The position numbers were made by a program, and so were the translations under genes. The notes under the pieces are model-generated. The model was given only the letters and a program-made list of their open reading frames with translations. It was not told where the DNA came from and ran no database searches. Source: Dysgonomonas sp. ZJ279 (lineage in GTDB: Bacteria > Bacteroidota > Bacteroidia > Bacteroidales > Dysgonomonadaceae). From it: a DNA stretch of 64,000 nucleotides. The stretch lies in the NCBI RefSeq assembly GCF_011039205.1, contig NZ_JAAKEL010000001.1, positions 682,001 to 746,000 of the forward strand, read 5' to 3'. Positions 1 through 64,000 of this stretch are shown here, piece after piece; the stretch's first letter is position 1; each line of letters opens with the position of its first letter.

Positions 1-1882
1 TCTCAATAGAATTGTTTTCAAAATTATAAGAAGCATTCAGGTTGATATTCAACTTGGGATTGAAAAACATATAGTTCGAACTAATAGAATGGCTTTTCAC
101 TACATCCAGATCAGGATTACCGTATTGTATGAAATTCGGATTAGATGTGTTTCGGTAAGGATTTAGTTGTCGGATGCCCGGACGCGAAATGCGCATGTTG
201 TAGCCAAAACGAATATTCTGCGTTGGTTTCAACTGGTACGTTACGGTTGCCGAAGGTACAAGATCATTATGTTCAGTTTTGAAATTCATTTCTGTTTTTA
301 TTGGAAATTCCACATCCAACTTGGTTGCTTCGAAACGTAGCCCTGTTTTAAATCCCCATTTCTTTATTTTTGCACTGTAACTACTATAGGCGGCGAGTAT
401 GTCGTTACGATGTCTGAATTCATCATTATAAGAATCTATTTGTATCCAATTGCCGGCATCATCCATATTGGATTGGCCACTATTACTATTATTCAAGCGG
501 ATAATGTATTTAACCCCGGCTTCGAGAGTATGTATTTTCCCAAAGGGTGCAGTAAAGTCTGTCTGAAAAGTATGTTCTCTCATGTAGGCATCCGAAAACT
601 GTCTGTTAGTTACTGCATATCCCGGAGGCGTTCCGCTAATAATATCGACTATGTTATTCGATTTGCTATCTACTGGAGAGGTGCTAAAGCGGTAAGAAAA
701 AGTTAATAACTGATCTTTTTTATGAAAGGTTCGTTGGTAATCAGCATTAAGGTCGGTACTTCCATACGTGTTTCTTGATTCACCGTCACGTTCGTATTTG
801 TAAATGGAATTGTAGTTGACATCCTGTAGTTCAGTAATCAGATCGCTAAGAGAAGTGTTCTTTCCGCCATATCTACTGAAACCGACATTGATAAGGTTGA
901 GTGTGTCCATTTCGAAGCTAAATTCACCTGATCCATATTGTCCGTTACCTTTGTTTTTACCACTTCCGTTTTCCAGAGTATACTTTTCCGCATCGTCATA
1001 AAAAAAGTTTTTGAATGATGTCTGAGCACCTCTCGGATTATTGTACGTATATATATTGTAATTACCCGTAAAACCGATCTTACCATATTTCAATGACAGA
1101 TATGCACCGGTATTAAATCCGTCCTGACTGTTTGCTCCGGCATTGAGTGTTGCTGTGTATCCACCCAAAGATGATTGCTTATGAGTGATTATATTAATAA
1201 TTCCGGCTACCCCTTCTGCGTCATATTTAGCTCCGGGTTCGGTTATCACTTCAATATCTTTGATTGTATTTGCAGGCATGCTTCTCAATACATCTTTCGG
1301 GTTGCTGGTAATCATATTCGATGGTTTACCATTCATGTATATAATGAAACTTGACGATCCCTTTACCTGTATATTATCTTCGCCGTCAACAGTAACCATC
1401 GGTACTTTCTTTAGCATTTCCAGTACATTGTTCGTCTTCGATTCGGGGTCGCCTTCGAGGTTATATGTTATCTTATCAAAATCGACTTTTACCAATGGGC
1501 GCTGTGCTGAAACGACTATTTCGGATAAAACATGAGAATCGTCAGCCATCTGTATTTTACCCAGATCTAACAGTTTCTGATCATCAATCGTAATCGGTTT
1601 TGTTATTTCTGTTTTTCCTATGAACTGAATAACCATAAGATATTCTCCTTTCTTAGTCATAGAGAATTTGAAATTTCCATTCTCGTCGGAGGGCAGAGCC
1701 GTTACAACGTTTGTTGGATTGCCTTTCTCTACAATTTTTAATGTTGCATAGGGTATTGTCTCATTTGTTAGGGAGTCTACCAGTTGACCTTTGATGGTGA
1801 CATTCGCATCAGGTTTTACCTGACCAGAGATAGTAGTTGCTGCAAATGCCAACAACAGAAGTAATAAGAAGCGTATTCTCAT
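1..1882 (-). CDS. TonB-dependent outer-membrane receptor (partial)
   Basis: The reading frame is open from an ATG at 1882 leftwards past the window edge, so the C-terminal part of the barrel is missing. The first 20 or so residues form a signal peptide (MRIRFLLLLLLAF). A carboxypeptidase-regulatory-like beta-sandwich follows (about 30-110), then a plug domain (about 125-220, with the VLEMLKKVPMV and IKDIEVITEPGAKYDAEG segments), then aromatic-rich beta-barrel strands. This order fits the Bacteroidetes outer-membrane beta-barrel TonB-receptor family. No SusD partner lies upstream, so it is not a classical SusC pair. The substrate cannot be told from sequence. Confidence 0.9.
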   Translation of the reverse strand, partial: MRIRFLLLLLLAFAATTISGQVKPDANVTIKGQLVDSLTNETIPYATLKIVEKGNPTNVVTALPSDENGNFKFSMTKKGEYLMVIQFIGKTEITKPITIDDQKLLDLGKIQMADDSHVLSEIVVSAQRPLVKVDFDKITYNLEGDPESKTNNVLEMLKKVPMVTVDGEDNIQVKGSSSFIIYMNGKPSNMITSNPKDVLRSMPANTIKDIEVITEPGAKYDAEGVAGIINIITHKQSSLGGYTATLNAGANSQDGFNTGAYLSLKYGKIGFTGNYNIYTYNNPRGAQTSFKNFFYDDAEKYTLENGSGKNKGNGQYGSGEFSFEMDTLNLINVGFSRYGGKNTSLSDLITELQDVNYNSIYKYERDGESRNTYGSTDLNADYQRTFHKKDQLLTFSYRFSTSPVDSKSNNIVDIISGTPPGYAVTNRQFSDAYMREHTFQTDFTAPFGKIHTLEAGVKYIIRLNNSNSGQSNMDDAGNWIQIDSYNDEFRHRNDILAAYSSYSAKIKKWGFKTGLRFEATKLDVEFPIKTEMNFKTEHNDLVPSATVTYQLKPTQNIRFGYNMRISRPGIRQLNPYRNTSNPNFIQYGNPDLDVVKSHSISSNYMFFNPKLNINLNASYNFENNSIE

Positions 1883-2120
1883 AGGTTTAAGGATGTAGTG
1901 TTTTTTATAGATATTTTTAACAAAGCGCTAATGTTATCATTTTATTGTAAATAATGAGTCTTGTTTTCTTATTTTTAACAATTAATAATCACGTTGTTTT
2001 TTAATGATATCACCGATCAAAGTAATTGTTAATAACAAAAGGGTATCTAATAATCCTATTAGTACCCTTTTAAAAAATCACTATTTTTAACTAAACTGAA
2101 CTTGTGTAATCAATGCTTAT
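1883..2120. other. Intergenic region upstream of the TonB receptor
   Basis: Very AT-rich. Apart from the hairpin at 2037-2071 no gene or RNA is visible. The receptor promoter must lie here, but no clean -33/-7 pair could be assigned. Confidence 0.5.
2037..2071 (-). terminator. Stem-loop terminator after the DUF6249 gene pair
   Basis: A 9-bp perfect outer stem (AAAAGGGTA with TACCCTTTT) encloses a second stem (CTAATA with TATTAG). It lies between the end of the 2121-2471 gene and the start of the receptor gene on the same strand, so the receptor is probably transcribed separately. Confidence 0.7.
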
Positions 2121-2471
2121 TCATCTGCAAACAGGTATCTCGCTGATTGTGTATACTGCGCCATGTAACTCTATATACCGATCTTTGAGGGTATCGATAC
2201 TCACTGTGACACTATTATCATCGCTTTCATTTCTAACAAATCCAATGGAAACATGTACTGTATCGTCTTCATTTCGCGATGCGCGAAATCTATTTATTTT
2301 CAAATCTGGATCTTTCCACGAAATAATTATTTCACTGCTGCTTTTACGGCAAAGGTTTATTTTATCGGGATTTCTGTCCGTAAAGGAACCCGTTTGCCTC
2401 ATATAAAACCAACCGATGGCTAACAGAGTAATAAGCACGACAGTAATTGATATCCCTATAATCCCTTTCAT
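2121..2471 (-). CDS. Small membrane-anchored protein of unknown function
   Basis: 116 residues. The ATG at 2471 was chosen because it begins a clear N-terminal membrane helix (MKGIIGISITVVLITLLAIGW) and follows the stop of the upstream gene by two bases; the frame could extend further upstream only inside that gene. The remaining 95 or so residues are soluble, charged and beta-rich and probably periplasmic. I do not recognise the family. Translational coupling to the DUF6249 gene and divergence from the sigma gene suggest it belongs to that sigma factor's regulon. Confidence 0.7.
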   Translation of the reverse strand: MKGIIGISITVVLITLLAIGWFYMRQTGSFTDRNPDKINLCRKSSSEIIISWKDPDLKINRFRASRNEDDTVHVSIGFVRNESDDNSVTVSIDTLKDRYIELHGAVYTISEIPVCR

Positions 2472-2473
2472 AA

Positions 2474-2857
2474 TTAATCTTTTTTGCTGCCTTTTCTTTC
2501 TACAAAATAGGCAATGACTAATCCCAGTCCGCCAAATACAGCAGCACAAGCCGGATAAAAGGCATGTATTGCATTATCTGTAACCCGTATGCCTTCGGTA
2601 GACATATCTACTATAACTGCAACAACAACTCCGAAACCTATTCCTAAAAGCAACATGCCAATTTTAATAGCCCACGAACCAGAGCCTTTTTCAAGTATAG
2701 GCAAATTCAATTGATTACTTAGGGCTTTCATATCAAGACCTTCCGTTAATTTGTCTATTATTGCCATGCGTTCGCCACGACGAACAAACAATTCAAAAAG
2801 ACGATAAATAGCAAATGCTATAATACCGACAACTAAAATAGGAGCTAAATCATTCAT
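2474..2857 (-). CDS. DUF6249-type inner-membrane protein
   Basis: 127 residues. The N-terminal helix (residues 4-22) leads into a short amphipathic stretch with RRGERMAIIDKLTEG. Two more hydrophobic segments follow (about 63-82 and 97-117), ending in a basic tail. The layout resembles the DUF6249 family common beside ECF sigma factors in Bacteroidetes; the assignment is from memory of the family pattern. It is the first gene of a two-gene unit transcribed away from the sigma gene, and a GTAAC/CGTC ECF-type promoter lies 52-80 bases upstream. A role in envelope or sigma signalling is inferred only. Confidence 0.65.
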   Translation of the reverse strand: MNDLAPILVVGIIAFAIYRLFELFVRRGERMAIIDKLTEGLDMKALSNQLNLPILEKGSGSWAIKIGMLLLGIGFGVVVAVIVDMSTEGIRVTDNAIHAFYPACAAVFGGLGLVIAYFVERKGSKKD

Positions 2858-2908
2858 AAATTTATAATATTAAAAGTTAAACATTCTCGTTGTTTCGTTT
2901 GCTCATTT

Positions 2909-3005
2909 TGACGCACTACTTTTGAGAAGGTTACAATAATATCAAAAATATTTTTCTATAATCTTTTTATTCTACATTTGTAACCTTTACCACCATAGTG
3001 CGTCA
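2909..3005. promoter_or_regulatory. Mirrored divergent ECF-type promoters
   Basis: Two perfect 10-bp inverted pairs are nested here. TGACGCACTA (2909-2918) pairs with TAGTGCGTCA (2996-3005), and AAGGTTACAA (2927-2936) pairs with TTGTAACCTT (2978-2987). Both pairs are separated by exactly 8 bases on each side of a 41-base centre. Read outward in either direction the order is TTGTAACCTT-N8-TAGTGCGTCA, that is GTAAC, 16 bases, CGTC. This matches the usual ECF sigma -35 (AAC) and -10 (CGT) elements. One copy faces the DUF6249 pair, the other faces the sigma gene. Confidence 0.75.
2973..2980 (+). promoter_or_regulatory. Bacteroidales -7 box before the sigma gene
   Basis: TACATTTG matches the TAnnTTTG housekeeping -7 consensus. 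A T-rich stretch at 2951-2955 is the only candidate for the -33 element. It would start transcription near 2987 and leave a short leader before the ATG at 3013. It overlaps the right ECF -35 arm. Confidence 0.45.
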
Positions 3006-3012
3006 TACGGTT

Positions 3013-3567
3013 ATGGCAGATTTCGATGATATATATTTTGTTCGCCAAGTAAAGGACGGTAATACTAATGCATTCGTGCATATAGTACGCCGTTATCAGA
3101 GAATGGTGCTTACTATTGTCGGCAAAATTGTTATCAATAAGTCTGATGCGGAAGATATTACTCAGGAGGTTTTTATAAAGGTTTTTCAATCATTGGATAA
3201 ATTCCGCGAAGAATCTGAGTTTGGTACATGGCTCTATCGTATCGCTTATAACACAACAATATCGCAGTTACGCAAGCGTAAACATGATTTTGTAGCTTTC
3301 GAAGATCATTCTGAAAATATAAAAGATGAAGATATTACCGAATCGATAGACGAAATAAGCCATGAGGAGCGTATGCAGTGTCTTGATACAGTGTTAAGTC
3401 GGTTATCGCCCGAAGATGCTTTGATGATTACAATGTTTTATCTGAATAATCATAGCATACAGGATATTAGCCAAATAACAGGTCATAGCATTGCAAACGT
3501 GAAAGTAAAGTTGCACAGAACAAGAAAAATTATGAACTTTGAAATAAATAAACTCATACAACAATGA
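3013..3567 (+). CDS. ECF-type RNA polymerase sigma factor
   Basis: 184 residues from the ATG at 3013. An in-frame GTG at 2998 overlaps the promoter arm and is less likely. Region 2 is clear: AFVHIVRRYQRMVLTIVGK, then DAEDITQEVFIKVFQSLDKF and the TWLYRIAYN segment. Region 4 follows a short acidic linker and has LSPEDALMITMFYLNNHSIQDIS, then the recognition helix SIANVKVKLHRTRKIM. It directs RNA polymerase to specific promoters, probably the mirrored pair just upstream, so it is likely autoregulated. The downstream gene overlaps its stop by 4 bases and probably encodes its regulator. Confidence 0.92.
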   Translation: MADFDDIYFVRQVKDGNTNAFVHIVRRYQRMVLTIVGKIVINKSDAEDITQEVFIKVFQSLDKFREESEFGTWLYRIAYNTTISQLRKRKHDFVAFEDHSENIKDEDITESIDEISHEERMQCLDTVLSRLSPEDALMITMFYLNNHSIQDISQITGHSIANVKVKLHRTRKIMNFEINKLIQQ

Positions 3568-3959
3568 AGAAGCATGAAAGTGATAGACTAAGGAGTTTAT
3601 TTCATGAAATAAATTCTACCGAACCCTCAATCGACTTTGAGGATCGCCTTATGCAGCAGATACAAATGGTTGCAGAGAAACAAAAAAGTGAGCGATCAGT
3701 TCGTACCAAAATCGTAATGCTCCTAAGTGTTGTTGCAGGAGTTGTAGGGATATTCGGTATTCCGGCACTTATTTTTTATATCTTAGGGTGGTCACCAAAT
3801 AGCGATCTGCAAATGTTGAAAAGCGATTTGAACTTTGGATTCTCATCTTTGAATTTTAGCTCGTCCATTATATCGGTATCTTGTATTGCTCTTGCTTTAC
3901 TGATCGGTGATACTCTTATCCGCAAACATTTGTGGAATAAAGAACATAAGCATCAATGA
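3564..3959 (+). CDS. Probable membrane anti-sigma factor
   Basis: 131 residues, starting in the ATGA overlap with the sigma-factor stop. The N-terminal 45 residues are cytosolic, charged and helical (FHEINSTEPSIDFEDRLMQQIQ). Two membrane helices follow, about 48-74 and 100-119, and a short basic tail (RKHLWNKEHKHQ). The size, the sigma overlap and the soluble N-terminus followed by membrane segments fit a small anti-sigma factor. No zinc-binding HxxxCxxC motif is present, so it is not a ZAS-type protein. The function is inferred from context. Confidence 0.65.
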   Translation: MKKHESDRLRSLFHEINSTEPSIDFEDRLMQQIQMVAEKQKSERSVRTKIVMLLSVVAGVVGIFGIPALIFYILGWSPNSDLQMLKSDLNFGFSSLNFSSSIISVSCIALALLIGDTLIRKHLWNKEHKHQ

Positions 3960-3982
3960 AAATACTTACATATCACTACTAG

Positions 3983-4018
3983 AAAAGCCCCTGAATAAAT
4001 ATTTATTCAGGGGCTTTT
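3983..4018. terminator. Bidirectional terminator
   Basis: Perfect 18-bp palindromic hairpin (AAAAGCCCCTGAATAAAT and its complement) followed by T runs on both strands. It sits between the convergent anti-sigma gene and the GH29 gene and can serve both. Confidence 0.9.
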
Positions 4019-4029
4019 TTAAGAATTTC

Positions 4030-5835
4030 TTATTGTGCTATTTTCAAAGTCCAAGCTGCGCGGCAAGGAATCTCTGTAAATTTGATAGGACTCACATCTA
4101 TTATCATTTGTCCGTTCTGATAAGTCCATGGTAAATTACCTTCGCGACCAAGCAGTGTAACAATAGAGTTATCTGCGGGTTTGTCTATATTCAATACACA
4201 TTTATCGTCTTGCCACTCCAGTAGGATAGCATAAATATTATTTTCTTTTTGAGTATAGGCAATATAGTTTTTCAATGAACCGTATGTTGCATTCAAGCCA
4301 TGAGGTGCATTTGGTGTGTTATCAGTATAAAAAGCGGTATGTGGAATAACCTCTTCCTTTTGAGATTTAGAAGACCAGTTAACTACAATAGAAGCATTTT
4401 GAACGTCTTCGAAATATTCTACTTTAATAGGATATTTTACGCCTTTTTTCAGTTTGATACTGTTCTTATGGGTTTGTGTAGTTTGAGCACCTTGAACAAA
4501 TCCATCTGATGTCTGATCTTGTTTCTTCCATTGATCTATAATCAGCTTATTGTCTATCCAAACACGCACACCATCGTCTGCCTTAGCTGTAAAAGTATAC
4601 TCCTCGCTATAATTAGGGGCAATATATCCAGTCCATTCTCCTGTGAAATTATCAACACGGATTCGCGGATCGGGAGAATTACGTACCCAATTGAAGTTGA
4701 TAGTAGAGTCAATTCGATTAATGGTCATAGGCTTTTCTTCGATATGTTTCTTATAAGCATGTGTACCATAAATAGCTTCGCCGTTAACATTGAGCCATTC
4801 GCCAAGTTGTACTAGTCTTTCCTGTTGCAATAATGGTATTTGTCCGTCACCCGCAGGGCCTACGTTTATCGTTAAGCCACCACCATTGGCTACCAACGAA
4901 GCAAAATGATGAATAAGGTCTTCTTCTGTTAGGTAATTCTCTAAAGGTTCATTTCTATTTAGTCCAAAAGAACGTCCAAGTCCTCTAACCTCTGCCCAAG
5001 GGCGGTCTGTCATTGTAATACCTGCACTGTATTCGGGAGTTTTGAAGCCATAATCGGCACCAGATCCCCATCTGTCGTTGACGATAGCGTCTTTGCCTAC
5101 TAAGTTGTAGTACCATGCGATAAGCTCACGGGCATGCCATTGCTCTGCACTATTCCACCACTCTCCATCGGTAAATATTACGGAAGGTTTATATTTACCT
5201 ATTACTTCTTTGAATTGAGGTATCATATGTTGATCAACATAACGAGCTATAGAATCGTTAGGGTCTATTTCCCAGTAATGCAATGGATTAGACCATTCAG
5301 GTAGTGAGTAATATAATCCCATCTTTAGTCCCTCATTTTCTACGGCAGTAGTCAGTTCTCCTACTATATCGCGTTTAGGGCCTGTTTCTACCGAATTCCA
5401 TCCCGGAGAATATTTACTACCCCATAAGGCATATCCGTCGTGATGCTTCGATGTCAGTATTACATATTTTGCTCCTGAGCGTTTAAAGAGCTCTGCCCAT
5501 TCTTGTGGATTGAAGATTTCGGCTTTGAATAGGCTTCTAAAATCTTCATATTTAAAATCAGGACCATATACACTCTTTGCAAAGTTTACAGCTTGAGATC
5601 CTCCGTCACGCCAGCCTTTGTAGGCCCACTCGGAATAGCCTTCCTTTTTAGTCCACGAAGGAACTGAATATAGCCCCCAATGGATGAAGATTCCAAGTTT
5701 TGCATCGCCAAACCATTGAGGATATCCACGTTCTTTTATAGACTCCCATGTCGGTTCTACTTTCTGATTTTGACCCTGTACCATAAATGATGATAGGAGT
5801 AGTACAGAAATAATTGTAAATAGGTTCTTCTTCAT
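4030..5835 (-). CDS. GH29 alpha-L-fucosidase with PA14 domain
   Basis: 601 residues with a signal peptide (MKKNLFTIISVLLLSSFMVQGQ). Residues 30-350 carry the GH29 barrel: WFGDAKLGIFIHWGLYSVPSW near the start, SKHHDGYALW (129-138) in the active site, and VIFTDGEWW with Asp223 in the nucleophile position. Residues about 375-500 form a PA14-like module (YTFTAKADDGVRVWIDNKLI, VKYPIKVEYFE), a carbohydrate-binding fold. A short C-terminal beta domain ends the protein. It should release L-fucose from glycans in the periplasm or at the surface. It is monocistronic, with a TATCTTTG -7 box about 28 bases upstream. No fucose catabolic genes are adjacent. Confidence 0.9.
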   Translation of the reverse strand: MKKNLFTIISVLLLSSFMVQGQNQKVEPTWESIKERGYPQWFGDAKLGIFIHWGLYSVPSWTKKEGYSEWAYKGWRDGGSQAVNFAKSVYGPDFKYEDFRSLFKAEIFNPQEWAELFKRSGAKYVILTSKHHDGYALWGSKYSPGWNSVETGPKRDIVGELTTAVENEGLKMGLYYSLPEWSNPLHYWEIDPNDSIARYVDQHMIPQFKEVIGKYKPSVIFTDGEWWNSAEQWHARELIAWYYNLVGKDAIVNDRWGSGADYGFKTPEYSAGITMTDRPWAEVRGLGRSFGLNRNEPLENYLTEEDLIHHFASLVANGGGLTINVGPAGDGQIPLLQQERLVQLGEWLNVNGEAIYGTHAYKKHIEEKPMTINRIDSTINFNWVRNSPDPRIRVDNFTGEWTGYIAPNYSEEYTFTAKADDGVRVWIDNKLIIDQWKKQDQTSDGFVQGAQTTQTHKNSIKLKKGVKYPIKVEYFEDVQNASIVVNWSSKSQKEEVIPHTAFYTDNTPNAPHGLNATYGSLKNYIAYTQKENNIYAILLEWQDDKCVLNIDKPADNSIVTLLGREGNLPWTYQNGQMIIDVSPIKFTEIPCRAAWTLKIAQ

Positions 5836-5862
5836 GATAAGATTTAATTATTAAAATATTTT

Positions 5863-5870
5863 CAAAGATA
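5863..5870 (-). promoter_or_regulatory. -7 box of the GH29 gene
   Basis: TATCTTTG on the - strand, an exact TAnnTTTG match. A weak CTTTAG -33-like element lies about 17 bases further upstream. The ATG is 28 bases downstream. Confidence 0.55.
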
Positions 5871-5964
5871 GAAAAATGTTACTAAAGTATAAAATAAGAC
5901 TTGGTTGATTGTTACTATTTTTGTACTTAAATGCATTATCTTTAGACTCAAATAACAAAAAGAT

Positions 5965-6879
5965 ATGAATCTGAATATACAGAATGAGACAGCACGATTG
6001 AAAACTGTTGTATTAGGTCAACCGTATTCTATCGGAAAAGATCCGGCCGTAAACGAGACTTATGATGCTAAATCGTATGAATCGGTTAAAAATAATACTT
6101 ATCCTCGTGAAGAGGATATTGTTGCTGAAATGAGTGCTTTTGAGCAGGTTTTACTGAAATATGAGGTAAAAGTATTTCGTCCGCTTATTTTACCTAATTG
6201 TAATCAGGTATATGCCCGGGATGTTGCTTTTGTGATAGACGATAAAATAATAACATCGAATATAATACCCGAGCGAGCGGATGAGCAGGAGGCTTATGCT
6301 CCTATTTATAGTAAGATTGCTTTTAATAAGATATATAATTTGCCGGAGAAAGCGCACGTAGAGGGTGGTGATGTCGTTTTATACAATGATGTTGTATTTG
6401 TGGGTACATATACGGCGGATGATTATCCGAACTTCAAAACAGCACGGACAAATGCCTATGCAATAGATTTTATGAAAGAATTATTTCCTAATAAAACATT
6501 TGTACCTCTTGAGTTGGAAAAGAATGATACAGATCCTCGTAAAGGAATTCTACATCTCGACTGTACCTTTATGCCGGTCGGAAATGGCAAAGCAATAATC
6601 TACAAAGATGGATTTCGCAACCCGAATGATTATAATTATTTAATCGATTTCTTTGGCAAAGGAAATGTCTTTGAAGTAACACAGGAAGAAATGTATTATA
6701 TGAATACCAACATATTTTCTATATCGCCATCTGTAGTAGTAAGTGAAGAGCGATTTAGCAGACTGAATCAGTTTATGATTAATGAATGGGGGATAACAGT
6801 AGAAAGCATTCCTTATTATGAAATATCGAAGATGGGAGGGTTATTACGTTGTTCTACTTTACCCTTAATAAGAGAATGA
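5965..6879 (+). CDS. Arginine deiminase / amidinotransferase-fold enzyme
   Basis: 304 residues, cytosolic, no signal peptide. The guanidino-modifying fold is shown by ARDVAFVIDDKIITSN (about 84-99), EGGDVVLYNDVVFVG (the Glu/Asp guanidinium-binding segment), HLDCTFMPV with the catalytic His, and GLLRCSTLPLIR with the likely nucleophile Cys296. Length and motifs fit the DDAH/arginine-deiminase-like branch rather than classical 400-residue ADI. Substrate (arginine, agmatine or a methylated arginine) cannot be fixed from sequence. It stands alone and ends in a terminator shared with the YtxH gene. Confidence 0.85.
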   Translation: MNLNIQNETARLKTVVLGQPYSIGKDPAVNETYDAKSYESVKNNTYPREEDIVAEMSAFEQVLLKYEVKVFRPLILPNCNQVYARDVAFVIDDKIITSNIIPERADEQEAYAPIYSKIAFNKIYNLPEKAHVEGGDVVLYNDVVFVGTYTADDYPNFKTARTNAYAIDFMKELFPNKTFVPLELEKNDTDPRKGILHLDCTFMPVGNGKAIIYKDGFRNPNDYNYLIDFFGKGNVFEVTQEEMYYMNTNIFSISPSVVVSEERFSRLNQFMINEWGITVESIPYYEISKMGGLLRCSTLPLIRE

Positions 6880-6902
6880 GTATTTAAATGCTATAGCATA
6901 AA

Positions 6903-6933
6903 AAAGGCCAAGACGAATATAGTCTTAGCCTTT
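6903..6933. terminator. Bidirectional terminator
   Basis: AAAGGC-AAGAC stem, 7-base loop, GTCTT-GCCTTT, with one mismatch, followed by TTCTTTTTTT. It lies between the convergent deiminase-like gene and the YtxH gene. Confidence 0.8.
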
Positions 6934-6951
6934 CTTTTTTTATGTATATGC

Positions 6952-7254
6952 TTAAGCGTTGGCTTTAGCCTTTGCTTCAAATTCTGTTAATTCGTCAGCT
7001 AGTTTACCGGCCACATCGCCTGCTACCTGATTGATTTTTTTCTTGCCTTTTCGTACTTCTTGTCTGGCAATAACGCCTGCACGTAAAGCTTTGCTTTTGC
7101 CAATAACCAAACCGTGATCTAGTTCTATTTTAGCCTTATCTGCTGCTTTGTGCGCTTTCTCGTACAATTCTTCTCTTTTTTCTTCGTCTACTAACTTCAA
7201 TGCTGCGTATACACCTAGTGCGCCAACAGCCAATCCCACTAAAAATCCCTTCAT
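6952..7254 (-). CDS. YtxH-like protein
   Basis: 100 residues from the ATG at 7254, which has a purine-rich AGAGAAG before it and begins the hydrophobic segment MKGFLVGLAVGALGVYAALKL. An ATG 27 bases upstream (7281) is possible but would leave almost no leader after the predicted promoter. After the glycine-rich membrane helix the chain is an Ala/Lys/Glu-rich amphipathic coil. This is the YtxH pattern, a small anchored protein often linked to stress or stationary phase. The exact role is unknown. Confidence 0.8.
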   Translation of the reverse strand: MKGFLVGLAVGALGVYAALKLVDEEKREELYEKAHKAADKAKIELDHGLVIGKSKALRAGVIARQEVRKGKKKINQVAGDVAGKLADELTEFEAKAKANA

Positions 7255-7297
7255 AACTTCTCTATTTTGTAAGTTAAACATTTTCTACTTGTTGTTT

Positions 7298-7326
7298 CAA
7301 ATATACTTCAATTATCAATTTAACAA
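7298..7326 (-). promoter_or_regulatory. -33/-7 promoter of the YtxH gene
   Basis: On the - strand TTG (7326-7324), 18 bases, then TATATTTG (7305-7298), an exact TAnnTTTG -7 box. Predicted start near 7291 gives a leader of about 37 bases to the ATG at 7254. Confidence 0.6.
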
Positions 7327-7655
7327 TCTCATAGAAGCAAAAGTTTATAAATAATTAGTAATTTATCTTATCTAATTTATTCCGAAGATAATAGTGATTA
7401 ATTGAGATTGTATTTATCAGTCAAGAGATGTGGTAGCGATGAAAAAAAAATGAGGAAGTCCACAAAATCCCTTCGTAGACTCCCAACCTTAACACAAACT
7501 TTACAAAACTACACAATAGAGTTAATTGTAATCCAAATCTCACGACAGGATTCAATTTTATTACTCAGCACACTCTTTTTATTTATTTAAAAAGACTATG
7601 CAAATATACGTGGTTTTAACTTTATGTGAATTACAGATATCAGCCAGAATATATA
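7327..7655. other. Intergenic region with no assigned gene
   Basis: About 330 bases between the YtxH promoter and the end of the AraC gene. A 62-codon open frame at 7402-7590 has low-complexity composition and no recognisable domain, so it is not called. No terminator or RNA structure was convincing. Confidence 0.4.
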
Positions 7656-8555
7656 CTATTTCGACCTTTCTTTCTTTTCTGTATGGATGAGGAATGTTTC
7701 TATCTTGCCACTGTCACGTATTTCTCCGGGAGTTGCTCTAAAGTGGGTTTTGCAAAAGTTATTAAAATGTGATGGGGATGAGAATTCATATTCGTTGCTT
7801 ATCTCTTTGAAAGACTTGGCACTACCGTTTATTTCATGTAGAATGTTTCTGGCTCGTTGTTCAAGCATCCAGTTATAGACCGAAATGCCAAAAACTCTTT
7901 TGAATCGTTTTTGAAATCCCGATAGGCTATAGTGCGACAAGTCTGCTAGTTCTTGTGCTGTTTTTGCTTTATGATGATTTTGATGAATGAAATCGGAAAA
8001 ACTGATATCATTCGTTAAGTGTAGATAGAAAAAATCCAAAAGATCTTTCTTAGTATAGTAACCTCGCAGTATGTAAAAGAATTCCTTAATTTTCGCATTA
8101 AGCAAAAAGACACATTTTAAACCGTCTCTCATGTAGAATTCAAGGCCCTGAGTGTAGTTCCATGCAACTTCGTTCATGGTTAGGAATGTTAAATCATGTT
8201 TGAAGTCGGCATCTTTATCTTTTTCTAATAGGAGATTTTCTGTGGCAAAACAGTCGCAAAGCTTTGTAAGCGAAGTAAGTTTTAAAATCAGCAGGGTTGT
8301 ACTCTCCTTAGCTTTAGATGTAAATTGATAGCCCGAAGGTAAATGCAGAAATTCACCTTTAGAGATTATTCTATCAGAAAAATCTCCAAAAGAAAGGCAA
8401 AGTTGCCCTTTTGTGATAAGGATGATTTTGCTGTCTTCTGAAAAGAAGTTCCATCCTTGTCCTTTATTTATTGTAAAGCCTTGAATTATTGGCTTTTCTG
8501 GTTTATCGTAGTTGTAACAACTTGTATGCTCGTGTGCATATAATACTCCTGCCAT
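7656..8555 (-). CDS. AraC-family transcriptional regulator
   Basis: 299 residues. The N-terminal half (1-140) is a cupin-like sensing region (GQLCLSFGDFSDRIISKGEFLHLPSGYQF). The C-terminal 100 residues contain two helix-turn-helix motifs: AQELADLSHYSLSGFQKRFKRVFGISVYNWM and the AraC signature SFKEISNEYEFSSPSHFNNFCKTHF with the TPGEIR ending. It stands alone next to unrelated genes. The effector and targets are unknown. The divergent ABC/GntR operon starts 175 bases away but already encodes its own regulator. Confidence 0.9.
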   Translation of the reverse strand: MAGVLYAHEHTSCYNYDKPEKPIIQGFTINKGQGWNFFSEDSKIILITKGQLCLSFGDFSDRIISKGEFLHLPSGYQFTSKAKESTTLLILKLTSLTKLCDCFATENLLLEKDKDADFKHDLTFLTMNEVAWNYTQGLEFYMRDGLKCVFLLNAKIKEFFYILRGYYTKKDLLDFFYLHLTNDISFSDFIHQNHHKAKTAQELADLSHYSLSGFQKRFKRVFGISVYNWMLEQRARNILHEINGSAKSFKEISNEYEFSSPSHFNNFCKTHFRATPGEIRDSGKIETFLIHTEKKERSK

Positions 8556-8660
8556 TGTGTCGAATTAATTCTCTATTAATCTGAAAGTCTTGAATTCAGC
8601 CGTAAATTTAAAAATAAATTCTCTTACTCTAAATTGTGTATGTGTAAATATAGAATTTTT

Positions 8661-8692
8661 TTTTGGAATATTAAAATATTGTTATATATTTG
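8661..8692 (+). promoter_or_regulatory. -33/-7 promoter of the ABC/GntR operon
   Basis: TTTTG (8661-8665), 19 bases, TATATTTG (8685-8692): a textbook Bacteroidales promoter. Predicted start near 8699, about 32 bases before the ATG at 8731. Confidence 0.75.
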
Positions 8693-8693
8693 C

Positions 8694-8717
8694 AGTGTTC
8701 TAGTTATGTAATACACT
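8694..8717 (+). promoter_or_regulatory. Candidate GntR/YtrA operator
   Basis: Inverted arms AGTGT (8694-8698) and ACACT (8713-8717) lie directly downstream of the -7 box across the predicted start site. The position suits repression by the GntR-type regulator encoded in the same operon. Arms of five bases are short, so this is tentative. Confidence 0.35.
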
Positions 8718-8730
8718 AAATCGTTAGGAT

Positions 8731-9558
8731 ATGATACAAATAAATAATCTTAGTTTTTATTATAAGAAGACGCGTCCTATTTTCGATAATGTCTCATTGC
8801 AATTGAAGGGTGGGATATATGGCTTATTGGGTGAGAATGGAGTAGGTAAGACTACTTTGTTGCACATTATTAGTGGTTTGCGATTTCCCAAAGAGGGGAG
8901 TTGTGAGGTGTTCGGACATAAATCGGTCTATCGAAATCCGGATATGCTATCAAAAATGATTTTCTTGCCGGAGGAATTTCAAGCCCCTGCAATTAGTATT
9001 AATGAGTTCGTAAAATATAATTCGGCTTTTTATCCTAATTTCAGTCAGGAGCAATTCGATACATGCCTGAGTGAATTTCAGGTAGAGAATGATCGGAAGA
9101 TGTCGGAGCTTTCATTCGGACAGAAGAAAAAGACATTAATATCTTATGCAATGGCCATTAATACCCCAATCACATTGTTGGATGAACCGACAAATGGATT
9201 GGATATTCCTTCAAAAAGCCAGTTTAGAAAAGTTGTAGCTTCGGCTTACGATGAAGAAAGATGTATTGTTATTTCAACCCACCAGGTTCGCGACTTGGAA
9301 AGTTTAATCGATCCTATTATTATTCTTGATCGTAATCAGGTATTATTGAATAATTCGGTAGAAGAAATTACTCAGAAACTTCTTTTCACTCACAGTGCTG
9401 TAAAACCAATCGATGCTCTTTATTGCGAACAATCTATACAGGGTTATTTATCAGTTCAGATTAATGCTGATAGAGAAGAGAGTACTCTCAACATAGAAGC
9501 ATTGTTTAATGCGGTTGTGAATAATAAAGATAGAATAAAAGGATTGTTTAATGTTTAA
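8731..9558 (+). CDS. ABC transporter ATP-binding protein, YtrB type
   Basis: 275 residues. Walker A is GLLGENGVGKTTLLHI (about 31-46). The signature loop is LSFGQKKKTLI, unusual in having F before GQ. Walker B is ITLLDEPTNGLDIP, and the switch His is in VISTHQVRDLE. The C-terminal 60 residues are an accessory domain. It powers the membrane protein encoded next, whose start overlaps its stop by 8 bases. The ABC + permease + short GntR arrangement matches YtrA-type operons, usually induced by cell-envelope stress; that role here is inferred. Confidence 0.9.
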   Translation: MIQINNLSFYYKKTRPIFDNVSLQLKGGIYGLLGENGVGKTTLLHIISGLRFPKEGSCEVFGHKSVYRNPDMLSKMIFLPEEFQAPAISINEFVKYNSAFYPNFSQEQFDTCLSEFQVENDRKMSELSFGQKKKTLISYAMAINTPITLLDEPTNGLDIPSKSQFRKVVASAYDEERCIVISTHQVRDLESLIDPIIILDRNQVLLNNSVEEITQKLLFTHSAVKPIDALYCEQSIQGYLSVQINADREESTLNIEALFNAVVNNKDRIKGLFNV

Positions 9559-10279
9559 TTTTGAAACTATGGATGCCATATTTAATATAAAAAGATTTAT
9601 AAACCTGGAGAAACGGAATATTGTTGCTGACAGAATGCAATATCTTTATCTGATAGCTGCTTCGGTAGCAATTTATATTATATCTACTGTGCTTTTTGTT
9701 GCAACCGATTCTAACAGTTTGGGCGATTTGATACCCATTCTCTATATGTTTGTAATAATATTTGCTCCGTGCTTGTTAGGAAAAAATATTAGTAAGAATA
9801 ATTCTATTTTTGATTTTATGCTTCCTGCATCTACTTTCGAAAAATTCTTAAGTTTATTTTTGAAGTATGCTTTTTTGATTCCATTCTTATGTATTTCTAT
9901 CTTGTTCATATTGTCGGGCATATCTTCCATTCTTCCCATTGAAGCACTGAATGCTCATGCAAAAGATTTAGATCTCGGATCTGAAATATCATGGTACAGG
10001 ATACATAAAGTGTTAGTGGTACAATCGATATTTTTCTTAGGCTATTTTTATTTCCGACGTTATGCATTTGCCAAAGTCTGTCTGGCTCTGATTCTTTTTT
10101 CTTTAGTTCTGGCAATTGTATTTGGTAGTGTAGTAGCCCTATATGGCCCAGAACATGGTATGCTAAAATATAAATTTAGTCTTGGAGTATCGGACAAATG
10201 GGATATTATGTCGGGTGTGGTGCTTCCTATCGGTATGTGGGTTATATCTTTTTTCAAACTGAGAGAAACCGAAATTTAA
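9551..10279 (+). CDS. ABC transporter membrane subunit
   Basis: 242 residues with about six hydrophobic segments (near 30-48, 60-80, 105-130, 165-180, 183-205, 218-236) and short loops. This is the layout of the permease of a small ABC-2-like exporter. The start overlaps the ATPase gene by 8 bases; an internal ATG at 9569 is an alternative. No periplasmic binding protein is nearby, so export rather than import is likely. The substrate is unknown. Confidence 0.8.
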   Translation: MFNFETMDAIFNIKRFINLEKRNIVADRMQYLYLIAASVAIYIISTVLFVATDSNSLGDLIPILYMFVIIFAPCLLGKNISKNNSIFDFMLPASTFEKFLSLFLKYAFLIPFLCISILFILSGISSILPIEALNAHAKDLDLGSEISWYRIHKVLVVQSIFFLGYFYFRRYAFAKVCLALILFSLVLAIVFGSVVALYGPEHGMLKYKFSLGVSDKWDIMSGVVLPIGMWVISFFKLRETEI

Positions 10280-10294
10280 CAAAAAAAGAAAATT

Positions 10295-10654
10295 ATGGAT
10301 TTCAAAGCAAGTAAACCTATATATATGCAGATAGTAGAATTCTGTTTTCAGAAAATACTAACTAGTGAGTGGGTAGAGGATGAGCGCATCCCTTCGGTAC
10401 GCGAATTGGGCGGGATGTTGCAGGTAAATCCTAATACAGCCATGCGTGCTTTCGAGTATATGCAAAGCGAAGAAGTTATTTATCCGAAGCGTGGCATGGG
10501 ATATTTTGTCTCTGTGGATGCCCGGAAGCAAATATCAAAACTCCAAAAGAAAGAGTTTTTTGAAGAGACTCTTCCTGAAACTTTTCAGGCAATGGATCTG
10601 TTGGGTATTACGATTGAAGAAGTGGTAGATCGTTATGAAAAATCTAAAAAATAG
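10295..10654 (+). CDS. GntR-family regulator, YtrA subfamily
   Basis: 119 residues. The winged helix occupies residues 1-75: KPIYMQIVEFCFQKILTSEWVEDERIPSVRELGGMLQVNPNTAMRAFEYM, then the PKRGMGYFV wing. Only about 45 residues of helical tail follow, which is the short dimerisation tail of the YtrA group instead of a full effector domain. It lies 15 bases after the permease gene and probably represses its own operon through a site near the start at 8694-8717. Ligand is unknown. Confidence 0.9.
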   Translation: MDFKASKPIYMQIVEFCFQKILTSEWVEDERIPSVRELGGMLQVNPNTAMRAFEYMQSEEVIYPKRGMGYFVSVDARKQISKLQKKEFFEETLPETFQAMDLLGITIEEVVDRYEKSKK

Positions 10655-10660
10655 AGTGTT

Positions 10661-10768
10661 ATGAAAAAATATGCAAATAAAATATTAATAGTTATGATCG
10701 CAGTTATTGTAGTCTTTTTCGCTGTGATGGTCTATCAGGCAATTAATTCCATCGCATCCGGTACATAA
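10661..10768 (+). CDS. 35-residue single-helix membrane microprotein
   Basis: ATG AAA AAA opens the frame 6 bases after the GntR stop, with GAGTG just upstream as a possible ribosome site. The product is 35 residues: a basic N-terminus (MKKYANK), one hydrophobic helix (ILIVMIAVIVVFFAVMVYQ), and a short polar end (AINSIASGT). It precedes the operon terminator. Its coupling to an ABC/GntR operon and typical membrane-microprotein shape make it likely real, perhaps a small subunit or modulator of the transporter; that is inference. Confidence 0.6.
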   Translation: MKKYANKILIVMIAVIVVFFAVMVYQAINSIASGT

Positions 10769-10822
10769 TTCGGATAAATAAAGGAGATATTTTGTCTCCA
10801 TTTGTACAAACACTATTAAAAT

Positions 10823-10854
10823 AAACCCTGTCTCTAATGAAAGAGACAGGGTTT
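10823..10854 (+). terminator. Terminator of the ABC/GntR operon
   Basis: Perfect 13-bp stem (AAACCCTGTCTCT with its complement) and a 6-base loop, followed by GTTTATTATTT. It lies 54 bases after the microprotein stop. Confidence 0.85.
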
Positions 10855-10925
10855 GTTTATTATTTGACGTGAATTCAATATAAGCATCATATAATTATGA
10901 GTCTGTACCTATCTTTCTCTCCTCG

Positions 10926-11004
10926 TCATCCCGATACACAGTGAGGGATCTGTATTACTCCTCATTTCAGAATATTATAGATTCCTCACTGTGTATCGGC
11001 ATGA
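10926..11004. repeat. Fold-back repeat, copy A
   Basis: Inverted 25-base arms at 10926-10950 and 10980-11004 match at 23 of 25 positions (core CGATACACAGTGAGG). The arm layout TCATcc...GAGggATC resembles that of the two elements near 18650 and 40740, although the central arm sequence differs. It sits in the gap 10855-11089, which otherwise holds nothing recognisable. No coding capacity. Confidence 0.55.
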
Positions 11005-11089
11005 TAGGTTCAGCTAAATGTTTTATTAGTTTTACTCCTTTCTTTATATCGAACTCACGTTATTTATATAAAGACTTAAGTTTTTATAT

Positions 11090-11761
11090 CTATCTACCTC
11101 TGCCCGAAGTTTTGGTTTTTTCACTATCGGAAGTACTTGAAGCTGCTTCTTTTCTGCCACCGGAGGTTGATTGATTCGAATCAGAACTACTTCCTGATGT
11201 TGTTGGTCTTTCGGTGGTTGTATTATTGCTTGGGCGTGTTGTTCCTTGATTTGTTGTAGGGCGTGTGCCTGCTGTTGTAGGTCTTTTATTACCAGTATTG
11301 TCATATACAGGACGAGTGTTTGCCGCTGTGCCCGGACGAACATTTCCACTACTTCCCGGACGGATACTATTCCCTGGTTTTATCGGTTTTGCCGGTTTGA
11401 CAGCTTGCGGAGGCCTTCCAGGTGAAGGTTGTACAGGATGTACCGGATAGATGGGGTACATTGGAGCAACACCCATAGGAGGCATCGGCTCAGCTACCAC
11501 ATACATAAAATCATAACCCGACAGCCTATTATTCCAAAATTCAATAGCATATGCTTCGTTTCTATAGTTTATATACTGATATACTTCTTGAACCCCATCA
11601 GAGTAGTTATTACTAGATAGAATTCGCACAGGATTACCCATAATTTGGGCTACATCGTCGGGATTCATGCCCATCCTTAGGTTGCTAACATCTGCTATAC
11701 GAGTAGTTCCACAAGCAGAAAATAGTATAGAGAAGAATACGATAATTGCATACTTTTTCAT
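11090..11761 (-). CDS. BamE/SmpA-like lipoprotein with Pro/Thr/Ser-rich tail
   Basis: 223 residues. Signal peptide with lipobox FSAC and acylated Cys17. Residues 25-90 resemble the small BamE/SmpA fold (VSNLRMGMNPDDVAQIMGNPVRI, then YEVYQYINYRNEAYAIEFWNNRL-type strands). From about residue 95 the chain becomes a proline-, threonine- and serine-rich low-complexity tail that ends SGRGR. The tail segment RPVYDNTGNKR and the SGRGR end recur in the unrelated protein at 46211-46891. Anchored in the membrane; function unknown. Confidence 0.7.
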   Translation of the reverse strand: MKKYAIIVFFSILFSACGTTRIADVSNLRMGMNPDDVAQIMGNPVRILSSNNYSDGVQEVYQYINYRNEAYAIEFWNNRLSGYDFMYVVAEPMPPMGVAPMYPIYPVHPVQPSPGRPPQAVKPAKPIKPGNSIRPGSSGNVRPGTAANTRPVYDNTGNKRPTTAGTRPTTNQGTTRPSNNTTTERPTTSGSSSDSNQSTSGGRKEAASSTSDSEKTKTSGRGR

Positions 11762-11862
11762 GATAGTTCAGTTTTAGGTATAGTGTTAATAGTGCTATTT
11801 ACTATCTAAGATAAAGATAGTACTAAAAGGTTTAATCCGTATGCCGATTTTTTGATTACTCT

Positions 11863-12297
11863 TTAGTTCTTTTTAGTGTATATAACCTTTTTTACCACAG
11901 CGTTTGTTATGCGGATAGTCGAAACCAGCCTGCCTGTTGTTTCCGAAATGACATCCACATTCCACACGTGAGTTGCTTTGCCTTTGTGTTGTATAGTTCC
12001 GATGGCACGTACAGTATCGCCCATAGGTGCGGTCGATATGTGGCTGGCACTTATCTGCATACCAAAGCAGCGCTCATCTGCTGCACATAATACATTCGAC
12101 CCTACGCCTGCTACCGATTCGGCTAATGTTATAGTCGCTCCGCCATGCAGCACGCCCATGGTCTGAGTATGGTATTGAGACACATGCATTGTTGCCTCTA
12201 AAGTATTCGGATCTTCTGTTTCGATGAAAAATATATCGAGCGTTTCCATCAAAGTATCTTTTATATGCTCTTTTACCTGATTAGTATCTATTTTCAT
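11863..12297 (-). CDS. PaaI-family hotdog thioesterase
   Basis: 144 residues. The hotdog signature is clear: VSQYHTQTMGVLHGGATITLAESVAGVGS, with HGG and the following Glu near residues 52-60 in the active site, then QISASHISTAPMGDTVRA and GKATHVWNVDV strands. It hydrolyses acyl-CoA thioesters in the cytoplasm. Candidate substrates include phenylacetyl-CoA or 1,4-dihydroxy-2-naphthoyl-CoA of menaquinone synthesis, but no men genes are nearby. A TACATTTG -7-like box lies on the - strand at 12322-12329. Confidence 0.88.
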   Translation of the reverse strand: MKIDTNQVKEHIKDTLMETLDIFFIETEDPNTLEATMHVSQYHTQTMGVLHGGATITLAESVAGVGSNVLCAADERCFGMQISASHISTAPMGDTVRAIGTIQHKGKATHVWNVDVISETTGRLVSTIRITNAVVKKVIYTKKN

Positions 12298-12341
12298 TTC
12301 TTTATAAGAATATTATATGCACAAATGTAAAAATAAAACAA

Positions 12342-12376
12342 TTGAGCCGTGATATCTTATCGATACCACGGCTCAA
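12342..12376 (-). terminator. Terminator after the GH92 gene
   Basis: Stem TTGAGCCGTG-TATC with GATA-CACGGCTCAA, one mismatch, 5-base loop, followed on the - strand by TTGTTTTATTTTT. It ends transcription 18 bases after the GH92 stop. Confidence 0.8.
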
Positions 12377-12393
12377 ATTTATATTAATTTCAC

Positions 12394-14745
12394 TTATTTT
12401 CTAGGCTCAGGTCCCATTTTTAATTTAAGTGTACCACCATTTACGATAGCGGAAAACGGAACTCTCAGACTTTCGTCAGGTTTTCCATTGAGAATGGCTT
12501 CTTGTATATAGATATTTTGTTTCGAGTTATTCTCAACCTCTATTACAAATTCACCTTTCCTTATGTTTTCCGGTAATTTGATTGTTATTTTATCAAATAA
12601 CGGACTGCCGATTTGGAATGACGGATCGGGTGCAGTTAATCCTTTTACATCGAACAAACCAATTCCGGCCATTACATACCAGGCTCCTAGTTGGCCTTGG
12701 TCTTCGTCTTGTCCGTAACCATATCCGTGAATACCTTCTGTTCCATAGAATTCGTCACAGATTGCACGTACCCATTTTTGAGTTAGGTCAGGACGTCCTG
12801 AAAAGTTGAATAGCCATGAAATATGCAGGTTGGGTTGATTACCCTGATTATACAATCCTTCTAATCCGGCAAAAGCATCGATGTTTGTTCCGCCGCCGAA
12901 TATATTCTTTTGCGATACGGTGAATATGCTATCCAGACGGCTGTTAAACTCGTCTTTTCCTATAAGCTCTACCAATTCTTCAGCATCATGAGGAACATAG
13001 AATGTATATTGCCATGCATTACCTTCTTGAAATCCTGTCCACGGTTTAGTCGGGTCAAAATCTTTAATAAACTCTCCCTTTTCGTCGCGAGGTCTCATAA
13101 ATTTGGTGGATGGATCATATACTAATTTCCATCCTTTCGACAATTTCATTAATTGCTCATAATCATCTGTTTTTCCTAATGCCTTAGCCATTTGTGCAAC
13201 AGCATAGCTACTGAACGAATATTCGAGAGTGTGAGATGTTCCGAATGGAGAACCTTCGGTTGTCAACTCTTCCATACCCGGCTTGCTAACTATATATGGA
13301 GCATAGCCACGTTTAACAAAGGCTCCGACATCCATTTTGCCTGCTCCTGCAATACGACCTTCATAACCTAATTCGTTTTTGCGGGCAGCTTCGTATCCTA
13401 GTTCCACATCGAAGTTGCGGATGCCAACATTATATGCCGCTGCAATGGCTAAACTGGTAAAGTTTGTGCCTACTCCCGAAACATATTTACTTGTAGCGAT
13501 ACCATCGCCTAACCAACCTGCATCTTTATATACAAGTAGTTGGCTCTGTACCCAATCAGCATAATATTCAGGGTATGCTAGAGCCCATAGTTGCGTCAGA
13601 TTCCAGAATCCGCCCCATATAGCATCAGTGTTGTAATGGTTGTGGACAGGAAGACCGTTCGCATCGAGTGGTATCTGACCTACTGTTCCGTCATTTTTTG
13701 GATAAGCTCCATTTACGTCGTTGGCCAGACCACGACCAAGTAGGGCATGAAATAACCCGGTGTAGAATTTCACCTTATCGTCTTCCGTGCCGCCTTCTAC
13801 TTTAATGCGGTTCAAATAGTCATTCCAAGTACCGATAGCTTGTTCTTTAGCTTGATCGAAAGCAAGATCTTTTGCCTCTTTCTCGAGATTTAGTCGCGCA
13901 TTTTCGATAGAAGTATACGACAATCCTACTTTGATATTAACAGCTTCGTTAGCTTTAGTATCGAATGTAAGGTATAAACCGGCTCCTATGCCTTGAATAT
14001 CTTTTTGTCCGGCTGTGGGAATGCTATCGATAAATGTTCCATAGGCAGTAGGTTGTTTGTCTATTACACCTGAGAAATACATGCTAACAGTGGCTTCCTG
14101 TTGATATTTTTTTACATATTCGGGCTTAGTAGTTACATATCCTTCGATGCGACCATCTTCGAAATATGTTATCTTAGCATCTTGTACAGCACCACTTTCA
14201 CCCTGACGGTGACCAATATCGAAAATTATATTAGACTCTTTCGATTCAGGGAAGGTATATCTGTGAAAGCCAACACGATCAGTTGCCGTTAGCTCGGCTT
14301 TTACATTGTAATCTTTTAGCAATACACTATAATAACCTGAAGTTGCGAATTCGTCTTTTCTATCAAAATTAGAACGGTAACCGTCCTCTGGGTTTTCTAA
14401 TTTTCCCGGCTTGGTTTGTAAAGCTCCAACAGTTGGTGCAAAAACTACCCCTCCGATTTGAAATTCGTGAAAGTTGGCAAAGCCTTCTATCGATGTATGG
14501 CGATCGTCGTAGCCAACAGCCTCCCAGCCCCATTTGTTTCCATAATGACCATCGGTAGACGGTGCTAGCTTAGCCATCCCGAAAGGTTTGGCGCCAGGTG
14601 TGTAAAAGAACCAGCGGCTATGAGCCGTGCCGATATTCGGCTTTACGTACTGTGTTAAATCAGGTTTCTGGGCATCAGCTTGTTTATCCTTACATCCTAC
14701 AAGGACCAGACCAGCTAAAGCTACAGAGAAAAAAAGTTTTTTCAT
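12394..14745 (-). CDS. GH92 alpha-mannosidase lipoprotein
   Basis: 783 residues. Signal peptide with lipobox LVGC, Cys18. The N-terminal beta-sandwich begins YVKPNIGTAHSRWFFYTPGAKPFGMAKLAPST, and the (alpha/alpha)6 catalytic domain includes HNHYNTDAIWGGFWNLTQLWALAYPE, YEGRIAGAGKMDVGAFVKRGYAPY, EGNAWQYTFYVPHD and the GYGYGQDEDQGQLGAWYVMAGIGLFDV block, all typical of GH92. These calcium-dependent enzymes remove alpha-linked mannose, mostly from N-glycans or mannans. The residues after Cys are KDKQ, without a run of acidic residues, so surface export is uncertain. It is single, and has its own terminator. Confidence 0.92.
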   Translation of the reverse strand: MKKLFFSVALAGLVLVGCKDKQADAQKPDLTQYVKPNIGTAHSRWFFYTPGAKPFGMAKLAPSTDGHYGNKWGWEAVGYDDRHTSIEGFANFHEFQIGGVVFAPTVGALQTKPGKLENPEDGYRSNFDRKDEFATSGYYSVLLKDYNVKAELTATDRVGFHRYTFPESKESNIIFDIGHRQGESGAVQDAKITYFEDGRIEGYVTTKPEYVKKYQQEATVSMYFSGVIDKQPTAYGTFIDSIPTAGQKDIQGIGAGLYLTFDTKANEAVNIKVGLSYTSIENARLNLEKEAKDLAFDQAKEQAIGTWNDYLNRIKVEGGTEDDKVKFYTGLFHALLGRGLANDVNGAYPKNDGTVGQIPLDANGLPVHNHYNTDAIWGGFWNLTQLWALAYPEYYADWVQSQLLVYKDAGWLGDGIATSKYVSGVGTNFTSLAIAAAYNVGIRNFDVELGYEAARKNELGYEGRIAGAGKMDVGAFVKRGYAPYIVSKPGMEELTTEGSPFGTSHTLEYSFSSYAVAQMAKALGKTDDYEQLMKLSKGWKLVYDPSTKFMRPRDEKGEFIKDFDPTKPWTGFQEGNAWQYTFYVPHDAEELVELIGKDEFNSRLDSIFTVSQKNIFGGGTNIDAFAGLEGLYNQGNQPNLHISWLFNFSGRPDLTQKWVRAICDEFYGTEGIHGYGYGQDEDQGQLGAWYVMAGIGLFDVKGLTAPDPSFQIGSPLFDKITIKLPENIRKGEFVIEVENNSKQNIYIQEAILNGKPDESLRVPFSAIVNGGTLKLKMGPEPRK

Positions 14746-14802
14746 GATGTCAGTTTAATTATATTATTGTGTGAAATTATAAGTCTAGATTATTGTATTA
14801 TT

Positions 14803-15621
14803 TTAGATTTCACCATCAAACATTTGATAGCTATATTTCTCCTTACGTATTGGTTTTCCCTTTGCATCGAGGGTGACAACTTCTTCTGTCAGGCCACTAT
14901 CCAGATAAGTGGTTTTTCGGTGTGTAATTTTTGGTGCATCTTCTAATATGAAACTTTCATATAGAAAATCTATTTCGTCGCCGTTTTTATTATGCAATAT
15001 TGTTTCACGAGCGATTAATTTGCCTTCCAGATTCTTGCTTTCAAATATATGTAGAAGTTTATCGTCATTTATTCGCTGTTTGTAAACTGTATCAGTATTA
15101 GAACGGGTTGTCATATCTTTTAGCCCGATTTCATCATAGATACAGGTTACTTTATATTCTAACTGATTGTTTTGATCGAACCGTGTTACTAAAGTATCCC
15201 GACCTTGGCTGTTACGATAGCTTGTTACTTTTGCATAGAGTTTAGAGTCTTTATTGAAAAGGCTGTCTATTTTTTGATTGTTCAGATAAGATGTCTGAAT
15301 TACGGATAATATGCCTTTTGTCGCGCTGCTGATTGTTCTTTTGATTAATAGAGTGTCATTATATTCAAATGTGCTTGTTTGCCCTATATCGGAAGCGAAT
15401 TCTTTCAGAATGTTTCCGTAGACATCAAATTCAACAGATTTATTTATTCTTCCGATACTTTCCTCTACACCGCTTGAATCAATTTCGTATGTAGTTACGT
15501 TATAGCTCTGAACATTGAGTCGGGCATATATATTATTCCTGTTACTCCTACTTTCATTGTCACAACTTATCCATGTTATGCAGAATGTTAAGATAAATAA
15601 ATAGAGTGTTGTTCTTTTCAT
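14803..15621 (-). CDS. Orphan lipoprotein with repeated YD-like strands
   Basis: 272 residues. Signal peptide ending WISC, predicted lipidated Cys20 followed by DNESR. The body consists of repeated short beta strands of the form xxEFDVYGNILKE, RFDQNNQLEYKVTCIYDEIGLK, VTLDAKGKPIRKEKYSY, reminiscent of YD/RHS-like repeats but without the strict YDxxGRL motif. I do not recognise a family. It begins 22 bases after the Hint gene, so the two are probably co-transcribed and may act together at the envelope. Confidence 0.65.
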   Translation of the reverse strand: MKRTTLYLFILTFCITWISCDNESRSNRNNIYARLNVQSYNVTTYEIDSSGVEESIGRINKSVEFDVYGNILKEFASDIGQTSTFEYNDTLLIKRTISSATKGILSVIQTSYLNNQKIDSLFNKDSKLYAKVTSYRNSQGRDTLVTRFDQNNQLEYKVTCIYDEIGLKDMTTRSNTDTVYKQRINDDKLLHIFESKNLEGKLIARETILHNKNGDEIDFLYESFILEDAPKITHRKTTYLDSGLTEEVVTLDAKGKPIRKEKYSYQMFDGEI

Positions 15622-15643
15622 TTTAAGGTTACTTAAATTGTGT

Positions 15644-16180
15644 TTATTCTTGTCCTACTAGAAAACTATTAGCGATGAAAGCCCCGTCCCCTTCCAGTTC
15701 GAGCGAATAAGTCTTTGTTGGAGTAGTTATTCCATCTATCGATTTTATTGTTGAATAATTAGTCGTTACAATATCGTAATAAAGCAAATTGTCACCTATA
15801 TTATATTGTTCTACATCGTCGTAACGTTTGTAGGATTTAGTACGATTCGGATCAAGCGATTTCCATCCGTTAGTCGATAGAAAAGGATGATCGTAAGTCG
15901 TTAATATCTGCATATCGTTTGCTAGTGTAATACGAATCAAACGGGAATGCATAACGCTATATACCTTTTTTACTTTGGAAGTCGAATATTTTTGTGTTTC
16001 GACATCGAACGACATGATACTATCTCCCACTTGTATATTTTCAATGTCTTTCATCGTGTCGTCCCACATTCTTATTTGTGTGCCCGCCGCTAAACAATGA
16101 GAGACAACGTTGTCGCTTTGAGCTGTTATATTTATGCAGAGAAAACTGGTGATGATAAATAACAAAGCCTTGTTTGTCAT
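15644..16180 (-). CDS. Secreted stand-alone Hint (hedgehog/intein-type) domain protein
   Basis: 178 residues. Signal peptide MTNKALLFIITSFLCINITA, then only eight residues before Cys29, which opens a Hint domain. Block A is CLAAGTQIRMWDDTMKDIE with VGDSIMSFD, block B is TTYDHPF (Thr95, His98), and the last block is YSLELEGDGAFIANSFLVGQE. These are the catalytic Cys and TxxH of protein-splicing domains. The usual terminal His-Asn is replaced by Gly-Gln, so C-terminal cleavage is unlikely. No toxin or extein domain is attached. It leads a two-gene unit with an orphan lipoprotein. Function unknown. Confidence 0.8.
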   Translation of the reverse strand: MTNKALLFIITSFLCINITAQSDNVVSHCLAAGTQIRMWDDTMKDIENIQVGDSIMSFDVETQKYSTSKVKKVYSVMHSRLIRITLANDMQILTTYDHPFLSTNGWKSLDPNRTKSYKRYDDVEQYNIGDNLLYYDIVTTNYSTIKSIDGITTPTKTYSLELEGDGAFIANSFLVGQE

Positions 16181-16204
16181 ATAAATAATATTTGATACTA
16201 TCTA

Positions 16205-16212
16205 CAAAGATA
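16205..16212 (-). promoter_or_regulatory. -7 box of the Hint/lipoprotein unit
   Basis: TATCTTTG on the - strand, an exact TAnnTTTG match 24 bases before the ATG at 16180. The -33 element is not clear. Confidence 0.45.
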
Positions 16213-16356
16213 GGAAGTATATTGTGAAATCCTTCTTGTCTGTATTTAGATTTTACCACTATAAATGTATATTATGGAATGTTGTGAACATATTTTATAA
16301 ATATTATGTTAACTTAATAGCTTGAATAAACAATCTAAAATTTTAAATAAACACCA

Positions 16357-17400
16357 ATGACTATAAAAGAAAAATACTGGAGGTATTCCCTCGTTATCCT
16401 TATTATAATATTAGGGTTTCTTATATTTCGTGAGTCTTTGCCATTTCTTAGCGGCTTTCTAGGGGCTTTTACTGTATATATATTAGTACGTAAGCAAATG
16501 ATGCGTTTGACTGAGAAAAGGAAATGGCGAAAAAGTCTGGCTGCCATAGTAATTCTCGGTGAGGTATTGTTATGCTTCCTTGTTCCGGCATTCGTTGCCA
16601 TTTGGTTAATAATAAATCAATTACAAAGCATTCATCTTGATCCGGCTGCATTCATAGCTAGTATTCAGCAATTTGTAGATCTAATTCATACAAAGACAGG
16701 ATATAACCTGCTTGCCAGTGATAATATATCGACTATGGCCTCTTTTATTACCTCTGCAGGACAAATGGTAGTGGGGCAGATAAGTACTTTCGTTATCAAT
16801 GCTGTTGTTATGCTATTTTTGCTCTATTTTATGCTTATAGGTGGCAGACAAATGGAATCTTATCTTTATGATGTTATGCCGTTCGAAGAGAAGGATAGGG
16901 GGCGTGTATTGGGCGAAATGAAAATGATGGTTACTTCCAATGCTATCGGTATTCCTTTACTGGCTGTGATTCAGGGGGCAATTGCAGGAATCGGTTATTT
17001 TATCTTCGGAGCACCTAATCCTGTATTATTTGCTTTCCTTACTTGCTTTGCAACCATTATTCCTTTGTTAGGTACTGCTTTGGTATGGTTTCCTTTGGCT
17101 GCCTATTTAGCTATGACGGGAGACTGGGGTTCTGCTATCGGATTAGCAGCTTATGCACTGATTATTATTACCAATATTGATAATCTGATTCGTTTCTTAT
17201 TGCAGAAAAAAATGGCCGATACTCACCCGTTGATCACTGTATTTGGTGTTATAATAGGTCTGTCTTTATTCGGTTTTTGGGGTGTGATATTCGGACCTTT
17301 GTTGTTATCTGTGTTTGCATTATTCTTTAATATGTTTAAAGAAAAATATATCGATGAAAAGGGAAAACGATCAGAAAAAATCATATTAAAAGAAGAATAA
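16357..17400 (+). CDS. AI-2E family permease
   Basis: 347 residues with about eight membrane helices. Family features include the N-terminal hydrophobic pair around residues 8-60, a soluble segment (SIQQFVDLIHTKTGYNLL), and the C-terminal GTALVWFPLAAYL, then NLIRFLLQKKMADTHPLITVFGVIIGLSLFGFWGVIFGPLLLSV, typical of the TqsA/YdiK/PerM group. Members move signalling molecules, ions or other small solutes; the substrate here is unknown. The esterase gene follows by 29 bases and may be co-transcribed. Confidence 0.9.
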   Translation: MTIKEKYWRYSLVILIIILGFLIFRESLPFLSGFLGAFTVYILVRKQMMRLTEKRKWRKSLAAIVILGEVLLCFLVPAFVAIWLIINQLQSIHLDPAAFIASIQQFVDLIHTKTGYNLLASDNISTMASFITSAGQMVVGQISTFVINAVVMLFLLYFMLIGGRQMESYLYDVMPFEEKDRGRVLGEMKMMVTSNAIGIPLLAVIQGAIAGIGYFIFGAPNPVLFAFLTCFATIIPLLGTALVWFPLAAYLAMTGDWGSAIGLAAYALIIITNIDNLIRFLLQKKMADTHPLITVFGVIIGLSLFGFWGVIFGPLLLSVFALFFNMFKEKYIDEKGKRSEKIILKEE

Positions 17401-17423
17401 ACCGGTTTCGACCTTAAAACTAA

Positions 17424-18602
<1,179 letters not shown>

Positions 18603-18619
18603 TATTATGTAATAAAAAA

Positions 18620-18766
18620 AGGATGTACGACAAGTAATTTTTCGAGTGAATCTGTCATCCTGAACGGAGAGAAGGATCACTCAATGTAGAGTCGGGATTC
18701 TTCACTTCGTTCAGAATGACAGAAGGGTGTAACAGTTTTACAGTGTATTTTCACTTGTGCCACCCT
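18620..18766. repeat. Fold-back repeat, copy B
   Basis: About 147 bases filling the gap after the esterase gene. Inner arms at 18652-18678 and 18696-18722 match at 23 of 27 positions (CTGTCATyCTGAACG...). Outer flanks (18620-18635 and 18753-18766) are weakly inverted and resemble the outer arms of the element at 40707-40855. This suggests two copies of one non-coding mobile or REP-like element. Confidence 0.7.
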
Positions 18767-18779
18767 CTTTCTTCATTTT

Positions 18780-21317
18780 TTATTTCTTCGGATACATATT
18801 ATCCCACCACGAACTGTCGTCTTTCAGCCATTTGTCGAACCATGCAAATATTGAATTACTCCATTCTATGCGACGTGTGTAGTTCGCGATTCCATGGTTT
18901 TCACCTTTCACTTGTATAAACTCGGTGGGTTTACCTAATATCTTTAAGGCGGTGTACATCTGAATACTTTCGCCAATGGGGACGTTTGTATCATCTGTTC
19001 CGTGTGTAAATAAGATCGGTGTATTTATTTTATCCGCATTAAACAGTGGGCTTTGCTTCACATACATTTCCTGATTGTTCCATGGATAGCTGTGTGCACT
19101 AGCTCCCGAACTATAAGTATATCCCCAGTATCCTTCACCCCAATAGCTACTGATAGAACTAATACCTGCATGTGATACTGCTGCTGCGAACAGATCGGTT
19201 TGAGTCTGTAGATACATTGTCATGAATCCTCCGTAAGACGCTCCCACACAACCAATTTTCTTGTCATTTACGAAAGAATGTTCTTTCACAAACTGTTTGG
19301 TCCCTTCTATAATATCTTCGGCAGTGCGTTTACCCCATGCATTGACATGCAGAGCCGAGAATTTTTGCCCGAAGCCGATCGCTCCACTCGGTTGAATAAC
19401 ATATACTACATATCCTAGTGCTGCATATACATGTGGAGGATAAGCCCCTTCGAGTGCGCGTGAAGTCGGAGTTGTTCCCCCATAATAATAGACAATCATA
19501 GGATATTTTTTTGCAGCATCGAAGTTTGGAGGTAAGAAGTAACTTCCGATTATTTCTTCTCCGGCAGAACTTTTAAAGCTCCAGTCTTTTACTTGCCCCA
19601 GTTCTAGAATAGCCAATCTTTCTTTGTAAGGGTCTGATATTAATGTTGATTGCTGGCTCTTTACGTCATAGCTATATGCTCTTGTAGAATTTGATTGACT
19701 AACACCTACATAAGCACCGGTTAGAGCATTGTCGGCTAAAACAAATGTGCGAACAACATCTTCTTTCATAGGGAGATGTGTGTATGATTTAGTTGTAGGG
19801 TTGTAGCGATATATGTTTACATAATCTTTATCTGTAGTGCGGAAATAGATCATATTATCTTTCTTATTCCAAAAAAGATCGTCTATACTTGGATTAAAGT
19901 TTTTTGTAATAGGATCGATTTTCTTTGTATTTAAGTCCATAATAAAGGCTTGCCCATCATAGCTATTAGCTATTTGCCCATCATTTATATTTAATCCGAT
20001 GCCTCCGAATGCTTCGGCAGACCCAGATATCAATATTTTTGTAGCATCAGGTGAAAATGAGGCTCTGTGTGCGAATCCTTGATCTGTCCACAAAGTATCC
20101 ACATTCATTGTTGCTAAATCGAGTTTGAACATTGAGTATTTTCGGAATGGACGTTCGGTAATAGCTTCATCGGCAAATGAAAATAGGATTTGTTTCGAAT
20201 CGAAGCTAACATCGTTAATCCATGTTGAGCGCGAGCCAAAAGTCAATTGCTGACTTAATCTGGTTGCTATATCATATTTGAATATGGATGAACGATTTGT
20301 ATAACCCGGCTGCCTGTCTTCAGGCGAGATTAATAACTTTAAATCACTCTTCGATTCTTCTCCTTTTTCTTGTTTACTATAGAACAAGGTTTTTTCGTCG
20401 GGCGAGAAAAAAATACGCTCATCTGGAATGTCTTTTATTAGAACATTTTCTTCAAATGTGGCAGGATCTATAACAATGAGGTTTGAGTTAATATCTTCTT
20501 TCGATACATAAAATAATTTATCACTATTCGGCATCCAGCTAAGTTGCTTTTTGCTGTCATTAGTATCAATAAGAATCTGTCTGTTTGTTTTTGTATTGTA
20601 GAGTTCTGTTGTAGTTATAATTTTTTCTCCAAATGAATTTCTATACCCCAACAAAATATATTGCCCATTAGGAGATATAGATATATTCGACACACGTTTA
20701 CCTTTCATTATATCGGTAAAGTTGATAGGGCGTTTATTTGTATTGGCTATTGTATATGTTGTAGTAGAATCTTTGTCTTCATTTTCTATAAAAACTTTGA
20801 AGGCATCAGGTGCTTTGCTTTTTGCAGTTCCTAATATTTTGATAACAATGCGATTGGGTTGAGGGTAGGGGCTTAGTGTGGCTTTAGCTTCTTTCCCTAA
20901 ATGAAGGCTGTCTTCCGTTGTCGACTTTGTAGTGATCAGCTTGTCATCTATGTATATTTCGAGCATATTAGGTGACATTACTTTCAGAGTTGGTTTTGCA
21001 AATCTGTGAGAACCTACATAGAATGAAAATAACTGGAATGTAGCTTCGTTTGTAGGCTTATCCAATGTAAAGTAACCGTCATTATTGGGCGATAGATGTT
21101 TGATGAATGCAACTTGATCAGGGATATTTAAGCTCATCTTCAATAAATCTTTTTCTGTAAATTTATTTCCTTTCAGGTTGGTTGTATCTACCTTTATCGG
21201 ACTTGTGATTTTCACAGGCGCAATGGTGTATATTTCTGATATGGGTTGTTGCTTCTGTCCATAAACACTGATTGTCAGAAATAAACATATCGAAATGATG
21301 ATAACTTTTAGGTTCAT
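18780..21317 (-). CDS. S9-family (prolyl oligopeptidase-type) serine peptidase
   Basis: 845 residues from the ATG at 21317, which starts a signal peptide (MNLKVIIISICLFLTISVYGQ); an ATG 18 bases upstream is less likely. Residues about 200-590 are a beta-propeller region with repeated strand signatures (ISPNGQYILLGY, SWMPNSDKLFYVS, FSPDEKTLFYS). The C-terminal hydrolase has GCVGASYGGFMTMYL with the nucleophile Ser, THGTDDTNVP with the Asp, and GENHGI with the His. It is a periplasmic or surface peptidase cleaving oligopeptides, with dipeptidyl- or acylaminoacyl-peptidase activity possible. Single gene, divergent from DoxX. Confidence 0.9.
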   Translation of the reverse strand: MNLKVIIISICLFLTISVYGQKQQPISEIYTIAPVKITSPIKVDTTNLKGNKFTEKDLLKMSLNIPDQVAFIKHLSPNNDGYFTLDKPTNEATFQLFSFYVGSHRFAKPTLKVMSPNMLEIYIDDKLITTKSTTEDSLHLGKEAKATLSPYPQPNRIVIKILGTAKSKAPDAFKVFIENEDKDSTTTYTIANTNKRPINFTDIMKGKRVSNISISPNGQYILLGYRNSFGEKIITTTELYNTKTNRQILIDTNDSKKQLSWMPNSDKLFYVSKEDINSNLIVIDPATFEENVLIKDIPDERIFFSPDEKTLFYSKQEKGEESKSDLKLLISPEDRQPGYTNRSSIFKYDIATRLSQQLTFGSRSTWINDVSFDSKQILFSFADEAITERPFRKYSMFKLDLATMNVDTLWTDQGFAHRASFSPDATKILISGSAEAFGGIGLNINDGQIANSYDGQAFIMDLNTKKIDPITKNFNPSIDDLFWNKKDNMIYFRTTDKDYVNIYRYNPTTKSYTHLPMKEDVVRTFVLADNALTGAYVGVSQSNSTRAYSYDVKSQQSTLISDPYKERLAILELGQVKDWSFKSSAGEEIIGSYFLPPNFDAAKKYPMIVYYYGGTTPTSRALEGAYPPHVYAALGYVVYVIQPSGAIGFGQKFSALHVNAWGKRTAEDIIEGTKQFVKEHSFVNDKKIGCVGASYGGFMTMYLQTQTDLFAAAVSHAGISSISSYWGEGYWGYTYSSGASAHSYPWNNQEMYVKQSPLFNADKINTPILFTHGTDDTNVPIGESIQMYTALKILGKPTEFIQVKGENHGIANYTRRIEWSNSIFAWFDKWLKDDSSWWDNMYPKK

Positions 21318-21486
21318 AGTATGGATATTATACATATTAATGATTTTCTTAATGAGGTAAAGGTAGAAATAATTAGATCAAATTTTATCATAGCTCTTAA
21401 CATCTTTTTGTATATAAATAGAATTGATACAAAACAATTTTACATGTGTTTTGTTTATGATGTGTATAAACTAAAATTAATATATA

Positions 21487-21897
21487 ATGAAACTACTTGA
21501 AAAAAATACAGATGCAGGGATTTTAATTCTTCGATTGAGTATCGGTATACTAATGCTTCTTCATGGTATTGCCAAATTGAGTTCCGGTGCGGGAGTGATA
21601 GAACAGATTGTTGTAGGCGCAGGTTTACCGTCGTTTATAGCTTATGGCGTTTATGTCGGTGAAGTTATTGCTCCCTTGTTTATTATAGCTGGCTATGGAA
21701 CTAGGATAGCTGGAGCCATTTTTGCAGTTAATTGTGTGGTAGCTGCCTCATTGGCTCATAGTGCTGATATCTTTACATTAAGTCAGTCGGGAGGTTGGGC
21801 TGTCGAGTTGCTTGGCTTATATTTCTTTGGTGCTTTAGCTTTAGTATTTACCGGAGGAGGTAAGTATGCTCTAAGTCGTAAACATCTTTGGGATTAA
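21487..21897 (+). CDS. DoxX-family membrane protein
   Basis: 136 residues, four membrane helices. DoxX signatures: LILRLSIGILMLLHGIAKLSSG, then GVYVGEVIAPLFIIAGYGTRIAGAIFAVNCVVA, and a C-terminal GGWAVELLGLYFFGALALVFTGGGKYAL. The family includes quinol-oxidase-associated and redox-linked small membrane proteins; the specific role is unknown. It is followed by its own terminator. Confidence 0.9.
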   Translation: MKLLEKNTDAGILILRLSIGILMLLHGIAKLSSGAGVIEQIVVGAGLPSFIAYGVYVGEVIAPLFIIAGYGTRIAGAIFAVNCVVAASLAHSADIFTLSQSGGWAVELLGLYFFGALALVFTGGGKYALSRKHLWD

Positions 21898-21922
21898 AAC
21901 CCAATTTATATATTTTATATGA

Positions 21923-21950
21923 AGAAGCGAAACTTACAGGTTTCGCTTCT
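21923..21950 (+). terminator. Terminator of the DoxX gene
   Basis: Perfect 11-bp stem AGAAGCGAAAC / GTTTCGCTTCT with a 6-base loop, then TTTTG, 25 bases after the DoxX stop. Confidence 0.85.
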
Positions 21951-22017
21951 TTTGTGTTATTCCGTTTCAGATGTTTTATCAAAACCATTATCTTTGAGTG
22001 ATTAAATATTATATTTC

Positions 22018-23088
22018 ATGAAAAAATATCTACTTATTCTGTCCGTTTTTCTAGCCGTTTCTAATTATGGAACAGCACAGTCTGTAAAATCATTATTGTC
22101 TCTCGATAATTATCATATACCTGTCGATCAGCGAGGTGCTTTGATCGCAAAAGTTGTTTCATCTGATAATTCTGAGATAAAATTGGCGAAAGATACTTCG
22201 GGTTTATTTCTGATAGACAAACAAGGTTATATCCGATTGAAGGATGATAAAGTTCTGACTGCCAAATCTCCAATGCGCTATGAAATAGAATTGAAGATTG
22301 GAAAAGAGAAAAAAACATTCGAATTGGTAAAGGACGATTTTATTCGCAATGGGGTTATTGCCCATCGTGGAGCCTGGAAACATGCCGATGTGAGCCAAAA
22401 CTCGTTAGGGGCGTTGAAAAGAGCAATAGAATTAGGTTGTGCCGGTTCTGAATTAGATATATGGCTGTCAGCTGATAATAAAATAATATTGTCGCATGAT
22501 CTTATTCTTTCTAATATGAATGTGGGTAACACAACGTTGGAGGTATTGAAAACAATTCAACTAAAAGGAGGCGAAACAGTTCCTACGCTTGATGAGTATA
22601 TTGCCTGCGCAAAAAAACAGAATAAAACACGCTTGATTGTAGAATTAAAATCATACGGCAAAGAAAAGCAAGGGAAAGAAGACGATTCGCAAACAATAGA
22701 AGCGAGGCTTATGCGTACAATGGCTTTAACTGACTCGGTTGTTCAATCGGTTCATCGTCAAAAAGCTCAGGCTTGGGTCGAGTATATAAGCTTCGATTAC
22801 GATGTTGTATTGCGTCTTCGCCAACTAGATCCGACAGTTAAAATATCGTACCTTGAAAATAACAAAAAAATAGAAGACTTGAAAGCTGCCGATATTTCAG
22901 GTATCGATTATGAACATACTAGCTTTTATCATAATCCACAATGGATAAAAGATGCACAGTCTCTTGGTTTAACAACAAATGGATGGACTGTGAATAAGAA
23001 AGAGCAAATGCAATTTCTTTTGGGTCTTGGTATCGATTACATAACTACCGACGAACCTGAACTATTACTAGATATCTTAAAAAAATAA
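22018..23088 (+). CDS. Secreted glycerophosphodiester phosphodiesterase-like protein
   Basis: 356 residues. Signal peptide MKKYLLILSVFLAVSNYGTAQ, a 90-residue N-terminal beta domain, and a GDPD barrel from about residue 110. The barrel shows VIAHRGAWKHADVSQNSLGALKRAIELG, ELDIWLSADNKIILSHD, and the C-terminal NGWTVNKKEQMQFLLGLGIDYITTDEPE. His of HRG, the Glu/Asp of ELDI and the second His are the expected catalytic and metal residues. It would hydrolyse deacylated phospholipids in the periplasm to glycerol 3-phosphate and alcohols. A terminator follows. Confidence 0.9.
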   Translation: MKKYLLILSVFLAVSNYGTAQSVKSLLSLDNYHIPVDQRGALIAKVVSSDNSEIKLAKDTSGLFLIDKQGYIRLKDDKVLTAKSPMRYEIELKIGKEKKTFELVKDDFIRNGVIAHRGAWKHADVSQNSLGALKRAIELGCAGSELDIWLSADNKIILSHDLILSNMNVGNTTLEVLKTIQLKGGETVPTLDEYIACAKKQNKTRLIVELKSYGKEKQGKEDDSQTIEARLMRTMALTDSVVQSVHRQKAQAWVEYISFDYDVVLRLRQLDPTVKISYLENNKKIEDLKAADISGIDYEHTSFYHNPQWIKDAQSLGLTTNGWTVNKKEQMQFLLGLGIDYITTDEPELLLDILKK

Positions 23089-23152
23089 AATGAGGTTTTT
23101 AAACTGATTTATCGAAATTCAGTAACATTGCCTGAAAATAATATATTGCAAG

Positions 23153-23189
23153 AAAAAAGTCTTGGAGGAACTCTCTCCAAGACTTTTTT
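23153..23189 (+). terminator. Terminator after the GDPD gene
   Basis: AAAAAAGTCTTGGAG stem with its complement, 7-base loop, T7 tail. It separates the GDPD gene from the starch locus promoter. Confidence 0.9.
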
Positions 23190-23292
23190 TGTTAGTATTT
23201 ATAAAATAAAATATGTTAATTGATTTTTGGCATAAGCAAATTGTTAATTAATACTCCCTTTTGCCACCCCTTTTAGTGGGATGCAGATTGAT

Positions 23293-23306
23293 TGCAAACG
23301 ATTGCA
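23293..23306 (+). promoter_or_regulatory. LacI-type operator upstream of susC
   Basis: TGCAAACGATTGCA, a 14-base near-perfect palindrome with the central CG typical of LacI-family sites. It lies 59 bases before a TTTG core (23366-23369) that probably is the -7 of the susC promoter (CATATTTG). The same motif precedes the GH97 and GH77 genes at the same distance. Confidence 0.8.
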
Positions 23307-23361
23307 TAACAAAAACATGTGATTCTGTTACTTGTCTAGTCCTAAACACAATTCAACTTAT

Positions 23362-23369
23362 CATATTTG
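23362..23369 (+). promoter_or_regulatory. Probable -7 box of the susC operon
   Basis: CATATTTG, one mismatch to TAnnTTTG. No good -33 element is seen, which would fit an activator-dependent promoter. The predicted leader of about 100 bases contains an inverted repeat CATGAAA / TTTCATG (23388-23414). Confidence 0.5.
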
Positions 23370-23479
23370 CATCATAAATCTAAGACCCATGAAAGTGTTC
23401 GAAACCTTTTCATGAGTACTTACAGTGTAGTGTATAGTGTAAATCAAATATTGTTAAGCTAATCCTTAATATTATCCAC

Positions 23480-26400
23480 ATGAAAAGGAAAACAAATCAG
23501 AAAAGTTATGCGAGAGTATTCTTATTCTTAATGATTGGAATGCTGACATTAACAAACTTGTACGCTCAAGAGGGTGCAACGATTGCTGTTAATGGAAATG
23601 TAAAAGATAATCTTGGTGAGCCTATTACAGGTGCAAGTGTTGTCGTGAAAGGTACAACCGTCGGAGCAATGACGGATATTGACGGGAATTTTCAAATCAA
23701 TACACCCTCCAATTCGACTTTAGTTATTTCTTTTATTGGTTTTACAACGAAAGAAGTATCGGTAGCAGGTAAAAGATCAATCTCTGTAATGCTGGAAGAG
23801 GATGTAGCGTTACTGGATGAAGTTGTAGTTATCGGCTATGGTAGCGTTAAAAAAGAAGATTTAACAGGTGCTGTTACTACTATTTCGGCAAATTCACTAG
23901 CAAGAGGTATGGCTGTAGCCGCCTCTGACCTATTGATTGGAAAAGCACCCGGTGTTAGCGTTATTAATGATGGAGGTGCTCCCGGTACAGGAGCTTCTAT
24001 CCGCATTCGCGGAGGATCGTCAGTTTCGGCTAGTAATGAGCCCCTTGTTGTGATTGATGGTATACCGGTTGATAATAATGCGATCAATGGTATGGGTAAT
24101 CCTTTATCTACAGTCAATCCGAACGATATAGAGAGTTTTACAGTACTGAAGGATGCTTCTGCTACTGCAATTTATGGTTCTCGTGCATCGAATGGTGTTA
24201 TCATTATAACCACCAAAAAAGGACAGGCAGGGAAACCTAAAGTGGCCTATAACGGAACATTCTCAATTAGTACCAAAAAAGGTGAAATAGATGTGATGGA
24301 TGCTGGTCGATTCCGTAACTACGTAACGGAAGTATTTGGCGCAGGAAGTGAGCAAGTAAAAGCTTTAGGTTCTGCTTCGACAAACTGGCAGGATGCAATT
24401 TTCCGTACATCGTTTAGTAACGACCATAACATAAGTGTAGCCGGTGCTGCGAATATGTTACCTTATCGCGTTTCACTGGGATATACTAAAGAGAATGGTA
24501 TCTTGAAAACATCAACTATGGATCGTTGGACGGGATCACTTAATTTGAGCCCTAAATTCTTTGACGATAAGTTAAGTGTACAATTAAACGTAAAAGGCGT
24601 CTATAATACAAACGTATTTGCTGACAAAGGAGCCATTGGTGCTGCGGCTGAATTCGATCCTACTCAACCTATTTATAGCGATGATAGCAAATATGGTAAT
24701 GGATATTACATGTATTTGAAAGAAGATGGTACACCTATCGATATAGGTTTGACTAATCCGGTAGCCTTTCTTAACCAGAAACACGATGAGTCGACAGTGA
24801 AAAGAAGTCTCGGTAATGTTCAATTCGACTATAAAATGCATTTCTTACCTGAACTGCGTGCAAACTTAAATCTCGGTTACGATGTCTCTAGCAGTAAAGG
24901 AAACGTGACTATCGAAGATAACTCTCCGATGAGTTGGGTACAAGGTAATTTTAAAGAAGGATGGGGAGATAATAGAGATTATACTCAGCTAAAACGCAGT
25001 TTATTAATGGAGTTCTATCTTAATTATGCGAAAGAGATCGGTAAGCATCGTTTTGATGTACTGGGCGGTTATTCATGGCAAGAATTCTATAGAAAAGATA
25101 CAAACATATACCCTTACTCATCAACAGTTGCTGAGCAAAAAGATGCCACATTCTACAAAGAAGGTGATTCTTACGAGTCTGAAAACTATTTGATATCGTT
25201 CTTTGGTCGTGCAAATTATACATTCGACAATCGTTACTTATTCACTGCTACTTTGCGTAGAGATGGTTCGTCTCGTTTCAATGAAGATAATCGTTGGGGA
25301 TTATTCCCTTCTGCAGCATTAGCATGGAGAATCAACGAAGAATCGTTTATGAAGGATCAAACTTTATTCTCAGATTTGAAGCTGCGTTTGGGTTATGGTA
25401 TTACAGGTCAACAAAATCTTGGTTCGGATGTCGGGGATTATCCACATCTGGCGAGATATAAATATAGTAAACCGGGTGCTAATTACTTCTGGGGCGACGA
25501 GAAAGTTCAAGTACTTCGACCAGAGGCATATGACAAAGGCTTAAAATGGGAAGAAACTACGACTTATAACGTCGGTGTTGACTATGGATTCTTAGGAAAT
25601 CGTATTTCAGGAGCAGTAGATGTATATTATCGCAAAACAAAAGATCTTTTAAATAAAGTTCCTATTTCGGCAGGTACAAACTTTAGTAATGTATTGCTGA
25701 CTAATATGGGAGAGCTTGTAAATAAAGGTATTGAGTTTTCTGTAACAGCTCGTCCTATCGAAACCAAAGATTGGAACTGGACATTGAATTATAATGTTTC
25801 GTACAATGATAATGAAATAACTAAAGTACTTGATAATCCTAATCCTGATTATGCGGGAATTATCCATGGTGGTATATCCGGAGGTACAGGAACAAATGTT
25901 TTGATTCACGCTTTAAATCATCCATTCAATTCATTCTATGTATACGAGCAGGTTTATAATAGTGATGGAAGACCGATAGAAGGAGCATTTATCGATCAAA
26001 ATAAAGATGGCGTAATAGATACAAAAGATTTGATTAAATACAAAAGTGCTGCGCCGGATGTATTGATGGGTATGACTTCTCAATTGGCATATAAGAACTG
26101 GGATTTTAACTTTACAGTGCGCGCGAGTATCGGAAACTATGCTTACAACAATATTCAATCGAACAGAGAAGCACATGGTGGTGCCATCATGTACGACCCG
26201 TCGGGATTCTTGAAAAATCGTGTGAACAGTGCTGCGTATACTAACTTCAGCGACCCTCAATATCTGTCAAGTTATTACGTGCAAAATGCATCTTTCGTGC
26301 GGATGGACAATATCTCACTCGGATATACATTCGTTAATCCTGTGAAATATGTAGGTTCTATGAGGTTATATGGAACAGTGCAAAATCCATTTGTAATAAC

Positions 26401-26503
26401 ATCGTATAATGGTTTAGATCCGGAATTTAACAATGAGGGTATCGATAATAATATTTATCCACGCCCACGTATATACATGATAGGTCTTAGCCTACAATTC
26501 TAA
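23480..26503 (+). CDS. susC: SusC-type TonB-dependent outer-membrane transporter
   Basis: 1007 residues. Signal peptide to about residue 30 (LTLTNLYAQ). A carboxypeptidase-like domain follows (VNGNVKDNLGEPITGASVVVKGTTVGAMTDIDGNF), then a TonB box and plug (DEVVVIGYGSVKKEDLTGAV, IRIRGGSSVSASNEPLVVIDGIPVD, LKDASATAIYGSRASNGVIIITTKKG). A large beta-barrel ends with an aromatic residue (LSLQF). With the SusD lipoprotein it imports malto-oligosaccharides; this substrate is inferred from neighbouring GH97, GH13 and GH77 genes. SusD starts 20 bases after its stop. Expression is probably controlled by the operator at 23293. Confidence 0.95.
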   Translation: MKRKTNQKSYARVFLFLMIGMLTLTNLYAQEGATIAVNGNVKDNLGEPITGASVVVKGTTVGAMTDIDGNFQINTPSNSTLVISFIGFTTKEVSVAGKRSISVMLEEDVALLDEVVVIGYGSVKKEDLTGAVTTISANSLARGMAVAASDLLIGKAPGVSVINDGGAPGTGASIRIRGGSSVSASNEPLVVIDGIPVDNNAINGMGNPLSTVNPNDIESFTVLKDASATAIYGSRASNGVIIITTKKGQAGKPKVAYNGTFSISTKKGEIDVMDAGRFRNYVTEVFGAGSEQVKALGSASTNWQDAIFRTSFSNDHNISVAGAANMLPYRVSLGYTKENGILKTSTMDRWTGSLNLSPKFFDDKLSVQLNVKGVYNTNVFADKGAIGAAAEFDPTQPIYSDDSKYGNGYYMYLKEDGTPIDIGLTNPVAFLNQKHDESTVKRSLGNVQFDYKMHFLPELRANLNLGYDVSSSKGNVTIEDNSPMSWVQGNFKEGWGDNRDYTQLKRSLLMEFYLNYAKEIGKHRFDVLGGYSWQEFYRKDTNIYPYSSTVAEQKDATFYKEGDSYESENYLISFFGRANYTFDNRYLFTATLRRDGSSRFNEDNRWGLFPSAALAWRINEESFMKDQTLFSDLKLRLGYGITGQQNLGSDVGDYPHLARYKYSKPGANYFWGDEKVQVLRPEAYDKGLKWEETTTYNVGVDYGFLGNRISGAVDVYYRKTKDLLNKVPISAGTNFSNVLLTNMGELVNKGIEFSVTARPIETKDWNWTLNYNVSYNDNEITKVLDNPNPDYAGIIHGGISGGTGTNVLIHALNHPFNSFYVYEQVYNSDGRPIEGAFIDQNKDGVIDTKDLIKYKSAAPDVLMGMTSQLAYKNWDFNFTVRASIGNYAYNNIQSNREAHGGAIMYDPSGFLKNRVNSAAYTNFSDPQYLSSYYVQNASFVRMDNISLGYTFVNPVKYVGSMRLYGTVQNPFVITSYNGLDPEFNNEGIDNNIYPRPRIYMIGLSLQF

Positions 26504-26522
26504 TCTTCAAAATAAAATAGAT

Positions 26523-28142
26523 ATGAAAACTATAAAATATAAATATTTGGCAATAGCGCTATTGTTTGGAGTATCAGTAGCTATGACATCATGTACGGAT
26601 GATCTGGATACATTGCCCATCGATCCGAACGAACAGGTATCTGAAACTGTTTTCGGAAAAGAATTAGGAGCTTATAAATCCAGCTTAGCTAAAATTTATG
26701 CAGGATATACTATTTCAGGAAACAAAGCGGGAGATGACGAGTCGGATGTAGCCGGTGTTGACGGTGGTAGTCAGGCTTCTTTCTTACGCGGTTTGTGGAA
26801 TATGCAGGAATTACCGACTGATGAAGCTCATTGTAACTGGACTGATGTTGGTATCGATAATTTCAATTACATGAACTGGAATTCAGGAAATGTATTTATC
26901 AAAGGAATGTATTACCGTCTTTATTATCAGGTGAATCTTGCAAATGAGTTTCTAAGGGAAACAACTGATGAGAAATTATCATCGCGAGGAGTTGAGGCTG
27001 ATGTAAGATCAGAAATCGAGGTTTATAGAGGCGATGCTCGTTTCTTGAGAGCTCTTGCCTATTATTACCTGTTAGATATGTTCCGTGCCGTTCCTTTTGT
27101 TACGGAAAATAATGCGATCGGTAAAGAACCCCCTACACAAATTCAACCGAAAGAATTATTTACTTATATCGAAACAGAATTATTGGAGTCTCAAGATGCT
27201 TTATTAGAACCATTCGTGGGTTATAACAATAAATATTATGGTCGCGTTACTAAAGCGGCAGCATGGTCTTTATTATCACGTTTGTATCTGAATGCAGGAA
27301 CTTATACCGGAGTAAGTAAATACACAGAATGTATTACTTATAGCAGTAAAGTAATAGCAGTAGGATATGAATTAGAACCTAAGTACGAAGATATGTTTAA
27401 AGCTGATAACGGTAATTCAAAAGAAATGATTTTCCCTATTCGCTACGAAGGTGCTGATACTCAAACTTGGGGTGGAATGACATTCCTTATCTGTAGTACT
27501 GTACCATCGGCACTACAAAGCGATGTTAATGCACAAGGCGCCTGGCAGGGTAATCGTGCCCGCGTATCTCTGTTGAATGTTTTCAAAAAAGAAACCGGCT
27601 ATAATGATGATACCCGTTTCTCTATGTTGAAACCCGATTTGGCAGATAATGTGGAAATAATCGACCCGACCAGATATAAGAATGGTATCCCTGTCGTTAA
27701 ATATTCGAACGTGAATAAAGACGGATCTTTGCCGCCAAGTAATATTGTTTATACCGATTTTCCTTTATTCCGTTTGGGCGAAATATACTTGAATTATGCA
27801 GAGGCAGTTCTTCGAGGGGGAGCAGGCGGTAGTACATCTACAGCACTCACTTATGTGAACAATCTACGTAAACGTGCATATAACAATTCTCCTAGTGCAA
27901 GTGTTAGCTCTATAAACGAGCAATTTATACTAGACGAGCGCGGACGTGAATTTTTCTTCGAAGCACAACGCCGTACCGATTTGGTTCGTTTCAATCAATT
28001 GACAACCGATTCATATATTTGGACATGGAAGGGTAATACCTTTAACGGAAAAAGCGTAGATAAAAGATACAATGTATACCCGATTCCTGCTGACGATATG
28101 GGTTCTAATCCGAACCTGCAACAATACGCGGACGGATATTAA
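26523..28142 (+). CDS. susD: SusD-type surface glycan-binding lipoprotein
   Basis: 539 residues. Lipobox at MTSC, Cys24, followed by TDDLD, an acidic run of the kind that directs Bacteroidetes lipoproteins to the cell surface. The helical TPR-like SusD fold is visible in YRGDARFLRALAYYYLLDMFRAVPFVTEN, KAAAWSLLSRLYLNAGTY, and the C-terminal RLGEIYLNYAEAVLRG and ERGREFFFEAQRRTDLVRF signatures. It caps the SusC barrel and binds starch oligomers. Second gene of the susCDE operon. Confidence 0.95.
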   Translation: MKTIKYKYLAIALLFGVSVAMTSCTDDLDTLPIDPNEQVSETVFGKELGAYKSSLAKIYAGYTISGNKAGDDESDVAGVDGGSQASFLRGLWNMQELPTDEAHCNWTDVGIDNFNYMNWNSGNVFIKGMYYRLYYQVNLANEFLRETTDEKLSSRGVEADVRSEIEVYRGDARFLRALAYYYLLDMFRAVPFVTENNAIGKEPPTQIQPKELFTYIETELLESQDALLEPFVGYNNKYYGRVTKAAAWSLLSRLYLNAGTYTGVSKYTECITYSSKVIAVGYELEPKYEDMFKADNGNSKEMIFPIRYEGADTQTWGGMTFLICSTVPSALQSDVNAQGAWQGNRARVSLLNVFKKETGYNDDTRFSMLKPDLADNVEIIDPTRYKNGIPVVKYSNVNKDGSLPPSNIVYTDFPLFRLGEIYLNYAEAVLRGGAGGSTSTALTYVNNLRKRAYNNSPSASVSSINEQFILDERGREFFFEAQRRTDLVRFNQLTTDSYIWTWKGNTFNGKSVDKRYNVYPIPADDMGSNPNLQQYADGY

Positions 28143-28177
28143 TTTACGAGTTATCATAAATATAATATATAAGAATT

Positions 28178-29230
28178 ATGAAAAAACTAAATATATTTTT
28201 AATCATATCGCTTTGTCTGTTTGGATTTTATTCCTGCGATGATGATAGCAATAGGATAACGTTGAATGAAAATGATTTTGTAGCCCCTGTTTTCACACAG
28301 GAAGTTACGCAAGGATTTGAAATAACAGAAGATACAGATTTGACAGAGGTTATCGGTTCTTGGAGCTGGACTAAATCTGAATTTGGTGTACAATCTCCTT
28401 CCAGATACGAGATTGAAGTGGACACACTCGAATCTTTCGAAACATTCAAGGTGTTTACAGCTACAGCTGGAACGTCTATAGAGCTGACTTATAAGGAGCT
28501 GAATAATGCTGCTATGATGTTTGTGAAGGAATCCAGAGAGATTAAACTTTACTTCCGCTTGAAGACGAGTTTGGGTACAGCAGGCGCGGATCCGGTATTT
28601 ATTAGCGATACCAAATCGGTTGCATTCACTTGTTTGTATATACTGCCTCTTCCGACAGAACTTTATATGACCGGCGCAGATTTTGGCGGCTGGAATTGGG
28701 ATGCAGAAGGTGCTGTTAAATTAATACCTGTTAATGGTGTTGCGGGAGCATTTTGGACTATTAATTATTTTACAGGTGGTAATGGTTTTAAATGGTCACC
28801 TGATAGAGATTGGGGTACAGCTTTCGGAAAACAAGATACATCGATCGGCTTTACAAACGATGGCGATGGGAATGCTGTTGTACCCGCAGATGGTTTGTAT
28901 ATGGTTTATATAGATATGGCTGAAAAGAAAATAGCAATCGAACCGGCTAAGATTTATGGTATCGGTGATGCCTTTGGCGGATGGTCGGAAGGTCAATATC
29001 CATTTACTGTGACTGATGGTAAAGCTACAATTACAACAACTGCGGCCAATAATGTCAGAATGTATGCTGCATCTTCTATTGCAACATCAGATTGGTGGAC
29101 CAGAGAGTTTAATATTTTTAATGGCAAGATTGAATATAGAGGAACAGGCGGTGATCAAGCTGCTGTTCCGGTTGCAGCAGGAGCTGTTGTAACTCTTGAC
29201 TTTAAAACAGGAACAGGTACGATTCAATAA
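28178..29230 (+). CDS. SusE/SusF-like starch-binding lipoprotein
   Basis: 350 residues. Lipobox ending YSC, Cys20, followed by DDDSN (likely surface-export signal). Residues 35-140 are the SusE-type N-terminal domain. Residues 150-350 hold two carbohydrate-binding modules of the SusE/SusF type: LYMTGADFGGWNWDAEGAVKLIPV and IYGIGDAFGGWSEGQYPFTV, each with the conserved GG-W. It is shorter than SusF, which has more modules. It binds starch at the surface near SusCD. The operon ends in a hairpin right after it. Confidence 0.85.
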   Translation: MKKLNIFLIISLCLFGFYSCDDDSNRITLNENDFVAPVFTQEVTQGFEITEDTDLTEVIGSWSWTKSEFGVQSPSRYEIEVDTLESFETFKVFTATAGTSIELTYKELNNAAMMFVKESREIKLYFRLKTSLGTAGADPVFISDTKSVAFTCLYILPLPTELYMTGADFGGWNWDAEGAVKLIPVNGVAGAFWTINYFTGGNGFKWSPDRDWGTAFGKQDTSIGFTNDGDGNAVVPADGLYMVYIDMAEKKIAIEPAKIYGIGDAFGGWSEGQYPFTVTDGKATITTTAANNVRMYAASSIATSDWWTREFNIFNGKIEYRGTGGDQAAVPVAAGAVVTLDFKTGTGTIQ

Positions 29231-29253
29231 ATTGTAAAATAAATTCTTCATAG

Positions 29254-29283
29254 AAAGCGATAGGGATATTTACCTGTCGCTTT
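29254..29283 (+). terminator. Terminator of the susCDE operon
   Basis: AAAGCGATAGG / CCTGTCGCTTT stem with one G-T pair, 8-base loop, then TTTTTTT. Its presence means the downstream GH97 gene needs the separate promoter predicted at 29301-29376. Confidence 0.8.
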
Positions 29284-29300
29284 TTTTATAATGTTTTATC

Positions 29301-29314
29301 TGCAAACGTTTGCA
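29301..29314 (+). promoter_or_regulatory. LacI-type operator upstream of GH97
   Basis: TGCAAACGTTTGCA, a perfect 14-base palindrome. It lies 18 bases after the susCDE terminator and 58 bases before the TTTG core at 29373-29376. Confidence 0.85.
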
Positions 29315-29362
29315 ACGAAAAATGCTTCATTGCATTGGGCATATAGGCATATAGCAGTATCT

Positions 29363-29387
29363 AATCCGTTACTTTGTATAACGGATT
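29363..29387 (+). promoter_or_regulatory. Inverted repeat around the GH97 -7 region
   Basis: Perfect 9-base arms AATCCGTTA (29363-29371) and TAACGGATT (29379-29387) flank the putative -7 core TTTG (29373-29376, in TTACTTTG). It could be a second operator or a leader hairpin; no matching protein is known here. Confidence 0.45.
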
Positions 29388-29438
29388 CTATCCGACTTCA
29401 TTTAAGATGATAAATCATTAAATCACTAATTATATTAA

Positions 29439-31658
<2,220 letters not shown>

Positions 31659-31710
31659 GGTCTATATTAGTAAGATTGTTTAGATCATAGTAATGTTTAG
31701 TTTAAATTCA

Positions 31711-31738
31711 AGGGCGCAGATTATTCAATCTGCGCCCT
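31711..31738. terminator. Bidirectional terminator at the centre of the starch locus
   Basis: Perfect 12-bp stem AGGGCGCAGATT with its complement and a 4-base loop, between the convergent GH97 and GH13 genes. Tails are weak in T on both sides but the stem is strong and GC-rich. Confidence 0.75.
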
Positions 31739-31768
31739 CACTGTTTGTATATAAACTAAAACTGAATG

Positions 31769-33139
31769 TTATTTTGTCAGTACTCTATACTCCCAAGGTT
31801 TAAGAGTTGCAGGTAGTTCTTTGATGGCTGTTCCTGTAAAGTAATCTGTAAAATTACCTCTGCCAAATCCATCGTTACTCGTATACGTAATATTCTTATC
31901 CGATAAGTTCAGCATAACAAGGATTTCTTTCCCTTCTCTTTCTCGTGAGAATATAAGTAAATTATCGTTAGCGGAAGTACTGTATCTTTTTATCTTTCCG
32001 CCTTGTTCACCGGCACGCAAAGCAGGATGAGTGCGTTTTAGATTATTTAATTTTTTATAGAATTCTGTAGTTGAGTTTTCGTTCCATGACGGAACTTGGT
32101 CTTTCTCGAAGAAAGATAAACGTTTCTTTAATCCTACTTCTTGTCCGGTATATATCATCGGCATACCATTGAGAGTATAGGTAAGTACAGCAAAAGCTTC
32201 CACACCCTTTCCGTAACGTTCGAATTCTGTTCCGTTCCACGAATTTTCATCGTGATTGGTAAGGAAATTCATTTTATAAGCATCACTACAAATTGTAGTA
32301 TCCAGTTTTTGAATATAAGAGTAAATAGTGTCAGCATTCTTAGTCTTTTTTACTACATCAGCCATCATATGCATCAATTCCCATGAATAGTTCGCATCAA
32401 AAGCATGCTCTAACAAGTCAGAGTTTTCAGATTCGGCTAGCATAAACATTGGTTTTACACTGTCCAATTCCTTTCTGGTACTATTCCAGAAATCGGTTGG
32501 AACCTCGTGCGCCATATCGCATCTGAAACCATCGATATCGAAATCGGTAACCCAATATTTCATCGCACCAACCATTGCCGTGCGCATATCATTGTTATCG
32601 TAATTCAACTCTGCGGTGTCAGTCCAGTCGTAAGGCGAAACAATCGTGTTGGTACTGTCTTTCATGTACCAATCAGGATGTTCGGTTATCCATGCATTAT
32701 CCCAGCCTGTATGATTTGCTACCCAGTCTATTATTACTTTGAATCCCATTTCGTGAGCCTTATCTACCAAGCGTTTGAAGTCTTCTTTTGTACCGAATTC
32801 GGGATTGATACCTTTGTAGTCTTTTACAGCGTAATAGCTGCCGAGTGTTCCTTTTCTATTTTTTTCTGATATAGGATGCACTGGCATAATCCAAAGTACA
32901 TCCACCCCTAATTCTTTAAGACGGGGCAAATGCTGTTCGAATGCAGCGAATGTTCCTTCTTTGGTGTATTGTCTGATATTTACTTCGTAGATTACAGCAT
33001 TACGGGTCCAATCGAGGTGTTGCACGGTGCATTTTTCTTCTGTTTCTACTGTTAGATTATCATTATTGGCTTTTTGTTTACAAGATGTACCAAGCAAAAC
33101 AAGGGATGCAATAATGAATAATGAAAGATTCTTTCTCAT
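31769..33139 (-). CDS. GH13 alpha-amylase-family lipoprotein
   Basis: 456 residues. Lipobox LGTSC, Cys20, followed by KQKANN, with no acidic run, so a periplasm-facing lipoprotein is more likely than a surface one. GH13 regions: VIIDWVANHTG, GFRCDMA with the nucleophile Asp208, LAESE with acid/base Glu236, and FLTNHDEN with Asp297. It is shorter than SusG and has no CBM58-like insertion. It should hydrolyse alpha-1,4 links of maltodextrins. Last gene of the operon that starts with GH77, 18 bases after the MFS gene. Confidence 0.92.
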   Translation of the reverse strand: MRKNLSLFIIASLVLLGTSCKQKANNDNLTVETEEKCTVQHLDWTRNAVIYEVNIRQYTKEGTFAAFEQHLPRLKELGVDVLWIMPVHPISEKNRKGTLGSYYAVKDYKGINPEFGTKEDFKRLVDKAHEMGFKVIIDWVANHTGWDNAWITEHPDWYMKDSTNTIVSPYDWTDTAELNYDNNDMRTAMVGAMKYWVTDFDIDGFRCDMAHEVPTDFWNSTRKELDSVKPMFMLAESENSDLLEHAFDANYSWELMHMMADVVKKTKNADTIYSYIQKLDTTICSDAYKMNFLTNHDENSWNGTEFERYGKGVEAFAVLTYTLNGMPMIYTGQEVGLKKRLSFFEKDQVPSWNENSTTEFYKKLNNLKRTHPALRAGEQGGKIKRYSTSANDNLLIFSREREGKEILVMLNLSDKNITYTSNDGFGRGNFTDYFTGTAIKELPATLKPWEYRVLTK

Positions 33140-33157
33140 GTAATTTATTTTATGTAT

Positions 33158-34498
33158 TTATTTTATCATTTCAGTTTCTGCTGCTTTAGGCTCTATGTCT
33201 TTTACAAACGCAACCGAAATTGCTGCTAATAACATGGACACGCCTGCGACAACAAGCATTGTGATAGAACTGCCTTCGGCAACGTATTTCAACAATAAGC
33301 CACCTGTTAATCCCGCAACAATCTGAGGAATGGTGATTGTCGCATTGAATATTCCCATATATACACCCATTTTACTTGCAGGAAGTGCTGCTGATAGAAT
33401 TGCATAGGGCATAGCAAGAATACCTGCCCAAGCAATACCAATGCCAAGCATGGAAATCAGCAACATATTTTTATCATCGAAGAAGAACATCGACACTAAG
33501 CCTAATGCACCCATTAACAGAGCAAAAGAATAAACTTTTTTACGTCCTATTTTATCGGCTATCTTTGCCATGAATATGGAAAATCCAACAGCGAATATGC
33601 CATAAATGCCACTCAATACACCATTCCAGTTTCCTGCTTCGTTATATGCTTGTGAAAGAGGGTCTTTCGTGTGCCAAACATTTTCAGCAATACCATCGGT
33701 TGCATATACCCACATTAAGAATAATGCAAACCACGAGAAAAACTGGACAATGGATAGCTGAAGCATCGTTTTAGGAGTGCTTTTCAGAATATCGACGAAC
33801 GATGTTTTTTTCTTTTCAGCCTCTGTGATATTATTATATTCTTCATACTCTTTAGGTGGATATTCTTTCACGCGGAAACATGTCCATAGCACAGCGAGTA
33901 ATAATACTGCTCCTCCGAAATAAAATGCCCAGATTACCGAAGGCGGAACCATTTCCCCTACTTTCGGTATATTTCTTATCCCGATCCATGTCAGTATAAA
34001 TGGAAGAAAGGAACCTACAACAGCCCCTATATTTGTAAGGAAACTCTGTATCGAGTATCCTTGATTTCGTTGTTTATCGTTTACCATATCCCCAACCAGT
34101 GATCGGAATGGTTGCATGGAAACATTGAATGCACAGTCCATAAACAGCAACATGCAGGCACCGAAAAATACGGGTGGGAAAATATGCGCTACTATTTCAG
34201 AATTGGGCATAAAGAACATGGCAATTGCAGACACTATTGCTCCAGCCAGTATAAAAGGAATACGCCTGCCTAGTCTTGTCCATGTACGATCGCTCGACAT
34301 TCCGATGATCGGTTGTACAATAAGTCCGGCTATGGGTGCTGCCAGCCAGAATAGGGGAAGGTGATGTGGATCAGCTCCGAGAGCCGAAAGTATTCGGCTT
34401 GTTTGAGAACTTTGCAATGAATATCCTATTTGTATGCCTAAAAATCCGAAACTAAGATTCCAGATTTGCCAAAAGTTAAGAGTAGGTTTTTGTTTCAT
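33158..34498 (-). CDS. MFS sugar permease, maltose/SLC45-like
   Basis: 446 residues with 12 predicted membrane helices. The N-terminus (FWQIWNLSFGFLGIQIGYSLQSSQTSRIL) and the loop GMSSDRTWTRLGRRIPFILAG between helices 2 and 3 are characteristic of the proton-coupled SLC45/GPH-like sugar transporters found in Bacteroidetes maltose loci. A second half motif is KIADKIGRKKVYSFALLMG. It imports maltose or glucose across the inner membrane. It lies between LacI and GH13 genes in one operon. Confidence 0.9.
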   Translation of the reverse strand: MKQKPTLNFWQIWNLSFGFLGIQIGYSLQSSQTSRILSALGADPHHLPLFWLAAPIAGLIVQPIIGMSSDRTWTRLGRRIPFILAGAIVSAIAMFFMPNSEIVAHIFPPVFFGACMLLFMDCAFNVSMQPFRSLVGDMVNDKQRNQGYSIQSFLTNIGAVVGSFLPFILTWIGIRNIPKVGEMVPPSVIWAFYFGGAVLLLAVLWTCFRVKEYPPKEYEEYNNITEAEKKKTSFVDILKSTPKTMLQLSIVQFFSWFALFLMWVYATDGIAENVWHTKDPLSQAYNEAGNWNGVLSGIYGIFAVGFSIFMAKIADKIGRKKVYSFALLMGALGLVSMFFFDDKNMLLISMLGIGIAWAGILAMPYAILSAALPASKMGVYMGIFNATITIPQIVAGLTGGLLLKYVAEGSSITMLVVAGVSMLLAAISVAFVKDIEPKAAETEMIK

Positions 34499-34537
34499 GG
34501 TATATGGTTTAGATCGGTATTAGTTTAGTGTATTATT

Positions 34538-35563
34538 TTAATTGTCGGGTAGAACACGTGTAGTCTGCCTGACAATCAGCGATGTTTTTATGATCTTATT
34601 CTTTCGTGTCGTGTCTTCGGGATTTTCAACTTTTTCGAGCAAAAGTTTCATCGCTTCTTCGCCTACTTTTTCGGGGTGCTGATCCATTGTTGTAAGCATC
34701 GGATCGGTATCCTGTGATATATTCGAGTTCGAGAACCCGCAAATAGATATATCATCAGGTATTCTTAGTTTTAGTTTCTTTGCCGCTAATAATATGCCGG
34801 AAGCTGTATAATCATTCATTGCCATAAAACCATCGGGTCTATTTGGCTCTTGGAGTATCTCCATTGCTCTTTCATATCCTAATGGCTTATTGTCGGCTAT
34901 ACGAATCAAATTTTCTTCTACTGGTAAATGATATTTGCGTATAGCATCCAGATAGCCGTTTTTTCTGTTTTTCGAAATCTCCATATGAAGAGGTGCAGAG
35001 AAAAAAGCTATGCGCTTACATCCGCTTTTGATCATATATTCCACAGCTGTGAATGTGCCGGAATAATCATCTACCACAACTTTATCGGCATCTATACCGA
35101 TGCATATTCTGTCGAAAAAGATAACAGGTATATCATTATCCAGCAACTCTTCGAAATGTTCGTACTGCGTTGTTGTCTTAGCTTGTGAAATAAGGGCACC
35201 GCAAACGCGAGCCTTTATCAGAGTTTGCACATTACGTATTTCTTTATGGTAATCTTCTGATGATTGACAAATAATAACCTGATAACCTTTGTCTTCGGCA
35301 ATTGTTTCCATTCCAGACAATACTGCTGAGAAGAAATGATTTGCCAATTCGGGCACAATAACTCCGATGATATTGGTGTGCTGATTACGCAGGCTAAGGG
35401 CAAGAGCATTCGGCTTGTATTTATTTTTTTTGGCGTACTCCTGAACAAGTTTTCGTGTTTCGAGGCTGATGTCGGGATTATCCTTTAAAGCCCTCGACAC
35501 AGTCGAGGGCGAAACATTCAAATCTTTGGCTATATCTTTTATTGTGAGATGACCTTTTTTCAT
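34538..35563 (-). CDS. LacI-family regulator of the starch locus
   Basis: 341 residues. Helix-turn-helix TIKDIAKDLNVSPSTVSRAL (7-26), hinge helix YKPNALALSLRNQ, then a periplasmic-binding-protein-like sugar domain (NIIGVIVPELANHFFSAVLSG, PVIFFDR, GFMAMNDYTASGILLAAKKL). It sits in the middle of the maltodextrin operon. Three 14-base palindromes with LacI-type CG centres precede the three transcription units of the locus, so it is the obvious regulator. Their constant position upstream of the -7 boxes suggests activation. There is no SusR in the window. Confidence 0.92.
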   Translation of the reverse strand: MKKGHLTIKDIAKDLNVSPSTVSRALKDNPDISLETRKLVQEYAKKNKYKPNALALSLRNQHTNIIGVIVPELANHFFSAVLSGMETIAEDKGYQVIICQSSEDYHKEIRNVQTLIKARVCGALISQAKTTTQYEHFEELLDNDIPVIFFDRICIGIDADKVVVDDYSGTFTAVEYMIKSGCKRIAFFSAPLHMEISKNRKNGYLDAIRKYHLPVEENLIRIADNKPLGYERAMEILQEPNRPDGFMAMNDYTASGILLAAKKLKLRIPDDISICGFSNSNISQDTDPMLTTMDQHPEKVGEEAMKLLLEKVENPEDTTRKNKIIKTSLIVRQTTRVLPDN

Positions 35564-35600
35564 GATTGGAGACGTTGAGGAGTTATCCCTATAAAAATAA

Positions 35601-40137
<4,537 letters not shown>

Positions 40138-40199
40138 GTGATTTTTCTTTGTGGCTATTATTTTATGGTCGTCTAGTTAAAGGTCTTCCTCTCTTGTAA

Positions 40200-40207
40200 C
40201 AAAACTA
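40200..40207 (-). promoter_or_regulatory. -7 box of the GH77 operon
   Basis: TAGTTTTG on the - strand, an exact TAnnTTTG match, 63 bases before the ATG. The -33 region offers only a weak CTTTAG. Confidence 0.6.
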
Positions 40208-40261
40208 CGTATTAATAAACTAAAGTCTTTTATATAAAGCCGCTTTTTTGTCAAAATGGGC

Positions 40262-40275
40262 TGCAAACGATTGCA
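40262..40275 (-). promoter_or_regulatory. LacI-type operator upstream of the GH77 operon
   Basis: TGCAATCGTTTGCA on the - strand (TGCAAACGATTGCA on +), identical to the susC site. It is 58 bases upstream of the TTTG core of the -7 box at 40200-40207. The rest of 40138-40418 holds no gene. Confidence 0.85.
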
Positions 40276-40418
40276 TAGTGTTAAATTATTATGTTTTATG
40301 TTTCTCAACTGGTTGTTTGTGAGTTGTATAGTGTGTTTTAGTAGCTTTTTATGGAATATTTGATTTTTTATTCTCTATATAGTAAGCATTGAATAATAAC
40401 CCTCTAAAATTGAATATT

Positions 40419-40643
40419 ATGAAATCAAGACTTCCTTTAATATGTGTAGTTATGATTATAATATCATATCCACTTTATAATTATCACAGCCAAGAGATCT
40501 TTGATAGAAGAGCCAAAGCTCAACATGAAAGACGTGAGAAAATGGCTCAAGCATCTGAAAAATCGAATGCTGTGATTGATGAAGACAACATGAAAACTTA
40601 TTATGTATTATCCGCTGACTCATTAGTAGTTAGTGGGGAATAA
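40419..40643 (+). CDS. Small secreted or membrane protein of unknown function
   Basis: 74 residues from the ATG at 40419; a TTG 30 bases upstream is less likely. One N-terminal hydrophobic helix (LPLICVVMIIISYPLY) precedes a charged helical part (FDRRAKAQHERREKMAQASEK) and a short C-terminus. It could be a single-pass membrane protein facing the periplasm. No family recognised. It is isolated: the GH77 operon diverges on the left and a repeat element lies on the right. Confidence 0.55.
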   Translation: MKSRLPLICVVMIIISYPLYNYHSQEIFDRRAKAQHERREKMAQASEKSNAVIDEDNMKTYYVLSADSLVVSGE

Positions 40644-40706
40644 TAAATTGCTGTGGTTTTAACTAAGGGCTTATTTTAAAAATATAGTCACATATTCCCC
40701 CCAAAA

Positions 40707-40855
40707 AAGGTGTCTCGTAAGTGATTTTTCGTATCATTCTGTCATTCTGAACGGAGAGAAGAATCCCGGCTCTTGATTGAGAGATCCTTCTCTCCGTTCA
40801 GGATGACAAAAGAGAGTAATACTTTGACTGTATTATTTTACTTATGAGACACCTT
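40707..40855. repeat. Fold-back repeat, copy C
   Basis: A 149-base element with nested inverted arms. Outer arms 40707-40721 and 40841-40855 match at 14 of 15; inner arms 40741-40765 and 40783-40807 match at 23 of 25 (GTCATyCTGAACGGAGAGAAG...). Layout and sequence are close to the element at 18620-18766. No coding frame. The pattern is that of a miniature inverted-repeat or REP-like element. Confidence 0.75.
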
Positions 40856-40879
40856 CTTTTAATTATTTCTTATTATACA

Positions 40880-41416
40880 TCAAAAGAGAGTGCCTTTAAA
40901 TACACTTGATTCCGATTTGGGATATAAAATACCAGAAAATGTTATTGGATTACTTCTAAAATTAGGATTTACTGTTGCAGTACATTTATTACTGCCTTGT
41001 GCCATCCTAAAGGTAACTGTTGCCGACACCCCGGAACCAAGAACTGCCATGCTGTAAGTAATATTGCCTTTTTTGTCTGTTTGTATCTTTACATTAGATG
41101 CGGTTCCATCTACTGTAATTCCTCCAATGCCATTAGGTCCGGCGTAGGGAGAGTTAAAGGCCAACTGGATAGTTGCTTTGTCTCCGCTCATAGAGATAAA
41201 ATTAGTATTGGGAGTTACATAAGCATAGCGCCCGTATTTGAAAGTAATGCGGTCGGCTTCGAGGACGAAATCACGTTCATTCAGCGCTTTTACAGCCATA
41301 TCGAATTCCATTTGCTCTTCAGCTTCTATGGCGGCTTTAACTGCAGGGTCTTTTTGAGTTTTGCATCCTGTCAGAATCAATGTCATCGACATAAATAAAA
41401 ATAGCATTGTTTTCAT
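40880..41416 (-). CDS. DUF4251 lipoprotein
   Basis: 178 residues. Signal peptide with lipobox LTGC, Cys18. The family core is unmistakable: NERDFVLEADRITFKYGRYAYVTPNTNFISMSGDKATIQLAF, then GPNGIGGITVDGTASNVKI and a C-terminal FSGILYPKSESSVFKGTLF. DUF4251 proteins are widespread secreted or lipidated Bacteroidetes proteins of unknown function. It stands alone. Confidence 0.88.
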   Translation of the reverse strand: MKTMLFLFMSMTLILTGCKTQKDPAVKAAIEAEEQMEFDMAVKALNERDFVLEADRITFKYGRYAYVTPNTNFISMSGDKATIQLAFNSPYAGPNGIGGITVDGTASNVKIQTDKKGNITYSMAVLGSGVSATVTFRMAQGSNKCTATVNPNFRSNPITFSGILYPKSESSVFKGTLF

Positions 41417-41576
41417 AATAGTTTGATTTTAAATTATAACGTATCTAAATATCAAATAGTTTGGTTTAATGTTAATCTTATTTTAGCTCATATCCTAAAA
41501 AATGATTAGCAAATTTTAGGCCATAATTTTAAGCTTACATAATATTTAACTCTAAAAGTCTAGTAAATAGTATCTA

Positions 41577-41631
41577 TGATTCAATATTTTACTATATTTG
41601 TATATTGATTCAATTTTAAGTGCTGAATCAA
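41577..41631 (+). promoter_or_regulatory. Candidate repressor operators (TGATTCA repeats)
   Basis: TGATTCAAT occurs at 41577-41585 and 41606-41614, and TTGATTCA (41605-41612) forms a perfect inverted pair with TGAATCAA (41624-41631). The repeats flank the -7 box at 41593-41600. They are good candidates for autoregulation by the repressor encoded just downstream. Confidence 0.5.
41593..41600 (+). promoter_or_regulatory. -7 box of the S24-repressor gene
   Basis: TATATTTG, an exact TAnnTTTG match. Copies of TGATTCA lie on both sides of it. Confidence 0.5.
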
Positions 41632-41682
41632 AGGATTTACGACCTGAAAAGAATTTATTGAATAATTTTATACCCATCAATT

Positions 41683-42420
41683 ATGGAATTTAAAGATAGA
41701 CTCAAACATTTGTTGGAAAGAGATGGAGTTACTGCTTATCGCATCTGGAAGGATACCGCTATCACAAAAGGGACTATTGCTAACTATATAGAAGGGAAGA
41801 CCAACCCGAATAAGTCGAATATTTCAATCTTAGCTGCTTACTTTAAAGTGAATGAAGAATGGTTGTCTAATGGTGAAGGTAGTATAAACAGAACAGACAA
41901 GGTACATGAGGAAGAACCTTTTATTGTAACCAAATCCGGAGTTAAATACTACGAAATGTCAAATGGTAAATTTCGCATGCGTGTACCTTTCATTCCCGTA
42001 AAAGCTTATGCGAAATATGTAGATGAGTTTCGTGATGCTGAATTTATGGGCGATGAATACGAAGAATTTGATTTTATAGTAGATAAAATTGGGCATGGGC
42101 GTTACTTTGCTTTCGAAATTAAAGGCGATAGTATGGATAACGATACTAAACGCAGTTTGAGTGACGGGGATATTGTGCTTGCGCGTGAGTTGTGTAAAGA
42201 GCATTGGCGTAGCAGACTGCATACTGATAATTATCCCAATTGGATCATTGTATTGGATAACACAATTCTTTGTAAACAGATTGTAGATCAGGATATAGAA
42301 AATTGCAAGATAACTTGCCACTCATTGAATTCGTCACCCGAATATGCCGACTTTGAATTGAATTTGGATAATGTCCGCCAATTGTGTAATATTGTACAAC
42401 GGGTATCAAGTAGTTTTTAA
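41683..42420 (+). CDS. HTH/S24 (LexA/CI-like) repressor
   Basis: 245 residues. N-terminal helix-turn-helix (residues 1-65): MEFKDRLKHLLERDGVTAYRIWKDTAITKGTIANYIEGKTNPNKSNISILAAYF. The C-terminal half resembles the S24 peptidase fold of LexA/CI repressors, with YFAFEIKGDSMDNDTKRSLSDGDIVLARE containing the nucleophile-type Ser of GDSM; the partner Lys is not certain. Such proteins repress genes until self-cleavage or ligand binding. No phage genes surround it, so it is a chromosomal or relict regulator. The next gene, a lipoprotein, starts 31 bases downstream. Confidence 0.88.
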   Translation: MEFKDRLKHLLERDGVTAYRIWKDTAITKGTIANYIEGKTNPNKSNISILAAYFKVNEEWLSNGEGSINRTDKVHEEEPFIVTKSGVKYYEMSNGKFRMRVPFIPVKAYAKYVDEFRDAEFMGDEYEEFDFIVDKIGHGRYFAFEIKGDSMDNDTKRSLSDGDIVLARELCKEHWRSRLHTDNYPNWIIVLDNTILCKQIVDQDIENCKITCHSLNSSPEYADFELNLDNVRQLCNIVQRVSSSF

Positions 42421-42451
42421 TAATACACAAACACAAACTAACGCATATAGA

Positions 42452-43051
42452 ATGGAAAAAATAGTATTTACGATATTCTTATTACTGATTGTTGTAATCT
42501 CTTGTAAAAAAAGAGGCGTCTCTGATTTAGAAAAAGATTATTATGCAGTGGAAACAGAAGCTGTTGCCCCGCTGTCTTCAGGAAGCGATACCATTGCGAT
42601 TGATTATAAGGGTATATATTTTAAAGTTCCCGAATCGTGGACCATAGATACAACTAAAGTAGATGAGGGGGTATATAAGATTCTTATAAAACCCAGCTAT
42701 GTTTACGATGAGCAAGATAAAATTGTTATTAATATTCACGATGCCGTACTAGATCCCAGCACTTATTTGCTGATGTTGAAAACGCAGATAACTAATTCAT
42801 CCAGAACAGAAAATGTTTCATTTACGAAGGCGGTGTCTAGTAAATTTAAGAATGGTGATATAACTGAGTGTACCTTTAGCGGTGGATATAAAAATGAATA
42901 TGGTGAATATAGTGGGTTAATAAAAATATATCAGAATAAAGCCGCAAAGAAAACTTATAGCCTACTATACCTTCTTGATAATCGGAACAATGATGATTTC
43001 GGAGACGATTTAAATTTATTGGTCAATTCTATAACGGTGGGCAGTAAATAA
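42452..43051 (+). CDS. Orphan lipoprotein
   Basis: 199 residues from the ATG at 42452, which begins a lipoprotein signal (MEKIVFTIFLLLIVVISC, Cys18). The mature part is a mixed alpha/beta domain with YKGIYFKVPESWTIDTTKVDEGVYKILIKP, resembling small PsbP-like or stress-induced lipoproteins in which a membrane-damaging-stress domain starts with a similar FKVPESW motif. The assignment is uncertain. It lies between the S24 repressor and an orphan membrane protein on the same strand. Confidence 0.65.
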   Translation: MEKIVFTIFLLLIVVISCKKRGVSDLEKDYYAVETEAVAPLSSGSDTIAIDYKGIYFKVPESWTIDTTKVDEGVYKILIKPSYVYDEQDKIVINIHDAVLDPSTYLLMLKTQITNSSRTENVSFTKAVSSKFKNGDITECTFSGGYKNEYGEYSGLIKIYQNKAAKKTYSLLYLLDNRNNDDFGDDLNLLVNSITVGSK

Positions 43052-43108
43052 GCTGTAAGTTTATAACAAGCAAGAATTAAATCTTGGATTTCTAATACTA
43101 AAAAAGAT

Positions 43109-43960
43109 ATGGGAAAAGATCATTCGGGAGATACGTATAAAAAATCGTATGAAAAAGAGTATCTGAAATCGTACGAAAATTCTCGCACGCAGAAGAAGCT
43201 ATATGATGATTTACGTAAAAATTACGAAACAGTAAGTAAGAAACTGGATGATAAGCCATACCCTAAAAGTGAAAAAGGTGAATTCAAAGGGATTGTTCCT
43301 GCATCAGCAGAATATGTAAACCCCGAAGGCAGACCATCGAAGATAGAAAAAAGGGCTACACCCCTCTCTGATGCCAGAGCTATCGCTATCGAAACAAGGA
43401 AACAAGCCGCTGCATCAGAAAAACCATCAAAACAACCGATTCAGACTATTTCGAAAAAGCCTCAATCCGAGGTGCCACCACCATACGTTCCGCCTTTTCA
43501 AAAGGAGAAACAATACGCAGAAGCCGACTATAGCTACATTGATAAGAATTCGCTGGAAGCACCTGTTCAACGTATATCAGATAAGAAATATAAGGATATT
43601 TATACAGAGGAGGTTATCGACGATGTAGAAGCACGAAAAAGATTACTATATGCAGGTTATGTTGCAAAGGAGAAAATGAATTTTGGAATGTTGGTCGTAT
43701 TGTCCGTTGTTGCACTATTTCTAAATATAGGAGGTCCTGTGTTTCTGATGATTATAGGAATATGCACTATGACCAAAAAGGATACGGTACTCGAAAAAGT
43801 AAAGAACAGCGGCTGGAAATTAAGCTTTTCAATGCCTGCCACTCCTTCGGAACAAGATAAATATAAATCGAAAGGTGTACTTTATATAGCTATAGGAATA
43901 ATTATCGGAATTTATCAATCATCCTTATCTTATGGTACTATTGCTAGTTTAATATCATGA
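43109..43960 (+). CDS. Orphan protein with disordered N-terminus and two membrane helices
   Basis: 283 residues, no signal peptide. Residues 1-55 are Lys/Tyr/Glu-rich and helical (YKKSYEKEYLKSYENSR). Residues 60-165 are proline- and lysine-rich and probably disordered (PPPYVPPFQKEK). Two hydrophobic helices (about 193-220 and 252-280) end the chain. I do not recognise it. It follows the orphan lipoprotein by 57 bases. Its last 6 bases overlap the end of the convergent acpH gene, with no terminator between them. Confidence 0.65.
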   Translation: MGKDHSGDTYKKSYEKEYLKSYENSRTQKKLYDDLRKNYETVSKKLDDKPYPKSEKGEFKGIVPASAEYVNPEGRPSKIEKRATPLSDARAIAIETRKQAAASEKPSKQPIQTISKKPQSEVPPPYVPPFQKEKQYAEADYSYIDKNSLEAPVQRISDKKYKDIYTEEVIDDVEARKRLLYAGYVAKEKMNFGMLVVLSVVALFLNIGGPVFLMIIGICTMTKKDTVLEKVKNSGWKLSFSMPATPSEQDKYKSKGVLYIAIGIIIGIYQSSLSYGTIASLIS

Positions 43961-44530
43961 AATTTCTTCAACATATTTTTTCAGATCAGGAAAAAACAGT
44001 TCATAGCTTTTTTGAATAGTGTTGTAATTTTTCTCAAAATCAGCAAAGACAGGCGCATTGTCGTCTAAGTAACTGGCTCGCCGTTTCAGCCTATCGAAAC
44101 TGCGTTCTATCATCCACATATTCTGATAGTTCGAGAACCAATCTTCACTTTTCATATACATATACATATTGCAAAATATGGATGGTAATATATTGCCTCG
44201 CTCTTCAATTTGCGTGTAGCAGTTTTGTGCAAAAGCTTCCCATCCTTCTTTTGGTTGATTGAGTGGATCAAGAGCAAGAAAGTGATCGTATGATACATCA
44301 AGAAAAGAGCTTCCATATCTTCCGGCTGATTCTTGAAATAGTTTTTTCGCTTCAAGTGTCACAGGATGGCTGTCGGTAAACGAATCGATTAATCTGTGGA
44401 TTTTTATTCCACGGCGAATTTCTGAGGGATACACATCCATTTGTTTACCTTTCACCATGTCGGCTATAAGGTTTCCCACAAGTATGTCGGGATTGTCGAA
44501 AGAAAGAAAAGCATGTGCCAGAAAATTCAT
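43955..44530 (-). CDS. acpH: Acyl carrier protein phosphodiesterase-like
   Basis: 191 residues. Starts MNFLAHAFLSFDNPDILVGNLIADMVKGK and continues with RGIKIHRLIDSFTDSHP and FLDVSYDHFLA. The His and Asp residues of these segments are the metal ligands of the HD-like AcpH fold. The family removes the phosphopantetheine arm from acyl carrier protein. Length is normal (about 190). The 3' end overlaps the neighbouring convergent gene by 6 bases. Confidence 0.9.
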   Translation of the reverse strand: MNFLAHAFLSFDNPDILVGNLIADMVKGKQMDVYPSEIRRGIKIHRLIDSFTDSHPVTLEAKKLFQESAGRYGSSFLDVSYDHFLALDPLNQPKEGWEAFAQNCYTQIEERGNILPSIFCNMYMYMKSEDWFSNYQNMWMIERSFDRLKRRASYLDDNAPVFADFEKNYNTIQKSYELFFPDLKKYVEEIS

Positions 44531-44673
44531 AATAGATATATTTCAATTATTGGTAAAGATACTAATTTGTAACTAAAAGAGCGTATTTAATAGCGCGTTT
44601 CGAGCTTCCCTGAGAATTGGGCTGTGAACTTAATCAGAAAGAAGAAACGGTTAGTTTATATCTATATATTCTG

Positions 44674-44681
44674 TATATTTG
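44674..44681 (+). promoter_or_regulatory. -7 box of the epimerase gene
   Basis: TATATTTG, an exact TAnnTTTG match, 22 bases before the ATG. TTAG at 44651-44654, 19 bases upstream, is an approximate -33 element. Confidence 0.55.
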
Positions 44682-44702
44682 TAGAAACACAAAATAGACT
44701 TT

Positions 44703-45659
44703 ATGAATAATCTGAGAGTTGCTATTACAGGTGCGGCAGGTAATTTAGGTGGCTTAATGGCACAAGGAATGAAAAACAGGAATCTGAATCTTAATTTGCT
44801 TACTCACCGCAGAAATGTTGCTCAAGACCTTTTGAATAAAGACAATATTACTGTATTTAAAACAGACTTGGCTGATAAGAATACGTTGTATGATGCATTA
44901 CACGATGTAGATGTTATTATCCATTTTGCCGGCGTATTGTTCAAAGCCAATCCGGAGAAATTTTTGCCAAAAACTAACACTACATATTTTAATAACTTAC
45001 TTGAAGTAGCTGTCTTACAAAAAGTAAAACGTGTTATATTGATTAGTTTCCCTCATGTAGAGGGGGAGTGTACACCTGATAATCCGGCACATGGATCGTT
45101 AGATGGAAAACCCGAATCGATGCATGCTCGCACTCGCCTCGAAGAAGAAAAACTATTATTTAAATACGCGAGCCAGTATGGATTTGAAGGTGTATCTCTG
45201 CGTGTCGGTATGGTCTATGGAAAAGGCATACTGATGATAGATGCAGGGCAATGGTTTGCACGCCATTGGCTACTCGGAATATGGAAGAAACCAACAGCTA
45301 TTCATCTAATATCGAAAACTGATTTTGTGAATGCTACTATTGCTGCCGTCGAAAAACCAAATATTAACGGCATATATCATATTGGAGATGAGGGGGTCCA
45401 GTCTTTGCAACAATTCTTGGACGACATTACTGTTTATAAGGGAAATCATAAGCCGTGGTGTATGCCGGTCTGGATGATCATGACTGCTGCCCGTGGTTTT
45501 GAAATTTTCTCGTGGATATTTAATACACGCAGTCCCTTGACAGTCGATTTTGTAAAGATAGGAATGGTGTCATACTATGGTGATACGAAAAGGATGCGGG
45601 AGGAACTATTACCCAAGTTAAAATATAAAACCTACAAAGACGGTATCAAATTATTTTAA
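44703..45659 (+). CDS. NAD-dependent epimerase/dehydratase family protein
   Basis: 318 residues. N-terminal Rossmann motif VAITGAAGNLGG (7-18), acidic NAD ribose-binding region around FKTDLADKNTL, then VDVIIHFAGV. The catalytic YxxxK of classical SDRs is not evident; a degenerate segment (SMHARTRLEEEKLL) occupies that place. It is therefore an atypical extended SDR that may bind rather than convert its ligand. The C-terminal part is basic. It is monocistronic with its own promoter. Confidence 0.85.
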   Translation: MNNLRVAITGAAGNLGGLMAQGMKNRNLNLNLLTHRRNVAQDLLNKDNITVFKTDLADKNTLYDALHDVDVIIHFAGVLFKANPEKFLPKTNTTYFNNLLEVAVLQKVKRVILISFPHVEGECTPDNPAHGSLDGKPESMHARTRLEEEKLLFKYASQYGFEGVSLRVGMVYGKGILMIDAGQWFARHWLLGIWKKPTAIHLISKTDFVNATIAAVEKPNINGIYHIGDEGVQSLQQFLDDITVYKGNHKPWCMPVWMIMTAARGFEIFSWIFNTRSPLTVDFVKIGMVSYYGDTKRMREELLPKLKYKTYKDGIKLF

Positions 45660-45668
45660 TGTTCAGTT

Positions 45669-46112
45669 TTATTGATCAAGAAATTGCCTTCTGAGCCTGA
45701 TAAAATATTTGCCTTCTTGCGAGTCGTTTACATAGGCATTTATTTCACTTTCAGATAAAGAAACGACTTTAAATGTGACTGTTTGCGGTACCCTGCTATC
45801 GGTAGTGTTCTGTATAAAATCAAAATAAGTTACCGCAATAGAGTCACCTTCTATTCTGTATCTTCCTCCTATATTAAATAATATGACACCTTCTGAAGCT
45901 TGCCCTTTATGAAATACCATATCGTCTTTAAATATATAATGGTCGGGAAAGGCTTGCTCTATGATAATGCTATCGTTTACTATACGTTTGGCCTCGACCC
46001 ATCTGCCGACGATATCAGTTTTTTGTAATCTGATTGTATCGTTTACTACATCCTGTGCTCGTATATTTTGAAGTCCCAGAAGAAACAAGAAAATATATAA
46101 TAATCTTTTCAT
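45669..46112 (-). CDS. Secreted lipocalin-like protein
   Basis: 147 residues. Signal peptide MKRLLYIFLFLLGLQNIRAQ. The mature part starts TDIVGRWVEAKRI, then alternating strands (HYIFKDDMVFHKG, GGRYRIEGDSIAVTYFDF, TVTFKVVSLSESEINAYV), the pattern of small Bacteroidetes lipocalin-like proteins that begin with G-x-W. Function unknown. It converges on the epimerase gene with only 9 bases between stops. Confidence 0.65.
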   Translation of the reverse strand: MKRLLYIFLFLLGLQNIRAQDVVNDTIRLQKTDIVGRWVEAKRIVNDSIIIEQAFPDHYIFKDDMVFHKGQASEGVILFNIGGRYRIEGDSIAVTYFDFIQNTTDSRVPQTVTFKVVSLSESEINAYVNDSQEGKYFIRLRRQFLDQ

Positions 46113-46161
46113 ACTTCATTATATTTGTTGGTGAGCTGGTCTAATCTAATAGGTTAAAAGA

Positions 46162-46190
46162 AAGGTGTATACTTAATAAATACACACCTT
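46162..46190 (-). terminator. Probable terminator after the Arg/Asn-rich protein gene
   Basis: Seven-base stem AAGGTGT / ACACCTT with a 15-base loop, 20 bases after the stop; on the - strand TTTCTTTTAA follows. Moderate strength. Confidence 0.45.
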
Positions 46191-46210
46191 ACCAAACCTA
46201 AACTTATCTA

Positions 46211-46891
46211 TTATCTACCTCGTCCACTATTTCTACCAGACGAATCATCACTTTTATTATAACCTGAGTGGGTCTTATTTTGTTCACGACGCTTGTTATT
46301 ATCATTGCCGGATTTGTTTTCGGCTATGTTTACTTTATCTGATCGCTTATTTGTATTATTGTAGACGGGCCTGTTTGTTTCGGGTCTATTGGTATTAGGC
46401 CTGCTAACATTGTTACGATTATTGTTGGGACGCTCACTATGGTTTTCTTTCTTATTAGAAGAATACCATACAACATTATTGTGTCGGCTATCGCGATAGC
46501 GATTATCTCGGCTGTCTCTAATTACGACTTGATTTCTATAACCTTTGTATCTTACATAGCTTCTGCGATGGTTGTGATTATATATCCAAGGATCGCGAAC
46601 GTTCAATACTACCTTATATAATCCATATAAGTCATAATTGCTGTACGCATAAGGCAGGTAACGTGATGGTACCCAATAACCACGATCGAAGTAATAGAAC
46701 ATTCCTGCATTCACATTGTAGTAACAATCGATGTCGGGGAAGTAGTAATAGCCGACATAGTCGTAACCAATAGGACCCCATGCCGGTTGTTGGTTTACAT
46801 TTATATTTATACTTACGTTTTGAGCTTCTGCTTTATTTGCAAAGGATATTGCGCTGATTAGTAGTGCGAATATCAATATAGTCTTTTTCAT
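46211..46891 (-). CDS. Secreted protein with Asn/Arg-rich low-complexity tail
   Basis: 226 residues from the ATG at 46891, chosen because it opens a signal peptide (MKKTILIFALLISAISFANKAEAQ). Residues 30-120 are Tyr- and Pro-rich (QPAWGPIGYDYVGYYYFPDIDCYYN, GYWVPSRYLPY), a pattern seen in small surface or biofilm-type proteins. From about 120 on, the chain is Asn/Arg/Ser-rich and ends SGRGR. The tail shares RPVYNNTNKR and the SGRGR end with the lipoprotein at 11090-11761. Function unknown. Confidence 0.65.
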   Translation of the reverse strand: MKKTILIFALLISAISFANKAEAQNVSININVNQQPAWGPIGYDYVGYYYFPDIDCYYNVNAGMFYYFDRGYWVPSRYLPYAYSNYDLYGLYKVVLNVRDPWIYNHNHRRSYVRYKGYRNQVVIRDSRDNRYRDSRHNNVVWYSSNKKENHSERPNNNRNNVSRPNTNRPETNRPVYNNTNKRSDKVNIAENKSGNDNNKRREQNKTHSGYNKSDDSSGRNSGRGR

Positions 46892-47163
46892 AATTTCAGG
46901 TGTTAGTGTTAGAAAATGTATTGAAATATCTCTCTTTACTCCTTTGATGTTAACTAAATGAAAAGGATTAATGAGCACCTCTCTCTTTAACCTTGGTTAA
47001 CAATTGTCAAGTCTCGTATTCCGCTGAACTTCCTAATCATTGTGATTAGGAATAATTCAGTGTATGTGAAAATTAGCAAGAATTGATAACCTTGTATTTC
47101 TTTAAATTTGTTTTATTTACATTAAGATATAAATTTCAATTTTTAACTATAAAACGAAGGACT

Positions 47164-47439
47164 ATGGATGAAAAATTCTGCCAAAGCTGTGGCATGCCAT
47201 TAAACACAGCAGCCGATTTCGGTACAAATAAAGATAACAGTGTAAATGAAGATTATTGTACGTATTGCTTCAAAGAAGGTTCTTTTGCACAGGATGTAAC
47301 AATGGATGAAATGATAGATCATTGCCTTAATTATTTAGACGAATTCAATAAAGACAGTGACAAGGTATATTCTAAAGAGGAAGCCAGAGCCACGATGAAA
47401 GAGTATTTTCCTAACTTGAAGCGTTGGAAAACAGCTTGA
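47164..47439 (+). CDS. Small zinc-ribbon protein
   Basis: 91 residues from the ATG at 47164. The N-terminal half has two CxxC pairs, FCQSCGMPL and YCTYCFKEGSF, forming a putative zinc ribbon. The C-terminal half is helical (MIDHCLNYLDEF, KEEARATMKEYFPNLKRW). This matches the putative zinc-ribbon family often encoded beside AraC/GyrI regulators. It is followed 7 bases later by such a regulator, so the two are co-expressed. Its role is unknown but may include metal or redox sensing. Confidence 0.85.
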   Translation: MDEKFCQSCGMPLNTAADFGTNKDNSVNEDYCTYCFKEGSFAQDVTMDEMIDHCLNYLDEFNKDSDKVYSKEEARATMKEYFPNLKRWKTA

Positions 47440-47446
47440 TGTATAA

Positions 47447-48316
47447 ATGAGGGAAAGAACTATCAATGATTATGAAAGGGCTGTAAATAAAGTTGTTGAT
47501 TATATCAATAAACATTTATATGACAGCCCCGATTTAAAACAATTATCAGAAGTCGCGAATATTTCTGAATTTCATTTTCATCGTATTTTTAAAACTATAA
47601 TCGGTGAGAATATTGGAGAGTATGTTGCTCGCCTACGATTGGAGGATATAGCTCAACGTTTGCGTATGTCGAGTGATACGTTAGATAAGATAGCCTTGGA
47701 AAAAGGTTATGGAACAAAAAATGCTTTGTCGAAAGCCTTCAAAAAACACTTTGGTGTTTTGCCATCTGTTTATCGTATTTTACCACAAAACAACTCATTT
47801 TTCTTTAGAGATGATGAACGAAAAGAGATACTTCTTAACCCCGAAGTTAGAATAGTAGATGCTAAAAGAATAGTATATATACGAATTATAGATTGGTATG
47901 GGGCGCCGGATTCTTATGCTAAGGCATGGAAACAGTTAGGACAGTTTGCCAAGGAAAATAATTTGATTAATGCACAAACAGAATACATAGGATTGAGCTT
48001 TGATGATCCTACAATTACTGAACCGGAGAATTGCAGGTTTTATGCCTGCATAACTGTGGATAGAGATATACAACCAACGGGGCCTTTTGGCGTGCAGACT
48101 GTAGATGAGGGTTTATACGCTGTGTTTACTTTGTGTGGATCTTATAGCGGATTGTTGGATCTTTATTTCAATATTTATATTAAATGGTTACCTATAAGCG
48201 ACTATAAACTGCGAAAGAAGAGCGCTTTTGAAAAGTATCTGAATAGTCCCGATAAGGTGTCGGAAGACGAATTCCTGACCGAAATATACGTGCCTGTCTC
48301 TAAAAAGAAGACGTAA
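47447..48316 (+). CDS. AraC regulator with GyrI-like effector domain
   Basis: 289 residues. The AraC DNA-binding domain comes first (residues 8-110): DLKQLSEVANISEFHFHRIFKTIIGENIGEYVARLRLEDIAQRL and TLDKIALEKGYGTKNALSKAFKKHFGVLPSVYR. Residues 130-285 form a GyrI/SOUL-like ligand domain (VRIVDAKRIVYIRIIDWYGAPDSYAKAWKQL...CRFYACITVDRDI). This Rob/MarA-like layout senses small hydrophobic or cationic compounds. It sits between a zinc-ribbon gene and a YoaP-type gene. Confidence 0.9.
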   Translation: MRERTINDYERAVNKVVDYINKHLYDSPDLKQLSEVANISEFHFHRIFKTIIGENIGEYVARLRLEDIAQRLRMSSDTLDKIALEKGYGTKNALSKAFKKHFGVLPSVYRILPQNNSFFFRDDERKEILLNPEVRIVDAKRIVYIRIIDWYGAPDSYAKAWKQLGQFAKENNLINAQTEYIGLSFDDPTITEPENCRFYACITVDRDIQPTGPFGVQTVDEGLYAVFTLCGSYSGLLDLYFNIYIKWLPISDYKLRKKSAFEKYLNSPDKVSEDEFLTEIYVPVSKKKT

Positions 48317-48370
48317 TATAAGTTTATCCTATTTATTTTCTTAATATTGTAAAGAAAACAAACATACAAA

Positions 48371-49135
48371 ATGAATATAATAACACTAACCGGAGAAAAC
48401 CTCTCTAATGAACACATCTGTTGTTCGATGAGTAGTAAATCAACAGAATCAGGTGTAGCAGCAAAAAAAGAATGGCTTGGCTGCCGTATTCAGGAGGGAC
48501 TGAAGTTTAAAAAGTTAGATGCGAGAGGGAAGGTTTTTATAGAATATTTACCGGCGGAGAATGCTTGGCTACCCATCGACGCAGAAGGATATATGCTAAT
48601 CAACTGTTTTTGGGTTTCCGGCTCATTCAAAGGACATGGTTATGGAAAACAACTACTGGCTGAGTGCGAATCCGATGCACTTAATCAAGGCTGTAAAGGC
48701 ATAGCTTTGATTGTCGGAAGTAAGAAGAAACCTTACTTGTCAGACAAATCATTTATGATTCGACACGGATACGAAATATGTGATAGCTGTGCACCTTTTT
48801 TCGAATTGGCAGTGAAGCGGTTTGAAAATGATGCTCAATTACCTCGATTCAAAAATTGTGCACATCAAGGTCTGGGTGAAGGAGTATATGGAATAGATAT
48901 ATTTTATACAGCTCAATGTCCGTTTACAGTGCCATATACAAAATTGCTCGAACCTGTAATTACGGAAACTGATTATCCTGTTCGTATTTCTCAGATAAAG
49001 ACAAAAGAGGAGGCTCAGAACCATGTCTGCCCAGTTACTACTTATAGCGTTTTTATAGATGGACAGTTTTACTCAAATGAAATATTTACACCAGATAAAC
49101 TGAGAAAACTACTGGCCAATATAAACGTACAGTAA
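48371..49135 (+). CDS. GNAT acetyltransferase with YoaP-like domain
   Basis: 254 residues. The N-terminal 150 residues hold a GNAT fold, with the acetyl-CoA loop SGSFKGHGYGKQLL (Q/RxxGxG/A-like). The C-terminal 90 residues match the YoaP-like module: GLGEGVYGIDIFYTAQCPFTVPY, with a Cys in a thioredoxin-like setting, and HVCPVTTYSVFIDGQFYSNEIFTPDKLRKLL. The same pairing with a GyrI-type regulator is familiar in Bacteroidetes and Firmicutes. Acetylation of a toxic compound or a redox function is inferred. 54 bases after the regulator. Confidence 0.85.
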   Translation: MNIITLTGENLSNEHICCSMSSKSTESGVAAKKEWLGCRIQEGLKFKKLDARGKVFIEYLPAENAWLPIDAEGYMLINCFWVSGSFKGHGYGKQLLAECESDALNQGCKGIALIVGSKKKPYLSDKSFMIRHGYEICDSCAPFFELAVKRFENDAQLPRFKNCAHQGLGEGVYGIDIFYTAQCPFTVPYTKLLEPVITETDYPVRISQIKTKEEAQNHVCPVTTYSVFIDGQFYSNEIFTPDKLRKLLANINVQ

Positions 49136-49139
49136 AGAA

Positions 49140-49667
49140 TTATTTCATAATAATCTCCACCATATTTTCATAAAAAACATCATATTGTTCTTTGCTTATA
49201 TGGCGATTATGACTCAGTAAAACTAGTTTATGAGGCGCATATTCTTTATTGTAAGGCGGATGATAATGATCGTACTCGTTTATATTAAAATTCAGCCTTT
49301 CATAAAAGCGAAGCCTTTTAATAGAAATGTCGTCTGTTAAGGGATCGATCTCCACCAGAACCGTTTTCTCTTTTTTATTTATAAACTCATGGAGTATAAG
49401 CGAACCGTAGTTTTGGCCTCTTAATTTATCGTTAACGGCAAAATGTTCGATGTAAATATATTCTTCAAACTCCCAATAGGCAATAAATGCTATTAAGGTT
49501 GAATTTTCAATTGTACATTCGAGAGAGTAGCGATCACTCTCAAATGCTTTTATTTGCTGGGCTGTGTCCCTTTGCTCATGTATTGGGAATGAAGTCGAGT
49601 ATATTGGACGAAAAATATCATACCACTTGTCGTTAATATCTTTTATTAAATGAACTTTACTTAACAT
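49140..49667 (-). CDS. GNAT-family N-acetyltransferase
   Basis: 175 residues. GNAT core: YSLECTIENSTLIAFIAYWEFEEYIYIEHFAVNDKLRGQNYGSLILHEFI, including the acetyl-CoA loop RGQNYGS, then the RLRFYERLNF segment. Substrate unknown. It is 19 bases downstream of a second GNAT gene on the same strand and converges on the YoaP gene with only 4 bases between stops. Confidence 0.88.
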   Translation of the reverse strand: MLSKVHLIKDINDKWYDIFRPIYSTSFPIHEQRDTAQQIKAFESDRYSLECTIENSTLIAFIAYWEFEEYIYIEHFAVNDKLRGQNYGSLILHEFINKKEKTVLVEIDPLTDDISIKRLRFYERLNFNINEYDHYHPPYNKEYAPHKLVLLSHNRHISKEQYDVFYENMVEIIMK

Positions 49668-49686
49668 TTTTCTCTTATCAAATTTT

Positions 49687-50220
49687 TTATACTTCTTCGA
49701 ACGCCTTGTCGTATTTTACGGTTCCTCTTACGCCTGATAGAGCATCCTTTACGAGTTCCACTGCCATAAATACATTGGCCGGAACATTAAAGGGTGCTTT
49801 GATACCCCACTTGTTTGTGGGTGCAAATCCAAATCTCGGATAATAATGTTCATGTCCCAGTACAATAGCCGATTCATATCCCAGTTCCTTTGCTTTTTTC
49901 AGGCCGTGCTGTATCAATTGAGTCCCGATACCCTTTCGCTGCAATTCTGGCTTGACAGCTATAGGTGCAAGGGCAAGGCTCTCTGTCTCTGTTTCCTCAT
50001 TGACGATTTTTATAGTAGTGAACAGAATATGGCCTACCAGCTTATTCTCTATTGTGGCGACTAACGATAGCTCGGGTATAAAATTCTCACTACCTCTTAA
50101 ACGGTCAACCAACTGTGCCTCGTCTCTCCCCTCGAAAGCTGTGCTATTGATGTTATATACGGCGGGAAAATCAGTTGCATCTTCCTGCCTGATTTCAACT
50201 GTTATACTATTGTTTTTCAT
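49687..50220 (-). CDS. GNAT-family N-acetyltransferase, YhbS-like
   Basis: 177 residues. Starts with IRQEDATDFPAVYNINSTAF and has the acetyl-CoA loop LQRKGIGTQLIQHGLKKAKELGYESAIVLGHEHYYPRFGF, the YhbS-type pattern with the characteristic GHxxYYxRFGF. Members acetylate small amines or protein N-termini; the substrate is unknown here. First gene of the two-GNAT unit. Confidence 0.88.
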   Translation of the reverse strand: MKNNSITVEIRQEDATDFPAVYNINSTAFEGRDEAQLVDRLRGSENFIPELSLVATIENKLVGHILFTTIKIVNEETETESLALAPIAVKPELQRKGIGTQLIQHGLKKAKELGYESAIVLGHEHYYPRFGFAPTNKWGIKAPFNVPANVFMAVELVKDALSGVRGTVKYDKAFEEV

Positions 50221-50362
50221 GACTATAGTTTATATAAGTGGCTAGTAAATATACCAATAAAAAAACTATTTATAAAGGATTTTAGATGTTAATATTTTTT
50301 ATTTAGTTATTTGTCGATATCTTGAATAAGAAGGTTCTCTTCTTTTTTCTATCAGAATGTGT

Positions 50363-50370
50363 TACATTTG
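50363..50370 (+). promoter_or_regulatory. -7 box of the 50412 lipoprotein gene
   Basis: TACATTTG, an exact TAnnTTTG match, 41 bases before the ATG. A T-rich run at 50343-50348 is the likely -33 element. Confidence 0.55.
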
Positions 50371-50411
50371 TACACATAAAAAGTGATACACGGATTTTAA
50401 ACGATTAGATT

Positions 50412-50954
50412 ATGAGGAAGCATTTATTTTTAATTCTATTTACAATAAGTACGTTAGGGATATTATTTACTTCTTGTGGGAGTGATGATGAGCCGGTGAA
50501 AGAAACGCACCATTTTACTGGTTCTTGTGAACAAAAACTTTCTTTAATCGGTTTCCAAGGTTCTACGGTGGAAATTACGGAGGTGGCCAATTCATTAGAC
50601 GATATGCTGAGGGGTAATATAAATTATGGTACTCCTATTGCAGGTGGAGTCCTAAATTTCGGTGAACCGACTAGTATTAAGATTACAGGGTTAAAGGCAG
50701 GTGTAGTGTTGAAAAACTTTTCATTGACAATCAATGGGGTTGAGCACACATTTGGAGATATTACTACTCAGACAGTTAATTTATACAATTCAGGTACAAT
50801 TGATTATTTTACGCGAGCATTTAATGCTATGGTTGCTAGCAATGATAAGACAATGAGATCTAAAGCAAAATTTACTCCTTCGCATGATTTGTCTAGAGCA
50901 GACGATGTAAATGTTGAAATAGTATTTAACGGAACATTTTTCTATTTAAAGTAA
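50412..50954 (+). CDS. Orphan calycin-like lipoprotein
   Basis: 180 residues. Signal peptide with lipobox LFTSC (Cys22), followed by GSDDE, an acidic run fitting surface export. The mature part consists of beta strands (VNLYNSGTIDYFTRAFNAMVASN, SIKITGLKAGVVLKNFSLTING, DDVNVEIVFNGTFFYLK) that resemble a calycin-like lipid-binding fold but no family can be fixed. Monocistronic, with a promoter box and its own terminator. Confidence 0.65.
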   Translation: MRKHLFLILFTISTLGILFTSCGSDDEPVKETHHFTGSCEQKLSLIGFQGSTVEITEVANSLDDMLRGNINYGTPIAGGVLNFGEPTSIKITGLKAGVVLKNFSLTINGVEHTFGDITTQTVNLYNSGTIDYFTRAFNAMVASNDKTMRSKAKFTPSHDLSRADDVNVEIVFNGTFFYLK

Positions 50955-50980
50955 ATCATAGTATATATTGATACATAAAT

Positions 50981-51009
50981 AGGCTGATCCATATCTTCTG
51001 GATCAGCTT
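50981..51009 (+). terminator. Terminator after the 50412 lipoprotein gene
   Basis: Nine-bp stem GCTGATCCA / TGGATCAGC with a 7-base loop and flanking A/T pairing, then TTTTGTCTTTTT. It lies 27 bases after the stop. Confidence 0.8.
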
Positions 51010-51125
51010 TTGTCTTTTTATGGTAGATAGCTGATTATTAAAACTATTCTTTAATTATTTTGTTTAATTTGTAGGCTCAGAAAAGAAAAGGTGGGCAGAG
51101 TAGTTGAATTAAAGTTAGTAGAAAG

Positions 51126-51512
51126 ATGAAAAAAATATTTGTAATGGCAGGCTTTGCCGTTTTGATGTTTGGTTTTGTAGCGTGTACAGAGACTAAGAAA
51201 GATACTCAGGACGCTAAAGAATCTATAGAAAATGCAGCGGACGATCTTAAAAAAGAAGCGAATGAAACGCAGAAATCTATAGAAAATACAGCAGAAGAGG
51301 CAAAAAAACAATCGGAAAGTAAAGCTGATGAGTTGAAGGAAAAAGCCGATGATGTTGTAAGTAGTACGAAAAAAGAGGTTTCTAAAGACGCTGATAAAGC
51401 TAAGGCTGCAGTAAAAGATGCAGCCCAAGATGCAGAAAAGAAAGCTAAAGAAGCAAGCGATAAAGCAAAAGCTGAAGCTCAAAAAGCAGCAGACGCAGCG
51501 AAAAAATTATAA
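51126..51512 (+). CDS. Lys/Ala/Glu-rich amphipathic helical lipoprotein
   Basis: 128 residues. Lipobox FVAC, Cys20. The mature chain is almost entirely Ala, Lys, Glu, Asp and Ser in 11-residue-like repeats (DDLKKEANETQKSIENTAEEAKKQ), the composition of late-embryogenesis-abundant-like or coiled-coil stress proteins. It is anchored in a membrane and may act as an envelope stabiliser; that is inference. Composition bias makes homology claims weak. Confidence 0.7.
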   Translation: MKKIFVMAGFAVLMFGFVACTETKKDTQDAKESIENAADDLKKEANETQKSIENTAEEAKKQSESKADELKEKADDVVSSTKKEVSKDADKAKAAVKDAAQDAEKKAKEASDKAKAEAQKAADAAKKL

Positions 51513-51549
51513 TAATAAAAAATTGGTGTTTTATTATAACATAACAGTA

Positions 51550-51579
51550 AAAGTCTTGATAACCAGATATCAAGACTTT
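51550..51579 (+). terminator. Terminator after the LEA-like lipoprotein gene
   Basis: Eleven-bp stem AAAGTCTTGAT / ATCAAGACTTT with an 8-base loop, then GTTTGTT. It lies 37 bases after the stop. Confidence 0.75.
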
Positions 51580-51701
51580 GTTTGTTAGATAAAGAGATCT
51601 TTTGTAAAATAAGAGATCGTAAAAAACGTTTATTCTCTGCATGAATGTTATTAAAACAATAAATACTAATTAAATTAAAGGTAAAAAGCTCGTTTACAGC
51701 A

Positions 51702-51731
51702 TTGATATCAACAGGAAAAGATATATCTTTG
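51702..51731 (+). promoter_or_regulatory. -33/-7 promoter of the 51765 lipoprotein gene
   Basis: TTG (51702-51704), 19 bases, TATCTTTG (51724-51731), a near-ideal Bacteroidales promoter. The ATG is 33 bases downstream. Confidence 0.7.
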
Positions 51732-51764
51732 TAGTCCGAGTCACAGTAGACCATTTGCAAAACG

Positions 51765-52667
51765 ATGAATAAGCTTTATATATTTTTTCTTTTAATAACC
51801 TTCTTCTTGGCTGGTTGTACAAACAATAGCGATGAGTCTGGGGGGACTGATCCCGATCCTGAATTTACAGAAACGAATAAACCGCTTTCTGTGCAGAATA
51901 TTACAGGTAAGTGGGAGGTATATAATTTTACTAAGACAGTGAATTCTGGCACACCTCTTCGATATGTCGATATTGATGGTTTTACTATAACTTTTAATGC
52001 TGATAATACATTCTCGGAGGCTAATGCCCGAGGTGATTTGGGTAATAAAGGTGAATATGAAATATCGAGATCGGACTCTATAACATTTCGTTTTAAGAAC
52101 GAAGATCAAGAGAATGATACTACAGGCTATATTGTTACACTTTTAAGTGATAAGAGGCTTGTCACGCTTGATTCGTATTTCGCTCAACTTGCAGGCTCTT
52201 CTGCGGTTTTCCGTGTCAAGGATCTGAAATTCTGGCGAAATCTGGCTACTATGCCGACCGGACATCCGGGAGTAACCAAAGAAGATGTGACTATAGAAAG
52301 ATTGCAAGGTCAATGGGAAATTTATTCTTTTCGTGAATATATAGGCGGTAGTCTTGCTAATGATAATGCGGAGAAAGAAGCTTTATTTAAAGGTGTTACC
52401 TATTTGTTCAATCTGGATAAGACATATAAAGAGTTTGGAAAAAGTGGAGGATTATCCACGCAGGGTACTTTTGTCATTGTAGATGATGTTGTCCATTTAT
52501 TTGACAACGCACAGGAAGAGGGAGCAAATATTTCTTATACAGTGTGGATAACCAATTGGGTGAATGATGAATTTGTATTTTATCATATAACTATGGAAGT
52601 GGTGCCTGGATCGACTCAATTGAGAATTCGCGAATCCTTTACGAATTTGAGGAGAAAGGCTTCGTAG
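51765..52667 (+). CDS. Lipoprotein with two lipocalin-like repeats
   Basis: 300 residues. Lipobox LAGC, Cys18. Two homologous halves follow: residues 45-155 start NITGKWEVYNFTKTVNSG and residues 175-290 start RLQGQWEIYSFREYIGGS; both continue with a FNxDxTFxE/YKE strand and a GEYEI / GTFVI strand. This is an internal duplication of a lipocalin-like (GxW) domain. Function unknown. It stands alone between terminators. Confidence 0.7.
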   Translation: MNKLYIFFLLITFFLAGCTNNSDESGGTDPDPEFTETNKPLSVQNITGKWEVYNFTKTVNSGTPLRYVDIDGFTITFNADNTFSEANARGDLGNKGEYEISRSDSITFRFKNEDQENDTTGYIVTLLSDKRLVTLDSYFAQLAGSSAVFRVKDLKFWRNLATMPTGHPGVTKEDVTIERLQGQWEIYSFREYIGGSLANDNAEKEALFKGVTYLFNLDKTYKEFGKSGGLSTQGTFVIVDDVVHLFDNAQEEGANISYTVWITNWVNDEFVFYHITMEVVPGSTQLRIRESFTNLRRKAS

Positions 52668-52695
52668 AAATTGATAAGGATAAGAATTAATATAT

Positions 52696-52733
52696 AATAG
52701 AACAATATTGGAAAACACCATTATTGTTCTATT
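52696..52733 (+). terminator. Terminator after the duplicated lipocalin-like gene
   Basis: Twelve-bp stem AATAGAACAATA / TATTGTTCTATT with an inner TGG/CCA pair, then TTTTTT. It lies 28 bases after the stop. Confidence 0.85.
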
Positions 52734-52785
52734 TTTTTATACATTTGGCGATAAGATATAACAGACGTGAAAAAAGAAGTGATTT

Positions 52786-53154
52786 ATGAAAACTATAGGT
52801 AATATTATTTGGTTTGTCTTCGGTGGTTTTATGATTGCAATAGAGTATTTTATTGCGGGTTTACTAATGATGCTTACCATAATTGGCATACCTTTTGGTA
52901 TACAAGTTATGAAAATGGGCATGTTAGCGATTTGGCCTTTCGGGCACAAAGTAGTTGAGGATGAAACTTCATCGGGATGTCTTAGTTTTGTAATGAATAT
53001 TATCTGGATTATAGTAGGCGGATTCTGGATTGCGCTCACTCATCTCTTTTGGGGGATACTATTTTGTATAACAATTGTAGGTATTCCTTTCGGGAAGCAG
53101 CATTTCAAGCTTATCAGGCTAGCCCTCGTTCCTTTTGGGAAACGTATCGAATAG
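52786..53154 (+). CDS. YccF-family membrane protein
   Basis: 122 residues, made of two copies of a repeated YccF motif: NIIWFVFGGFMIAIEYFIAGLLMMLTIIGIPFGIQVMKMGMLAIWPFG and NIIWIIVGGFWIALTHLFWGILFCITIVGIPFGKQHFKLIRLALVPFG. Each repeat has hydrophobic helices joined at a GIPFG turn. Function of the family is unknown; it is a small inner-membrane protein. It converges on the DUF4230 gene with 19 bases between stops. Confidence 0.9.
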   Translation: MKTIGNIIWFVFGGFMIAIEYFIAGLLMMLTIIGIPFGIQVMKMGMLAIWPFGHKVVEDETSSGCLSFVMNIIWIIVGGFWIALTHLFWGILFCITIVGIPFGKQHFKLIRLALVPFGKRIE

Positions 53155-53173
53155 AACTCGCTGCAAATTTTAA

Positions 53174-53779
53174 TTAAGGGAAACTATATTTATTATTTTC
53201 CGAAGTTTCCGATCGGAATGTGATCATAATATGATTGAAGCCCATCGATTGTAATATAGGGTGTAGTAGTTGAATCGTATTCTCACGGCTTTTCGGTGCA
53301 AAATCCATTTTTAGAGCTTGAGCATATAATTCTTTTTCTGCATATCGGTAAGCCTCATCTGTTATTTTTTCAGATTCCCATAACCCATATTCTATATCAT
53401 AGATGTGAGATTTCGAATGGTCTATTTTGCTGTGACATATTTCGGGTGCAGGTAGTGTTATACGGATCGAATCGCCCGCAGTATAAATATCTTTATCTTT
53501 TATCTTCGTTAAATCTACACATCCGATTACTTCACCTGTTACTACAAGTACCGTTTTGGCATTAGGAAGCCACTCACGCACTTTCTTATACTCGATTATA
53601 TCTTGTATACTATATCTTATCACTTCCAGATTGCCTAAAGCTTCAACTTTTTGTACAATCATGTTATGTGATATTTCGACTTTCGTTTCTTCATTTTTGG
53701 GCGAAACAATGAAGTATGTAATCAATCCTCCGATGAGACCTCCGATTATTAGTAATGTAAGTAATGCTCTTAATCTCAT
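53174..53779 (-). CDS. DUF4230 membrane-anchored protein
   Basis: 201 residues. One N-terminal membrane helix (LLTLLIIGGLIGGLITYFIV). Then the DUF4230 core: VEALGNLEVIRYSIQDIIEYKK, KTVLVVTGEVIGCVDLTKIKDKDIYTAGDSIRITLPAPEI, and a C-terminal helical part ending in FNHIMITF. It is a periplasmic-facing protein of unknown function. It lies 11 bases after the lipoprotein gene at 53791-54276 and is probably co-transcribed with it. Confidence 0.85.
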   Translation of the reverse strand: MRLRALLTLLIIGGLIGGLITYFIVSPKNEETKVEISHNMIVQKVEALGNLEVIRYSIQDIIEYKKVREWLPNAKTVLVVTGEVIGCVDLTKIKDKDIYTAGDSIRITLPAPEICHSKIDHSKSHIYDIEYGLWESEKITDEAYRYAEKELYAQALKMDFAPKSRENTIQLLHPILQSMGFNHIMITFRSETSENNKYSFP

Positions 53780-53790
53780 GCTGTTAAATT

Positions 53791-54276
53791 TTATTGTTCA
53801 TAATCACAAACGAAAAAGAAAGTATAATCACCAACCGTGTCATTCTCTACATTGAGCCAGCGAATATTATTTTTAGCATGGGTTGTTCTTACAATGCGAT
53901 TACCGAGTGAATCAAAATCTTCGACAGACAACACCCTGAATCGTTTATTTGTGCATTCGTAGAGGCAATTGTATATGCAATAACTAAAATCAATCCATTT
54001 ATCGGCTTTTTCAGGCTTTCCCATTTTGGTATATTCTGCTTTTATCTTATCAGCATAGGCTTTGCGGCTCTTGTCGGATATGTATACTCGTTTCTCGCGT
54101 GCATACGTTACAGCACCCTCATGTCTTATACTTGCTGTGTCTATGTATATTTCTACATCTTCTATAACAGCTATGTTATGCCAGTTTTCGGGTTTGTCAG
54201 CCAATGTCTGAGTCGATTTACAGCTGGCAAAAAGGAGAGTTAATAGAGTAAAGAAGATAATTTTTTTATATTCCAT
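53791..54276 (-). CDS. Orphan lipoprotein, adhesin-E-like
   Basis: 161 residues. Lipobox FASC, Cys19. The mature part, WHNIAVIEDVEIYIDTASIRHEGAVTYAREKRVYIS and IDFSYCIYNCLYECTNKRFRVLSVEDFDSLGNRI, resembles the surface-adhesin-E type of small secreted proteins (a W-x-Y-IDT-S start and a Cys pair). The family assignment is tentative. It is the first gene of a two-gene unit with DUF4230. Confidence 0.6.
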   Translation of the reverse strand: MEYKKIIFFTLLTLLFASCKSTQTLADKPENWHNIAVIEDVEIYIDTASIRHEGAVTYAREKRVYISDKSRKAYADKIKAEYTKMGKPEKADKWIDFSYCIYNCLYECTNKRFRVLSVEDFDSLGNRIVRTTHAKNNIRWLNVENDTVGDYTFFFVCDYEQ

Positions 54277-54370
54277 AGCTTTATGTGTGTTCTTTTAATT
54301 AAGAACAAATATATGTTTTAAAAGTTTTCAACAGCATCTTTTATTCTCTAAATATCTAGTATATTATTAT

Positions 54371-54378
54371 TATCTTTG
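54371..54378 (+). promoter_or_regulatory. Possible -7 box of the LOG-RecA gene group
   Basis: TATCTTTG, an exact TAnnTTTG match, but 117 bases before the ATG and without a good -33 element. Confidence 0.35.
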
Positions 54379-54494
54379 TTAGATTAAAGTTGCAATTTTA
54401 TTTATCATTTTGAAATGCATAATGATCAAAGTATATTATAGTTAAAACGGTATCTTTAAAATTTTATTTATACAAAAATAGAGCAATTCATAAT

Positions 54495-55070
54495 ATGAAA
54501 TATATATCTGTATTCTGCGGTTCATCGAGTGGTAACGATAATATTTTTCCGGAACAGGTTTCTTTATTGGGACAAACAATTGCGCGCAGAGGATATGGTA
54601 TCGTATATGGTGGTGCCCATGTCGGTCTGATGGGTGCAGTAGCTGACGGAGCATTGCAACAGGGCGGTCAGGTTATTGGTGTTATTCCGCAATTTCTTAA
54701 AAAGAAAGAATTGGAGCACAAAAAATTGACAAAAATACATGTTGTAGAAACTATGCACGAGCGTAAAGCTCTTATGAATGAACTAAGTGATGGGGTTATT
54801 GCCTTACCCGGAGGATATGGAACCATGGAAGAATTGTTTGAGATGCTTACATGGGCACAATTAGCATTACATAAGAAACCTATAGGCTTATTGAATATCG
54901 ATGGCTTTTATGATTCTCTTATTGCTCTTTCGGATATGATGATTAAAAAAGGGTTCCTTAAAGATGAATATCGGGAATTGCTTTTGGTCGACAATGATAT
55001 TGAACGGTTATTGGATAAGATGGAGGCGTATAAGCCTCCGCTAAACGATAAGTGGTTCGTAACCGCATGA
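54495..55070 (+). CDS. LOG-family cytokinin riboside monophosphate phosphoribohydrolase-like
   Basis: 191 residues. LOG/TIGR00730 signatures: VFCGSSSGNDN at the start, GGAHVGLMGAVADGAL, MHERKALMNELSDGVIALPGGYGTMEELFEMLTWAQL with the PGGxGTxxE catalytic motif. It cleaves nucleoside monophosphates to base plus ribose 5-phosphate; the natural substrate in bacteria is often AMP-like. First gene of a same-strand group leading to recA. Confidence 0.92.
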   Translation: MKYISVFCGSSSGNDNIFPEQVSLLGQTIARRGYGIVYGGAHVGLMGAVADGALQQGGQVIGVIPQFLKKKELEHKKLTKIHVVETMHERKALMNELSDGVIALPGGYGTMEELFEMLTWAQLALHKKPIGLLNIDGFYDSLIALSDMMIKKGFLKDEYRELLLVDNDIERLLDKMEAYKPPLNDKWFVTA

Positions 55071-55095
55071 GAATAATATTCAAAACAAACTTTAC

Positions 55096-55620
55096 ATGAG
55101 AAAATTATTATTAATTAGTCTATCTGTATTCTGTTTTATAGGGGGCTATGCGCAAACAAAAGGAACAGTAAGTAAGCGTTCGGTAGAAAAGTCCTCGACA
55201 AAATCGAAAACGACGTATAGTTATTTTTTACTTGACCAAATGAAAGCCGTCGATGATGTTTACACAGCTTTCGTAGTTGATACAAGAGCTTTCTGGAATA
55301 AAGAGCCTGACTGTGATTTGTCAAAATTGGTTGATGAACGTGTATTGCAGATAACACAAATCAGAAGTACTGTTAATTTGAGCCCAGTGTATATCGGAGG
55401 AGATGATTATCGTGAATCTGTAATTGATTATATTGAGGCTGTGAGCCTAAAGGTAAAAACATTGTATGGCTATGCTATTATCGACCCGAATACGCAAGCA
55501 GAAGAATATGATGAGGCAATGAAGGTTTTTGATGAAGCTACAGATGTAGCAATGGAAAAGCGAAATAAATTGAAAGAAGTAAAAAGTATTTATGAAAAGA
55601 CTTTTTATATAGAAAAATAG
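55096..55620 (+). CDS. Secreted protein of unknown function
   Basis: 174 residues. Signal peptide MRKLLLISLSVFCFIGGYAQ, a lysine/serine-rich linker to about residue 40, then a helical domain (DQMKAVDDVYTAFVVDTRAFWN, YRESVIDYIEAVSLKVKTLYGYAIID, MKVFDEATDVAMEKRNKLKEV). No family recognised. Genes on both sides, LOG (25 bases) and Bcp (6 bases), are close, so it is likely part of the same transcript. Confidence 0.65.
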   Translation: MRKLLLISLSVFCFIGGYAQTKGTVSKRSVEKSSTKSKTTYSYFLLDQMKAVDDVYTAFVVDTRAFWNKEPDCDLSKLVDERVLQITQIRSTVNLSPVYIGGDDYRESVIDYIEAVSLKVKTLYGYAIIDPNTQAEEYDEAMKVFDEATDVAMEKRNKLKEVKSIYEKTFYIEK

Positions 55621-55626
55621 AAAATT

Positions 55627-56085
55627 ATGGCATTAAATGTTGGAGACAAAATACCTGAGATGCTGGGTGTCAATCAAGATGGGGTAGAGGTTAAAGCGAG
55701 TGATTATACAGGGCGAAAGCTAGTCCTTTATTTTTATCCGAAAGATAATACTCCCGGTTGTACAGCCGAAGCTTGTAGCTTAAGAGATAATTTTAGTGAT
55801 TTGCGAAAAGCCGGTTATGAAATACTCGGTGCGAGTCTCGATGATGAAAAGTCTCATAAGAAATTTATCGAAAAGCAGCAATTGCCCTTTCCTCTTATTG
55901 CTGATACAGACAAACGTCTGATAGAAGAGTTTGGCGTATGGGGAGAGAAAAAGTTTATGGGGAAAGATTACATGGGTATCTTGCGCACCACGTTCCTGAT
56001 AAACGAACAAGGGATAATAGAAAAAATAATAGGTCCGAAAGAAATTAAAACTAAAGACCACGGTCAACAAATATTAAATCAGTAA
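55627..56085 (+). CDS. bcp: Thiol peroxidase, Bcp/PrxQ type peroxiredoxin
   Basis: 152 residues. YFYPKDNTPGCTAEACSLRDNF holds the peroxidatic Cys45 and the resolving Cys50 five residues later, the PrxQ arrangement. RTTFLINEQGIIEKII follows near the end. It reduces hydrogen peroxide and organic hydroperoxides with thioredoxin as donor, in the cytoplasm. Located directly before recA, 26 bases away, so both may be expressed together under oxidative or DNA stress. Confidence 0.95.
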   Translation: MALNVGDKIPEMLGVNQDGVEVKASDYTGRKLVLYFYPKDNTPGCTAEACSLRDNFSDLRKAGYEILGASLDDEKSHKKFIEKQQLPFPLIADTDKRLIEEFGVWGEKKFMGKDYMGILRTTFLINEQGIIEKIIGPKEIKTKDHGQQILNQ

Positions 56086-56111
56086 TAATAAATATATAAA
56101 GGAAGATTATA

Positions 56112-57134
56112 ATGGCAGAAGAAAAAGAGAAAAAGGAAAAAACGTCTCTCAATCCGGAAAAAATGAAAGCCTTACAGGCTGCAATGGATAAGATAGAGAA
56201 AAGCTACGGAAAAGGCTCTATCATGAAAATGGGAGATGATAAAATTGATGAAATAGCTGTTATTCCGACAGGTTCTATTGCACTGAATGCTGCTCTTGGC
56301 GTTGGTGGATATCCTCGTGGAAGGGTAGTAGAGATATATGGCCCAGAATCGTCGGGTAAAACTACATTGGCCATTCATGCTATTGCAGAAGCCCAAAAGG
56401 CAGGTGGTATTGCAGCGTTTGTTGATGCAGAGCATGCTTTCGACAGATTCTATGCAGAGAAATTAGGTGTAGATATTGCGAATCTTTTGATTTCGCAACC
56501 CGATAGTGGAGAGCAAGCTTTGGAGATAACGGAGCAATTGATCCGTTCATCGGCTATCGATATCATCGTTATCGACTCGGTGGCTGCCCTGACACCTAAG
56601 GCTGAGCTGGAAGGTGAAATGGGAGACTCTAAAATGGGTCTACAGGCACGTTTAATGTCGCAAGCATTGCGTAAATTGACTGCTGCGATTAATAAAACAA
56701 ATACAACTTGTATTTTTATCAATCAGTTGCGTGACAAGATCGGTGTGATGTTCGGTTCTCCCGAAACTACGACCGGTGGTAATGCATTGAAATATTATGC
56801 GTCGGTACGTCTTGATATTCGCCGTATTGGGCAGTTGAAAGATGGTGACGACGTGAAAGGTAGCCAAACCCGTGTGAAAGTTGCTAAAAATAAAGTGGCA
56901 CCTCCTTTCCGTAAGGCTGAATTCGATATCATGTATGGTGAAGGTATTTCACGTGCAGGAGAGATCGTTGATCTGGGTGCGGATTTAGGTATAGTAAAGA
57001 AAAGCGGTTCATGGTATAGCTATAACGAGACTAAATTAGGTCAGGGGCGCGAAGCTGCTAAGGATACTATAAAAGACAATCCTGAATTGGCTGAAGAACT
57101 GGAGGCATTAATTTTTGCTGCGCTTAAGAAGTAA
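56112..57134 (+). CDS. recA: RecA recombinase
   Basis: 340 residues, normal length. Walker A GPESSGKT at 77-84, Walker [13 protein letters not shown], and loop-2/DNA-binding region [30 protein letters not shown]. The N-terminal [17 protein letters not shown] extension is lysine/glutamate-rich. It polymerises on single-stranded DNA for homologous repair and triggers self-cleavage of LexA-like repressors, so an S24 protein at 41683 could in principle respond to it. No LexA-type box was recognised in front of it. A palindromic terminator follows. Confidence 0.98.
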
Positions 57135-57153
57135 TTTTACTTATAAAATAAAG

Positions 57154-57187
57154 AAAAGGGCTTTGAATAATTATTCAAAGCCCTTTT
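57154..57187. terminator. Bidirectional terminator after recA
   Basis: Perfect 17-bp palindrome (AAAAGGGCTTTGAATAA with its complement) with A/T runs on both sides, between the convergent recA and DUF4252 genes. Confidence 0.9.
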
Positions 57188-57213
57188 TATATGATTTTTT
57201 TCAGTATCGCTTA

Positions 57214-57744
57214 TTAGTCGACATCGTATATTATAAATTCTTCTTCTTCAATATTTTCGGTTTCTCCTTTTTCTTCTTCATTTAGTATATTCTGTACTTC
57301 CTCATAAGAAAAACGACCCGTTAATCTGATTACATAATACTCTTTAATATCGCCTGCTACTATAATGAATTCATTTCGTGAATCTTTTTTTCCGGCTTTG
57401 AATAAAAATAAAACATCTCCGTTTTGCGTATTCAGGTTGAGCAACGATCTGTAGTCTTTATCTTTAGAGAAATGCGTAACTTCCTTTCTTATCTTTTGGG
57501 TCACAGTTTCATCGTGCGAAATATACATCTGCATTTCGTCAATCTTACTAAAGATCTTATCTATACTTGCACCGACTGCATTTATACCATTACTGGAAGT
57601 CGATGCTAACATTTCACCCGAAAGATTCATCATCTCGATTCCTTTTATTTTGGCTATATTCTTGAATACATCTTTTGCATGTATTTGTGAAAATGCTGAA
57701 CATAATAAAAGTGTAGTAAGTATGAATAAGTGTTTTATCTTCAT
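57214..57744 (-). CDS. DUF4252 protein (4th of the cluster)
   Basis: 176 residues. Signal peptide MKIKHLFILTTLLLCSAFSQIHA. DUF4252 core: IAKIKGIEMMNLSGEMLAS, then IDKIFSKIDEMQMYISHDETVTQKIRKEVTHFSKDKDYRSLLNLNTQNGDVLFLFKAG, a strand pair, and YYVIRLTGRFSYEEVQNIL. The tail is acidic (EEKGETENIEEEEF), not seen in the other three copies. A strong terminator at 57783-57817 separates it from the rest of the cluster, so it probably has its own promoter. Confidence 0.85.
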   Translation of the reverse strand: MKIKHLFILTTLLLCSAFSQIHAKDVFKNIAKIKGIEMMNLSGEMLASTSSNGINAVGASIDKIFSKIDEMQMYISHDETVTQKIRKEVTHFSKDKDYRSLLNLNTQNGDVLFLFKAGKKDSRNEFIIVAGDIKEYYVIRLTGRFSYEEVQNILNEEEKGETENIEEEEFIIYDVD

Positions 57745-57782
57745 TTGTTTTCGTTTTTATATTAAGCCGTAAAGGTATATAA

Positions 57783-57817
57783 AAAAACGCCGGATGTATT
57801 TAGCATTCGGCGTTTTT
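57783..57817 (-). terminator. Terminator inside the DUF4252 cluster
   Basis: Stem AAAAACGCCGGATG / GCATTCGGCGTTTTT with one G-T pair and a 7-base loop; on the - strand seven T follow. It ends the sigma operon after the third DUF4252 gene. Confidence 0.85.
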
Positions 57818-57843
57818 GTTATTGATTATTGATCGAAGTAGCT

Positions 57844-58311
57844 TTATTGCTTGCTGTTAGCTATCTTTTGTATATCCTGGGCTGTGAAACTGCCTAGCAG
57901 ACGGATTATAGTGCACTCGTTAGGCTCACTTACCACCATGACCAGCTCTTTGAATTCAGTATCATTTTTCTTTTTCACGTAAAACGTGATATGATCTTCT
58001 TTGTCTTTTACAGTCATTAGCGATTCATACAATTTATCTTTGGTAAGAACTTCTGCTTCTTTTCTCATCATGGCTGCTATATTTGGCTTTTCACTTGTAT
58101 ATATTTCTACCTGATCCAGCTTGTTAGCTAGCCCTTTCAGGTCTGCTCCACCCATATTCATATTAGGAGCCATACTTAAAAGTGTTTTAGATATATATAC
58201 AACAGAGATTTCATTATTGTTCGAAAACTTGTCGAACAAATTGTTTTGCGCCTGCGCACCCATTGTGCTAAGCATAAGGGCTATAATGGTAAATAATATC
58301 TTTGTCTTCAT
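57844..58311 (-). CDS. DUF4252 protein (3rd of the cluster)
   Basis: 155 residues. Signal peptide MKTKILFTIIALMLSTMGAQA. Core: LFDKFSNNNEISVVYISKTLLSMAPNMNM, LANKLDQVEIYTSEKPNIAAMMRKEAEVLTKDKLYESLMTVKDKEDHITFYVKK and CTIIRLLGSFTAQDIQKIA. It is secreted. The family is typically found beside ECF sigma factors in Bacteroidetes; function is unknown. It starts 3 bases after the anti-sigma-like gene. Confidence 0.88.
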   Translation of the reverse strand: MKTKILFTIIALMLSTMGAQAQNNLFDKFSNNNEISVVYISKTLLSMAPNMNMGGADLKGLANKLDQVEIYTSEKPNIAAMMRKEAEVLTKDKLYESLMTVKDKEDHITFYVKKKNDTEFKELVMVVSEPNECTIIRLLGSFTAQDIQKIANSKQ

Positions 58312-58314
58312 AAT

Positions 58315-58872
58315 TTATTTATTTTTTCGATTGAATGTTTTATCCAATATTTCGTTTGTTTTATCAATATTATTCGATACAAGCTCTAACTGATTCATTC
58401 CCTTATTGAGGTTTGCGGCTACAAGCAGTAGTGCTTTTTCTGCTTCTTTTTTAGCCTGATCCGGATCGGTAAATGTATCTTTTAATTCTTGCTTCTCTTG
58501 AAATTCGTTACCCGCTAGAATTGATGATTCGTGAGGTCTATTGTTGAAATAAAGTCCAACTGAAAATAAAATTGCTATACATGCCGCTGCACTTACTGCC
58601 CAGATCCATAGATGCTTCCTGTTTCGACTTCTCTTTTTCTCATCTCTCTCTGCTAAACTATCGATCAGATTTTCCAGTTTTGATTCAAGAGTAGGGGGTA
58701 CTTCTATGTTTTCTTCGCTTTGGAATAATTGGAGAAATATTTCTTTTTCGCCAAGTAACTCTTCGGATACATTCTCACTTTCGAAATAGCGAAGTAGTAT
58801 AAGCTCCTCCTCATGGCTTGTTTCTCCATTATAAAAAGCGTCTAAAAGTATTTTTATTTCGTCAGTTTTCAT
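58315..58872 (-). CDS. Probable anti-sigma factor with one membrane helix
   Basis: 185 residues. The cytosolic N-terminus, MKTDEIKILLDAFYNGETSHEEELILLRYF, is the pattern of Bacteroidetes proteins placed after ECF sigma genes. A basic stretch (RSRNRKH) precedes a single membrane helix at about 88-109, then a periplasmic part of about 75 residues (ILDKTFNRKNK at the end). It overlaps the sigma gene by 11 bases. It is likely to sequester that sigma factor at the membrane; direct evidence is contextual only. Confidence 0.75.
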   Translation of the reverse strand: MKTDEIKILLDAFYNGETSHEEELILLRYFESENVSEELLGEKEIFLQLFQSEENIEVPPTLESKLENLIDSLAERDEKKRSRNRKHLWIWAVSAAACIAILFSVGLYFNNRPHESSILAGNEFQEKQELKDTFTDPDQAKKEAEKALLLVAANLNKGMNQLELVSNNIDKTNEILDKTFNRKNK

Positions 58873-59365
58873 ATCTGTTCAATTGTTTAAATTGTTCCCG
58901 TATCGTTTTTCTGGCTCTTGAGAGTGTTACCCTTATATTCCCGCTACTAAGCCCTGTGATTTGCTCTATTTCTTCGTCCGTACAACTATCCCAATGCTTG
59001 AGTATCATAACTTGCCGCTGTTGTTCGGGGAGATTGTCGACCAATTGCCTTATATGATGTACTTCATCTTGCAGTTCTATTTGTTTCGTCAGAGATTCTG
59101 TTTCGGGTATATCATAATCATAGCTTGTCTGCCTATTTTTCTTAGTCTTCCGTAAATGATCCAGACATTGATTCCTAAGAATTACAACCGCAAATACTTC
59201 GGTATTTTCTATATTGTCTAAGTCGTTACGCTTATCCCAGAGTTTAGTATAGGTTTCCTGCACAATATCTTCGGCGCTAGACTCATTTTGTATAATGCGA
59301 TATGCAATTCGGTATAATTTCTGATGATACGGGAGAAATACTTTTTTAAAGATTTCCACATCCAT
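58862..59365 (-). CDS. ECF-type RNA polymerase sigma factor
   Basis: 167 residues. Region 2: LYRIAYRIIQNESSAEDIVQETYTKLWDKRNDLDNIENTEVFAVVILRNQCLDHLRK. Region 4: VDNLPEQQRQVMILKHWDSCTDEEIEQITGLSSGNIRVTLSRARKTIREQF. It is embedded among four DUF4252 genes and precedes an anti-sigma-like gene, with 4 bases from the second DUF4252 gene. An ECF-type promoter (GTAAC-N17-CGTC) sits before the first gene, so autoregulation is likely. Confidence 0.93.
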   Translation of the reverse strand: MDVEIFKKVFLPYHQKLYRIAYRIIQNESSAEDIVQETYTKLWDKRNDLDNIENTEVFAVVILRNQCLDHLRKTKKNRQTSYDYDIPETESLTKQIELQDEVHHIRQLVDNLPEQQRQVMILKHWDSCTDEEIEQITGLSSGNIRVTLSRARKTIREQFKQLNRYEN

Positions 59366-59369
59366 ATTA

Positions 59370-59882
59370 TCACTCTTTTTTATAGTTGTTATTTTGCTCG
59401 CTTATGAAACCATTCAAGTCAGATTCGTCCATGTTAACAGACATTCTCACAAATACAATCTCGTCTTGTTCTAAGCTGAAAACTAAGATTTCAGATATAA
59501 TATCTCCGTTTTTACTTGCGACAATACGTACATTCTCTCCATCTTCTTTTACCCTTATCAATGATTCATAACCATTGCCGTCTTCAAAGCTATTCATCTT
59601 GTCCAGTAGCTGGTTTTTTGTTTCTAACGAAAACCCTTCAAGACTAAAAACTTCTATTGAATCTATTTTATGCATAAAGGGTGGCGTGTTAGATTTCAAC
59701 TGACCTGTCGGATCTGCTGCCGCTGCCGCTTCGAATGAAGAATTTAGCATTGCCTTACTCACGATTTGATGGTCGCTGTTGCATGTTTTTTCGAAATAAC
59801 CAATTACACTGTTGATATCCTGAGCAAATGTAATTTGGCTTCCGGCTAATACGATGATTAGGCATATAAGAGTCTTCTTCAT
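59370..59882 (-). CDS. DUF4252 protein (2nd of the cluster)
   Basis: 170 residues. Signal peptide MKKTLICLIIVLAGSQITFAQ. Core: VIGYFEKTCNSDHQIVSKAML, IDSIEVFSLEGFSLETKNQLLDKMNSFEDGNGYESLIRVKEDGENVRIVASKNGDIISEILVFSLEQDEIVFVRMS. It shares the GxGYExLIxVKxxxExVRI block with the first member of the cluster. Secreted; function unknown. Confidence 0.88.
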   Translation of the reverse strand: MKKTLICLIIVLAGSQITFAQDINSVIGYFEKTCNSDHQIVSKAMLNSSFEAAAAADPTGQLKSNTPPFMHKIDSIEVFSLEGFSLETKNQLLDKMNSFEDGNGYESLIRVKEDGENVRIVASKNGDIISEILVFSLEQDEIVFVRMSVNMDESDLNGFISEQNNNYKKE

Positions 59883-59912
59883 AATCGGGATTGTATTTAT
59901 AAAAATTTCTGT

Positions 59913-60380
59913 TTACTTATTGTATTTGTTTACAAGTTCTGCAATATCACTTTCTTTTATTTTCCCTTTAAGGTGCACTATTGCAGGATCGTTATCTTGA
60001 CAAAGGATAACTATTTCGCGAATTAAATCCTTTTCTTTCTTTATCATTATGCGGACACCTTCGTTTCCGTCTTTTACTTGTATAAGAGTTTCGTAGCCAC
60101 CCCCATCTTTCAGTTTGCTGATCTGTTGTGCATAATCGTTCTTTATGCTTGCCGAACAGCTACCGAGATCATATACTGCCATCGATTGTATTCCTTTGGC
60201 TATGGGTGCATCATTGCCTCCGCCCATTATTTTGGCACAGCTCATAAGGAAACCGCCAATTTTTACATTTTCCACATTATCGACTTTCGAGAATTTAGCC
60301 ATTAATTGCTCTACACCTTGTGCGTAAGCCGCTTGACCAATGACGAAAGTAAGAATTAAACAAAATAGATACTTTTTCAT
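59913..60380 (-). CDS. DUF4252 protein (1st of the cluster)
   Basis: 155 residues. Signal peptide MKKYLFCLILTFVIGQAAYAQ. Core: LMAKFSKVDNVENVKIGGFLMSCAKIMGGGND, IQSMAVYDLGSCSASIKNDYAQQISKLKDGGGYETLIQVKDGNEGVRIMIKKEKDLIREIVILCQDNDPAIVHLKG. First gene of the operon; the ECF-type promoter lies about 73-100 bases upstream. Secreted, function unknown. Confidence 0.88.
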   Translation of the reverse strand: MKKYLFCLILTFVIGQAAYAQGVEQLMAKFSKVDNVENVKIGGFLMSCAKIMGGGNDAPIAKGIQSMAVYDLGSCSASIKNDYAQQISKLKDGGGYETLIQVKDGNEGVRIMIKKEKDLIREIVILCQDNDPAIVHLKGKIKESDIAELVNKYNK

Positions 60381-60452
60381 AACAAATAGTATTGGTTAAA
60401 ATTAATATTTTTTTGGTTGATGTGCACGAATCAATCATCTTTCAATTACAAG

Positions 60453-60480
60453 GACGAACCACATAATATATTTGTTACAA
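60453..60480 (-). promoter_or_regulatory. ECF-type promoter of the DUF4252/sigma operon
   Basis: On the - strand TTGTAACA (60480-60473) and CGTC (60456-60453), 17 bases between GTAAC and CGTC. Predicted start near 60446 gives a leader of about 65 bases. The elements match those of the mirrored promoters at 2909-3005. Confidence 0.65.
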
Positions 60481-60522
60481 GAAATGTAACTATTTTTGAA
60501 ATACCACTTAGAGGTATAAAAA

Positions 60523-60557
60523 AAGAGTTGTACTCTTTCTAGGATTGTACAACTCTT
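60523..60557 (-). terminator. Terminator of the META-domain operon
   Basis: Eleven-bp stem AAGAGTTGTAC / GTACAACTCTT with a 13-base loop; on the - strand a long T run follows. It lies 28 bases after the META gene stop. Confidence 0.8.
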
Positions 60558-60584
60558 CTATTTGGTAAGGTGCTGAGTAAGCGC

Positions 60585-61433
60585 TTATTCTATTGGTGTA
60601 GTATCTAAAGAATTAACAACAGCATCTTCAGTTTTCGAAAATTCAAATACAACATTGCCATCTTTTAAGAATGTCAGTGTGTTGCCGTTGATTGTTGCTT
60701 GTAATGGTGTTGCCAAAGCGCTTGTGAATTTATCTTCACCTTGCAAACTAGGACAAGCCATTTTAGTAGACATTACCGGACCGAAAGCTACAGTGTTTTC
60801 TGTTAAAGTAAAGTTGGTACGATATGTATTGCATCCTGCAAAACCAAATATTTTGCCATCTGCCGAAATTTCCATAGTTGGTTTTCTATCTGAAAATAGT
60901 GTAGCCAAGTCTTCACCTGTGAATGATGAAAGAGTCCACGATCCAGCTAGATTGTCGAGGCTAACAGGTTGTACACCTGAATTTTCTTTTGCCATTTCTC
61001 CTTTTTCGAATTGAAGTAATACTTTTTCACCTTCAGTGAATTGAAGTACTCCGTCTTTATTCAGTACCAGAACAAGATTTGGAGTTCCTAATGCTTTAAG
61101 AAATTCAGGTTCTGCATTTTTTTGAAAACACATCATCATTGTAGATCCAAGTTGAGGAGCAGCAAATTCATTTTTTTCATTCAGGGTAAATCCACCGAAA
61201 TATCTGTTACAACCGGCCGAACCGGCTATCAGACTATCTGTAAAATTAAATTCAATACTTGGTATCGGTCCCTCAAAAGCAGTTGTTGCTTCTGTTCCAT
61301 TTAGGGTTTTTAATACCCAATATCCAGCTAAATTATTTTTCTCAATTGGTTTAGTAGAACTACAGCTTTGGATTCCAAAACTTAACGCTACTGCTGTAAC
61401 AACTAATGTTACTGACTTAAGTAAATGTTTCAT
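60585..61433 (-). CDS. META-domain (HslJ-like) lipoprotein, duplicated
   Basis: 282 residues. Lipobox IQSC, Cys24. Two META/HslJ domains follow: residues 35-145 (NLAGYWVLKTLNG ... GSAGCNRYFGGFTLNEKNEF) and 160-265 (NLAGSWTLSSFTG ... GFAGCNTYRTNFTLTENTVAFG). Each repeats the GCNxY motif. HslJ-type proteins are heat-inducible or motility-linked envelope proteins of unclear function. Last gene of a four-gene unit, 20 bases after the amidase gene. Confidence 0.88.
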   Translation of the reverse strand: MKHLLKSVTLVVTAVALSFGIQSCSSTKPIEKNNLAGYWVLKTLNGTEATTAFEGPIPSIEFNFTDSLIAGSAGCNRYFGGFTLNEKNEFAAPQLGSTMMMCFQKNAEPEFLKALGTPNLVLVLNKDGVLQFTEGEKVLLQFEKGEMAKENSGVQPVSLDNLAGSWTLSSFTGEDLATLFSDRKPTMEISADGKIFGFAGCNTYRTNFTLTENTVAFGPVMSTKMACPSLQGEDKFTSALATPLQATINGNTLTFLKDGNVVFEFSKTEDAVVNSLDTTPIE

Positions 61434-61453
61434 AATTAATATTTAATAATTGT

Positions 61454-62236
61454 TTATTCTATTTTAAATTTATCCGCATCTTTCCATACAGGAAATTTTG
61501 CTCTAAATTTATCAATATCTTCTTTAGATATAGAGACTGTTTCGATCTGCTCTTGGTTTAATGGGATAGATGTCAGTATCTCACCTTTAGCATTAATTAA
61601 CTTCGAACTGCCATCATGTTTGAGCCCATTGCCATCTATACCGATTCTGTTCACACCGCATACATAACACATGTTTTCGATTGCTCGTGCGTCGAGCAAT
61701 GTGTTCCATACTTTTATGCGTGATGCAGGCCAGTTTGCTACATATATGAGTAAATCATACTCATTATTGACATTGCGCGCCCATACGGGGAACCGAAGAT
61801 CATAACAGACTAATAAACAAATGTTGAATCCTTTATGTTCAAATATCAAACGTTTTTCGCCCGAAGAAAAGAAGTCGGCTTCTTGTCCCATTCTGAATAA
61901 ATGGCGTTTGTCGTAGTAATATTCGGACGATGCGGAAATGAAAAATGCACGGTTGAAATAATCACCGTTTTCTTTAGCAATAAAGCTGCCGCATATTGCG
62001 ATATCGTATTGGGAGGCATATTGCTTTATGTAAGTAATGGTTTCTTCGGATGTGGTTTCTGCTAATTCGTGACTACGCATCGAGAACCCTGTTGTACACA
62101 TCTCGGGCAGGACAACTATATCTGTTTGTCCTGCCAAAGAGGCTACTATATCTTTGATTTTCGATAAATTGGCTTGCTTGTTTTCCCAAACGATATCATA
62201 TTGGGCAAGGCTTACTCTGAGTACAGTATCTTGCAT
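61454..62236 (-). CDS. Omega-amidase (carbon-nitrogen hydrolase)
   Basis: 260 residues. Nitrilase-superfamily catalytic triad: Glu45 (VVLPEMCTTGF), Lys110 (YYDKRHLF) and Cys144 (LLVCYDLRFPVW). The YDKRHLF and CYDLRFPVW motifs fit the Nit2/YafV omega-amidase branch, which hydrolyses alpha-keto-glutaramate to 2-oxoglutarate plus ammonia. Substrate is inferred from family. It is 12 bases downstream of the acyltransferase gene in the same unit. Confidence 0.9.
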   Translation of the reverse strand: MQDTVLRVSLAQYDIVWENKQANLSKIKDIVASLAGQTDIVVLPEMCTTGFSMRSHELAETTSEETITYIKQYASQYDIAICGSFIAKENGDYFNRAFFISASSEYYYDKRHLFRMGQEADFFSSGEKRLIFEHKGFNICLLVCYDLRFPVWARNVNNEYDLLIYVANWPASRIKVWNTLLDARAIENMCYVCGVNRIGIDGNGLKHDGSSKLINAKGEILTSIPLNQEQIETVSISKEDIDKFRAKFPVWKDADKFKIE

Positions 62237-62248
62237 GACTGTATTTAT

Positions 62249-62788
62249 TTAGAGTGCAAATTTTTCAGGATGGCGGGGGGTTACACCTTTGTAAAAAGCT
62301 TTTATTTCAAGTATATCAGCCTCTACATCTCCTGTAGGTATAATGATTTTCTTGAAATCGGCTTCTTTCTTCTTATAGTCGAAAGCAGCAACGACAATCG
62401 GAACTTTTGCTGCAAGGGCTATGTAATAGAAACCCTTTTTCCATTCTTTATTGTGCTTGCGTGTTCCTTCAGGGGTAACTGCTAATTGAAATTTTTCATT
62501 AGAGTTATAAAGGTCCGTCATTTGTTCTATTAACGATGTGTTTTTAGAACGATCCACAGGTACTCCTCCAATTGCTTTAAATATAAGATTCATAGGGAAG
62601 AAGAACCAATCTTTCTTTATCAGAAAAGAAGCATGTTTTCCCATCGATGTATATATTACAAGCCCAAGAGGTAAATCCCAATTGCTGGTGTGAGGAGCAA
62701 CACAAATAACACACTTGTCGGGAATGTCAGTCAATCCGACTATTTTCCACCCAATCGATTTGAGTATAAATTTACAAATTGCTTTCAT
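62249..62788 (-). CDS. PlsC-type 1-acyl-glycerol-phosphate acyltransferase
   Basis: 179 residues. Acyltransferase blocks: APHTSNWDLPLG with the HxxxxD motif, GGVPVDRSKN, and VTPEGTRKHNKEWKKGFYYIA with the PEGTR motif. Shorter than most PlsC; such short forms act on phospholipid or other acyl acceptors in Bacteroidetes. Its ATG overlaps the stop of the upstream gene (TAATG). Confidence 0.88.
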   Translation of the reverse strand: MKAICKFILKSIGWKIVGLTDIPDKCVICVAPHTSNWDLPLGLVIYTSMGKHASFLIKKDWFFFPMNLIFKAIGGVPVDRSKNTSLIEQMTDLYNSNEKFQLAVTPEGTRKHNKEWKKGFYYIALAAKVPIVVAAFDYKKKEADFKKIIIPTGDVEADILEIKAFYKGVTPRHPEKFAL

Positions 62789-63069
62789 TAACCGAGCGCG
62801 GTAATTTCTTTTCCTATTATGTTTATTTGCTCTTGAATATCGCTGCGTAATTTTTTGTAATAAGCTTTAGTTCTACCTTTTACTTCTTTACCTTCACTCA
62901 CACTTACACGCTTCAATAAGTTACCATGAATTTCTGCTATGTGAGCGATAACTTTGTCGGCCGCGTCTTTGTCTGCATCCATCACAAATACCTTATAGAA
63001 TACGCAATCACCATAAAGTAAGTCCATTGATGCATTTATCTGTTTTTTCAAATCTTTTCTACTACTCAT
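62788..63069 (-). CDS. Small conserved helical protein
   Basis: 93 residues, no signal peptide or membrane helix. Predominantly helical and charged: DLKKQINASMDLLYGDCVFYKVFV, ADKVIAHIAEIHGNLLKRVS, KAYYKKLRSDIQEQINIIGKEI. I do not recognise a named family. First gene of the acyltransferase-amidase-META unit, overlapping the next gene by one base, and divergent from glycogen synthase (142 bases between starts). Confidence 0.7.
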   Translation of the reverse strand: MSSRKDLKKQINASMDLLYGDCVFYKVFVMDADKDAADKVIAHIAEIHGNLLKRVSVSEGKEVKGRTKAYYKKLRSDIQEQINIIGKEITALG

Positions 63070-63211
63070 ATTAAAATAAATTTGTATTTTTAAAAATTAT
63101 AACCATCTTTAGGTAAACTAATAACGAAGGGCAAAGATACTAAAAAGACTTTACTTCTTCCTTCACATTAAGATTAATTGGGTTTAGAAAAAGACAACAG
63201 AAAAAAACATT

Positions 63212-64000
63212 ATGGCAAAAAAGAACTCTAAAACAGACTATATTTTTGAGACTAGTTGGGAAGTATGTAATAAGGTAGGGGGTATTTATACCGTTTTGTC
63301 CACGAGAGCAAAATCCATGCAGGATTTGCATAAAGACAAAGTTATTTTTATTGGTCCGGATGTTTGGACAAAAGAAAAGAGTCCTTGGTTCGAAGAAGAT
63401 GAAAATATTCTGGCTGATTGGAAAAAAGTTGCTTCTGCGCAGGATAATTTAAAAATCCGTATAGGACGTTGGGATGTACCGGGAAAACCGATTGTCATTT
63501 TAGTGAATTTCAATCAGTTCTATTCTCGAAAGGATACAATATATGCTGAAATGTGGAACGAATTTGGAGTAGATTCTTTGCATGCATATGGCGATTATGA
63601 CGAATCGTGTATGTTTGCCTACGCCACAGGAGTCGTTATTGAAAGCTTTTACAAGTTTCATAAACTGGAAAAGAAAAATGTGGTAGCCCACTTCAATGAA
63701 TGGATGTTGGGTATGGGTGCACTGTATGTGAAAAAACACCTGCCTCGCATTGGTACTTTATTTACTACACATGCTACTTCTATTGGTCGTTCAATAGCCG
63801 GAAATGGAAAACCGTTGTACAATTACTTAGCGGCTTACGATAGTGATCAGATGGCTCGTGAGTTGAACATGACCGCAAAACACTCTGTCGAAAAGGCGGC
63901 AGCACAACAAGTAGATTGTTTTACTACTGTAAGTGATATAACGGCTCGTGAATGTAAGCAATTGCTTCATCGTGAACCGATAGTTACTCCAAATGGTTTT
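63212..64000 (+). CDS. Glycogen synthase, GT3-like (partial)
   Basis: 263 residues are present and the frame runs off the right end. The N-terminus is IFETSWEVCNKVGGIYTVLSTRA, with the KVGGIYTV sugar-nucleotide-binding segment of eukaryote-type glycogen synthases (GT3). AHFNEWMLGMGALYVKKHLPRIGTLFTTHATSIGRSIAGNG and FTTVSDITARECKQLL follow, also typical. It transfers glucose from a nucleotide sugar to glycogen. Being just beyond a starch-degradation region it would store the imported glucose, though it has a separate promoter. Confidence 0.92.
   Translation, partial: MAKKNSKTDYIFETSWEVCNKVGGIYTVLSTRAKSMQDLHKDKVIFIGPDVWTKEKSPWFEEDENILADWKKVASAQDNLKIRIGRWDVPGKPIVILVNFNQFYSRKDTIYAEMWNEFGVDSLHAYGDYDESCMFAYATGVVIESFYKFHKLEKKNVVAHFNEWMLGMGALYVKKHLPRIGTLFTTHATSIGRSIAGNGKPLYNYLAAYDSDQMARELNMTAKHSVEKAAAQQVDCFTTVSDITARECKQLLHREPIVTPNGF

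Follow-up and report, generated by a model that had tools for sequence, protein, structure and literature searches.

The window, the whole stretch of 64,000 nucleotides of Dysgonomonas DNA that was analysed, contains a starch utilisation locus. Pfam places susC, susD and SusE/F-type gene(s) at 23480..29230 and a GH97 gene at 29448..31658, both on the + strand. The minus strand carries a run from 40137 down to 31769 in the order GH77 - GH13 - lacI - MFS - GH13. It comprises a GH77 4-alpha-glucanotransferase with CBM20 (37459..40137), a GH13 cyclomaltodextrinase-type gene (35601..37484), a LacI-family regulator of 341 aa (34538..35563), an MFS sugar transporter (33158..34498) and, codirectional with the rest of the GH77 run, a GH13 alpha-amylase family gene (31769..33139), all identified by Pfam. 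An earlier note on this DNA had assigned susC, GH97, the GH77 operon and the LacI-type regulator, and these assignments are borne out by the Pfam results (SusC-type receptor, GH97, GH77 with CBM20, LacI).

The protein encoded at 34538-35563 contains a LacI HTH (PF00356, 46.5 bits; cut-off 27) and a Peripla_BP_3 sensor (PF13377, 113.9 bits). The LacI domain occupies residues 7-52 and the periplasmic-binding-like domains residues 65-335; these Pfam domains differ from the SusR-type DNA-binding domain and periplasmic maltose sensor expected of the SusR family. The solved structure best matched by the sequence is that of CcpA (1rzr, E 1e-45), and this match and the Pfam domains together settle the predicted fold of the regulator. 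In length the protein is close to PurR and CcpA and it aligns nearly end to end with both, so it probably lacks the tetramer tail with which LacI loops DNA. The regulator is 82-84% identical to its counterparts in Dysgonomonas sp. 511, Marseille-P4361 and UBA5412. Other close regulator loci include MAGs labelled Prevotella sp. We note that the genome of the window also encodes LacI paralogues.

Three operators are located in the locus. Operator 1 (23293..23306, + strand, TGCAAACGATTGCA) sits 5′ of susC, operator 2 (29301..29314, + strand, TGCAAACGTTTGCA) 5′ of GH97 and operator 3 (40262..40275, - strand, TGCAAACGATTGCA) 5′ of GH77-GH13-lacI-MFS-GH13. The three palindromes reported in the earlier note are therefore present and exact, and the three-operator observation is confirmed. 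All three have the form TGCAAACGWTTGCA, an even palindrome with a central CG, which is characteristic of the even palindromes in the LacI family (PMC4052901, excerpt). A -7 box is found on the promoter side of each operator. The susC box (CATATTTG, 23362..23369, + strand) has C for T at position 1 and the GH97 box (TTACTTTG, 29369..29376, + strand) has T for A at position 2, so that, as had been claimed, both depart from the consensus TANNTTTG, each at a single fixed position out of six; the box of the GH77 run (TAGTTTTG, 40200..40207, - strand) matches six out of six. The distance from the operator to the TTTG of the box (the gap) is 59 for susC, 58 for GH97 and 58 for GH77, the values first given.

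The -7 box spans -12 to -5 in flavobacteria (PMC9723704, excerpt). With the boxes placed in this way, the operator centres lie at -73.5 (GH97, GH77) and -74.5 (susC) from predicted start sites, and the operator base nearest the promoter is at about -67 (GH97, GH77) or -68 (susC). The overlap with, or position after, the core promoter of a classical LacI repressor site is not seen at susC, GH97 or GH77 with these predicted starts. The earlier note had read the geometry as activation from about -75. The centres, a distance conserved while spacers diverge and present on both sides of shared operators, and the A/T patches, all described below, fit that reading; the sign of regulation is something we infer.

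Inspection of the region 15-26 bp 5′ of the susC, GH97 and GH77 -7 boxes located no TTG (susC has one at 27 bp), in agreement with the claim that these promoters lack a clear -33 element. In a wider test of 91 operator-linked promoters, the -33 place held TTG in 19 (shuffled mean 9.5) and TTTG in 4 (3.3); promoter-like sites without an operator gave 56 (shuffled 30.2) and 27 (11.4) out of 266. In F. johnsoniae, too, attempts to define a -33 element gave none (PMC7366714, excerpt). Lack of the element at a promoter is weak evidence for activation. The imperfect -7 boxes are conserved. The susC form CAT[AC]TTTG is observed in all 15 promoters listed, three of which were placed by box and context without a labelled gene, and T replaces the consensus A in 16 of the 16 GH97 promoters listed. 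Since the -7 cores are kept imperfect, dependence on an activator is suggested.

The exact sequence TGCAANCGNTTGCA occurs three times in the Dysgonomonas genome of 4,103,119 bases, every time at the starch locus. Allowing up to one mismatch gives 16 genome sites, against 5 for the reversed control. Of the 13 one-mismatch sites, 11 lack a suitably placed box, one is followed by a full box (gap 59) and one by a box with five of the six bases. The one-mismatch operator AGCAAACGATTGCA at contig position 746875, 875 bp beyond the end of the window, has TATATTTG at gap 59 (L009); it is located 3′ of a glycogen synthase gene (PF05693) and 5′ of an alpha-glucan phosphorylase gene (PF11897, PF00343). 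At another one-mismatch site (C47:203119, L318) a five-of-six -7 box is observed at gap 57.

Spacing in orthologous loci, a check proposed in the earlier note, was examined in 118 loci: 37 regions fetched from related genomes at their best matches to the regulator, the best 80 named loci of a longer list, and the window. After allowing for one mismatch these contain 115 distinct operators with a CG centre, and 60 are exact. Several named loci duplicate contigs of the fetched stretches, and an identical 94-bp operator context was counted once. The geometry holds. A -7 box with at most one miss is found at gap 57-60 from 97 of the 115 operators, whereas other 4-bp windows have a mean of 9.6 and a maximum of 22. 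For the exact operators the figure is 59 of 60, and of the 72 TANNTTTG boxes observed at gaps 4-117 on either side of them, 64 fall at 57-61. Boxes at gap 57-60 flank 24 operators on both sides (other windows, four or fewer), so a palindrome placed halfway between two promoters can serve the pair.

The same spacing is seen close to the window and further away. All 15 Dysgonomonas congeners whose GH77 upstream region was fetched have the exact palindrome, with gaps to TAGNTTTG of 57 (one), 58 (three) and 59 (11). A further 40 stretches were taken from the operator matches listed in relatives, all Dysgonomonas except G029, which is of the same family. In these related, non-independent genomes 45 of 47 exact operators have a box with at least five of the six bases at gap 57-59; the misfits are L267 (G017, a genome without the orthologue) and L284 (G014). 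By gene the 45 comprise susC (11), GH97 (13), glgP-like (11), GH13-type (5) and GH77 (2), with three unlabelled that have a susC-type box. The spacers themselves have diverged, with ungapped identity to the first row of 37-61% (susC), 19-39% (GH97) and 26-46% (glgP), while operator, gap and box type are constant. We also note that in congeners the starch genes are scattered and the operator sites retained.

A scan blind to LacI was made of 393 Bacteroidales genomes, in which the operator was required to be followed by TANNTTTG at gaps 44-72. It gave 42 hits in 28 genomes, 28 of the 42 at gap 57-60 against 5.8 expected if uniform; these rows come from related, non-independent genomes, include the window and count two-sided operators twice. 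The reversed control pattern hit one genome. Across 395 genomes of the class, ten hits lie inside the order, at gaps 57-59, and three outside it, at 52, 75 and 79. The earlier note had stated that Bacteroides uses SusR. This stands for Bacteroides thetaiotaomicron (PMC3878776, excerpt), but a LacI relative 54-56% identical to the window regulator, with the same geometry, is present in loci labelled Bacteroides gallinarum, B. neonati and B. muris.

In the 118-locus set 18 of the 115 operators lack a box at gap 57-60. Eight of these are TGCCATCGTTTGCA in Labilibaculum/Marinifilum-type loci, and the two that were checked both read as SusC N-terminal coding sequence. Four more (TGCAATCGTTTGAA, Marinifilum) have TACTTTTG at gap 83. 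One (L065) has its box at gap 48, and three (L066, L070, L173) have no box near. The remaining two, both from Parabacteroides (L143, L149), are of a different kind: here the operator precedes lacI's own -7 box by 22 bp, a position that resembles a repressor site. Such sites are what would be expected of a dual regulator, one that activates catabolic promoters and represses where its operator nears the core promoter, and LacI-type factors may indeed act either way by position (PMC6882875, excerpt). The near position is, however, confined to two loci of a single genus, and in the starch locus of the window the remaining matches with up to three mismatches are all intragenic. A dual role is improbable in our judgement, and it is compatible with activation at the promoters described here.

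The loci of 62 LacI paralogues served as a control and gave no spacing peak. They contain 60 intergenic CG-centred palindromes with 28 TANNTTTG boxes at gaps 4-117, of which two are at 57-60; the test is coarse, as palindromes were taken by their CG centre and may differ from the paralogues' own operators. Because this control is flat, the peak was not created by the method. Because the paralogue loci do not have the geometry, we treat the spacing as a property of this LacI group. The idea that it is general to all Bacteroidota LacI proteins is unsupported, given the two of 28 boxes. The control also bears on whether palindromes or spacing are a coincidence. With up to three mismatches, the window yields 22 palindrome matches, close to the 13.7 expected by chance, as coincidence would have it. 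Against this, the three exact sites in 4.1 Mb are all here, and the spacing statistics and the flat paralogue control point the same way; on these counts we exclude coincidence, leaving it a negligible probability.

The operator and the regulator gene are associated. The operator was found in 35 of 61 related genomes, in which the reversed control of TGCAAWCGWTTGCA has 0 occurrences. Within Dysgonomonas the exact operator is present in 18 of the 18 genomes with an orthologue and in 2 of the 7 without (p 0.0004), three of the seven being less than 90% complete. A LacI match was sought in 21 of the 28 genomes of the LacI-blind scan (14 + 7), the other seven having no hit at 57-60. Each of the 16 genomes whose hit falls at gap 57-60 also encodes a LacI match, at 47% identity or above; G591, the sole genome among those checked to have no LacI match, has an operator-box gap of 47. 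The 107 linked promoters of the wider set precede susC (30), lacI-like (28), GH77 (20), MFS (16), GH13 (1) and other (10) genes, with two unassigned. These three observations, the Dysgonomonas association, the scan genomes and the 28 promoters before a lacI-like gene, argue against the palindromes being read by a protein other than the adjacent LacI. The paralogues in the genome could supply such a reader, and G013 (assembly 94% complete) has four operators with no orthologue detected. We consider another reader very improbable and retain the LacI protein encoded in the run as the probable protein that binds the operators.

Two A/T patches lie just beyond the operator, at about +8 and +17 and nine to ten bases apart, on the promoter side; they and the conservation of the imperfect -7 boxes go beyond the earlier note. 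After operator 1 (23312..23324, + strand) they are AAAA at +6..+9 and ATT at +16..+18, the proposed alpha-CTD contact region. Operator 2 (29320..29332, + strand) is followed by AAAT, with TTG in the second place, so the pattern there is partial. Between operator 3 and the GH77 promoter (40244..40256, - strand) they are TTTT and AAA. For a broader comparison the sets were thinned to <62% identity, and operators with a promoter on the opposite side provided the non-promoter sides. Among 106 promoter sides, 68 are all A/T at +7..+9 and 83 at +16..+18; among 52 non-promoter sides the counts are 7 and 14 (Fisher p 8e-10 for +16..+18). Between the patches, at +11..+13, the contrast runs the other way, with 21 all-A/T sides in each of the two sets. 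The patch contrast is partly compositional, because non-promoter sides are less A/T-rich overall (0.62, promoter sides 0.70) and some may be genic. At the same loci the place of the second patch is 90-95% A/T with an operator and 74-76% at promoter-like sites without one. Paired patches of this kind would be what docking of two alpha-CTDs selects for. The rpoA of the genome does encode an alpha-CTD, with VRALNCLK and NFGKKSL. These resemble the DNA-contact residues of the E. coli alpha-CTD.

Discussion

It appears quite likely that the LacI protein encoded at 34538-35563 is the alpha-glucan regulator of this Dysgonomonas, acting as a class-I-type activator. At about -74, a dimer would occupy the 14-bp palindrome with its central CG without covering the core promoter. 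The alpha-CTDs would be held on the two A/T patches, at about -59 and -50, and polymerase thereby recruited to core promoters that are weak by themselves. The targets would be susCDE, GH97, the GH77-GH13-lacI-MFS-GH13 run and, beyond the window, alpha-glucan phosphorylase. As the regulator gene sits in the GH77 run that it would activate, positive autoregulation would follow. The presumed signal is cytoplasmic maltose or a maltodextrin-derived ligand, which would make the protein bind or activate; a cytoplasmic malto-oligosaccharide is the likely ligand, since the products of the run include a transporter of inner-membrane type alongside alpha-glucan enzymes. A LacI-type activator would thus take the role of SusR. 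We infer operator binding by this protein, the sign, the alpha contact, the ligand and the operon structure from the DNA.

The assignment to class I relies on there being a single site per promoter, a single distance, a diverged spacer and patches on the promoter side. An upstream site at a fixed distance is indeed what was found, both in the 118 loci (97 of 115 at gap 57-60) and in the relatives (45 of 47). The main rival is contact repression, in which the sugar-free LacI protein would block the open complex through the alpha-CTD, as GalR does at gal P1, until released by maltose. From its site at -60.5, GalR acts on the alpha-CTD to inhibit P1 and to stimulate P2, and P1, the promoter repressed by this contact, is also without a -35 element (PMC4693257, excerpt). 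A contact repressor would equally predict the conserved geometry and the A/T patches. It also fits the usual ligand-off logic of the family: most of its members bind DNA in the ligand-free state (PMC4052901, excerpt), so activation on sugar requires a less common logic. The conserved, imperfect susC and GH97 -7 boxes would, however, be odd for promoters that fire strongly on release. At gal, moreover, two promoters separated by 5 bp respond differently, whereas here one spacing is used at all targets. With the imperfect boxes conserved and the geometry uniform, activation is favoured, and we regard contact repression as unlikely.

The class-I activator reading can be extended beyond the genus. 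We consider it reasonably likely that Bacteroidales of several groups (Dysgonomonas, some Bacteroides, Prevotella/Hoylesella, Paludibacter and others) switch on starch and glycogen use by an orthologous LacI protein, an obligate class-I activator working through one rigid module. This module would consist of the 14-bp operator, two patches for alpha-CTD docking (about +8 and +17), a distance of 58-59 bp to the TTTG, and -7 boxes maintained in a weak form; one palindrome lying midway may drive two promoters, often those of susC and of the activator gene. To our knowledge, starch control in Bacteroidota has been told mainly through SusR, and activation geometry at Bacteroidota -7/-33 promoters is little worked out. 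If the proposal is correct, it adds a cytoplasmic, ligand-on alternative to the periplasmic SusR, a LacI-family regulon built on activation with uniform geometry, and a defined module in which to study how the Bacteroidota polymerase is activated. It would also join the sus genes and alpha-glucan phosphorylase in one regulon. The conserved, exactly spaced module is a directly testable system, and the motif could be used to annotate starch regulons in gut Bacteroidales.

Among the papers listed by full-text literature searches, which cover few subscription papers, none was seen to deal with starch activation of this LacI type in Bacteroidota. Both activators of the LacI family and class-I promoters are already known; the rigid geometry of a LacI starch regulator across Bacteroidales is new as far as the searched literature shows. 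The MalR described for B. thetaiotaomicron (Cho et al. 2001) might be a closer precedent and could narrow this novelty.

Among known systems, CcpA and the Bifidobacterium regulators AraQ and MalR1 are, like the protein here, of the LacI family, and they are thought to be activators when bound 5′ of the core promoter (PMC6882875, excerpt). The CcpA site is 14 bp 5′ of the -35, and those of AraQ/MalR1 are 15-16 or 33-35 bp away (PMC6882875, excerpt). By the same excerpt AraQ/MalR1 sites are at no particular distance, whereas here 58/59 bp to the TTTG, with the centre at about -74, is kept at nearly all targets across Bacteroidales. The Dysgonomonas-type system further differs from all three in its -7/-33 promoters and its mostly alpha-glucan targets. 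GalR at E. coli gal is a LacI-family protein with one upstream operator (-60.5) and acts through the alpha-CTD (PMC4693257, excerpt). It differs in having an internal operator and DNA looping, with P1 repressed and P2 activated; the promoters of the window have a single site at a constant distance. Class I CRP promoters of E. coli also have a single upstream site, with the alpha-CTD docked just downstream of it, but CRP is of an unrelated family and sits at -61.5 or further upstream (PMC2859248, excerpt), compared with a centre near -74 here. SusR of Bacteroides thetaiotaomicron, a membrane protein, has the same role, control of the starch utilisation genes. It binds maltose in the periplasm and has predicted direct-repeat sites 67 or 77 bp apart (PMC3878776, excerpt), whereas the regulator described here is LacI-type and its putative site is a 14-bp palindrome.

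A further candidate operator, AGCAAACGATTGCA, is found on the window's own contig at C12:746875 (L078:875 in the fetched locus), 875 bp beyond the window end, with TATATTTG at a gap of 59 bases, counted from operator to the TTTG of the -7 box. The site is flanked by the genes for glycogen synthase and alpha-glucan phosphorylase; in congeners, exact operators are present at the alpha-glucan phosphorylase target. The site is likely the fourth operator of this genome. A one-mismatch site, TGTAAGCGATTGCA, sits on another contig (C47:203119, locus L318) and carries a box missing one fixed base (5-of-6), TCTTTTTG, at gap 57; it is a possible weak target.

In genome G029 a tandem pair of GH97 genes has an exact operator for each member (L056:5872 and L056:8314), both at gap 59. 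Four well-spaced operators are observed in G013, a Dysgonomonas genome (loci L286-L288), in which no orthologue of the regulator was detected; either a gap in the assembly or replacement of the regulator would account for this.

The Marinifilum variant site, TGCAATCGTTTGAA, lies immediately 3′ of the regulator gene in 4/4 loci (L169:11131, L176:11131, L179:11130 and L189:11132) with TACTTTTG at gap 83, a different geometry in one lineage. In two Parabacteroides loci the operator is upstream of the lacI gene itself, 22 bp before its -7 box (L143:9941 and L149:9940), a repressor-like placement. A 237-kb plasmid record of Parabacteroides distasonis in PLSDB (NZ_OY725823.1, 47325-48335) encodes a LacI protein with 57.6% identity to the window's regulator. 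Two loci of LacI paralogues (L202:3890 and L204:3790) contain other palindromes with TANNTTTG at gaps of 59 and 58, respectively; this spacing is perhaps chance, or perhaps the same geometry in a sister group.

In genome G487 an exact operator (L107:1564) has boxes at gap 59 on each side. By Pfam assignment, its neighbours are the genes for SAICAR synthetase and pyruvate kinase in one direction and crcB and the enolase gene in the other. Because this operator sits between the pyruvate kinase and enolase genes, the regulator may control glycolysis in G487. Similarly, AraQ/MalR1 of Bifidobacterium bind at eno and pyk (PMC6882875).
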